Of a stretch of DNA of 30,578 nucleotides, positions 1 through 30,578 are shown piece by piece (the first letter of the stretch is position 1; every line of letters starts with the position of its first letter). Source of the DNA: a virus. The translations under genes and the position numbers were made by a program. The DNA lies in IMG/VR virus record IMGVR_UViG_3300037010_000058, positions 1 to 30,578 of that record; one strand, given 5' to 3'. Below the pieces are notes generated by a model. It saw nothing but the letters and a program-made list of their open reading frames with translations, had not been told where the DNA came from and did not search any database.

Positions 1-68
1 TATATATCCTCTCTTTTTAGAGGTGGTTCGCTTGATTTTTTAGATTCCGTAAGTATTATGTAGCTCAT
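1..68 (-). CDS. partial hypothetical protein, N-terminus only
   Basis: A leftward reading frame opens with ATG at 68 behind a GGAG Shine-Dalgarno sequence (plus-strand ctcc near 76-79) and runs open off the left edge. The visible N-terminus begins MSYIILTESKK and is hydrophilic afterwards. It follows the DUF1566-type gene by 56 bases in the same direction, so it is probably the next gene of the leftward early operon. Only about 22 residues are visible, so no family can be assigned. A short CCTCT/AGAGG inverted repeat at 8-23 lies inside this frame. Confidence 0.5.
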   Translation of the reverse strand, partial: MSYIILTESKKSSEPPLKREDI

Positions 69-124
69 GCTTATCTCCTATCAAAATGTTGTCCAACCCA
101 TCGTTCAACTCAGACTTGTTAAAG

Positions 125-499
125 TTAAATAACTACTCTACGGACGGCACGTGATCTAATCAGTGTGTGCTTAGGTGTGCCGAACTGGATGCCATTGCCG
201 AAACCATGACACCAAGCATAACCAGACTTAGAGGCGTACTGCTCGCCAGACCAGTAATAATTCCCCTTAAGTTCTTCCTTGAGATTAGCAAACAGTAGCG
301 ATTGTTCACGGCGAGTGGGTAGTTCTCCACCTGCTGTTGATGCAAAATGCTTTGCAGTTTCCCAGCTCACCCATACTTCTTCTGGAGCTAATAGGATCAA
401 ATGGTAATCTGGCTCGCCGTCCTTGCCGAGGATAATTCCGGCATATAGCTCACCCTTCTTAAGTATCGAGGCGAGGAATTCTTGTTTTGCTGTTTTCAT
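125..499 (-). CDS. DUF1566-type phage protein
   Basis: This 124-residue protein has the pattern of phage DUF1566 proteins. A W-E-T-A-KHFA segment (residues about 46-53) is followed by GGELPTRREQSLLFANL (about 57-73), YYWSGEQYASKSGYAWC (about 81-97) and a closing RAVRRV motif. The family is common in phage early regions and has no established biochemical role; the conserved Trp, Gly and Arg residues suggest a compact lectin-like fold. Its AAGGAG ribosome site lies in the last codons of the preceding 92-aa gene, so the two are probably translated together in the leftward recombination operon. Family call fairly sure; function unknown. Confidence 0.75.
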   Translation of the reverse strand: MKTAKQEFLASILKKGELYAGIILGKDGEPDYHLILLAPEEVWVSWETAKHFASTAGGELPTRREQSLLFANLKEELKGNYYWSGEQYASKSGYAWCHGFGNGIQFGTPKHTLIRSRAVRRVVI

Positions 500-504
500 T
501 TACG

Positions 505-783
505 TTATGCTCCTTCAATATCGATCGGTTTTAAGCTGGCGCGTTCTTCAAGCTCCTCCGCTTCGTCTGCTAGTTCCCTAAGATTGTTTGACAAGTCACG
601 CAGCAAATTGGCACTTGTCACAAAACGCATATCTGTTACTGAGCGTGTCTTTACAAAGCCGGATAGGTCGGTTTGGTATTTTGCCTTATTCACCAGAAAC
701 ACGAGTTCTATTAAGGAGGTCAGTTGCCCACTATTTGTCTCTACCAGCATCACGTTGGCGGTGTGTCCAATCAATTCGTTCAT
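505..783 (-). CDS. hypothetical protein (92 aa)
   Basis: I do not recognise this protein. The N-terminal half (MNELIGHTANVMLVETNSGQ) looks like a small beta-rich domain. Residues about 58-82 (LLRDLSNNLRELADEAEELE) form a strongly charged, heptad-like helix that could mediate oligomerisation. Its ATG overlaps the stop of the preceding 60-aa gene as ATGA, with GGGGAG upstream, so it is translationally coupled within the leftward operon carrying recT, yqaJ and ssb. The co-transcription suggests an accessory role in early phage takeover or DNA metabolism, but that is context only. Confidence 0.65.
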   Translation of the reverse strand: MNELIGHTANVMLVETNSGQLTSLIELVFLVNKAKYQTDLSGFVKTRSVTDMRFVTSANLLRDLSNNLRELADEAEELEERASLKPIDIEGA

Positions 784-962
784 TTCATTCTCCCCTTAAT
801 AATTCTTTCTTTACTCAAAACAACTGGCGAACAATCGTTATTCTCTACGTCATACCTGCAAGCTACCACTTCATTAGGCTCACCCATCAGGTGATAACTA
901 GGTATCTCAGCAGAACCTAACGGGTTCATTGCTAAGAGCCATGTGAGCCAGATATAACGCAT
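780..962 (-). CDS. small putative exported protein (60 aa)
   Basis: The N-terminus (MRYIWLTWLLAMNPLGSAE) has one positive charge, a short hydrophobic stretch and a small-residue GSA, the arrangement of a signal peptide with possible cleavage after Ala18. The remaining 40 or so residues contain two cysteines (VACR and NNDCSP) that could form a disulphide in the periplasm. It starts 3 bases after the ssb stop and overlaps the next gene by ATGA. An exported protein in an early operon could act on the envelope, for example in superinfection exclusion, but nothing in the sequence proves this. It has no recognised family. Confidence 0.55.
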   Translation of the reverse strand: MRYIWLTWLLAMNPLGSAEIPSYHLMGEPNEVVACRYDVENNDCSPVVLSKERIIKGRMK

Positions 963-965
963 TTT

Positions 966-1409
966 TTAGAATGGAATATCGTCATCAAAGCTATCAAAGC
1001 TTTGCACCGGCCTAGCCTCTTTTATAATCGGTGAAGTATTCGGAGCACTACTCGGAGCATCTTTGTCAGACTCTTCGCGCTTCCCGCCGAGCATCTGCAT
1101 ATTGTCAGCAATTATCTTTGTGCTGTATTTAGTCACCCCGTCTTTTTCGAACTTGTCAGTTTTCATCTTTCCGCTGATGAATACCTGGCTGCCTTTTTTT
1201 AGCCACTCGCCGCATATTTCTCCAAGCTTATCAAATGCGGTGATGTTTACCCATTCGGTAGATTCTTGTTTTTCGCCGTCCTTACTTTTCCACTGGCTAC
1301 CGACTGCAATACTGAAATTGGTGACAGCCTTGCCATTTGGCATAAAGCGTGTTTCTGGATCAGATCCTAGTCTGCCTATAAATTGACACTGGTTTAAATC
1401 GTTTGACAT
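966..1409 (-). CDS. ssb: single-stranded DNA-binding protein
   Basis: The 147-residue protein has a classic OB-fold SSB domain at residues 1-110: NQCQFIGRLGSDPETRF, AVTNFSIAVG, EWVNITAFDKLGEICGEWLKKG and GSQVFISGKMKT are all diagnostic. A disordered Ser/Pro-rich linker leads to the acidic tip DDDIPF, the conserved SSB tail that recruits partner proteins. It coats single-stranded DNA during replication and recombination. It directly follows yqaJ in the leftward operon, with its ATG behind GGAGGT, so it is expressed with the annealase and exonuclease it works with. Length is normal for a phage SSB and the call is secure. Confidence 0.95.
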   Translation of the reverse strand: MSNDLNQCQFIGRLGSDPETRFMPNGKAVTNFSIAVGSQWKSKDGEKQESTEWVNITAFDKLGEICGEWLKKGSQVFISGKMKTDKFEKDGVTKYSTKIIADNMQMLGGKREESDKDAPSSAPNTSPIIKEARPVQSFDSFDDDIPF

Positions 1410-2993
1410 TTATACTACCTCCTTCATTGATTGAAATTCAGCAGAAATCAACTGTTCCGCATCTTTTTGTGTGGTTAAAAACTCGTTTGAAACTGCTAGG
1501 ATAATGCGGTCACGGACAGACATGAACGGCTTGTGTTCTATCCGAGGTTCTGCCATCGGCTTAAAAGAATCAAGAATTTCCACGCACTTGCCGGCACCTA
1601 CTACTTTTGCAAGCTTATCTGTCTCTGCTTCTACCTTCGCCCGGGCTTTGGTTTCTTCCTCGGCCTGCATCTTTGCTCGCAATGCCTCTTCTTTTGCTGA
1701 TTCCGCTGCCTTGTGCACAGCTATGCGCGATGTAACGACAAGCTGGAAATCATCCATTGGCTTGCTAATTACCTGCTGCATATCAGAAAACAGAAACTTG
1801 TAATCGCCTCCATTGTTAAACCAGTGCTCGTTAATCCATGCCAGCTTTGCGCGAATATCCTTCGCCAGCGCCTCGGCAGCAATCTTTCCATCAGCAAGCG
1901 CCTGGCTGAGTTTTGCATTCTTGCTTTCAACTGTGCGCTGGCTTTTCATTGCAGTCGCAAAGTCTGGGGTGCTCAGAATCAGGCGGATAGGCTCAACTTC
2001 TTTTTGCAGGGCTGCTACATGCTCGGTATATTCAGCTTTTACCTTGTTGATAGCCGCGTCCTTCTCGATCAATTCAAGGCGTGTAACCTCTTTTTCATAA
2101 TCAAGGCCAACTTTGTCAAACTTCTTGGCGTAGAACTCAAGTGTGTTTACGGCTTCACTGACAGATGAAATTTGCGCTATGGTCTTTTTGGCCGTAGCTT
2201 TGCAGTCAGCCGCAGCTTCACGGCTGAATTTGCCGATAGCTTTGCCGTTCTCAATGCTTACTGTTTTAATGTTTGCTTCTGCGTCAGCAATGAACAGGTC
2301 AAACTTTGGCGTTACGTCCAGAAGGTTAGATTTGGCAAGTTCGCCGGTAGCCTGAATAACAACGGATGGCAGGGCCATAATTACATCTGCCTCGATTGCT
2401 TCAACTACTTCCGGTGGCTCGTAGGCTTCAAGGTCTTTAGCGAACTGCGCCCAGCCATTCATAATTCGGCTTTGCATATCTGGGTCTGATCTGTACCACA
2501 TATTAATTTGTTCAATCAGCTCGTCATTTGCATCAAACTTGGATGCCATAAACAAGCATTTATCAGCGCCAGAAATCATAAGCTGCTGTTCCATTTGTGC
2601 GCGGTATTGCTCATGTATCTGGCTTTCAGCAAACGCTTCACGCAAAGAATCATTTAAAGTTTTGTGTTCAAAGCAACTTGAATAATCTTCTGTCAATCCA
2701 TCAAAGCTTGCACTGTACTTTCCTTCGGAAGCAGTAACAGGGAAAAGTTCTTCACCAATTATTTCCTCGGCAATTGGACGGGCTAAAGCTTCAAAACGGT
2801 GGCCGTCAGCAAAACGCTTCTCAGTTGCCGCGTCAAATTCTTGAGTCAGGCCGGTGTAAACTTCATGCAAAAGCTGTGCGCGAGTTTTATATTTTGAAAT
2901 ACCAAGCATAGCCGGTGCATCGCTGGCGTTAAAGTGCTCGGCGCGGTATTTGTGCCAGGCTGGTGTACCCTGCACTAGATTATGAATTTGCAT
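1410..2993 (-). CDS. YqaJ-type viral exonuclease with long C-terminal extension
   Basis: Residues 1 to about 200 form a YqaJ/lambda-exonuclease-type PD-(D/E)XK nuclease. Visible are the N-terminal Q-G-T-P-A-W-H-K-YR motif, E68 in GHRFEA, D98 in ASFDGL and E109-x-K111 in FEHK. It should resect double-strand ends 5'-3' to give single strands for the annealase encoded just upstream, whose stop it overlaps by 14 bases. YqaJ proteins are usually about 200-350 residues; this one has 527. The additional half, about residues 210-480, is helical and charged, ends in a coiled coil (EEALRAKMQAEEETKARAK) and recalls the DUF1351 family found beside phage recombinases. The start at 2993 follows GGGAGA. Nuclease call secure; the extension's role is unknown. 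Confidence 0.88.
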   Translation of the reverse strand: MQIHNLVQGTPAWHKYRAEHFNASDAPAMLGISKYKTRAQLLHEVYTGLTQEFDAATEKRFADGHRFEALARPIAEEIIGEELFPVTASEGKYSASFDGLTEDYSSCFEHKTLNDSLREAFAESQIHEQYRAQMEQQLMISGADKCLFMASKFDANDELIEQINMWYRSDPDMQSRIMNGWAQFAKDLEAYEPPEVVEAIEADVIMALPSVVIQATGELAKSNLLDVTPKFDLFIADAEANIKTVSIENGKAIGKFSREAAADCKATAKKTIAQISSVSEAVNTLEFYAKKFDKVGLDYEKEVTRLELIEKDAAINKVKAEYTEHVAALQKEVEPIRLILSTPDFATAMKSQRTVESKNAKLSQALADGKIAAEALAKDIRAKLAWINEHWFNNGGDYKFLFSDMQQVISKPMDDFQLVVTSRIAVHKAAESAKEEALRAKMQAEEETKARAKVEAETDKLAKVVGAGKCVEILDSFKPMAEPRIEHKPFMSVRDRIILAVSNEFLTTQKDAEQLISAEFQSMKEVV

Positions 2994-3825
2994 TTGTATT
3001 CTCCCAAGATTGCATGGTTGTTTTTTGTGTATCGGTCAGGGCGTACTTTGTGGAAATCATCGCAATAACTTGATCCGCATTGCGTTCGCCTGACTGAATT
3101 AAAGACCTGCGCCCCATTCGTTCAATCTCACCGGATTCTGGATTGATCTTGTCAGCCATCAGATTGACAAATGTTGCTTCATCACATTCTGGCAATCCAG
3201 CAGTCGATTCAATAATCATTGATTCGTCCAGCGCTTTGCCTTCCATTTCATCATTAGTTGGCTGGCTTCCAAACTCGGGGAAAGCTTTGCGCAATGCCTG
3301 CGCTTCTGCGCACTTTGCAATCTGGCCGTAAGGTCGCTTGATCCACATTGTATTGGGCGCAATGCTTTTATCCTTACCGCCCTTGACTGCATAATTTTCT
3401 TTCCAGCGCTCAGTGGCCGAGAATTCTGCAATCGTGCCATTGGGAAGCAGGCGCTTGACCGTGACCTTGCACCATGCCGGATAGGTAATTTTCACGCCGC
3501 CGATATTGTCTTCAACGTCAGCACCATATTCAGGTTCGGTAACGCCGGCATACTCACCAGAGCGCGCAGCTTGTGTGCGGTACAGGCCGATACCTGGCAT
3601 AACTACATCACGCATTTCACTGGCCTTACTATCCCACATTGGTACGAGGTGAACAGGCTTCTGCATTACATCCAGACCAGCGGCAGCGCAGTAATTCATT
3701 ACCATTTTGATTGATGAGTCTTTTGCGCCAACATAGAGAGAATTACGGAGTACATCCATCAACTCCTTTTCGTTCATCTGTAGCGCTGGGAGGGTGTCTT
3801 TTTTTATTACCGATACGTTGCTCAT
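2980..3825 (-). CDS. recT: Bet/RecT-family single-strand annealing protein
   Basis: This 281-residue protein matches the Bet/RecT annealases. The core contains CAAAGLDVMQKPVHLVPMW (about residues 46-64), VVMPGIGLYRTQAARSGEYA (about 74-93), ITYPAWCKVTV, FSATERWKENYAV, MWIKRPYGQIAKCAEAQALR and KAFPEF. It anneals complementary strands exposed by the neighbouring YqaJ exonuclease, giving RecA-independent recombination and end repair of phage DNA. It starts behind AAGGAGA, and its end overlaps the start of the exonuclease gene, which couples the two products. The C-terminal 80 residues are variable, as usual in this family. The call is secure. Confidence 0.93.
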   Translation of the reverse strand: MSNVSVIKKDTLPALQMNEKELMDVLRNSLYVGAKDSSIKMVMNYCAAAGLDVMQKPVHLVPMWDSKASEMRDVVMPGIGLYRTQAARSGEYAGVTEPEYGADVEDNIGGVKITYPAWCKVTVKRLLPNGTIAEFSATERWKENYAVKGGKDKSIAPNTMWIKRPYGQIAKCAEAQALRKAFPEFGSQPTNDEMEGKALDESMIIESTAGLPECDEATFVNLMADKINPESGEIERMGRRSLIQSGERNADQVIAMISTKYALTDTQKTTMQSWENTNANS

Positions 3826-3837
3826 TTGTATTTCTCC

Positions 3838-4026
3838 TTAAAATGTACGTTTCGCCACATCCCAAGCCTGCAATGGATTCTTGCCCAGCTTTATGTGGTA
3901 AACAAAATTAATCATGTGTGTTTTAACTCGTTTGAAAAATGTAACCTTGCCGCGCTTTCTTGTTGGGAATTGCAGTTTCATCATTAAGCTCCGGTATAAG
4001 TAAGTCTTGTCTGCGTGGTCAATCAT
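3838..4026 (-). CDS. small basic hypothetical protein (62 aa)
   Basis: Not recognised. The protein is very basic (TRKRGKVTFFKRVKTH) and ends in GKNPLQAWDVAKRTF, a short helix of a kind seen at the end of several small phage early proteins. The start at 4026 is supported by GGAGG, which lies in the last codons of the preceding 48-aa gene; the two overlap by 8 bases. It sits just upstream of recT in the leftward operon. The charge could mean nucleic-acid binding, but there is no motif to confirm it. Confidence 0.6.
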   Translation of the reverse strand: MIDHADKTYLYRSLMMKLQFPTRKRGKVTFFKRVKTHMINFVYHIKLGKNPLQAWDVAKRTF

Positions 4027-4165
4027 TTGTAACCTCCATTACGTCCTCAAAAAAGTCATACAACATTGCCAAGCCGAAAAGCGCATCTTGATAACTTGCG
4101 GCAAATATTGATGTAACCTTTGCAGGTGTATTTCTGTTGTGTACCAAAGCTGTGTAAATATTCAT
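4019..4165 (-). CDS. first gene of leftward operon, hypothetical (48 aa)
   Basis: I place the start at the ATG at 4165 (MNIYTALVHNRNTPAKV) because GGGGGTG lies just before it. A longer frame beginning at 4225 has no ribosome site and would read through the hairpin at 4183-4200. The 48-residue acidic-tailed protein is unrecognised; residues 22-41 (FAASYQDALFGLAMLYDFFE) form one amphipathic helix. It is the first translated gene after the leftward promoters and overlaps the next gene by 8 bases. Confidence 0.55.
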   Translation of the reverse strand: MNIYTALVHNRNTPAKVTSIFAASYQDALFGLAMLYDFFEDVMEVTND

Positions 4166-4359
4166 AACACCCCCATTTAATCGCGGGTTATGGTTCCCGC
4201 ATTGCCCAAGACTGAAGCTCCCCACCGGCTTGATTCGGCAACAATTTCCAGACTGTTAATCGCGGGGTTTTTTCCCGTTGAGTGCTTGCGCTATCATAGT
4301 CAAAGCTAGTTAATTCATCCCTTCGCACTCCGCCTGGTTGCGGTGAGTTGAGATCAGGT
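4166..4359 (-). promoter_or_regulatory. untranslated leader of the leftward operon with repeated hairpins
   Basis: About 190 bases separate the likely start of transcription near 4359 from the first leftward gene, and I see no credible gene here. On the transcript are two G/C hairpins. One is CGGG/CCCG at 4263-4277 around an A-rich loop; the other is GCGGG/CCCGC at 4183-4200, ending about 10 bases before the GGGGGTG ribosome site of the 48-aa gene. Each is next to a copy of the same 11-mer, TTAATCGCGGG on the plus strand (4177-4187 and 4256-4266). This suggests RNA-level control such as attenuation, antitermination or a protein-binding leader. No boxA-like sequence was found. Confidence 0.45.
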
Positions 4360-4365
4360 GTATCC

Positions 4366-4394
4366 ATTATCGGCAAGTCGAAACAATAAGTCAA
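4366..4394 (-). promoter_or_regulatory. leftward early promoter, proximal
   Basis: Reading leftwards, the -35 box TTGACT (plus-strand 4389-4394) and the -10 box GATAAT (4366-4371) are separated by 17 bases. This is close to the sigma-70 consensus, with transcription expected near 4359. The spacer carries TTTCGA at positions 6-11 and GCC directly before the -10. It should drive the recombination operon. Confidence 0.7.
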
Positions 4395-4399
4395 TAACT

Positions 4400-4428
4400 A
4401 TTTTAAGTAAATCGAAATGTATAGGCAA
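4400..4428 (-). promoter_or_regulatory. leftward early promoter, distal
   Basis: A second leftward sigma-70-like promoter has TTGCCT (4423-4428), a 17-base spacer and TAAAAT (4400-4405), with transcription expected near 4393. Its spacer again has TTTCGA at positions 6-11. Its -35 box lies only 8 bases from the -35 box of the rightward promoter, so both could be covered by one bound protein. Confidence 0.5.
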
Positions 4429-4436
4429 AATAACAC

Positions 4437-4465
4437 TTGCATTTTATTTTCGATACGCCGATAAT
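4437..4465 (+). promoter_or_regulatory. rightward early promoter
   Basis: TTGCAT (4437-4442), a 17-base spacer and GATAAT (4460-4465) form a good sigma-70 promoter. The expected start of transcription, 4472-4473, falls on the ATG of the HTH gene. The spacer contains TTTCGA at positions 6-11, as in both leftward promoters. It should drive the regulator and the replication operon. Confidence 0.65.
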
Positions 4466-4472
4466 TGCGGGT

Positions 4473-4664
4473 ATGAACTGGATAAAACTAATTACTGAAT
4501 TAATGGATTGCAAAATTCGACAGGCTACTATTTCAAGAGAAATAGGTCTTTCGCAGCCTGCAATTGTTGACCTTCTTAAGTCTAAAACGCTCACCGTAAA
4601 GTGGGAGGTTGGCGACAAACTCATCAAGATGCACAAGCGCGTAATGCGTAAGAAAGTCACATAA
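4473..4664 (+). CDS. Cro-like small HTH regulator (63 aa)
   Basis: The protein begins MNWIKLITELMDCKIRQ and contains a helix-turn-helix at about residues 16-38: RQATISREIGLSQPAIVDLL, with the turn G-L-S. The tail is basic (HKRVMRKKVT). Size, HTH and position between divergent early promoters fit a Cro-type DNA-binding regulator, which would act on the promoter array just upstream. I chose the ATG at 4473 over a TTG at 4437 because the latter lies in the -35 box. With transcription expected at 4472-4473 the message would have no leader, as with lambda cI from PRM. It is the only regulator-like gene near this control region. Confidence 0.75.
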   Translation: MNWIKLITELMDCKIRQATISREIGLSQPAIVDLLKSKTLTVKWEVGDKLIKMHKRVMRKKVT

Positions 4665-4673
4665 CAATTTAGT

Positions 4674-4703
4674 TTTACAAAGCGGGATTGAAAATATAAT
4701 CCC
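4674..4703 (+). promoter_or_regulatory. possible second rightward promoter with hairpin
   Basis: TTTACA at 4674-4679 and a perfect TATAAT at 4695-4700 are separated by only 15 bases, which is short for sigma-70. The same stretch holds a GGGATT/AATCCC hairpin (4684-4703), not followed by a T-run. It could be a weak promoter for the replication genes or a pause site; neither is certain. Confidence 0.25.
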
Positions 4704-4722
4704 ACAGCAATTTTAAATAAAT

Positions 4723-4872
4723 ATGGAGTTTCCTTATTTTGTAGTATGTAGCAAGCGCTATACAGGCGTAATGCAGACAGACAGCTCTCTTAGTGTTGAC
4801 TCTGACCGAATCACTAACCTGACTGCCGGAACTGTATCGGGGTCAACACTAAGGGAGTTTGAAGATGAATAG
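4723..4872 (+). CDS. candidate small ORF overlapping the hairpin (49 aa)
   Basis: An open frame from ATG 4723 encodes MEFPYFVVCSKRYTGVMQ and onwards, ending in STLREFEDE. It reads through the whole long hairpin and stops 8 bases after the start of the 40-aa gene (ATGAATAG). No Shine-Dalgarno sequence precedes it, so translation is uncertain. If it is translated, ribosomes would open the hairpin and expose the next ribosome site. The protein has no recognised family. Confidence 0.3.
   Translation: MEFPYFVVCSKRYTGVMQTDSSLSVDSDRITNLTAGTVSGSTLREFEDE
4783..4859 (+). promoter_or_regulatory. 23-bp RNA hairpin masking a ribosome binding site
   Basis: The arms 4783-4805 and 4837-4859 pair over 23 base pairs with four G-U wobbles and no bulge. 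The core, CTTAGTGTTGAC (4789-4800) with GTCAACACTAAG (4842-4853), is a perfect 12-bp inverted repeat. The loop is 31 bases. The 3' arm contains GGGAG (4853-4857), the ribosome site of the gene starting at 4865, so the folded RNA should block its translation. It could be a translational switch, a processing site or a protein target. Confidence 0.65.
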
Positions 4873-4987
4873 TAAGTTCAAAGCAGCAGAAAGATACGCC
4901 AGGTGCATACCTGCAATGAAGAAGCAAAACCGAAAGCAGGGAGTTCTACGCTTACTTTCTAAAATCAAGCTGGCACTGGTGGCGTAA
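4865..4987 (+). CDS. small basic protein (40 aa), hypothetical
   Basis: ATG at 4865 follows GGGAG by 7 bases. The product (MNSKFKAAERYARCIPAMKK, ending LLSKIKLALVA) is strongly basic and probably helical. It ends one base before the GTG start of the DUF1376 replication gene, so translation of the two is probably coupled, which makes the hairpin over its ribosome site a possible control point for replication. I recognise no family. The position between regulator and replication genes is where lambdoid phages often carry small regulatory proteins. Confidence 0.55.
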   Translation: MNSKFKAAERYARCIPAMKKQNRKQGVLRLLSKIKLALVA

Positions 4988-4988
4988 C

Positions 4989-5714
4989 GTGCATTATTAC
5001 AAACGAAATATTGGTGATTATGCAAAGAAGGCTGGCCGACTGTCCATGCTTCAACACGGAGCGTACACGCTCTTGATAGATACGTGCTATGACCGTGAAA
5101 AATTCCCCACGCTAGATGAGGCAATCGAATGGACATGGGCTTCAACTAAAGAAGAAATTGAGGCGGTAGAGTTTGTTCTGCATAAGTTCTATGTGTTTGA
5201 GGGTGGCGTGTACGTACAAAAACGCATTAGTGAAGAAATAGCTGAGTACCACGCTAAGTCCGAAACAAATAAACGAATCGCTAACGAACGTGAAACCAAG
5301 CGTAAAGAAAATAGCACGAAGCGTGAACAAGTCGTTAACGAACCTCCACCTAACCATAAACCAATAACCACTAACCAAGAACCAATAATAAAAGCTCTTG
5401 TTGCCAGCGAAGCCAGCCAACCTTATTGCCCACACGACAAAATCATAGCGCTGTATCACGAACATTTGCCGGCATTGCCTGCCGTTAAGGTTTGGAATGA
5501 TAAACGCAAGCAAGCATTGCAGGCTAGATGGAGAGAAAGAGAATCCCGTCAGAATTTAGATTATTGGAAAGATTTGTTTATTTACGTTTCTGCCAGTGAT
5601 TTTCTTTGTGGCCGCGCCAGCACCTTTCAGGCAACGCTTGAATGGATGGTGAATTCGACTAACTTCGTCAAAGTAATCGAGGGCAACTACGAAAACAGAA
5701 AGGCGGCAGTATGA
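4989..5714 (+). CDS. DUF1376 phage replication initiation protein
   Basis: The N-terminal domain (residues 1 to about 90) is typical DUF1376: HYYKRNIGDYAKKAGRLSML, QHGAYTLLIDTCYDREKFP and the Trp-rich EAIEWTWA. A charged Asn/Lys/Pro linker (about 95-150) follows. The C-terminal segment (NDKRKQALQARWRERESRQN, YWKDLFIYVSASDFLCG, ATLEWMVNSTNFVKVIEGNY) resembles the end of phage O-type and helicase-loader proteins. It probably recognises the origin or loads the DnaB helicase encoded next, with which it overlaps by ATGA. The start is GTG at 4989, because the DUF1376 motif begins there. Confidence 0.85.
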   Translation: MHYYKRNIGDYAKKAGRLSMLQHGAYTLLIDTCYDREKFPTLDEAIEWTWASTKEEIEAVEFVLHKFYVFEGGVYVQKRISEEIAEYHAKSETNKRIANERETKRKENSTKREQVVNEPPPNHKPITTNQEPIIKALVASEASQPYCPHDKIIALYHEHLPALPAVKVWNDKRKQALQARWRERESRQNLDYWKDLFIYVSASDFLCGRASTFQATLEWMVNSTNFVKVIEGNYENRKAAV

Positions 5715-7069
5715 ACTCCTTCACTGAAAACTTCGCAGTACCTCATAGCATTGACTCTGAACAATCTGTTCTTGGTGGCCTCCTGATTGACAATAATTCC
5801 ATTGATCGGATGGGCGACTTGGCGGAGGAAGCATTCTACGCAGAGGCAAACCGCCTGATATTCCGCGCAATCAAAAAACAAGCTTCTGCTGGCAAGTCTT
5901 GGGATGCAATCACAGTTGCCGAAATGCTGGATGTGCATAAAAAGCTTGATGCCGTTGGTGGTCTTGCTTACATCGGCTCACTTGCTCAGAACGTACCTAG
6001 CTCCGCAAACATTGCCCGTTATGCTGGAATTGTTCGAGAGCATTACACCCGCCGTCAGATTATGGCCGCCGCTGCTGAATTGACTGAAATGGTTCAGCAT
6101 AAGGGCGATGTGGCCGTGGCAATGGACAAAGCGCAATCTGCTCTGCTGGCTATTACAGAAACCGTAAAGACTGACGAGCCACGCAGTATCTCGGATATTT
6201 TCAACGAGCATTTTAATGTTCTTGAAAAGCGTATCGAAGGCGGAACAAAGGGAATCCCAACGGGATTAGACGACTTGGATGAAATCCTGAATGGTGGCTG
6301 GCATCGTGGGCAAGTGATTGTTCTTGCTGCAAGGCCGAGCATGGGCAAGACAGCATTGAGCCTGCATCAAGCAATTCATGCCGCTATCAAGGGCTATGGC
6401 GTTCTGTACTTGTCAATGGAAATGGTAGCGAGTGAATTGGCAGATAGAGCTATTGCCGCGCTTGGACGTGTTCACCTTGGTAGCTTGCTTTCTGGAAAAA
6501 TGAAAGAGGAAGAATGGTCAGGTATTACGGCTGCAACTAGCAAGGTTCAAGATATTGCGCTACATGTACTTGATAAATCTGGCCTGAACTTCTTCCAGCT
6601 TGCAACCTTCGCTCGCCGCCACAAGCGCAAACATGGGCTTGATCTGCTGGTGGTTGACTATCTGCAACTAATGGCCGGTGATTCAGACGACAAGCGCCAC
6701 TCTCAGATTGAGGAAATAACACGCAATCTTAAATCGCTGGCGAAAGAACTTGATATTGCAATCATCCTGCTTTCCCAGCTTTCCCGTAAAACCGAAGAAA
6801 CTCGCCGCCCTAAACTCTCGCACCTGCGAGACTCAGGGTCAATTGAGCAAGATGCTGACGTAGTGCTGTTTATTCACCGCGAAGAGGTTGATACGCCTGA
6901 AACAAATTATAAAAATTACGCAGATATTCATGTTGCAAAAAACAGGCAAGGGGCACTTGGGCGTATTGGCGCGACATATATCGGGCATCAAGTACGTTTT
7001 GAAAACTTTACCGGCCAGCTTCCTGATTGGGACGCGAAGCCAGCACAACAAACAAGGGGGTTTAAATGA
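5711..7069 (+). CDS. dnaB: replicative DNA helicase, DnaB family
   Basis: The 452 residues carry both DnaB domains. The N-terminal helical domain starts PHSIDSEQSVLGGLLIDN. The C-terminal RecA-like ATPase has Walker A AARPSMGKT at 206-214, the LYLSMEM motif, Walker B LLVVDYLQLM, the conserved LLSQLSRKTEETRRPKLSHL stretch and RDSGSIEQDADVVLFIHRE. It unwinds DNA 5'-3' at the replication fork as a hexamer. It overlaps the DUF1376 gene by ATGA, giving the initiator-helicase pair of a lambdoid replication module. Length matches bacterial DnaB and the call is secure. Confidence 0.96.
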   Translation: MNSFTENFAVPHSIDSEQSVLGGLLIDNNSIDRMGDLAEEAFYAEANRLIFRAIKKQASAGKSWDAITVAEMLDVHKKLDAVGGLAYIGSLAQNVPSSANIARYAGIVREHYTRRQIMAAAAELTEMVQHKGDVAVAMDKAQSALLAITETVKTDEPRSISDIFNEHFNVLEKRIEGGTKGIPTGLDDLDEILNGGWHRGQVIVLAARPSMGKTALSLHQAIHAAIKGYGVLYLSMEMVASELADRAIAALGRVHLGSLLSGKMKEEEWSGITAATSKVQDIALHVLDKSGLNFFQLATFARRHKRKHGLDLLVVDYLQLMAGDSDDKRHSQIEEITRNLKSLAKELDIAIILLSQLSRKTEETRRPKLSHLRDSGSIEQDADVVLFIHREEVDTPETNYKNYADIHVAKNRQGALGRIGATYIGHQVRFENFTGQLPDWDAKPAQQTRGFK

Positions 7070-7275
7070 GCCAAAACCAAAGACTACTAAATTACCTACA
7101 AAAGCACAGCGGCATACACCCGCTAGAGGCTTGGGTGCAGCTTGGGCTTTGCTGTTTATCAGCAAGAGTTAAAGACTTACGGGATGCCGGTCACAACATC
7201 ACCAGCGAACGCCGCGATGTTTTTAACCAGTTCGGCGAAAAGTGCCGCGTGGATTTTTATAGGTTAGGGGAATGA
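7066..7275 (+). CDS. winged-helix HTH protein (HTH_39-like)
   Basis: This 69-residue protein resembles the small phage winged-helix proteins of the HTH_39 group. QRLLNYLQKHSGIHPLEAW forms the first helices, QLGLCCLSARVKDLRDAGHN the HTH and recognition helix, and ITSERRDVFNQFGEKCRVDF the wing. Such proteins are frequent between the helicase and NinB genes and are thought to bind DNA, but their targets are unknown. ATGA overlaps join it to dnaB before and ninB after. Confidence 0.7.
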   Translation: MSQNQRLLNYLQKHSGIHPLEAWVQLGLCCLSARVKDLRDAGHNITSERRDVFNQFGEKCRVDFYRLGE

Positions 7276-7694
7276 GATTAAACCGTGAATTCAAAGTTAC
7301 TGGTGAGCAATCAATCGCAGCCATTAACTCAATCATCCAAAGTAACTGGAAGCCGATGAATGAGTCAGGCACTCCGTTATTTGTGATTATCACCAGTACG
7401 GAAGAGAAGCGCCGGGCTCAACAGAATAAATATTACTGGGCTGTGGTGATTCGCTCAATTGCTGAACAGGCTTGGGTTGGTGGCAAGCAATTCAGCACGG
7501 AAGCCTGGCATGAGCTGTTTGCTCAGATGTACGGCGTGCACAAGGATGTAACGCTGCCGCACGGTGAGGTTGTGACTAAGCGGCTATCGACCACTGAAAT
7601 GAAAGTGCGTGAGTTTTCAGAATTTACCGAAAAAGTAACGGCATACGGAGCGCTTGAGCTTGGTGTGAGATTCCCGGCACAGGAGCATTTTTAA
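7272..7694 (+). CDS. ninB: NinB-type recombination protein
   Basis: The 140-residue protein matches NinB (lambda Orf). Visible motifs are TSTEEKRRAQQNKYYWAVVI (about residues 39-58), FSTEAWHELFAQMYGV (about 74-89) and LSTTEMKVREFSEFTEKVTAYGA in the C-terminal half. In lambda, Orf binds single-stranded DNA and SSB and acts as a recombination mediator supplying RecFOR-like functions, so here it could work with the RecT/YqaJ/SSB set of the leftward operon. It overlaps the preceding gene by ATGA and the next by TAATG. Confidence 0.9.
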   Translation: MRLNREFKVTGEQSIAAINSIIQSNWKPMNESGTPLFVIITSTEEKRRAQQNKYYWAVVIRSIAEQAWVGGKQFSTEAWHELFAQMYGVHKDVTLPHGEVVTKRLSTTEMKVREFSEFTEKVTAYGALELGVRFPAQEHF

Positions 7695-7948
7695 TGAACC
7701 AAAGCTACAGCAAAAAAGAGAGGGCGCACATTGCGAGAGTTAAAGAACTTAATTGCTCAGTGTGTAACGCATCGGCTCCGAGCGATGCACATCACATCCG
7801 GCAGGACAATCCTTACACCTGCATTGCTTTATGCAAATCATGCCACCAAGACCCGCATAACGGTATCCATGGGCGTAAAGCAATTTGGGATGTGTACCGG
7901 ATAGACGAGCTAACAGCTTTAACAATTACATTTACAAGGTTGCTATGA
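7694..7948 (+). CDS. HNH/Ref-like zinc-binding nuclease-family protein
   Basis: This compact 84-residue protein has C-S-V-C (about residues 23-26) followed by SDAHHIRQ, then CIALCKSCHQDPHNGIHG. This beta-beta-alpha metal arrangement of two CxxC pairs and clustered histidines is that of small phage HNH proteins related to P1 Ref. Ref cuts DNA in a RecA-dependent way, so a role in recombination or packaging is likely here. It starts in the ninB stop (TAATG) and ends in an ATGA overlap. Family fairly sure; enzyme activity inferred. Confidence 0.78.
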   Translation: MNQSYSKKERAHIARVKELNCSVCNASAPSDAHHIRQDNPYTCIALCKSCHQDPHNGIHGRKAIWDVYRIDELTALTITFTRLL

Positions 7949-8163
7949 GCTTAATCCCCGAAGAACTAGAGCCAATGCCTGATGCAATAGATCAGGGATG
8001 CAGGAACGAACAAAGAATAATTGACAGTATCATAAACGAAGCTAGAAACAAGGCCGCAGCAATTGAGCCAGGTGTGCCCGGTGAATGTATCCAGTGTGGT
8101 GAAGATATGCCAAGACTGGTTCGGAGAATATGTTGCAGATGCAGGGATAAATACCAACGATGA
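7945..8163 (+). CDS. DksA/TraR-like C4 zinc-finger protein (72 aa)
   Basis: The start is the ATG at 7945 (MSLIPEELEPMPDAIDQ), which overlaps the preceding stop as ATGA; an upstream start at 7885 would lie entirely within the HNH gene. The C-terminus has ECIQCGEDMPRLVRRICCRC, spacing that fits the four-cysteine finger of the TraR/DksA family, after an acidic helical N-terminus. Phage TraR-type proteins bind in the secondary channel of RNA polymerase and change promoter choice. That function is plausible here but inferred from the finger alone. Confidence 0.65.
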   Translation: MSLIPEELEPMPDAIDQGCRNEQRIIDSIINEARNKAAAIEPGVPGECIQCGEDMPRLVRRICCRCRDKYQR

Positions 8164-8315
8164 AGTGCTTGAAGTGTAAAAACATGGCAACCAAGACCAC
8201 ACCAAAGCCTGCGCAGTTTCTTTTGTACGGATGCAGGGAAAAGAAAATGCAGTTCGGGGTGTATAGCGACATGATGAAAATAAAGACGCATGAAAATTGT
8301 AAGGAGTTCAAATGA
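8160..8315 (+). CDS. cysteine-rich micro-protein (51 aa)
   Basis: A complete frame from ATG 8160 to TGA 8315 fills the gap between two other genes, with ATGA overlaps at both ends, which strongly suggests a real gene. The product begins MKCLKCKNMATKTTPKP and has a CxxC pair (C3, C6) plus C25 and C47, enough for one zinc site. It is basic. No family is recognised; small zinc-knuckle proteins of this kind are common in nin-type regions. Confidence 0.65.
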   Translation: MKCLKCKNMATKTTPKPAQFLLYGCREKKMQFGVYSDMMKIKTHENCKEFK

Positions 8316-8689
8316 GAAAGACTGGTCGAAAAATTAAAACAATCGCTTGCTTGCCAAAAGGTGTGAGGCGTGACACGAAATGGGAGCTGCCAATTCGCAT
8401 GGCTATGGAATCCATTGCCAATGGCAAGATAACCCAGATTCAGTATGACGACATGAAAACGCTATCTGAAATGACCAGAAGAACAACGGACGAGCCGCAT
8501 CTTGTTAAACATGCTGACAGTCTGGACAGGATTTTAAAGCTGGTAGGCGAAAGAGGTGGGTTTTCAACAGGAAATGAAGCGGCAAGTTGCCGTGCCAGTG
8601 TCAAGGTATTGCTCGACCATATCGCCGGAGTGCATAACTCAGTTATCGCAAAAGTTTCAATGGATGCAATCAGGGAGGCCACATGTTAA
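8312..8689 (+). CDS. hypothetical protein (125 aa), nin-region type
   Basis: I do not recognise this protein. It starts very basic (MRKTGRKIKTIACLPKGVRR), continues with a helical stretch (KWELPIRMAMESIANGKITQ), and ends with a helix-rich segment around CRASVKVLLDHIAGVHN. It overlaps the genes on both sides by 4-7 bases, so it belongs to the early operon. The basic start and helical body would fit a nucleic-acid-binding or regulatory protein, which is a guess from composition. Confidence 0.6.
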   Translation: MRKTGRKIKTIACLPKGVRRDTKWELPIRMAMESIANGKITQIQYDDMKTLSEMTRRTTDEPHLVKHADSLDRILKLVGERGGFSTGNEAASCRASVKVLLDHIAGVHNSVIAKVSMDAIREATC

Positions 8690-8886
8690 AAAATATACTA
8701 CCACTGACCAAAGAAGATGAACCTAATCAAGATTGGAGTTCATATCATATTGACATTATGAAGCTGAACAGAGAGCGCTTCGACTGCTTAAATGCTGGCA
8801 AGTACCATGATGCACACACTTTATGGTTCCGTATTGCTGATTTAGAGATAGATCTACGGAACGCTATTTGCGCGGGGATCAAATGA
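8683..8886 (+). CDS. small hypothetical protein (67 aa)
   Basis: An acidic helical protein of unknown family. Residues 23-60 (HIDIMKLNRERFDCLNAGKY, then LWFRIADLEIDLRNAI) look like a two-helix hairpin. Its ATG overlaps the end of the previous gene, and its stop overlaps the 32-aa membrane gene by ATGA. Only the operon context supports a role in the early programme. Confidence 0.55.
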   Translation: MLKNILPLTKEDEPNQDWSSYHIDIMKLNRERFDCLNAGKYHDAHTLWFRIADLEIDLRNAICAGIK

Positions 8887-8981
8887 ATAATTGGATAATT
8901 TTACTTATAGGTGTTTACCTTGGCGCGAATCTCGGCATAGTAATATCCACTCTTTTGATTATAAGTAGGGCAGATAAATGA
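8883..8981 (+). CDS. single-pass membrane micro-protein (32 aa)
   Basis: The frame ATG 8883 to TGA 8981 bridges two genes with ATGA overlaps on each side. The product starts MNNWIILLIGVYLGANLG and is one hydrophobic helix (about residues 4-27) with a short polar end, SRADK. It is a predicted inner-membrane peptide. Possible roles include exclusion or modulating a host membrane protein; holin activity is unlikely without partner lysis genes nearby. Confidence 0.55.
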   Translation: MNNWIILLIGVYLGANLGIVISTLLIISRADK

Positions 8982-9265
8982 TCGCGGCCCGTACCGATGC
9001 AAACCATAAGGAGATAGTCGCGGCCTTCCGAAAGTTTGGATGTTCAGTGCTACAGCTTCATACAGTTGGGAAAGGTTGCCCAGATTTATGTATTGGCCTT
9101 AATAAAAAATCCGTACTCGTTGAAGTAAAAGACGGTGCAAAGGTTAAAAGCGCCAGATCACTAACAAAGGATGAGCAAAAATTCCATGATGAATGGAAGG
9201 GTAGTTTATTTGTGGTTGAGGGATTGAGCGACGTAATTTCACTGGTGAAGGGATTAGAGCGATGA
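8978..9265 (+). CDS. VRR-NUC / Holliday-junction-resolvase-like nuclease
   Basis: The 95-residue protein is a minimal PD-(D/E)XK nuclease of the VRR-NUC/Hjc-like type. E12 lies in the NHKEIVAAFRKFG helix, then GKGCPDLCIGL supplies the Asp, and SVLVEVKDG the E-x-K. SLTKDEQKFHDEW is typical of the phage branch. In lambdoid phages such an enzyme often replaces Rap or RusA and resolves branched DNA before packaging. It overlaps its neighbours by ATGA. Fold secure; exact substrate inferred. Confidence 0.82.
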   Translation: MIAARTDANHKEIVAAFRKFGCSVLQLHTVGKGCPDLCIGLNKKSVLVEVKDGAKVKSARSLTKDEQKFHDEWKGSLFVVEGLSDVISLVKGLER

Positions 9266-9360
9266 AAGCTAATAATCTACTGATTCAAGCTGCCGAAGTA
9301 ATGCAGGCAATAAGGGGTGGGGATATATCTGTTGATGTGCAACCAATAGTGAGGGTGTGA
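9262..9360 (+). CDS. micro-protein (32 aa), hypothetical
   Basis: ATG 9262 to TGA 9360 overlaps both neighbours (ATGA before, TGATG after). The product, MKANNLLIQAAEVMQAIRGG followed by a short beta-like tail, is unrecognised. Its existence rests on exact fit into the overlapping operon rather than on similarity. Confidence 0.45.
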   Translation: MKANNLLIQAAEVMQAIRGGDISVDVQPIVRV

Positions 9361-9728
9361 TGAAAAAAGATTTTAGAGCGCGTAATTTGAGGATATTTGG
9401 CTGGGCAATAAACGGAACTCCACTTTCTGAGTGTGCATTTAGGACTGGAATTTCTACAGAAAGAGCGAGATACATATTTCACGATATAAGGCGAGCTATT
9501 AAATCTGGAATATGTACCGAACTTGACGAAAGATTTCAACTCTTTCAAGAAAGGTCTTTATATGAGATGCGTAAGAAAAATCTGTTTTGGCTTTGCGAGT
9601 CGGTAAAGCTTAAATCTGCGTGGATGCGAGAAGATTCTTGGGGAAATGCGGTGCAAACGTGGATTTCAAGTCCCGGGTTCGCGTGGTTAAAAGATCAAAA
9701 AAATGGTAAATATGAAAGCTGCCCATAA
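9360..9728 (+). CDS. HTH protein, candidate late-gene regulator (122 aa)
   Basis: Residues about 8-45 (NLRIFGWAINGTPLSECAFR, then TGISTERARYIFHDIRRAIK) look like an HTH of the kind found in sigma-factor region 4. The rest is basic and Trp-rich (FWLCESVKLKSAWMREDSW). It is the last gene of the rightward early operon and lies directly before the putative late promoter and terminase, the position of Q-type antiterminators or late activators in lambdoid phages. The start at ATG 9360 is preferred to an adjacent GTG at 9357. No family is certain. Confidence 0.55.
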   Translation: MKKDFRARNLRIFGWAINGTPLSECAFRTGISTERARYIFHDIRRAIKSGICTELDERFQLFQERSLYEMRKKNLFWLCESVKLKSAWMREDSWGNAVQTWISSPGFAWLKDQKNGKYESCP

Positions 9729-9758
9729 TGCAGCGAGGATGGAGAAAAACGGGTTAAT

Positions 9759-9787
9759 ATGACAGGCGGGATATTGTGATATATTAT
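9759..9787 (+). promoter_or_regulatory. putative late promoter before terminase
   Basis: ATGACA (9759-9764), 17 bases, then TATTAT (9782-9787) lie 30 bases before the small terminase gene, in the only sizeable gap between early and late genes. The -35 box is one base off TTGACA. It is the best candidate for the start of the late transcript. Confidence 0.5.
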
Positions 9788-9818
9788 AAAAGCAACAACG
9801 GAAACCAGCGAGGATGAT

Positions 9819-10082
9819 ATGGCAGCAACTATTAGAAAAACCAGACAGGACGAGGTAAGAGCGAAAATAAAATCCGGTAATTTGATTAATAGGCTCGAGA
9901 AACACATTGGCGGAGAAATAACCCTTGAAAACAGCCAGATAAAGGCTATCGAAATATTATTGGATAGATCAATACCAAAATTATCAAGTGTTGAATTGAC
10001 AGGAGAGAATGGAGGCGCTGTTAAATTTGAGGTAACCGCCCCTTGGCTAACTAAATCAGTAGCAGATCGTAACAAAGGATAA
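9819..10082 (+). CDS. terS: terminase small subunit (probable)
   Basis: The 87-residue protein lies immediately before the large terminase and overlaps it by TAATG. Its middle, RLEKHIGGEITLENSQIKAI followed by EILLDRSIPKL, is typical of a small-terminase group whose members often continue into a short C-terminal segment (here VTAPWLTKSVADRNKG) thought to contact the large subunit. It is shorter than most small terminases and has no clear N-terminal HTH, only a basic start (RKTRQDEVRAKIKS). It should recognise the packaging site. The start follows GCGAGGAT. Confidence 0.72.
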   Translation: MAATIRKTRQDEVRAKIKSGNLINRLEKHIGGEITLENSQIKAIEILLDRSIPKLSSVELTGENGGAVKFEVTAPWLTKSVADRNKG

Positions 10083-11407
10083 TGGCTGGGATTAACGAAT
10101 ATGAGCCTAGAGGTCAGTTTATTGATTTTCATAATCGGACTAATCGGTGGGCGATATTAGTTTGTCATAGACGGGCAGGTAAAACAGTTGCTTGTGTTGC
10201 AGAGCTTGTACTATCCGCACTATTCACCTCGAAGCAAGATGCTAGATTTGCGTATATCGCCCCGCTTTACAATCAGGCAAAAGACGTAGCATGGCTTTAC
10301 GTCAAAAATCTCACTCAAGATATACCAGGCATCAAATACAATGAGGCAGAGTTACGCGCAGACTTCCCAAATGGGGCAAGGGTAAGGTTATACGGCGCTG
10401 ATAACCCTGATCGGCTGCGTGGTTTGTATGTGGATGGTATTATTCTTGATGAATACGCTGATATGAAACCTAGTATGTGGGGAGAGGTTGTTCGGCCTGC
10501 ATTGTCAGACCGCAAAGGATGGGCAGTGTTTATTGGTACGCCAAAAGGCCATAACGCATTTTACGATTTGTGGCAGCGCACAGAATCATTAGTTGACTGG
10601 TTTAGGCTTCTACTAAAGGCAAGTGATTCAGGATTGGTTGATGTGGCGGAGTTGGCTGCTGCCAAGTGTGAGATGACCGATGACCAATACGAGCAGGAAT
10701 TCGAATGTTCATTCCAAGCAGCTATACAAGGTGCGTATTATGGTAAAGAACTAAATATAGCCCTATCTGACGGTAGAATAACCAAAGTAGAATATGACCC
10801 AGATGTTAATGTTTACGCCAGCTTCGACATTGGATGGTCAGACGACACATCAATTTGGTGGTATCAGATTGTTAATGGTGAGATTCACGTAATCGACCAT
10901 TTCGCTACAAATGGGGAAAATGTGCTATTTTATGTTGAAAAACTAAAGGAAAAGGGGTATAAATACGCTCAGTTCGGTGGCAAGCCTTTTGTGTGGCTAC
11001 CGCATGATGCTAGAGCTAAGACACTAGCAGCAGCAGGTAAATCTGTTCAGCAACAATTCTTAGAGTCTGGATTCGCTAGTCGCATAGTGCCGGATTTAAG
11101 TTTGCAAGATGGCATTCAAGCAGTTAGGATGACGCTGCCCTTGTGTTGGTTTGATCGGGATAACTGTAAAGATGGGTTGAATAGTCTTAGCTTGTATCGC
11201 AGGGAGTTTGACGAAAATAAAAAGGTGTTTAGAGATAAGCCACTTCACGATTGGACAAGCCACGATGCGGATAGCTTTCGGATGTTAGCAGTAGCATGGC
11301 GAGAAGAGATGAAGCCAAAGCCAATACCTGCACCAAAATATTCAACTGAGCAAACCATCGCTGATTTGATAAAGAATCAAAGAAACAAGCGTATTAATGA
11401 TGATTAA
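10082..11407 (+). CDS. terL: terminase large subunit
   Basis: The 441-residue packaging motor has Walker A CHRRAGKT at 28-35, Walker B IILDE at 120-124 and a coupling motif VFIGTPKGHN. A RNase-H-like nuclease domain begins at YASFDIGWSDDTS (catalytic Asp about 249) and ends near HDADSFRMLAVAW (about 394-406). It cuts concatemers and pumps DNA through the portal into the prohead. It overlaps terS by one base. Length and motifs are complete and the call is secure. Confidence 0.95.
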   Translation: MAGINEYEPRGQFIDFHNRTNRWAILVCHRRAGKTVACVAELVLSALFTSKQDARFAYIAPLYNQAKDVAWLYVKNLTQDIPGIKYNEAELRADFPNGARVRLYGADNPDRLRGLYVDGIILDEYADMKPSMWGEVVRPALSDRKGWAVFIGTPKGHNAFYDLWQRTESLVDWFRLLLKASDSGLVDVAELAAAKCEMTDDQYEQEFECSFQAAIQGAYYGKELNIALSDGRITKVEYDPDVNVYASFDIGWSDDTSIWWYQIVNGEIHVIDHFATNGENVLFYVEKLKEKGYKYAQFGGKPFVWLPHDARAKTLAAAGKSVQQQFLESGFASRIVPDLSLQDGIQAVRMTLPLCWFDRDNCKDGLNSLSLYRREFDENKKVFRDKPLHDWTSHDADSFRMLAVAWREEMKPKPIPAPKYSTEQTIADLIKNQRNKRINDD

Positions 11408-11436
11408 CCCCGCCGTGATGGTGGCAAGGAGGAAAT

Positions 11437-11934
11437 ATGGCAATCGGTGACGCACCAAATGATATATATCATAATGGGAACTTCTACAACCGCAATGGCA
11501 CACAAGTAAGTGGTATATCAGATTTAATCGTCGTATCTTCCACGCGTGTAATGACCAATGGAGATATAATTTTTACAGCACAGGGAGACGTTACATTCCA
11601 CGATCTTGTTTCTGAGTGTATAACTGCTAACGACGCGACTTTAACAACAGTTCAATATTCGATCACCCCGACAGTCGGAAGTGCAACAGCAATATCAGGT
11701 GTATCTGGTAGCTTGGCAAGTGTCACTGCTGGAACGATAGTAACGGTAGTTGGTGATGCACTTACAACATCTCCAACTATATCTGCTACTGGTGTTGGTT
11801 TATCTCAAGCAGCACGAGGGATATTCTTCCCTTCTGGCACTCTAACCCTGGTCATTGCTACCGGCCCAACAACTGGAACATGGAGACATTACCTAAGATA
11901 CTCTCCTGCTGAACCTGGCGCGGTAGTTGTGTAA
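11437..11934 (+). CDS. putative virion protein (165 aa)
   Basis: Not recognised by family. It is Thr/Ser/Val/Gly-rich and beta-rich (TVQYSITPTVGSATAISGVS, VTAGTIVTVVGDALTTS), ending in GTWRHYLRYSPAEPGAVVV, composition usual for head decoration or fibre-base proteins. A strong AAGGAGG ribosome site precedes ATG 11437, and its stop overlaps the portal start (TAATG). Expression at high level with the portal suggests a structural protein. Confidence 0.65.
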   Translation: MAIGDAPNDIYHNGNFYNRNGTQVSGISDLIVVSSTRVMTNGDIIFTAQGDVTFHDLVSECITANDATLTTVQYSITPTVGSATAISGVSGSLASVTAGTIVTVVGDALTTSPTISATGVGLSQAARGIFFPSGTLTLVIATGPTTGTWRHYLRYSPAEPGAVVV

Positions 11935-14378
11935 TGGACGCGCAAAACGAGAGTAAAGAAGAGCTAGGCGAAGGCAAGAAGGGTATTCAACGCCGTTGGA
12001 TGCTTGAGCTTAAACTTTCAGACAAGCGTGAGGCTGAATGGCGTAAGGTCGGCAAGCTTGTCATTGACAAGTATCGTGGTCGTAATCGAAAGAAAAACTC
12101 CTTCAATATTCTTTGGTCTAACACCGAGACTTTAATGCCTGCGGTGTATAACTCACTCCCAAAACCCGATGTCAGACGTAGGTTTAAAGACGCTGATCCT
12201 GTTGGTAAGGCTGTTTCAGAAGTTCTATCCCGTTCGCTTGAGTTCTCCATTGATATAGAGCAATTCGATACTGCTGTAAAGCAAACCCTGCTTGATATGC
12301 TATTGACTGGGAGAGGTGTCAATCGTGTGCGGTACGTTCCTAAGTTAGTAACCCTGCCAAATGGTGAAGAGAATGAGCAAGTTAAGGGTAAAACATCCGA
12401 GGTTATGGAGTCGGATGAGTCCGAAGAGGTGGCTTGGGAGCAAGTAGTTATTGAGCATGTCCAATGGGATGATTTCCGCATGGGTGCTGGCAAGACTTGG
12501 GAGGAAGTGCAGTGGATTGCATTCCACCACCGCATGACCCGTGATGATTTGGTTGAGAAGTTTGGAGATGTTGGCGAAACGCTTAAACTTGATGAGTCTA
12601 ACGATGAAGATGTAAACCGCGAAGATGAATCAACGGTAGATGCGTTTAAAACTGCTTCAGTCTGGGAGATATGGGATAAGGATGAAAAAGAGGTAATTTT
12701 CGTATCTCAATCTGCAACTGAGCCGCTCTCAATTATTGACGACCCATTAAAGTTAACCTCGTTTTTCCCAATTGCACGACCTGTCTACGCAATCATGGAC
12801 AGTTCTACGCTAGTTCCCTTGCCTTTATACTCGCAATATCAAGAGCAGGCAGAGGAATTAGACCGTATATCAACCCGTATTAACAAGATTATTGACGCTC
12901 TAAAAGTGCGTGGCATCTATGACAGCACTATGTCGGAAGTGTCTGAATTGCTTAAGGGCAATGACAATGATCTTATACCGGCACAGAATGCAGCGGCATG
13001 GCTTGAGCGTGGTGGACTTGAAAAAGCAATATGGATGATGCCCATTGATAAGGCTGCCCAGGTTGTTACTATCCTTACCCAACAACGTGAGCAATGTAAG
13101 CAGGTAATATATGAGATCAATGGTCTTGGTGACATTCTGCGCGGTGCATCGAATGCTAATGAAACACTAGGCGCTCAACAGATCAAAGCCCAATGGGGCA
13201 CGATGCGTATATCTACCGTTCAACGAGAGTTACAGAGGCATATCCGCGACACAATGCGCCTGATGGCTGAAATCATTGGGGAGAAATTCCAGCTTGAAAC
13301 TCTGCAAAAGATGACCGGATTGAATTACCCGACTGAAGCGCAAGTGCAACAACAGATGGCGCAATTCCAGCAGGCTATGATGCAATTCCAGCAACAGGCT
13401 ATGATGGCACAGCAACAAGGGAAACAGACGCAAGGCCAACCACCACAACAGCCACAAGTCCCGCCTTACACATGGGAAAGCATTCAGGCTATCTTAAAGG
13501 ATGACTGCCAGCGAACCTATAAGGTTGATGTTGAAACAGATAGCACGACGGCTTCAACCATTCAGGAGGATATGAAGGGGTTAACTGAATTGTTAAGCGG
13601 AATAACTCAGTTCATGCAAGGTGTCGCACCGGCTATCCAGATGGGGGCTTTGCCTATGGAAGCCGCTAAAGAAATCATGCTTACCATTGTTCGCCGGTCT
13701 AAGATGGGTAATGCGGTTGAGGATTCTTTAGATAAAATGCAACAGCCACAGCCACAGCCTGACCCTAACGCAGCAGCACAACAGCAAGCACAAGCACAAC
13801 AGCAAGCTGATATGCAAAAGCATCAAGCAGAAATGCAAGCCAAGCAAGGCGAGATACAAGCCAATATGCAGCTTGAGCAAGCAAAGATGCAACAACAGCA
13901 ACAGCTTGAACAGTTCAAAGCGCAGCAACAAGCACAGTCTGAGCAAATGAGGGCGCAAGCAGATGCACAAGCAAGCCATGCGCAAGCAGAAGCAACTATG
14001 CAAGTTGAGCAAATGAAAGCACAATTGCAAAGCCAATTGAAGCAATCTGAATTTGAGCATCAAGGCCAGATGGAGATGTTCAAGATTAACAAAGAGCAAG
14101 AATTCGAGAAGTGGAAGGCTGAACTAGATGCATCTACTCGTATTCTGACGGCTCAGATCAGCGCAAAGACCACAATGGATACAGCCATGATGTCAGCCAC
14201 CCAAGCAGCCAATACTGAAGTTACTGAAAGCTTAGGTGGTGAAGAGGATGACAAGATGGGGCAAATAATGCAAATGCACTCTGAGGCCATGGGCAAGATA
14301 GGCGATGTTATGAAATCATTGCAAAAGCCTAAAGTAATAATCCGTGATGAAAACGGGAAAATGAGTGGGGTTCAATAA
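11934..14378 (+). CDS. portal protein with Q-rich C-terminal barrel
   Basis: The 814-residue protein sits after the terminase and has the P22-type portal layout. Residues 1-450 hold the clip, wing and stem: RRWMLELKLSDKREAEWRKV, LWSNTETLMPAVYNSLPKPD, LLDMLLTGRGVNRVRYVP and VVIEHVQWDDFRMG, then a GDILRGASNANETLGAQQ segment typical of these portals. Gln-rich stretches lie at about 468-510 and 602-720, the latter a long Q/A/M helix (QLEQFKAQQQAQSEQM) likely to form the coiled-coil barrel. The dodecamer is the DNA entry and exit channel. It starts in the previous stop (TAATG). The length exceeds P22 gp1 (725). Confidence 0.9.
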   Translation: MDAQNESKEELGEGKKGIQRRWMLELKLSDKREAEWRKVGKLVIDKYRGRNRKKNSFNILWSNTETLMPAVYNSLPKPDVRRRFKDADPVGKAVSEVLSRSLEFSIDIEQFDTAVKQTLLDMLLTGRGVNRVRYVPKLVTLPNGEENEQVKGKTSEVMESDESEEVAWEQVVIEHVQWDDFRMGAGKTWEEVQWIAFHHRMTRDDLVEKFGDVGETLKLDESNDEDVNREDESTVDAFKTASVWEIWDKDEKEVIFVSQSATEPLSIIDDPLKLTSFFPIARPVYAIMDSSTLVPLPLYSQYQEQAEELDRISTRINKIIDALKVRGIYDSTMSEVSELLKGNDNDLIPAQNAAAWLERGGLEKAIWMMPIDKAAQVVTILTQQREQCKQVIYEINGLGDILRGASNANETLGAQQIKAQWGTMRISTVQRELQRHIRDTMRLMAEIIGEKFQLETLQKMTGLNYPTEAQVQQQMAQFQQAMMQFQQQAMMAQQQGKQTQGQPPQQPQVPPYTWESIQAILKDDCQRTYKVDVETDSTTASTIQEDMKGLTELLSGITQFMQGVAPAIQMGALPMEAAKEIMLTIVRRSKMGNAVEDSLDKMQQPQPQPDPNAAAQQQAQAQQQADMQKHQAEMQAKQGEIQANMQLEQAKMQQQQQLEQFKAQQQAQSEQMRAQADAQASHAQAEATMQVEQMKAQLQSQLKQSEFEHQGQMEMFKINKEQEFEKWKAELDASTRILTAQISAKTTMDTAMMSATQAANTEVTESLGGEEDDKMGQIMQMHSEAMGKIGDVMKSLQKPKVIIRDENGKMSGVQ

Positions 14379-14803
14379 TGGCAACTTTGACGTATGTAAA
14401 ATACCAAATTGGTACAGAAGTCCTGCAAGAAGCTGCTAATGCTGGCACTGACTCATGGAAGCTAATACTTTCTAATACTGCTCCAAACGTAGCTACGAAC
14501 ACAACTGCGGTGAGTGCTACTGAGCTTGCAACGTCGGGCGGCTATACTGCGGGTGGTGTATCTTGTACGATTACAAGTTCATCTCAAACAGCAGGCGTAT
14601 ATAAATTAGTCCTAGCTGCTCCTGTTAGTCCTACTTGGACAGCTTCGGGTGGTGGTTTTACTTTTCAGTACGTTATTCTCTATAACTTAACTAATACTCA
14701 GTGTATTGGATACTGGGATAGAGGCTCTGCGACTGTGCTGGTGGCTGGTGATACTTATACGCCTACGCTTGATGCTAGTAACGGAACTTATATAGTAACT
14801 TAA
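14378..14803 (+). CDS. putative virion protein (141 aa)
   Basis: The frame starts in the portal stop (TAATG). The beta-rich product has WKLILSNTAPNVATNTT, ATSGGYTAGGVSCTITSSS and AGDTYTPTLDASNGTYIV, motifs repeated in many phages in a group of virion-associated proteins with no proven role. Gly/Thr-rich composition suggests a decoration or spike-base protein. Followed after one base by another small virion gene. Confidence 0.65.
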   Translation: MATLTYVKYQIGTEVLQEAANAGTDSWKLILSNTAPNVATNTTAVSATELATSGGYTAGGVSCTITSSSQTAGVYKLVLAAPVSPTWTASGGGFTFQYVILYNLTNTQCIGYWDRGSATVLVAGDTYTPTLDASNGTYIVT

Positions 14804-14804
14804 G

Positions 14805-15098
14805 ATGGCAACGGGTCAGGGGACAGTTACATTCGATTTTGGTACTGGCAAGGGTTCAACTCGTGCAACTTTAACCGGAGTAACAGCTACCGGACTAAGT
14901 TCTACAAGTAAGTTGGAGATTTACATTGATGGTACAGATTCTACTGCAACACACAACGCACAAGAACATCGCTTGATAGGTGCATTGAATTTTGGGGCTT
15001 ATGCCACAGCAAAAAACGCTAATGCTTTTGATGCAGAAGCTATTTCAACATTACAACTTACTGGCACGATTGCATGTCGGTGGGTATTTGCAGATTAA
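14805..15098 (+). CDS. small putative virion protein (97 aa)
   Basis: A beta-rich protein (GQGTVTFDFGTGKGSTRATL, LSSTSKLEIYIDGTDSTATH) ending in LQLTGTIACRWVFAD. It resembles small jelly-roll-like virion proteins found beside the previous type, but I cannot name a family. It is translated in series with the genes on both sides, with only one base between it and the previous stop. Confidence 0.6.
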   Translation: MATGQGTVTFDFGTGKGSTRATLTGVTATGLSSTSKLEIYIDGTDSTATHNAQEHRLIGALNFGAYATAKNANAFDAEAISTLQLTGTIACRWVFAD

Positions 15099-15109
15099 AG
15101 GGGTAAGAC

Positions 15110-16549
15110 ATGGCAGGTATTAAAATTGAAAGTGGCTCAAACACAGCCGGTAGTCCAAACGTAGATTCTACCTATAACCTGAATGTAAACCTACCTGTCG
15201 TAACAACTCAGGCTGGCTTCGCTTCTATTCAATCAAGAATGGACTCAGGGTCAATAACAGGTACTCCTTTGGTTAGAACTCCGCATGTAGGTGAGGACAA
15301 TAGGATTTCAGCGGGTCTTGATACCATGCTGAGTCTGTTCAACTTTACAACTACAGCTCAAAATACTGGTGATTGGAAATACGCAGCCGCCACAATGACC
15401 AGTTCACAGTCTGCTGGATTCTTAAACATCAACCCCGCTTTATCTACTGTTTCAGGTAACTATACTTACATGCAGACATGGAAACATCACACTTTGCAAG
15501 GTGATGGTTCTTTAAACGTAGAGTTTACGGGGCTTATTAGTGCAACCCCTCCCGCTAACCAAATACTTGAAGCTGGATTATTTTTAGGTACTGCTGGTGT
15601 TGCACCTGCTGATGGGTGTTTCTGGAGACTAAGCTCTGCTGGACTAGCTGGAATTATGACTTATAACGGTGTAGAAACTTCCACTGGTGTATTGATTGCT
15701 TCGCTTACAGTCGGCTCAGTAGCCAGCTTCCAAATTATTATCTCACAGCGAAGAGTGGAGTTCTGGGTTGACGGTACTCTTTATGGTTATATGTCAGTAC
15801 CAAGTGGTAACGCAGTTCCGTATCTAAGTATGAACTTGCCAGTTTGCTTAATGATGCGCAACTCAGGTGCAGTAACAGGTGGCTTCACTACAAAGATAGG
15901 TACGTTACATGTGACAATGACCGATCTTGCAGCTAATAAGGATTGGTCAATTCAAAAATCTATGCAAGGGGATTCTTATCAAGGGCAAGACGGCGATACG
16001 CAAGGCTCACTAGCACTGTATTCTAATGCCGCTGTTGCTGCTGCTGCTGCGTTAACGAACACGACTGCTGCTGCTAGTAACATCGGTCTTGGCGGTGTGG
16101 TTCTTGTCCTCCCAACACTAACCGCTGGTACAGATGGCATTCTACTGAGTTATCAAAATCCAGTTGGCTCAGTAACACAACCACCTAAAACATTAGTAGT
16201 GCAAGGTATTCGTATATCTTCCAGTGTGCAAGTTGCTTTAACTGGTGGCCCGCTAACTTTAGTTATGGGCGCTGCATTTGGGCATACAGCATTGTCTTTA
16301 GCGACAGCAGAAACAGGTTCATTTGTAACTGCCACAACTAAAGCACCTCGAAGAGTACTAATTGGTAACTTAGACTTCGTGGTAACTGCTGCTGCCGGTG
16401 TTGGCGCGCCTAGTATAGGGATGCAATTCATGTCGCCGCTAGTTGTAAACCCAGGTGAATACTTTGCTATCACTTGTCGTAACCTTGGAACAGTAACTTC
16501 CGCAGGTGCTTTAGCAATAACTGTTGGCATAGATCACTTCTTCGAGTAA
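15110..16549 (+). CDS. large beta-rich virion protein, possible lectin-like domain (479 aa)
   Basis: The N-terminus is a linker (GIKIESGSNTAGSPNVD). Residues about 100-270 have the pattern of a concanavalin/LamG-like sandwich: GLISATPPANQILEAGLFLG, CFWRLSSAGLAGIMTYNGVE, FQIIISQRRVEFWVDGTLYG and VCLMMRNSG. The last 200 residues are another beta-rich domain, with RVLIGNLDFVVTAAAGVG and PGEYFAITCRNLG. It is probably a surface or fibre-like head protein that binds glycans or other proteins. Fold inferred from pattern only. GGGGTAAG precedes the ATG. Confidence 0.65.
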   Translation: MAGIKIESGSNTAGSPNVDSTYNLNVNLPVVTTQAGFASIQSRMDSGSITGTPLVRTPHVGEDNRISAGLDTMLSLFNFTTTAQNTGDWKYAAATMTSSQSAGFLNINPALSTVSGNYTYMQTWKHHTLQGDGSLNVEFTGLISATPPANQILEAGLFLGTAGVAPADGCFWRLSSAGLAGIMTYNGVETSTGVLIASLTVGSVASFQIIISQRRVEFWVDGTLYGYMSVPSGNAVPYLSMNLPVCLMMRNSGAVTGGFTTKIGTLHVTMTDLAANKDWSIQKSMQGDSYQGQDGDTQGSLALYSNAAVAAAAALTNTTAAASNIGLGGVVLVLPTLTAGTDGILLSYQNPVGSVTQPPKTLVVQGIRISSSVQVALTGGPLTLVMGAAFGHTALSLATAETGSFVTATTKAPRRVLIGNLDFVVTAAAGVGAPSIGMQFMSPLVVNPGEYFAITCRNLGTVTSAGALAITVGIDHFFE

Positions 16550-16552
16550 TAA

Positions 16553-17314
16553 ATGAGCTTACTACTAGCCCTTCAAGCTACTGGTGGGCCGGTTAATTAT
16601 GCCGATTCGCTATCAGTAGGCTCTTATTTACTTGTCGGGAAAGACATAACCGATGCAAAAACATCTGCATCGACTGCTTATACGGATAGTTTATCAGTAG
16701 GATCGTATGCAATAGTAGGTAAGTCAATAACTGACTTACTTGCAAAGAATGATACCTTATCTAAGGGTACGTATTCGATAGTTGGTAAAACTGTATCGGA
16801 TAAACAAGTAAGGTCTGATACTCTATCAACGGGTGCTTACTCGATAGCGGGTAAGACAGTAACAGACAGTATTGCAAGGTCTGACTCACTAGCCAAAGGC
16901 TCTTATGCAATAAGTGGCAACTACATAACAGACTCAAAATCGGTTTCAGATAGTCTGCAAGTCGGTTCATATCTCATAATCGGCAAGTCGCTAACGGACG
17001 TTAAGACAGGCGCGATAGCTTATCTTGATAACCTAAGCCATGGCGATTACTCGATTGTAGGTCAGCAGATAACGGATGAAATAATAGTAGGCGAAAGCAA
17101 ACATGGCGGCGATGACGTACCTCGAAAGGTAAAAACAGAGAAATACAAGCCAAGGCTAAAAAAGGATGATTTCGGTAATGAAATACCTGAAAAAGTTGAA
17201 GTAATACAAAAAGCAAGTAAGTACACGCTACAAGATACACAATTACTACTAAATAGGTTAGAATTACAAGCAGAGCAAGATGACGAAGAAGCATTAATGA
17301 TGTTGTTATTATAA
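16553..17314 (+). CDS. seven-repeat virion protein (253 aa)
   Basis: Residues 16-180 consist of seven degenerate repeats of 22-27 residues with consensus DSLS-x-GSYSIVGK-x-ITD. A charged Lys-rich linker (KVKTEKYKPRLKKDDFGNE) follows, then an acidic helical end (LLLNRLELQAEQDDEEALMM). The regular short beta-repeat looks like a small solenoid or trimeric fibre, and the C-terminal helix could anchor it. No known family comes to mind. It lies three bases after the preceding virion gene and before a small structural gene, and is probably a virion surface component. Confidence 0.65.
   Translation: MSLLLALQATGGPVNYADSLSVGSYLLVGKDITDAKTSASTAYTDSLSVGSYAIVGKSITDLLAKNDTLSKGTYSIVGKTVSDKQVRSDTLSTGAYSIAGKTVTDSIARSDSLAKGSYAISGNYITDSKSVSDSLQVGSYLIIGKSLTDVKTGAIAYLDNLSHGDYSIVGQQITDEIIVGESKHGGDDVPRKVKTEKYKPRLKKDDFGNEIPEKVEVIQKASKYTLQDTQLLLNRLELQAEQDDEEALMMLLL
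16598..17092 (+). repeat. seven tandem protein-coding repeats of 66-81 bp
   Basis: The units start at codons 16, 43, 66, 88, 110, 132 and 157 of the 253-aa gene. Conserved positions are D-(S/T)-L, G-x-Y, (I/V)-x-G-(K/N/Q) and (I/V/L)-(T/S)-D. The DNA has drifted between units, so the array is old or under protein-level selection. Confidence 0.75.
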
Positions 17315-17325
17315 GGAGATAGATC

Positions 17326-17550
17326 ATGGCAATTATTAGTTCGGCAAATATTCAGGCAGTGCTAGATGCTGGAGGCCCTTCAAAGGTTGTAAAGATACAG
17401 ACTACTTACTCAGTAAGCGCAACTATTGATGAGCATTATTGCGTAGGATTAACATCTCCTTATTCTGGAAAAGCTAGGTGGTGCAGAGTTATACCAACAG
17501 ACAATGCCGCTACACAAGGCGCTTCAATTCTGACTCAGATGGCTGCTTAA
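17326..17550 (+). CDS. small putative virion protein (74 aa)
   Basis: A strong AAGGAGAT site precedes ATG 17326. The product (MAIISSANIQAVLDAGGPSK, then STSPYSGKARWCRVIPTDNA-like polar segments) has no recognised family. Its position between virion genes and the TAATG overlap with the zinc-ribbon gene suggest a structural or assembly part. Confidence 0.5.
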   Translation: MAIISSANIQAVLDAGGPSKVVKIQTTYSVSATIDEHYCVGLTSPYSGKARWCRVIPTDNAATQGASILTQMAA

Positions 17551-17927
17551 TGCCGCTTTATACTTATCAATGCGAATGTGGGTCAGAGTTTGACAGGTTT
17601 TTAAAGCTTGCCAGCTATAAAGACCCGCAAACTTGCGAATGTGGAAAGATAGCTGAAAAGAAGCTGACATTTTGCTCTGTATCTGTGATGGAAGCATATC
17701 AAAGCCCTGTCACAGGTGAATGGATAGAAACACCAAGGCAAAGGCGCATTGACCTAAAGAACAGCGGGTCAAGAGAGTGGGAGGGTCGAGAACAGGAAAC
17801 AAAAGCAGCCCAAGAGCGTGAGAAAGACTTTGACAAAATGCTAGACAAGTCTGCTGAAAAATCAGCAGTTGAAGCATGGCAAGCGCTACCAAGTGAAACA
17901 AAAAAGGTATTAGAAAAAGCATCATAG
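17550..17927 (+). CDS. FmdB-like zinc-ribbon protein (125 aa)
   Basis: The start at 17550 (TAATG overlap) gives MPLYTYQCECGSEFDRFLKL, the FmdB-type zinc-ribbon opening, here with C8-x-C10 and C29-x-C31 as metal ligands instead of the usual CxxC pairs. Residues 70-125 form a charged helix (REQETKAAQEREKDFDKML, then SAEKSAVEAWQALPSETKKV). Such proteins occur next to phage scaffold or capsid genes. A role in assembly or in late regulation is possible; neither is shown. An alternative start at 17478 lies inside the previous gene and is rejected. Confidence 0.65.
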   Translation: MPLYTYQCECGSEFDRFLKLASYKDPQTCECGKIAEKKLTFCSVSVMEAYQSPVTGEWIETPRQRRIDLKNSGSREWEGREQETKAAQEREKDFDKMLDKSAEKSAVEAWQALPSETKKVLEKAS

Positions 17928-17956
17928 TTGCTAAAAAAATGCATTTAGTGTAATTT
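17928..17956 (+). promoter_or_regulatory. weak promoter candidate before scaffold gene
   Basis: TTGCTA (17928-17933), 17 bases, then TAATTT (17951-17956) lie in the 104-base gap before the scaffold gene. The boxes match sigma-70 only partly. A separate promoter for scaffold and capsid would raise their dose over the upstream genes. Confidence 0.3.
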
Positions 17957-18031
17957 ATAGCTTGCTCATGTCGCTAGATAGAGGCAGGACTGTTGTGATA
18001 ATAGACCGTATCCTAATAATGGAGATTTAAA

Positions 18032-19033
18032 ATGGAAACTCTGGAAACCCAGACAGAACCAACAGAAATAAGCGCAGTATCAATGGATGAAACTATTGGC
18101 AATGCGTGGAAAGAAATTTCCTCACGCGGTGAAATTGACCGCGATGAATCCGGCAAATTTACAGCTAGTACCCCTGTAAAAAATGACATTCCTGCTGAAA
18201 AATCAATCGGCACAGCCGATCAATCAAAATCTATAGATTCAGTTGAAACCTCTGAAGTACCCGCAATAAAACCTCCATCAAGCTGGAAAAAAGAAGCGCA
18301 GTTAAAGTTTGCCGCGCTCGACCCTGAAATTCAAGCTGAGGTTATACGCCGTGAAAACTACATACACAAGGGTATTGAGGGCTACAAGCAATCAGCAGAA
18401 CGTGCGACTTTATATGATCGTACCTTTGCGCCTTATCAGGAAACAATGCGACAGATAGGGACGACTCCAGAGCAAGCTATCTCTGGATTGATGCAAACAG
18501 ACCATAATCTGCGCTATGGTTCACCAGCTCAAAAGGTGGCAATTGTTCACGACATAATCAAACAATACGGTATTAAGCCGGAATGGTTTGACCAACAAGA
18601 AACGCAAGTAAATCCAGAAGTCGGACACTTGCAGACAAGATTGCAAGCTATGGAGGCTCAACAAGCCCAGTGGCAGCAAGATGTGCAAGCGAGAGAAATT
18701 GGGACGCTTAACAGCGATATTCAATCTTTTTCAAAGAATAACGAGCATTTTGAAGCAGTCCGAGATCGTATGGCTGACCTTATACAAGGCGGCGCGGCAA
18801 AGACACTTCAAGAAGCTTACGACACGGCTGTTTGGTCTGATCCTAATGTACGATCTGCTTTGCTTGCTAAACAACAAGCAGAGGAACGCGCAAAGGTAAC
18901 AGCCAAGGTCAATGAAGCAAAAAAGGCATCTAGCGTGAATATTCGAGCAAGAGGAACAATTCCTGCACAAGCTCCGCTAGGTACAATTGAAGAAACTATT
19001 CGTGCAAGAGCTAAAGAACTCGGCATGTATTAA
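18032..19033 (+). CDS. capsid scaffolding protein (probable)
   Basis: The 333-residue protein is acidic and low-complexity at the start (METLETQTEPTEISAVSMDE). A central helical part follows (PSSWKKEAQLKFAALDPEIQ, EVIRRENYIHKGIEGYKQSA), then a long coiled-coil-like region (HLQTRLQAMEAQQAQWQQDV) and a basic C-terminus (VNIRARGTIPAQ, IRARAKELGMY). This composition and the place directly before the major capsid gene are those of a scaffolding protein, which guides prohead assembly and leaves before packaging. The start follows ATGGAGA, and 11 bases separate it from the capsid gene. Confidence 0.82.
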   Translation: METLETQTEPTEISAVSMDETIGNAWKEISSRGEIDRDESGKFTASTPVKNDIPAEKSIGTADQSKSIDSVETSEVPAIKPPSSWKKEAQLKFAALDPEIQAEVIRRENYIHKGIEGYKQSAERATLYDRTFAPYQETMRQIGTTPEQAISGLMQTDHNLRYGSPAQKVAIVHDIIKQYGIKPEWFDQQETQVNPEVGHLQTRLQAMEAQQAQWQQDVQAREIGTLNSDIQSFSKNNEHFEAVRDRMADLIQGGAAKTLQEAYDTAVWSDPNVRSALLAKQQAEERAKVTAKVNEAKKASSVNIRARGTIPAQAPLGTIEETIRARAKELGMY

Positions 19034-19044
19034 GGAGAATAACT

Positions 19045-20028
19045 ATGGCTTCCCCCGCATCTAGCATTATCACAGCATGGTCAGAGTTGGCTAGCACAAC
19101 CTACCGCGCACACTCTAAAGACGTAGCTGACCAAGTAACCAAGCACAACGCGCTATTCCGTCGCCTGACTGAGAAAGGCCGTACTCGTGTTGAAGATGGT
19201 GGTCTTACTATAGTTCAGCCGCTTGACTATCAAGCAAACTCAACTTATCAGCGTTATTCTGGCTTTGATGTGTTGAATATCAACGCAGTTGACGTGCTGA
19301 CAAGTGCTGAGTTCCCTTGGCGTCAGGTAGCAGTAAACGTGGCAGCTTCAGGTCTTGAACTGCGTACTAACTCTGGCGAAAACCGCATTATTAACTTCAC
19401 TAAAGCTAAAGTTAAGAATGCTATGCGCTCAATGGCTAACGGCCTGTCAGTTGATATGTATTCAGACGGTACAGCAGCTAACCAGATTGGTGGTATTCAA
19501 GCTCTCGTCGCTGACGCTGGCACTGGTACTGTTGGCGGTATTAACTCATCAAACTGGGCTTTCTGGAAAAACATCGTGCAATCTGCTGCTGCTCCTTTAC
19601 AGGGCGGTGCTGCTATCACCCCTTCAGCTTCGACTATTGAATCATTGATGTTGCCTATGTGGTTGAAACTAACCCGTGGTACTGATATGCCAGATATGAT
19701 CGTGATGAGTGATGATTACTTCACTATGTACGAGCAAAGCCAAACAAGTTTGAAGCGTTACACTTCAGATGAAAATGGTAAGGGCGGTATGATCTCTATG
19801 AAGTACAAGAGCGCTGACGTGTTCTTTGATACTTCTGGAGGTATCCCAGGCGCTCATGCTTACTTCCTGAATACTGACTATCTTGAGTGGGTTGTTCACC
19901 GTGACGCTAACATGACCATGATGGATGAATTACGCTCTGTAAACCAAGACGCAGTTGTTATCCCAGTTCTTACACAGGGAAACTTGGTAGTAAGCGCTCG
20001 ATTCCTGCAAGGTGTGATTAAAAGTTGA
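19045..20028 (+). CDS. major capsid protein
   Basis: The 327-residue protein has the features of an HK97-fold coat of the podovirus type found after such scaffolds. Motifs include KHNALFRRLTEKGRTRVEDG (N-arm), QPLDYQANSTYQRYSGFDVL, NGLSVDMYSDGTAANQIGGI in the spine helix and P-domain, MPDMIVMSDDYFTMYEQSQT and QDAVVIPVLTQGNLVVSARF at the end. It forms the icosahedral shell. It is followed not by the next structural gene but by an HNH endonuclease gene. Call secure from context and motif pattern. Confidence 0.9.
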   Translation: MASPASSIITAWSELASTTYRAHSKDVADQVTKHNALFRRLTEKGRTRVEDGGLTIVQPLDYQANSTYQRYSGFDVLNINAVDVLTSAEFPWRQVAVNVAASGLELRTNSGENRIINFTKAKVKNAMRSMANGLSVDMYSDGTAANQIGGIQALVADAGTGTVGGINSSNWAFWKNIVQSAAAPLQGGAAITPSASTIESLMLPMWLKLTRGTDMPDMIVMSDDYFTMYEQSQTSLKRYTSDENGKGGMISMKYKSADVFFDTSGGIPGAHAYFLNTDYLEWVVHRDANMTMMDELRSVNQDAVVIPVLTQGNLVVSARFLQGVIKS

Positions 20029-20060
20029 TTGTAACTATAGCTTAATACTTAGTTATACCC

Positions 20061-20086
20061 TATAATACATTATCTTTAAAAGGAGG
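20061..20086 (+). promoter_or_regulatory. perfect -10 box and strong ribosome site before HNH gene
   Basis: TATAAT at 20061-20066 and AAGGAGG at 20080-20086 precede the HNH start. No good -35 box is found 17 bases upstream (TAGCTT), so promoter activity is uncertain. The ribosome site is one of the strongest in the window. Confidence 0.35.
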
Positions 20087-20090
20087 ATGT

Positions 20091-20549
20091 ATGGCTAAGG
20101 GTAAATATGCAAGAGCTAGTTTAGAAGATCGTTTTAAGGCAAAGATTAAAGTTGTAGATTCAGGTTGTCATGAGTGGCAGTCAACATTGTCCCGTGATGG
20201 TTATGGCAAAGTTTGGATAGTTGATAGGCAAGAACCGGCGCATCGAGTTTCTTATCAATTACACAATGGTGAAATACCAAAAGGATTTTGGATACTTCAT
20301 ACTTGCGATAATCGAAAATGTGTAAATCCTGAACATCTGTATTTAGGTGATGCAAAGCAAAATACAGCGGATAAAATTGCTAGATGTGGATGGCATGGCA
20401 ACATGCAATACGAATTTAAAACGATAGAAAAAATTAGGTTAATGTATAAAACTGGGAATTACAGCCAACAGCAATTAGCTGACATGTTTAAAATACATCA
20501 GACGCAAGTTTCTAAATACGTTAGAAATAAGCAAAGAGTAAATAAATAA
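20091..20549 (+). CDS. HNH homing endonuclease with C-terminal HTH
   Basis: The 152-residue protein has an HNH_3-type catalytic core: AHRVSYQLHNGEIPKGFWIL, then HTCDNRKCVNPEHLYLGDAK, with the metal-binding Cys and His residues of phage homing endonucleases. The C-terminal part has a helix-turn-helix of the NUMOD/resolvase type, YSQQQLADMFKIHQTQVSKY, for target recognition. It cuts a cognate site to spread its own gene between phages. It stands free between the capsid gene and the next structural gene, a usual homing position. It has its own strong ribosome site. Confidence 0.88.
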   Translation: MAKGKYARASLEDRFKAKIKVVDSGCHEWQSTLSRDGYGKVWIVDRQEPAHRVSYQLHNGEIPKGFWILHTCDNRKCVNPEHLYLGDAKQNTADKIARCGWHGNMQYEFKTIEKIRLMYKTGNYSQQQLADMFKIHQTQVSKYVRNKQRVNK

Positions 20550-20561
20550 AGGAGAAATATT

Positions 20562-21341
20562 ATGACAGTAGCAACTATTCAATATCCCTTATCCGGCTCT
20601 GCCGTGCTGGGTAACTTCAGTTCCTCAATTGAGGTAGCTGACAACGATACAAGCTATAAGCCAATTGTACCAGTGGGTACAATCGTTGATTTTAACGACC
20701 CGTACTATGGTGCAGGTAAGGCTATTCGCTTGTGTGTTCCTAAAAACACAACTGCTATTAAGGTGGGCACTTTGGCTACTTATGCAGCAGGTACTAACGC
20801 TGGATTTTTGACAAACTTCTCATTTGTTATTTGTCCAGTAACCGCAAACTTGAGCAAGCCAGTTGGCGTATCTATTAATTCTATACCTACCAACGCTTCA
20901 TTTGCTCAATATGCTTGGTTTGCATTGTCTGGCTCTCTGCCTGTTTGGGCTTTGGCTGCTACCGCTGTAGGTGCTGCACAGTTTATTAGTGCAACTGCTG
21001 GTGCAACCTTTGTAACTGTAACTGCTGGCCGTCAGATCGTTGGCATGTGCCCTGTAGTTGCTTCAACTGCAACTGTAACTAAGACCGCAACTTACATCAC
21101 TGGCAACCCTGTTATTTCAGTTACCAATAGTGATGGTTTGTTTGTTGGTCAAAGTGCTACAGGTTGCACAGCAGCAGCTTCATTGATTACTGATATTTCT
21201 GCTGATGGCACTAAGATTACTCTTGCTGCTAACGCGAATGCTTCGGGTTCAGGTACAGTCACATTTACTAATAACGATGCGACTAACTTCTTCCCGATTG
21301 TTCAGTTTAATTTCCCTTTTGCTCAGGGTAACATAACCTAA
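20562..21341 (+). CDS. probable decoration / capsid-associated protein (259 aa)
   Basis: The protein is beta-rich. Its start (MTVATIQYPLSGSAVLGNFS) and VPVGTIVDFNDPYYGAGKAI are followed by long Ala/Thr/Val stretches (ALAATAVGAAQFISATAGAT). An Ig-like segment follows (NPVISVTNSDGLFVGQSATG, ISADGTKITLAANANASGSG). Gene position after the major capsid and the strong ribosome site GGAGAAA fit a head-decoration or cement protein. The terminator directly behind closes the capsid unit. No named family is certain. Confidence 0.65.
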   Translation: MTVATIQYPLSGSAVLGNFSSSIEVADNDTSYKPIVPVGTIVDFNDPYYGAGKAIRLCVPKNTTAIKVGTLATYAAGTNAGFLTNFSFVICPVTANLSKPVGVSINSIPTNASFAQYAWFALSGSLPVWALAATAVGAAQFISATAGATFVTVTAGRQIVGMCPVVASTATVTKTATYITGNPVISVTNSDGLFVGQSATGCTAAASLITDISADGTKITLAANANASGSGTVTFTNNDATNFFPIVQFNFPFAQGNIT

Positions 21342-21348
21342 CAAACTG

Positions 21349-21367
21349 CCCCTCTTCGGAGGGGTTT
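21349..21367 (+). terminator. rho-independent terminator with UUCG loop
   Basis: CCCCTC and GAGGGG pair around a TTCG tetraloop, followed by TTT. The stem begins 7 bases after the stop of the decoration gene. The T-run is short, so termination may be partial and set the ratio of capsid to tail genes. Confidence 0.75.
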
Positions 21368-21371
21368 AGTA

Positions 21372-21394
21372 ATGCGTTCTATGTTAGAATGCAT
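21372..21394 (+). promoter_or_regulatory. second inverted repeat behind the terminator
   Basis: ATGCGTTCTA and TAGAATGCAT form a 10-bp arm pair with one G-T mismatch and a 3-base loop. It lies 4 bases after the terminator and 37 before the next gene. It could be an operator-like palindrome or an RNA processing hairpin that protects the downstream message. Confidence 0.4.
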
Positions 21395-21430
21395 CATTAA
21401 ACTTTATGGCAACCCATAGGAGTATCAAAA

Positions 21431-22036
21431 ATGATTCAAGCAGCTAGAATGCCGTATGTACGTTTTGAAACAGAAGTTGAAACAAGCAAAGATGCAGAAG
21501 GTCATAACCAATACAAAAACAAGATTATGGCTTATATCACATCGGCAGGTAGCAAGGATGAAGTGGTAAAGATCGCTGAAGAATGGATCGTGCAATTGCG
21601 CGAAAAAGGTCAGACTCGTGGGCCTTTTGATTCAGCGGCAAACGAATATGAGCAATGGTATGACCGTTTTTCTAAGTTGTTACAGAACTACAAAGACGGG
21701 AAAGGGCTAGACCATGACGGCACTCCGCTTCGTGCATCACTAGCATTTAGCCCTGCTGAGTTGGCACAATGTGAAGCGGTGAAAATATTTACACTTGAAG
21801 ATTTGGCAGTATGTACCGAAGAAGCATTGAGCCGCATGGGTATGGGCGGCAGGGTTTTAAAGCAGAAAGCTGCGAAGATACTTGAAACTGCAGATAGTTC
21901 TAAGCTGGCAGAAGAGAATGCAAGCTTAAAATTAAAGCTTGAAGAGTTAACCACCAAAGTTGAACAATTGATGGTAAATTCTGGTTCTGATACATCAGAA
22001 CCCAAAAAGCGTGGCAGACCAAAAGCCGAAGAATAA
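21431..22036 (+). CDS. hypothetical protein with coiled coil and AT-hook-like tail (201 aa)
   Basis: The N-terminal 70 residues are an alpha-beta domain (MPYVRFETEVETSKDAEGHN, KDEVVKIAEEWIVQLREKGQ). A middle helical hairpin-like segment follows (FTLEDLAVCTEEALSRMGMG), then a leucine-heptad coiled coil (LAEENASLKLKLEELTTKVE). It ends in KKRGRPKAEE, with the RGRP core of an AT-hook, which could bind A/T-rich minor groove. The gene lies between the capsid unit and the adaptor. It may be a DNA-binding head protein or late regulator; family unknown. TAGGAG precedes the start. Confidence 0.6.
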   Translation: MIQAARMPYVRFETEVETSKDAEGHNQYKNKIMAYITSAGSKDEVVKIAEEWIVQLREKGQTRGPFDSAANEYEQWYDRFSKLLQNYKDGKGLDHDGTPLRASLAFSPAELAQCEAVKIFTLEDLAVCTEEALSRMGMGGRVLKQKAAKILETADSSKLAEENASLKLKLEELTTKVEQLMVNSGSDTSEPKKRGRPKAEE

Positions 22037-22053
22037 TTATGAAGGGGTAGTCT

Positions 22054-22761
22054 ATGTCAATGCTTACAATGGTTCAATCTGCTTGTATCAGATTAGGGCT
22101 ACCCTCACCAAACGCAGTCGCAACATCCTCAGATACACAATATCTTCAACTTCTTGCCCTTTTGAACGAAGAAGGGTCCGAATTATCTGTTCGCACAGAA
22201 TGGCAGGTGCTTAATCGTGAGGCGCATTTCACGACATTAGCGGCTGAAATTCAAGGTACAGTCGATGCCATCATGCCTGGCTTAAATTACATCATCAATG
22301 ACACAATATGGAACAGGACAATTCGCCGTCCTGTATTTGGGCCATTGGGCGCACAATATTGGCAACAACAGAAGGCCATGTTTACCGCTGGCCCTTGGAA
22401 TCAATACCGTGTAAAGGGTAATAATCTAGTATTTTTCCCTGCACCTGCTGCGGGTCAAGATTGTTATTTTGAATACGTCAGCAAATACTTCGCTACTGAC
22501 TCAACAGGGGTAAACTATCAATCAGCTTTTACCGCAGATACTGATTTGTGCTTGTTCAATGAAGATATTATGACGCTTGGTCTTATATGGCGATGGAAAG
22601 CCAATAAGGGATTAGACTTTTCAACTGATTTTCAAAAATACGAAAATAGGGTTCTAATGGAAATTGGCAGGGATGGTGCTAAACCTATATTGAATATGGG
22701 TGAGGCTAGATACGACATATTCCCTGCTGTAGTTATCCCTTCTGGCTCATGGGGCGCATAA
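22054..22761 (+). CDS. head-to-tail adaptor protein (probable)
   Basis: The 235-residue protein has the layout of podovirus adaptor proteins. It starts MSMLTMVQSACIRLGLPSPN, with LLALLNEEGSELSVRTEWQV as the first helical bundle, then a beta-rich central part (YRVKGNNLVFFPAPAAGQDC) and a C-terminal helix with DIMTLGLIWRWKANKGLDF. It should bind under the portal and carry the nozzle encoded by the next gene, which starts directly after its stop. Function from family pattern and position. Confidence 0.75.
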   Translation: MSMLTMVQSACIRLGLPSPNAVATSSDTQYLQLLALLNEEGSELSVRTEWQVLNREAHFTTLAAEIQGTVDAIMPGLNYIINDTIWNRTIRRPVFGPLGAQYWQQQKAMFTAGPWNQYRVKGNNLVFFPAPAAGQDCYFEYVSKYFATDSTGVNYQSAFTADTDLCLFNEDIMTLGLIWRWKANKGLDFSTDFQKYENRVLMEIGRDGAKPILNMGEARYDIFPAVVIPSGSWGA

Positions 22762-24285
22762 ATGAAGCTGATCTCCAAAGGTCGTAGAATATCCCGCACT
22801 GTGTCTATTCCATCCCCGATAGGAGGATTGAATGCGCGTGATCCTTACGCTGAGATGGATGCTAAAGATGCTGTAAAGCTTGAGAACTGGTTTCCTCTTC
22901 CTATGTCTATCCAACTAAGACACGGATACTCGATTCAATCCAGTGGATTAGGCGCGTCAGTCAGTACCGTAATGGCGTATAATGGTGGGTCATCGCAAAA
23001 GCTATTTGCTGTAGCTAATACTAATTTTTATGATTGCACAACAACAGGCGCAGTAGGCGCTGCTGTAACTACTTGCACCGTTCCAACATGGCAACATGTA
23101 AACTTTGCCACAGCGGGCGGGTATTTCCTTTCATGCGTAAATGGTGTCGATAATCCAAAGTTATATGACGGCACAACATGGACAACCCCTGCAATCACAG
23201 GCGTGACGCTGACTGATTTAATTACAGTCACAGTTCACATGAACCGTCTATGGTATATTCAAAAAAATACAATGAAAGTATGGTATTTGCCAGTTAGCTC
23301 AATCGCAGGGGCTGCCGTACAAATTGATTTCTCTGGTCTTTTTAAGCGTGGTGGATACCTGATGCAGATGGGTAGCTGGACAATAGATGCAGGCTCTGGG
23401 ATGGATGACCATGCTGTATTTATTAGCTCAGAGGGTGAGATAGCAGTATATAAAGGAACTGATCCATCAAGCATAAACACATGGAGTCTTGTAGGTGTTT
23501 ATCAGGTAGGCTCTCCGGTAGGCCGCAGGTGTATGTCACAGTTCGCCTCTGACCTGCTTATTATCTCGCAAGACGGGCTTCTACCTATGTCTAAGGCTTT
23601 GATGTCAAGCCGTGTAAATAATAAAATATCTCTGACGGACAAAATACAGCACTTGATGAGCCAAGATGTAACCGATTATGGTACGGCGTTCGGATGGCAA
23701 ACCCGTTTATTCCCGCAGGCAAACATGCTGCTTCTTAATGTCCCCGCTGGTAACGGAGCTAATTACCAGTATGCAATGAATACCATTTCAGGTGCTTGGT
23801 GTAAGTTTACAGGCTGGAATGCACAATGCTGGGAAATGTATAAGGATAATATTTACTTCGGTGATGGATTAGGTAATGTGTGTAAAGCATGGGATACATT
23901 CGCAGATAATGGTGCAAATATAAATAGCGATGTGATTCAAGCATTTAATTATTTTGGCAACCAGAATATAAAACATTTCAAGATGTCAAAGCCAATATTC
24001 AACTCTAATACATCGAGTATCGGGGTTGTTTTTGGATTAAATATTGATTTCAACTTCAACGTGCCGATTAGTACGCCTTCGTTTACGCCTAGTAATGTAG
24101 GTGTTTGGGGTGTTTCTAAATGGAATCAAGTTATATGGGGAACAGTAAATACATTGAGAAATAACTGGCAATCAGCCGGTGGAATTGGTTATTGTGCAGG
24201 CGCACATCTTTCGACATCTTCAAACATTGCTGATATTCAGTGGCAATCAACTACTTTAATATTTGAGGTAGGTAGCGGATTTTGA
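22762..24285 (+). CDS. tail nozzle-like / DNA stabilisation protein
   Basis: The 507-residue protein begins with a basic segment and SIPSPIGGLNARDPYAEMDA, KDAVKLENWFPLP, the signature opening of nozzle proteins in this phage type. It continues as a series of beta-strand blades (VMAYNGGSSQKLFAVANTNF, HMNRLWYIQKNTMKVWYLPV, CMSQFASDLLIISQDGLLPM, MYKDNIYFGDGLGNVCKAWD). It is the functional counterpart of P22 gp10, closing the channel and holding the DNA. It directly follows the adaptor and its last codon overlaps the GNAT start. Confidence 0.8.
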   Translation: MKLISKGRRISRTVSIPSPIGGLNARDPYAEMDAKDAVKLENWFPLPMSIQLRHGYSIQSSGLGASVSTVMAYNGGSSQKLFAVANTNFYDCTTTGAVGAAVTTCTVPTWQHVNFATAGGYFLSCVNGVDNPKLYDGTTWTTPAITGVTLTDLITVTVHMNRLWYIQKNTMKVWYLPVSSIAGAAVQIDFSGLFKRGGYLMQMGSWTIDAGSGMDDHAVFISSEGEIAVYKGTDPSSINTWSLVGVYQVGSPVGRRCMSQFASDLLIISQDGLLPMSKALMSSRVNNKISLTDKIQHLMSQDVTDYGTAFGWQTRLFPQANMLLLNVPAGNGANYQYAMNTISGAWCKFTGWNAQCWEMYKDNIYFGDGLGNVCKAWDTFADNGANINSDVIQAFNYFGNQNIKHFKMSKPIFNSNTSSIGVVFGLNIDFNFNVPISTPSFTPSNVGVWGVSKWNQVIWGTVNTLRNNWQSAGGIGYCAGAHLSTSSNIADIQWQSTTLIFEVGSGF

Positions 24286-24686
24286 TAGTCACTGACTGCC
24301 AAGAAGAGCTTGGAATATGGTTAGCGAATAGATTGGGTTCAACTTATGCAAGCGGGATTAGTATTTGTATCGGTTTTAAAGAGAATGGGATTATTAAATC
24401 AGTTGCATCATTTGAAAACTATAACGGTAAAAGCGTATTAGGTCATTTGGCAATTGATGACGGCAGGATGAATAAAGAATGGGCGATTTACTGCTTTGAC
24501 TATGTATTTAATCAGTTAAAGGTGAATAAATTAATTTGCAGTGTAGAGAGTGATAATCTAAAAGCACTCAAGCTATATAAGCATTTTGGGTATATTGAAG
24601 AATGTATAATTAAAGACGCTGGGAAAGATGGCGATTTACACATTCTGAGCATGACTAAAGAACAGTGCAAAATGTTGAATAAATAA
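24282..24686 (+). CDS. GNAT-family N-acetyltransferase
   Basis: The 134-residue protein matches a GNAT group common next to podovirus tail genes. YASGISICIGFKENGIIKSV and ASFENYNGKSVLGHLAIDDG form the first strands, NKLICSVESDNLKALKLYKH the acetyl-CoA region, and FGYIEECIIKDAGKDGDLHI with LSMTKEQCKML the conserved end. It transfers an acyl group from a CoA donor; the substrate is unknown and may be a host or virion protein. The start is TTG at 24282, inside the nozzle stop (TTGA). ATG would begin only at residue 67, too late to keep the fold. Confidence 0.82.
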   Translation: MIVTDCQEELGIWLANRLGSTYASGISICIGFKENGIIKSVASFENYNGKSVLGHLAIDDGRMNKEWAIYCFDYVFNQLKVNKLICSVESDNLKALKLYKHFGYIEECIIKDAGKDGDLHILSMTKEQCKMLNK

Positions 24687-24757
24687 GCAAGTCGTGGTAT
24701 AAAGTAGCAAGTGGCTACCCACAAGATCATGTCGATATGACAGAATTGGAGTAATAA

Positions 24758-25699
24758 ATGGGAAAGCAATCACCACCACCAGCACCAGACTATGCCGCCG
24801 CCGCAGAGAAAACAGGCGCTAGTAATCTTGCAGTAGCAAAATATACAACCGAGGCTAATCGAGTTAATCAAGTTGGCCCTAACGGGTCTCTGACTTATTC
24901 AAAATCAACAGCGCCAAGCACATTTGACCAAGCTGGCTATGATTCCGCACTATCTGCATATAACAGTGCTAAGAGCCTTCAGAGTGTGGGTAATTTTGGT
25001 GGCGCTGAGATATCTGCTCCTACAAGAGAAGCTTTTACTAAGGGTGGTGAAGATACATGGACAGCTACCCAAAACTACAGCCCAGAACAGCAAAAACTAT
25101 ACGACCAGCAACAGCAACAATCACTTGATTTAGGAGGGCTTGCAAGCCAAGGCATAGATTTCGCCAAAGGGTTGATGTCTAATCCAACTATTGATGAGTC
25201 TAAACTTGCTCAAATGCCTCAAAATGCTGGCATGAGTACACAGCAAGCTATGATGGCAAGACTTGCACCACAGCAAGACCGTGAACGCGCTGGCATGGAT
25301 ACGCAGCTTGCCAATCAGGGAATAATGCAAGGTTCAGAAGCATGGAAAAATGCCAAGACTCAACAAGCACAAGGTTTTAATGACCAACAAAATCAAGCTG
25401 CATTAGCTGGCATTAATGTTGATATGGCTGCCCGTAATCAAGGCATAGCGAATCAATCAGCAATAATGAATCAACCACTAAATATGATTAACGCGCTAAG
25501 AACTGGATCGCAAGTTACCCCTCAAAGCTATGTTAATGCGCCACAGCAGGCAACCACTGCTGGTGCTGATTACCTCGGGGCAGCTCAGGGACTGTATAAC
25601 GCTCAATCTGGAAATGTAAATGCGGCCAATGCGCAATCTGCTGGAATGATGAACGGAGCAATGGGTGCAGCAGCTACTTATGCGGCATATGCATTTTGA
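24758..25699 (+). CDS. probable ejection / internal virion protein (313 aa)
   Basis: It starts GKQSPPPAPDYAAAAEKTGA, the Pro/Ala-rich opening typical of podovirus internal or DNA-transfer proteins. The body is Gln/Asn/Ala-rich and helical: SPEQQKLYDQQQQQSLDLGG, LANQGIMQGSEAWKNAKTQQ, VDMAARNQGIANQSAIMNQP, then Ala-rich MNGAMGAAATYAAYAF at the end. It is probably packed in the head and ejected to help DNA through the envelope. Start at ATG 24758, after GGAGTAAT. The last codons overlap the PP-loop gene by TTGA. Confidence 0.72.
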   Translation: MGKQSPPPAPDYAAAAEKTGASNLAVAKYTTEANRVNQVGPNGSLTYSKSTAPSTFDQAGYDSALSAYNSAKSLQSVGNFGGAEISAPTREAFTKGGEDTWTATQNYSPEQQKLYDQQQQQSLDLGGLASQGIDFAKGLMSNPTIDESKLAQMPQNAGMSTQQAMMARLAPQQDRERAGMDTQLANQGIMQGSEAWKNAKTQQAQGFNDQQNQAALAGINVDMAARNQGIANQSAIMNQPLNMINALRTGSQVTPQSYVNAPQQATTAGADYLGAAQGLYNAQSGNVNAANAQSAGMMNGAMGAAATYAAYAF

Positions 25700-26406
25700 A
25701 AATACTTCAATTTTCTGGAGGGAAAGATTCTTTAGCGGTTTTATTACTGCTTAAAGATATATTATCGGAAATTACAGTGATTTGGGCCAACTCTGGTGAT
25801 TGCTTTCCTGAAACTTTAGAGCAAATGGAAAAGATTAAGGCGATATGCCCTAATTTTATTGAGGTTAAAGGAAATCAGCCACAAGTAATAAGTGATTTTG
25901 GGTATCCTGTTGATGTAATACCAGTTAAAAACTATGCGCCAATATCGCGCTTAATGCAGGTTGATAGGATAAAAATGCAGGGGTTGTTAGAGTGTTGCTA
26001 TAAGAGCTTTCTTGACCCTATGCAAGTCAAGTCTAAAGAACTTGGCGCAACCATGATTATCAGAGGTCAAAAGAACGCTGATAAACAAAAAAGCCCAGTA
26101 AGAAGTGGTGATGTAATTGATGGGGTTGAATATTGGTTTCCCATTCAAGATTGGACTGATGAACAAGTAATGGATTTTGTAAAGGATAGTGATTTACTTT
26201 CTCCTCATTACAAAGATGCAAATACTTCTATGGACTGTATGCACTGCACAGCCTATTTAGAGGAAAATCAATGGAAGCTGCCTTATTTGGAAAAGCATCA
26301 TCCAGAGGTAGGGAAAGAAGTAAAACGAAGATTGATATTAATCAAGCATGAGATAAGCCAAGACATGCAATATCTTGATTCTTTGATTGGAGAAACAAAT
26401 GGCTGA
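25696..26406 (+). CDS. PP-loop ATPase of the PAPS-reductase family
   Basis: The 236-residue protein has the PP-loop SGGKDS at 7-12, then IWANSGDCFPETLEQM and IIRGQKNADKQKSP. Cysteines C100-C101 and C181-x-x-C184 are spaced CC-X79-CXXC, the [4Fe-4S] ligand pattern of APS reductases. The C-terminal catalytic cysteine motif of those reductases is absent; the end reads LDSLIGETNG. So it may act more like DndC, activating a target with ATP for sulphur transfer, than as a sulphate reductase. TTG start at 25696 in the previous stop; no ribosome site, so coupled translation is likely. Confidence 0.85.
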   Translation: MKILQFSGGKDSLAVLLLLKDILSEITVIWANSGDCFPETLEQMEKIKAICPNFIEVKGNQPQVISDFGYPVDVIPVKNYAPISRLMQVDRIKMQGLLECCYKSFLDPMQVKSKELGATMIIRGQKNADKQKSPVRSGDVIDGVEYWFPIQDWTDEQVMDFVKDSDLLSPHYKDANTSMDCMHCTAYLEENQWKLPYLEKHHPEVGKEVKRRLILIKHEISQDMQYLDSLIGETNG

Positions 26407-27715
26407 CAATTATGACCAGATAATGCCAACTTATGCGCCTTCAATGGTTGCACTACAGAACCGTCAGAAGATGGCTGATCTGCTTCGCCAGCAATCAATG
26501 GAATCTCCAAAAGGAGATATGGTAAGCGGTCATTATGTCGCCCCTTCATGGACTCAATACGCTGCCCAATTGCTTAAAGGCTATATGGGCGGGAAGATGA
26601 GTGATGAAGCTACGCAGGGTCAGGCTGATTTAGGTAAGCAGTTACAAGCTGCAAAAGCTGAGTCTGTCAATAACATGATTAATACCATGCCTGGTAGTCA
26701 GTATGCTACAAACCCTGATAAGCAAGCTAATGCTGATAAAGCAGGTGAGGCATTATTTCAAGGGGCTGATGTAACCTCACCAGAGGCACAATCTCCTATA
26801 GGTCAGACTGTAATGCAGACTCGCCCAAATTCTGATCAAGATGTAACTAAGTGGATGTTGACCGCGCAACAGGCTAACCCAGAAGGCGCTGGTGTGGCGA
26901 TGAAAATGTACGAGATGCAACAACAACGCGAGGCTACCAAACAACAACGCGAGGCTGCACTATCGGCTGCATTAGTAAATAGACAGCAAACAAGTCAGCA
27001 AAACTTAGAAAACAAGAAAGACCTAATGAGTTTTGCATCAGATTTAAAAAATACGAATCAGCAAGAGCAGCCACCTAAAGCAGCGCCTGGTACTCGTGTA
27101 TTTAAGGATGATTCAGGCAATTGGCAAACAGAGATCCTTCATGGCTCTCCGCAATGGCAAACTCAGAAGTCTAAAGAATCAACTGATCGAGCATTTGTAC
27201 AAAATATTGTTCCTACATTTGAAAAGAATATTAATGATATTAAAAACCTTACTTCTCACGAAGGCTTTAATAATCTATTCGGTAGAATAGGAAGTATTGA
27301 GGCACTTGATGCTCTCCCATCGACAAGGAATGCCAGGGCGCAACTCGCACAAGTAACTGGTGCGATGGAAACTTCGGGTATGCAGTTGCAAAAATCAACT
27401 GCTGGAAGTGCTGGGTCTATGACAGAAAAAGAATGGCCTAAGATGCAATCATATCTTAACATTGCAAAAACAACGTCAGACCCAGAAGAGGCAAAAAGAG
27501 CATTAGAAAGTGCGGCAATTGTTTATAAACGTATGGCGACTATTGCAAAAGATTCATATGCTAATGAGTGGGGTACAGGGCAGTTTGGGGATATGAAAGT
27601 TATTGATAGACTGAATGCAGAATCACCTGTGCCACCACCACAAGGAGGCGGTGCATCTGCTGATTCTAGCCACCCAGCCGACATTCAAGCAATATTAAAT
27701 AAACAGAGAAAATAA
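26399..27715 (+). CDS. probable ejection / internal virion protein (438 aa)
   Basis: ATG 26399 follows GGAGAAAC and overlaps the PP-loop stop; a TTG 12 bases upstream is less likely. The protein opens NYDQIMPTYAPSMVALQNRQ and is Gln/Ala/Met-rich with long helices (MKMYEMQQQREATKQQREAA, SAALVNRQQTSQQNLENKKD). A middle beta-turn part (GTRVFKDDSGNWQTEILHGS) and a helical C-terminus (KEWPKMQSYLNIAKTTSDPE) follow. The composition and place are those of an internal ejection protein. No enzymatic motif seen. Confidence 0.7.
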   Translation: MADNYDQIMPTYAPSMVALQNRQKMADLLRQQSMESPKGDMVSGHYVAPSWTQYAAQLLKGYMGGKMSDEATQGQADLGKQLQAAKAESVNNMINTMPGSQYATNPDKQANADKAGEALFQGADVTSPEAQSPIGQTVMQTRPNSDQDVTKWMLTAQQANPEGAGVAMKMYEMQQQREATKQQREAALSAALVNRQQTSQQNLENKKDLMSFASDLKNTNQQEQPPKAAPGTRVFKDDSGNWQTEILHGSPQWQTQKSKESTDRAFVQNIVPTFEKNINDIKNLTSHEGFNNLFGRIGSIEALDALPSTRNARAQLAQVTGAMETSGMQLQKSTAGSAGSMTEKEWPKMQSYLNIAKTTSDPEEAKRALESAAIVYKRMATIAKDSYANEWGTGQFGDMKVIDRLNAESPVPPPQGGGASADSSHPADIQAILNKQRK

Positions 27716-27716
27716 C

Positions 27717-29828
27717 ATGGCTGACATGAACGAAATATATGACGCATTAAGAAAGGCTGACGCTGCTGGTGATACAGAGTCAGTGGCTAAACTTTCTGCG
27801 TATATTCAGAGTCAGCCAGCTAAACAGGCAATGCCAAACCCAGATGTGTCACATGCTGGGATTGTTGGCCTAGGCGCTGGACTAGGCTATGGTGTTGGTA
27901 ACGTGGCTCTAGGCGCTCAACATTATCTAGGTAAGGGATTGGAAGGTATAGGATTAGATCAGGCTGGTAAATGGTTGGTTGAAGATGCTGCTAGTGGCCG
28001 CAAGAAGTTAGAATCTGAAGTTTCACCTTACAAACAAGTAAGCCCAATTATGACGGGGGGCGGTGGAATAGTTGGGGAAATAATATCAACTTTGCCTGTT
28101 GGCGGTATTATTGCAAAGCCACTTATGGCAGGTGCAAAATATGCGCCACAATTAGGCCGTATAGGTCAGGCTATCGAATCGGCTGGGTTTAATGTAGGTG
28201 AGCCAGCGGCTACCATGGCTGAGAAAGTGGGTAATGCGGCTTTGCGAGTTGGGGGCGGCGCTACAACGGGAATGGCGGCAGGCGGACTTGTTAATCCAGG
28301 GGAAGGCGCAGTCCCTGGCGCAATAGCGGGTGGTGCTTTTGGTGTTGCATCGCCTCTTGTTGGCAAGGTAGTTAATTCTGTGATTGGCAGAGGTATTCGC
28401 CCAAGCGTAACAGAATCACAAGCATTTTCAAGCACAACAGATAACGCATTATCAAAAGCCGCTGACGATATTGGTGTAGATGTTAAAGATTTGCCTGATG
28501 ACACGGTGAGAATGATTAAAGATCAAGTGTTGAAAGCATTTCAGCAAGGAAAAGAAATTGACCCTGCTGCATTGTTACGACAAGAAGAATTTAAAAAGTT
28601 AGGCATACAACCACTACAAAGCCAGATTACCCGTGACCCTACTCAATTTGCTCAAGAGTTTAATTTAAGAGGCGTAAGCCCTGAAATTTCAGGCAGACTG
28701 CTCGAACAAAATACCGCATTGCAGAGCATATTCAGAAATCCAGCGGAACAAGCTCAAGAAGTTGTACCTGCTGGTAGGGGGTTGATTGAATCTCTAAAAG
28801 TACAGGATGATGCAGCAAAATCAAAAATAAACGAGCTTTACAAAGCGGCAAAAGATTCAAGTGGTAGATATGCTGAAGTAGATGTGCCAGCATTTAGCAA
28901 AGCAGCAAATGACGCACTTGATTCCGAGATGCTTGGTAGATTTTTGCCAGACACCGTAAAAAACATGTTAAACGACATTAGTACTGGCAAAATGCCGCTA
29001 AATGTCAATAATCTTGTGCAGGCAGATTCTGTTATGTCGGCGGCACAGCGACAGGCTGATGATGCTGGGAGGAAAGCGATAGGTGTGGTTCGTGACGCAC
29101 TTAATAATGCGCCAATAGCGTCGGAATCTGGTGCATCAGCAAAACAGGCTTTTGATGTTGCCAGAGTCGCTGCTAAAGAGCGTTTTGCACAACAAGATGT
29201 AATACCAGCATTAAAAGCAGTGGCGCAAGGTGACGCAGTTCCTGATACATTTGTTAAAAAATTCGTATTACAGGGCAAGACTGATGAGGTTAAACGACTA
29301 GCTGATATGCTTAGAACTTCGTCACCTGAGTCATTTAGTCAGGCAAAAGCACAAGTGGCAGATGATATACGACGCGCTGCATTTGGTGAAAATACGGCTG
29401 GTAATGCCGCAGTATCACCAGAAAGACTAGCCAAGAAGTTAAGAGAATTTGGGTCTGAGAAAATGAGTGCATTCTTTACACCAGAAGAAATTGCAAACTA
29501 TCAAACTGCATCAAGGGTTGCAGCATATATCGCTAAACACCCAAATGCTGCTCCAGTTAATACTAGTAATACTTTGGTAGCGCAATTAATGACTAACCCA
29601 GCGACAATGATAGCAGGGAAGGGTGCTGAGATGTTACCTGGCGCTGGTGTTGTTATATCGGCTACGAAGGCTGCAACGGGTGCAGTAAAGAAGCAAATGG
29701 CTGTCAGCCAAGCGATGAATACCAATGTACCTGTTAAAGATATTGCACTCACAGAAAGTCAGCGCAGGCTTTTGGGCAAGGTTTTGGGTGGTATGGGCGC
29801 TGGGGTTTCTTCGCAGCTCGCCCAATAA
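27717..29828 (+). CDS. large DNA-ejection-type virion protein (703 aa)
   Basis: The N-terminus is helical (DMNEIYDALRKADAAGDTES). Residues about 45-210 are Gly/Ala-rich with apolar segments (AGIVGLGAGLGYGVGNVALG, GGGIVGEIISTLPVGGIIAK, GAVPGAIAGGAFGVASPLVG) that could line or insert into membrane. The rest is helical and charged (DSVMSAAQRQADDAGRKAIG, VKRLADMLRTSSPESFSQAK), followed by a last apolar region (GKGAEMLPGAGVVISATKAA). It probably extends the ejection conduit across the cell envelope. It begins one base after the previous stop. No lytic transglycosylase motif was seen. Confidence 0.7.
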   Translation: MADMNEIYDALRKADAAGDTESVAKLSAYIQSQPAKQAMPNPDVSHAGIVGLGAGLGYGVGNVALGAQHYLGKGLEGIGLDQAGKWLVEDAASGRKKLESEVSPYKQVSPIMTGGGGIVGEIISTLPVGGIIAKPLMAGAKYAPQLGRIGQAIESAGFNVGEPAATMAEKVGNAALRVGGGATTGMAAGGLVNPGEGAVPGAIAGGAFGVASPLVGKVVNSVIGRGIRPSVTESQAFSSTTDNALSKAADDIGVDVKDLPDDTVRMIKDQVLKAFQQGKEIDPAALLRQEEFKKLGIQPLQSQITRDPTQFAQEFNLRGVSPEISGRLLEQNTALQSIFRNPAEQAQEVVPAGRGLIESLKVQDDAAKSKINELYKAAKDSSGRYAEVDVPAFSKAANDALDSEMLGRFLPDTVKNMLNDISTGKMPLNVNNLVQADSVMSAAQRQADDAGRKAIGVVRDALNNAPIASESGASAKQAFDVARVAAKERFAQQDVIPALKAVAQGDAVPDTFVKKFVLQGKTDEVKRLADMLRTSSPESFSQAKAQVADDIRRAAFGENTAGNAAVSPERLAKKLREFGSEKMSAFFTPEEIANYQTASRVAAYIAKHPNAAPVNTSNTLVAQLMTNPATMIAGKGAEMLPGAGVVISATKAATGAVKKQMAVSQAMNTNVPVKDIALTESQRRLLGKVLGGMGAGVSSQLAQ

Positions 29829-29900
29829 TGCGAGAAGAAAAAATATTACAAATAAATATAGATAACACATTGATACATTATAATATATAAGGAGAAAATA

Positions 29901-30119
29901 ATGGCAAACGCAAACGTATTAAGAGAAATGCTCGCAAATTTACTGAGAAGTAACCCTAATTCAACAGTGGGGAAAGTGCAGAATTACGCTCCTTATCAGC
30001 AATACGTGCTTGATGCTCAAACAAATGGGCAAGAACCATTGCCACAAGATCAGTGGTTGCAAATGCAGCAAATGCAGCAACCTCAATCACAAATGCAAGT
30101 ACCACAGAACGGGGGGTAA
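29901..30119 (+). CDS. small Q-rich protein (72 aa)
   Basis: AAGGAGAAA lies 7 bases before ATG 29901. A TATAAT (29879-29884) lies just upstream but without a good -35 box. The product starts MANANVLREMLANLLRSNPN and ends in a Gln/Met-rich tail (QWLQMQQMQQPQSQMQ). It is found just before the tail fibre gene and may be a minor virion or assembly protein. No family recognised. Confidence 0.55.
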   Translation: MANANVLREMLANLLRSNPNSTVGKVQNYAPYQQYVLDAQTNGQEPLPQDQWLQMQQMQQPQSQMQVPQNGG

Positions 30120-30121
30120 TC

Positions 30122-30578
30122 ATGCCTTTTAACGGAAGTGGTACATATGTCAGACCGGCTGGACAGCCTGTAGTTGCAGGAACTGACATACTTGACACAA
30201 CATTCAATACCTATACGGCTGATGTGGCTACGGCATTGACTGATTGCGTGACGAGAGATGGACAATCACCTGCGACAGCGAATCTGCCGATGGGGGGGTT
30301 TAAGTTAACAAACTTAGCTGCTCCAACATCAAACGGTGATTCAATAAGATTTGATGAATTATCGACCTCTGTTGTCACAGACCAAGCCAGTAATTCTAAA
30401 TTTCCTAGTGTTAAGTCTGTCTATGACTGGGTAGTTGGTTTCTTTGTAGGTAAAACCTCCGCCACAGGCTCGGCAATCCTTCCTGCCGGAACAACAGCAC
30501 AGCGCGATGGTACACCGGCTGATGGATACACTCGCTTTAACTCGACTTTAGTTGCTTTAGAAACTTGGTATTCATCTG
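30122..30578 (+). CDS. tail fibre / tailspike protein, N-terminal part
   Basis: An open frame from ATG 30122 runs off the right edge (152 residues visible). It opens MPFNGSGTYVRPAGQPVVAG, then DILDTTFNTYTADVATALTD and the turn NLPMGGFKLTNLAAPTSNGD. This is the particle-binding head domain typical of podovirus tail fibres and tailspikes. Residues about 110-150 (VGKTSATGSAILPAGTTAQR, DGTPADGYTRFNSTLVALET) are the repeat seen at fibre joints. The receptor-binding or depolymerase part lies outside. GGGGGGTAATC precedes the ATG by 2 bases. Confidence 0.88.
   Translation, partial: MPFNGSGTYVRPAGQPVVAGTDILDTTFNTYTADVATALTDCVTRDGQSPATANLPMGGFKLTNLAAPTSNGDSIRFDELSTSVVTDQASNSKFPSVKSVYDWVVGFFVGKTSATGSAILPAGTTAQRDGTPADGYTRFNSTLVALETWYSS

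Follow-up and report, generated by a model that had tools for sequence, protein, structure and literature searches.

A putative Cro-type repressor and one candidate two-fold operator per early promoter in a CI-less early region of a podophage-like virus

The DNA analyzed here (the window) is a virus record of 30,578 bases that is probably incomplete, that is, a fragment. Of the named phages, HTVC010P-like pelagiphages and Methylophilales phage Venkman have the terminases closest to its own; the source is likely to be a podophage-like virus and the region described below its divergent early promoter/operator region. Recombination genes run leftward and replication genes rightward from this region. 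The leftward order is a 49-aa ORF (4019..4168, minus strand), which has GGGGGTG 5′ of its ATG and gave no match in family searches, a 62-aa ORF, the RecT single-strand annealing protein (2980..3825, minus strand; PF03837, E 2.4e-23), a RecE-like exonuclease (YqaJ; 1410..2993, minus strand; phrog_7655, E 9.6e-129) and SSB (966..1409, minus strand; PF00436). The rightward operon begins with the gene for a 63-aa helix-turn-helix (HTH) protein (4473..4664, plus strand), followed by a DUF1376 replication/primosomal protein (4989..5714, plus strand; PF07120, E 1.3e-23), a DnaB-like replicative helicase (5711..7069, plus strand; phrog_19, E 1.2e-114) and a NinB-type protein.

There is no CI/C2 repressor gene divergent from the cro-like gene between the two operons: the slot is held by the recombination operon. 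Neither a CI gene nor an integrase gene was found in the 30.6 kb of this probable fragment, and the sole HTH_3 match of the window falls inside an ORF (20091-20549) that we read as encoding an HNH-type protein. The close terminase relatives (L117-L127) either stop short of the switch region or, in those read there, have a different early region. At the left-hand end of the window, 125-499 encodes a protein with weak similarity to Lcl_C / FGE-sulfatase domains, a fold class used by targets of diversity-generating retroelements; no template-like copy for this gene is present in the window.

Three sigma70-like promoters are predicted between the operons. Two point leftward: P1 (4400..4428, minus strand) reads TTGCCT ATACATTTCGATTTACT TAAAAT, with a predicted start at about 4393 and a score of 9/12 in the consensus scan, and P2 (4366..4394, minus strand) reads TTGACT TATTGTTTCGACTTGCC GATAAT, with a predicted start at about 4359 and a score of 10/12. 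The rightward P3 (4437..4465, plus strand; TTGCAT TTTATTTTCGATACGCC GATAAT; predicted start 4472/4473) is a weak consensus match (8/12) that a stricter promoter scan did not list. As a preliminary description of this DNA had noted, all three combine a TTG-type −35 box and a 17-nt spacer with TTTCGA at spacer positions 6-11, all of which can be read directly in the sequence; the inverted 18-mer pair that it reported in P2 and P3 is likewise present, with 15 of 18 positions matching and three differing.

As a word, TTTCGA is not enriched (10 occurrences in the window against 13.4 expected), and the presence of some 6-mer three times in such a stretch is common in shuffled sequence. The register was assessed separately, counting any 6-mer at any offset as long as its distance to the −10 box was the same at every site. 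Three promoter-like sites with a common 6-mer at one offset arose in 0 of 20,000 dinucleotide shuffles of 4300-4472, a figure that serves as a guide and not as a strict probability because the promoter definition was chosen post hoc, with the sites known. When the same test was applied to 173-bp stretches of the window, taken every 50 bp, only two passed; we take these to be the stretches covering the promoter region. The common register of the three promoters is above chance, which confirms the observation.

TTTCGA proves to be half of a larger entity: a 16-bp two-fold element, TWTCGR-N4-YCGAWA, that overlaps each −10 box. The candidate operators over P2 (4368..4383, TATCGGCAAGTCGAAA) and P3 (4448..4463, TTTCGATACGCCGATA) are 16-bp dyads with no mismatch to TWTCGRNNNNYCGAWA. 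The candidate over P1 (4402..4417, TTTAAGTAAATCGAAA) has two mismatches and is alone in pairing one good half-site with one degraded half-site. No further copies of TWTCGR-N4-YCGAWA at one mismatch or fewer occur elsewhere in the 30.6 kb, and the exact operator pair is absent from all other IMG/VR contigs searched. At each promoter the dyad runs four bases into the −10 hexamer, ending with the hexamer's fourth base; a dimer on it would therefore lie across both spacer and −10 box. The centers of the elements lie 34 and 46 bp apart, which means that operator spacing is not in whole helical turns; operator placement follows the promoters.

The protein best placed to bind these sites is the 63-aa HTH protein, the first product of the rightward operon. 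It matches a family of transcriptional regulators (phrog_6831, E 4.6e-9), and a comparison with Pfam HTH_3 gave no match. An AlphaFold2 model has four helices (mean pLDDT 78), with the HTH formed by helices 17-24 and 28-36; in Foldseek the model reached a TM-score (query) of 0.71 to the DNA-binding domain of the P22 c2 repressor, with E-values that were not significant. In tblastn searches the only phage homologue was a protein of Acinetobacter phage Ab11510-phi with 36% identity along almost its full length, a match that is weak database-wide (E 0.1). Profile searches returned credible relatives from Acinetobacter only, and relatives of the 63-aa protein itself were absent from IMG/VR and GTDB contigs. 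The residues of the recognition helix differ between the 63-aa protein and the Acinetobacter Cro proteins, except for SQ and DL. In Ab11510-phi the homologue's gene lies in the cro position and faces that of a C2 repressor, which contains a Peptidase_S24 domain.

Operator-like sequences accompany these homologues. The Ab11510-phi intergenic region contains TATCGGAATTCTGATA, AATCGGTTTGGCTATT and TATCGGAAAACCTATA, and across 19 distinct IMG/VR upstream sequences these cores are largely kept while the flanks vary. The intergenic 16-bp dyads of the family have TATCGG or TATCGC as half-sites: phage TPWB-05, for example, has TATCGC dyads at positions 2405 and 2452 of its locus (L278), with a poorer dyad in between and intervals of about 23-24 bp, and the same dyads lie upstream in relatives from Acinetobacter genomes. 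More distant relatives have TATTCA and TATAAC in the same 16-bp geometry. Read by eye, the Acinetobacter operators overlie the −10 box and spacer of two presumed promoters, PR (TTG-17-TATATT) and PRM (TTGAAA-16-GATAGT). Two distant Cro-family members (L311 and L314) have perfect 16-bp dyads, TATTCATTAGTGAATA and TATAACCTAAGTTATA, 5′ of their HTH ORFs; with their different half-sites they should be useful in working toward a recognition rule.

The geometry is the conserved property. In a comparison of 17 sequences (16 homologues plus the window), which are mutually related and so not independent, the 16-bp T[AT]T...A[AT]A arrangement was present upstream of all 17, whereas no other length in the range 13-20 was present in more than nine. 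A matrix constructed from Acinetobacter phage operators only, and thus without any data from the window, placed the P3 site eighth and the P2 site ninth of 30,563 positions, seven other window positions outranking both perfect sites; the P1 site, a poor dyad, ranked 657th. The prediction that TTTCGA itself would recur at this spacing in related phages failed, a single isolated match (L067) being found. That prediction was too strict, because the operators of the family vary in sequence and keep their geometry. Fixed 16-bp geometry combined with variable inner bases suggests a rule that could serve to predict operators for further small HTH proteins of phages.

These comparisons bear on how the sites may be read. 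The proposal that the 63-aa protein is the regulator gains support from its 36%-identical homologue in cro position and from the dyads of that homologue's region, and we consider it the best candidate binder of the three sites. The broader proposal, that one regulator reads all three, is supported as well, by dyads with the same half-site and spacing in homologues. What falls away is the accompanying suggestion that the motif is no normal two-fold operator and is recognized as direct half-sites, since the sites are 16-bp dyads with the geometry of the sampled Cro family. By homology, position and operator geometry the 63-aa protein appears to be a Cro-type repressor: it is a small HTH protein, and two-fold putative operators lie over the early promoters, the third site being degraded.

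Together the above analyses lead us to consider it likely that the window encodes a CI-less, Cro-type autorepressor with one two-fold operator per early promoter, which shuts off both early operons. Expressed from P3, the 63-aa protein would, as a dimer, occupy one operator at each early promoter; the 16-bp operator has an identical position in each, across spacer and −10 box, and binding would block RNA polymerase. Once accumulated, the protein would shut off its own rightward replication operon as well as the leftward recombination operon, and P1, with one half-site degraded, would be expected to be the least repressed. The HTH mRNA is probably leaderless, judging from the position of the P3 −10 box alone, because the predicted start (4472/4473) coincides with the ATG at 4473. 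Given that no CI/C2 gene lies between the operons, the arrangement suggests a one-repressor early shut-off circuit and not a two-repressor lysogeny switch.

An alternative is that the sites are those of a repressor of CI type, encoded off the record or by a resident prophage, with the HTH protein as a second reader, the arrangement of a complete lambdoid switch. A CI gene could sit in the part missing from this probable fragment; moreover, the dyads of the homologues lie between cro and a C2/CI gene and are presumably common to both proteins. However, the place that CI takes in the homologues is here taken directly by the recombination operon, and 30.6 kb of sequence holds neither CI nor integrase, so we judge this unlikely. 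Rather less probable is the direct reading of single TTTCGA half-sites, whether by the HTH protein or by another regulator: although TTTCGA is the sole element identical in all three sites, and P1 has just one good half, two of the three have a mirror second half at N4, as do the 16-bp dyads that accompany the homologous Cro proteins. Recent promoter duplication combined with chance, and no regulator at all, is favored by the finding that about 8% of shuffles of the AT-rich region yield a 13/16 repeat pair, but it is made very improbable by three sites in register, by their two-fold symmetry and by the recurrence of the half-site next to homologous genes elsewhere. The notion that P2 and P3 are flagellar sigma28-type promoters, whose likeness would reflect sigma-factor recognition and not an operator, draws on their common GCCGATAA, the sigma28 −10 consensus, and was rejected as having next to no probability: P1 lacks the element, the −35 matches are just 3/8 (P2) and 5/8 (P3) by our own count, a TTG-type −35 box at 17 nt is found in all three promoters, and CCGATA is accounted for by the operator half-site.

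The Cro-type autorepressor that we favor can be set beside several known systems. In lambda a small HTH repressor, Cro, acts on divergent early promoters through the two-fold operators of OR and OL, and the proposed circuit is likened to the action of Cro on the early operators. Lambda differs in having CI and 17-bp operators in clustered threes, where the window has no CI and one 16-bp operator per promoter. The arrangement falls short of a complete lambdoid lysogeny switch, as the divergent CI/C2 gene was sought at its place and is absent. As a reduced form of the classic switch of lambda type it is largely ordinary, and its novelty is modest.

The nearest parallels are the Acinetobacter phages. 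The Ab11510-phi / Ab105-2phi group (Vieuvirus) resembles the window in having a homologue of the HTH protein, 66 aa long, at the cro position, in its 16-bp dyads (half-site TATCGG) over the −10 box and spacer of presumed divergent promoters and in the replication-type genes downstream. In contrast to the window it has a temperate layout, with C2 opposite cro, and its three operators are clustered about 23-24 bp apart between these two genes, instead of lying 34 and 46 bp apart with one at each promoter. The CI/transcriptional-regulator region of TPWB-05 encodes an HTH protein 45% identical to that of Ab11510-phi and also contains 16-bp dyads; unlike the window it has a CI-like repressor, and its half-site, TATCGC, ends in C.

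The CI-less arrangement is not unique, being found also in Shewanella phage X14 (Bocovirus) and in a further locus, L002. In X14 no CI is annotated between the operons, recombination genes run leftward, and a rightward HTH protein is followed by a DUF1376-type replication protein; its intergenic region contains GTGTTGA three times, twice in the form TCAACAC, and the sequences of both the HTH protein and the repeats differ from those of the window. With an HTH gene opposite recombination genes and no CI, X14 (L336, 4693-4784) is another phage in which a Cro-type switch may operate on its own. L002 has a 70-aa ORF, HTH-like in our reading (Pfam gave no match), and a DUF1376 protein opposite RecT. 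Obolenskvirus AbP2 was considered as a parallel and set aside: the replication protein is in common, but no divergent HTH gene is annotated there. The phiCbK regulator TgrL, an XRE protein that is expressed early and acts mainly as a repressor, has been studied mainly on host promoters (PMC10688885); the window protein would likewise be an early phage regulator of this kind, its putative targets being the phage's own early promoters.

A more specific, and tentative, view is that a lambdoid switch stripped of CI has been retained in a lineage of virulent podophages, with a single protein as the timer: a leaderless, self-limiting Cro and one operator at a constant position in each of the three early promoters, graded by the quality of the half-sites, would set the order in which the operons close; we regard this as possible but somewhat doubtful. 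The region offers a compact and testable case of a lone Cro-type repressor ending early gene expression, and of how a lambdoid module can persist after the loss of CI.

Several features of possible RNA structure lie close to the promoters; no Rfam family matched in the window. The leader of the leftward operon, the fold of which is no more stable than that of shuffled sequence, contains an exact repeat of TTAATCGCGGG at 4177-4187 and 4256-4266, each copy followed by a short stretch ending in TTCCCG; the copies possibly form paired small hairpins. Just past the stop codon of the HTH gene is an inverted repeat, GGGATT-N8-AATCCC (4682-4704), which is predicted to pair and has no T run. Further along the rightward operon, the predicted fold of 4660-4880 is 4.5 standard deviations more stable than those of shuffled sequence, and a very stable RNA hairpin is predicted at 4783-4857, 5′ of a 40-aa ORF at 4865. 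As its 3′ arm includes the Shine-Dalgarno-like AAGGGAG, this hairpin could mask translation initiation.
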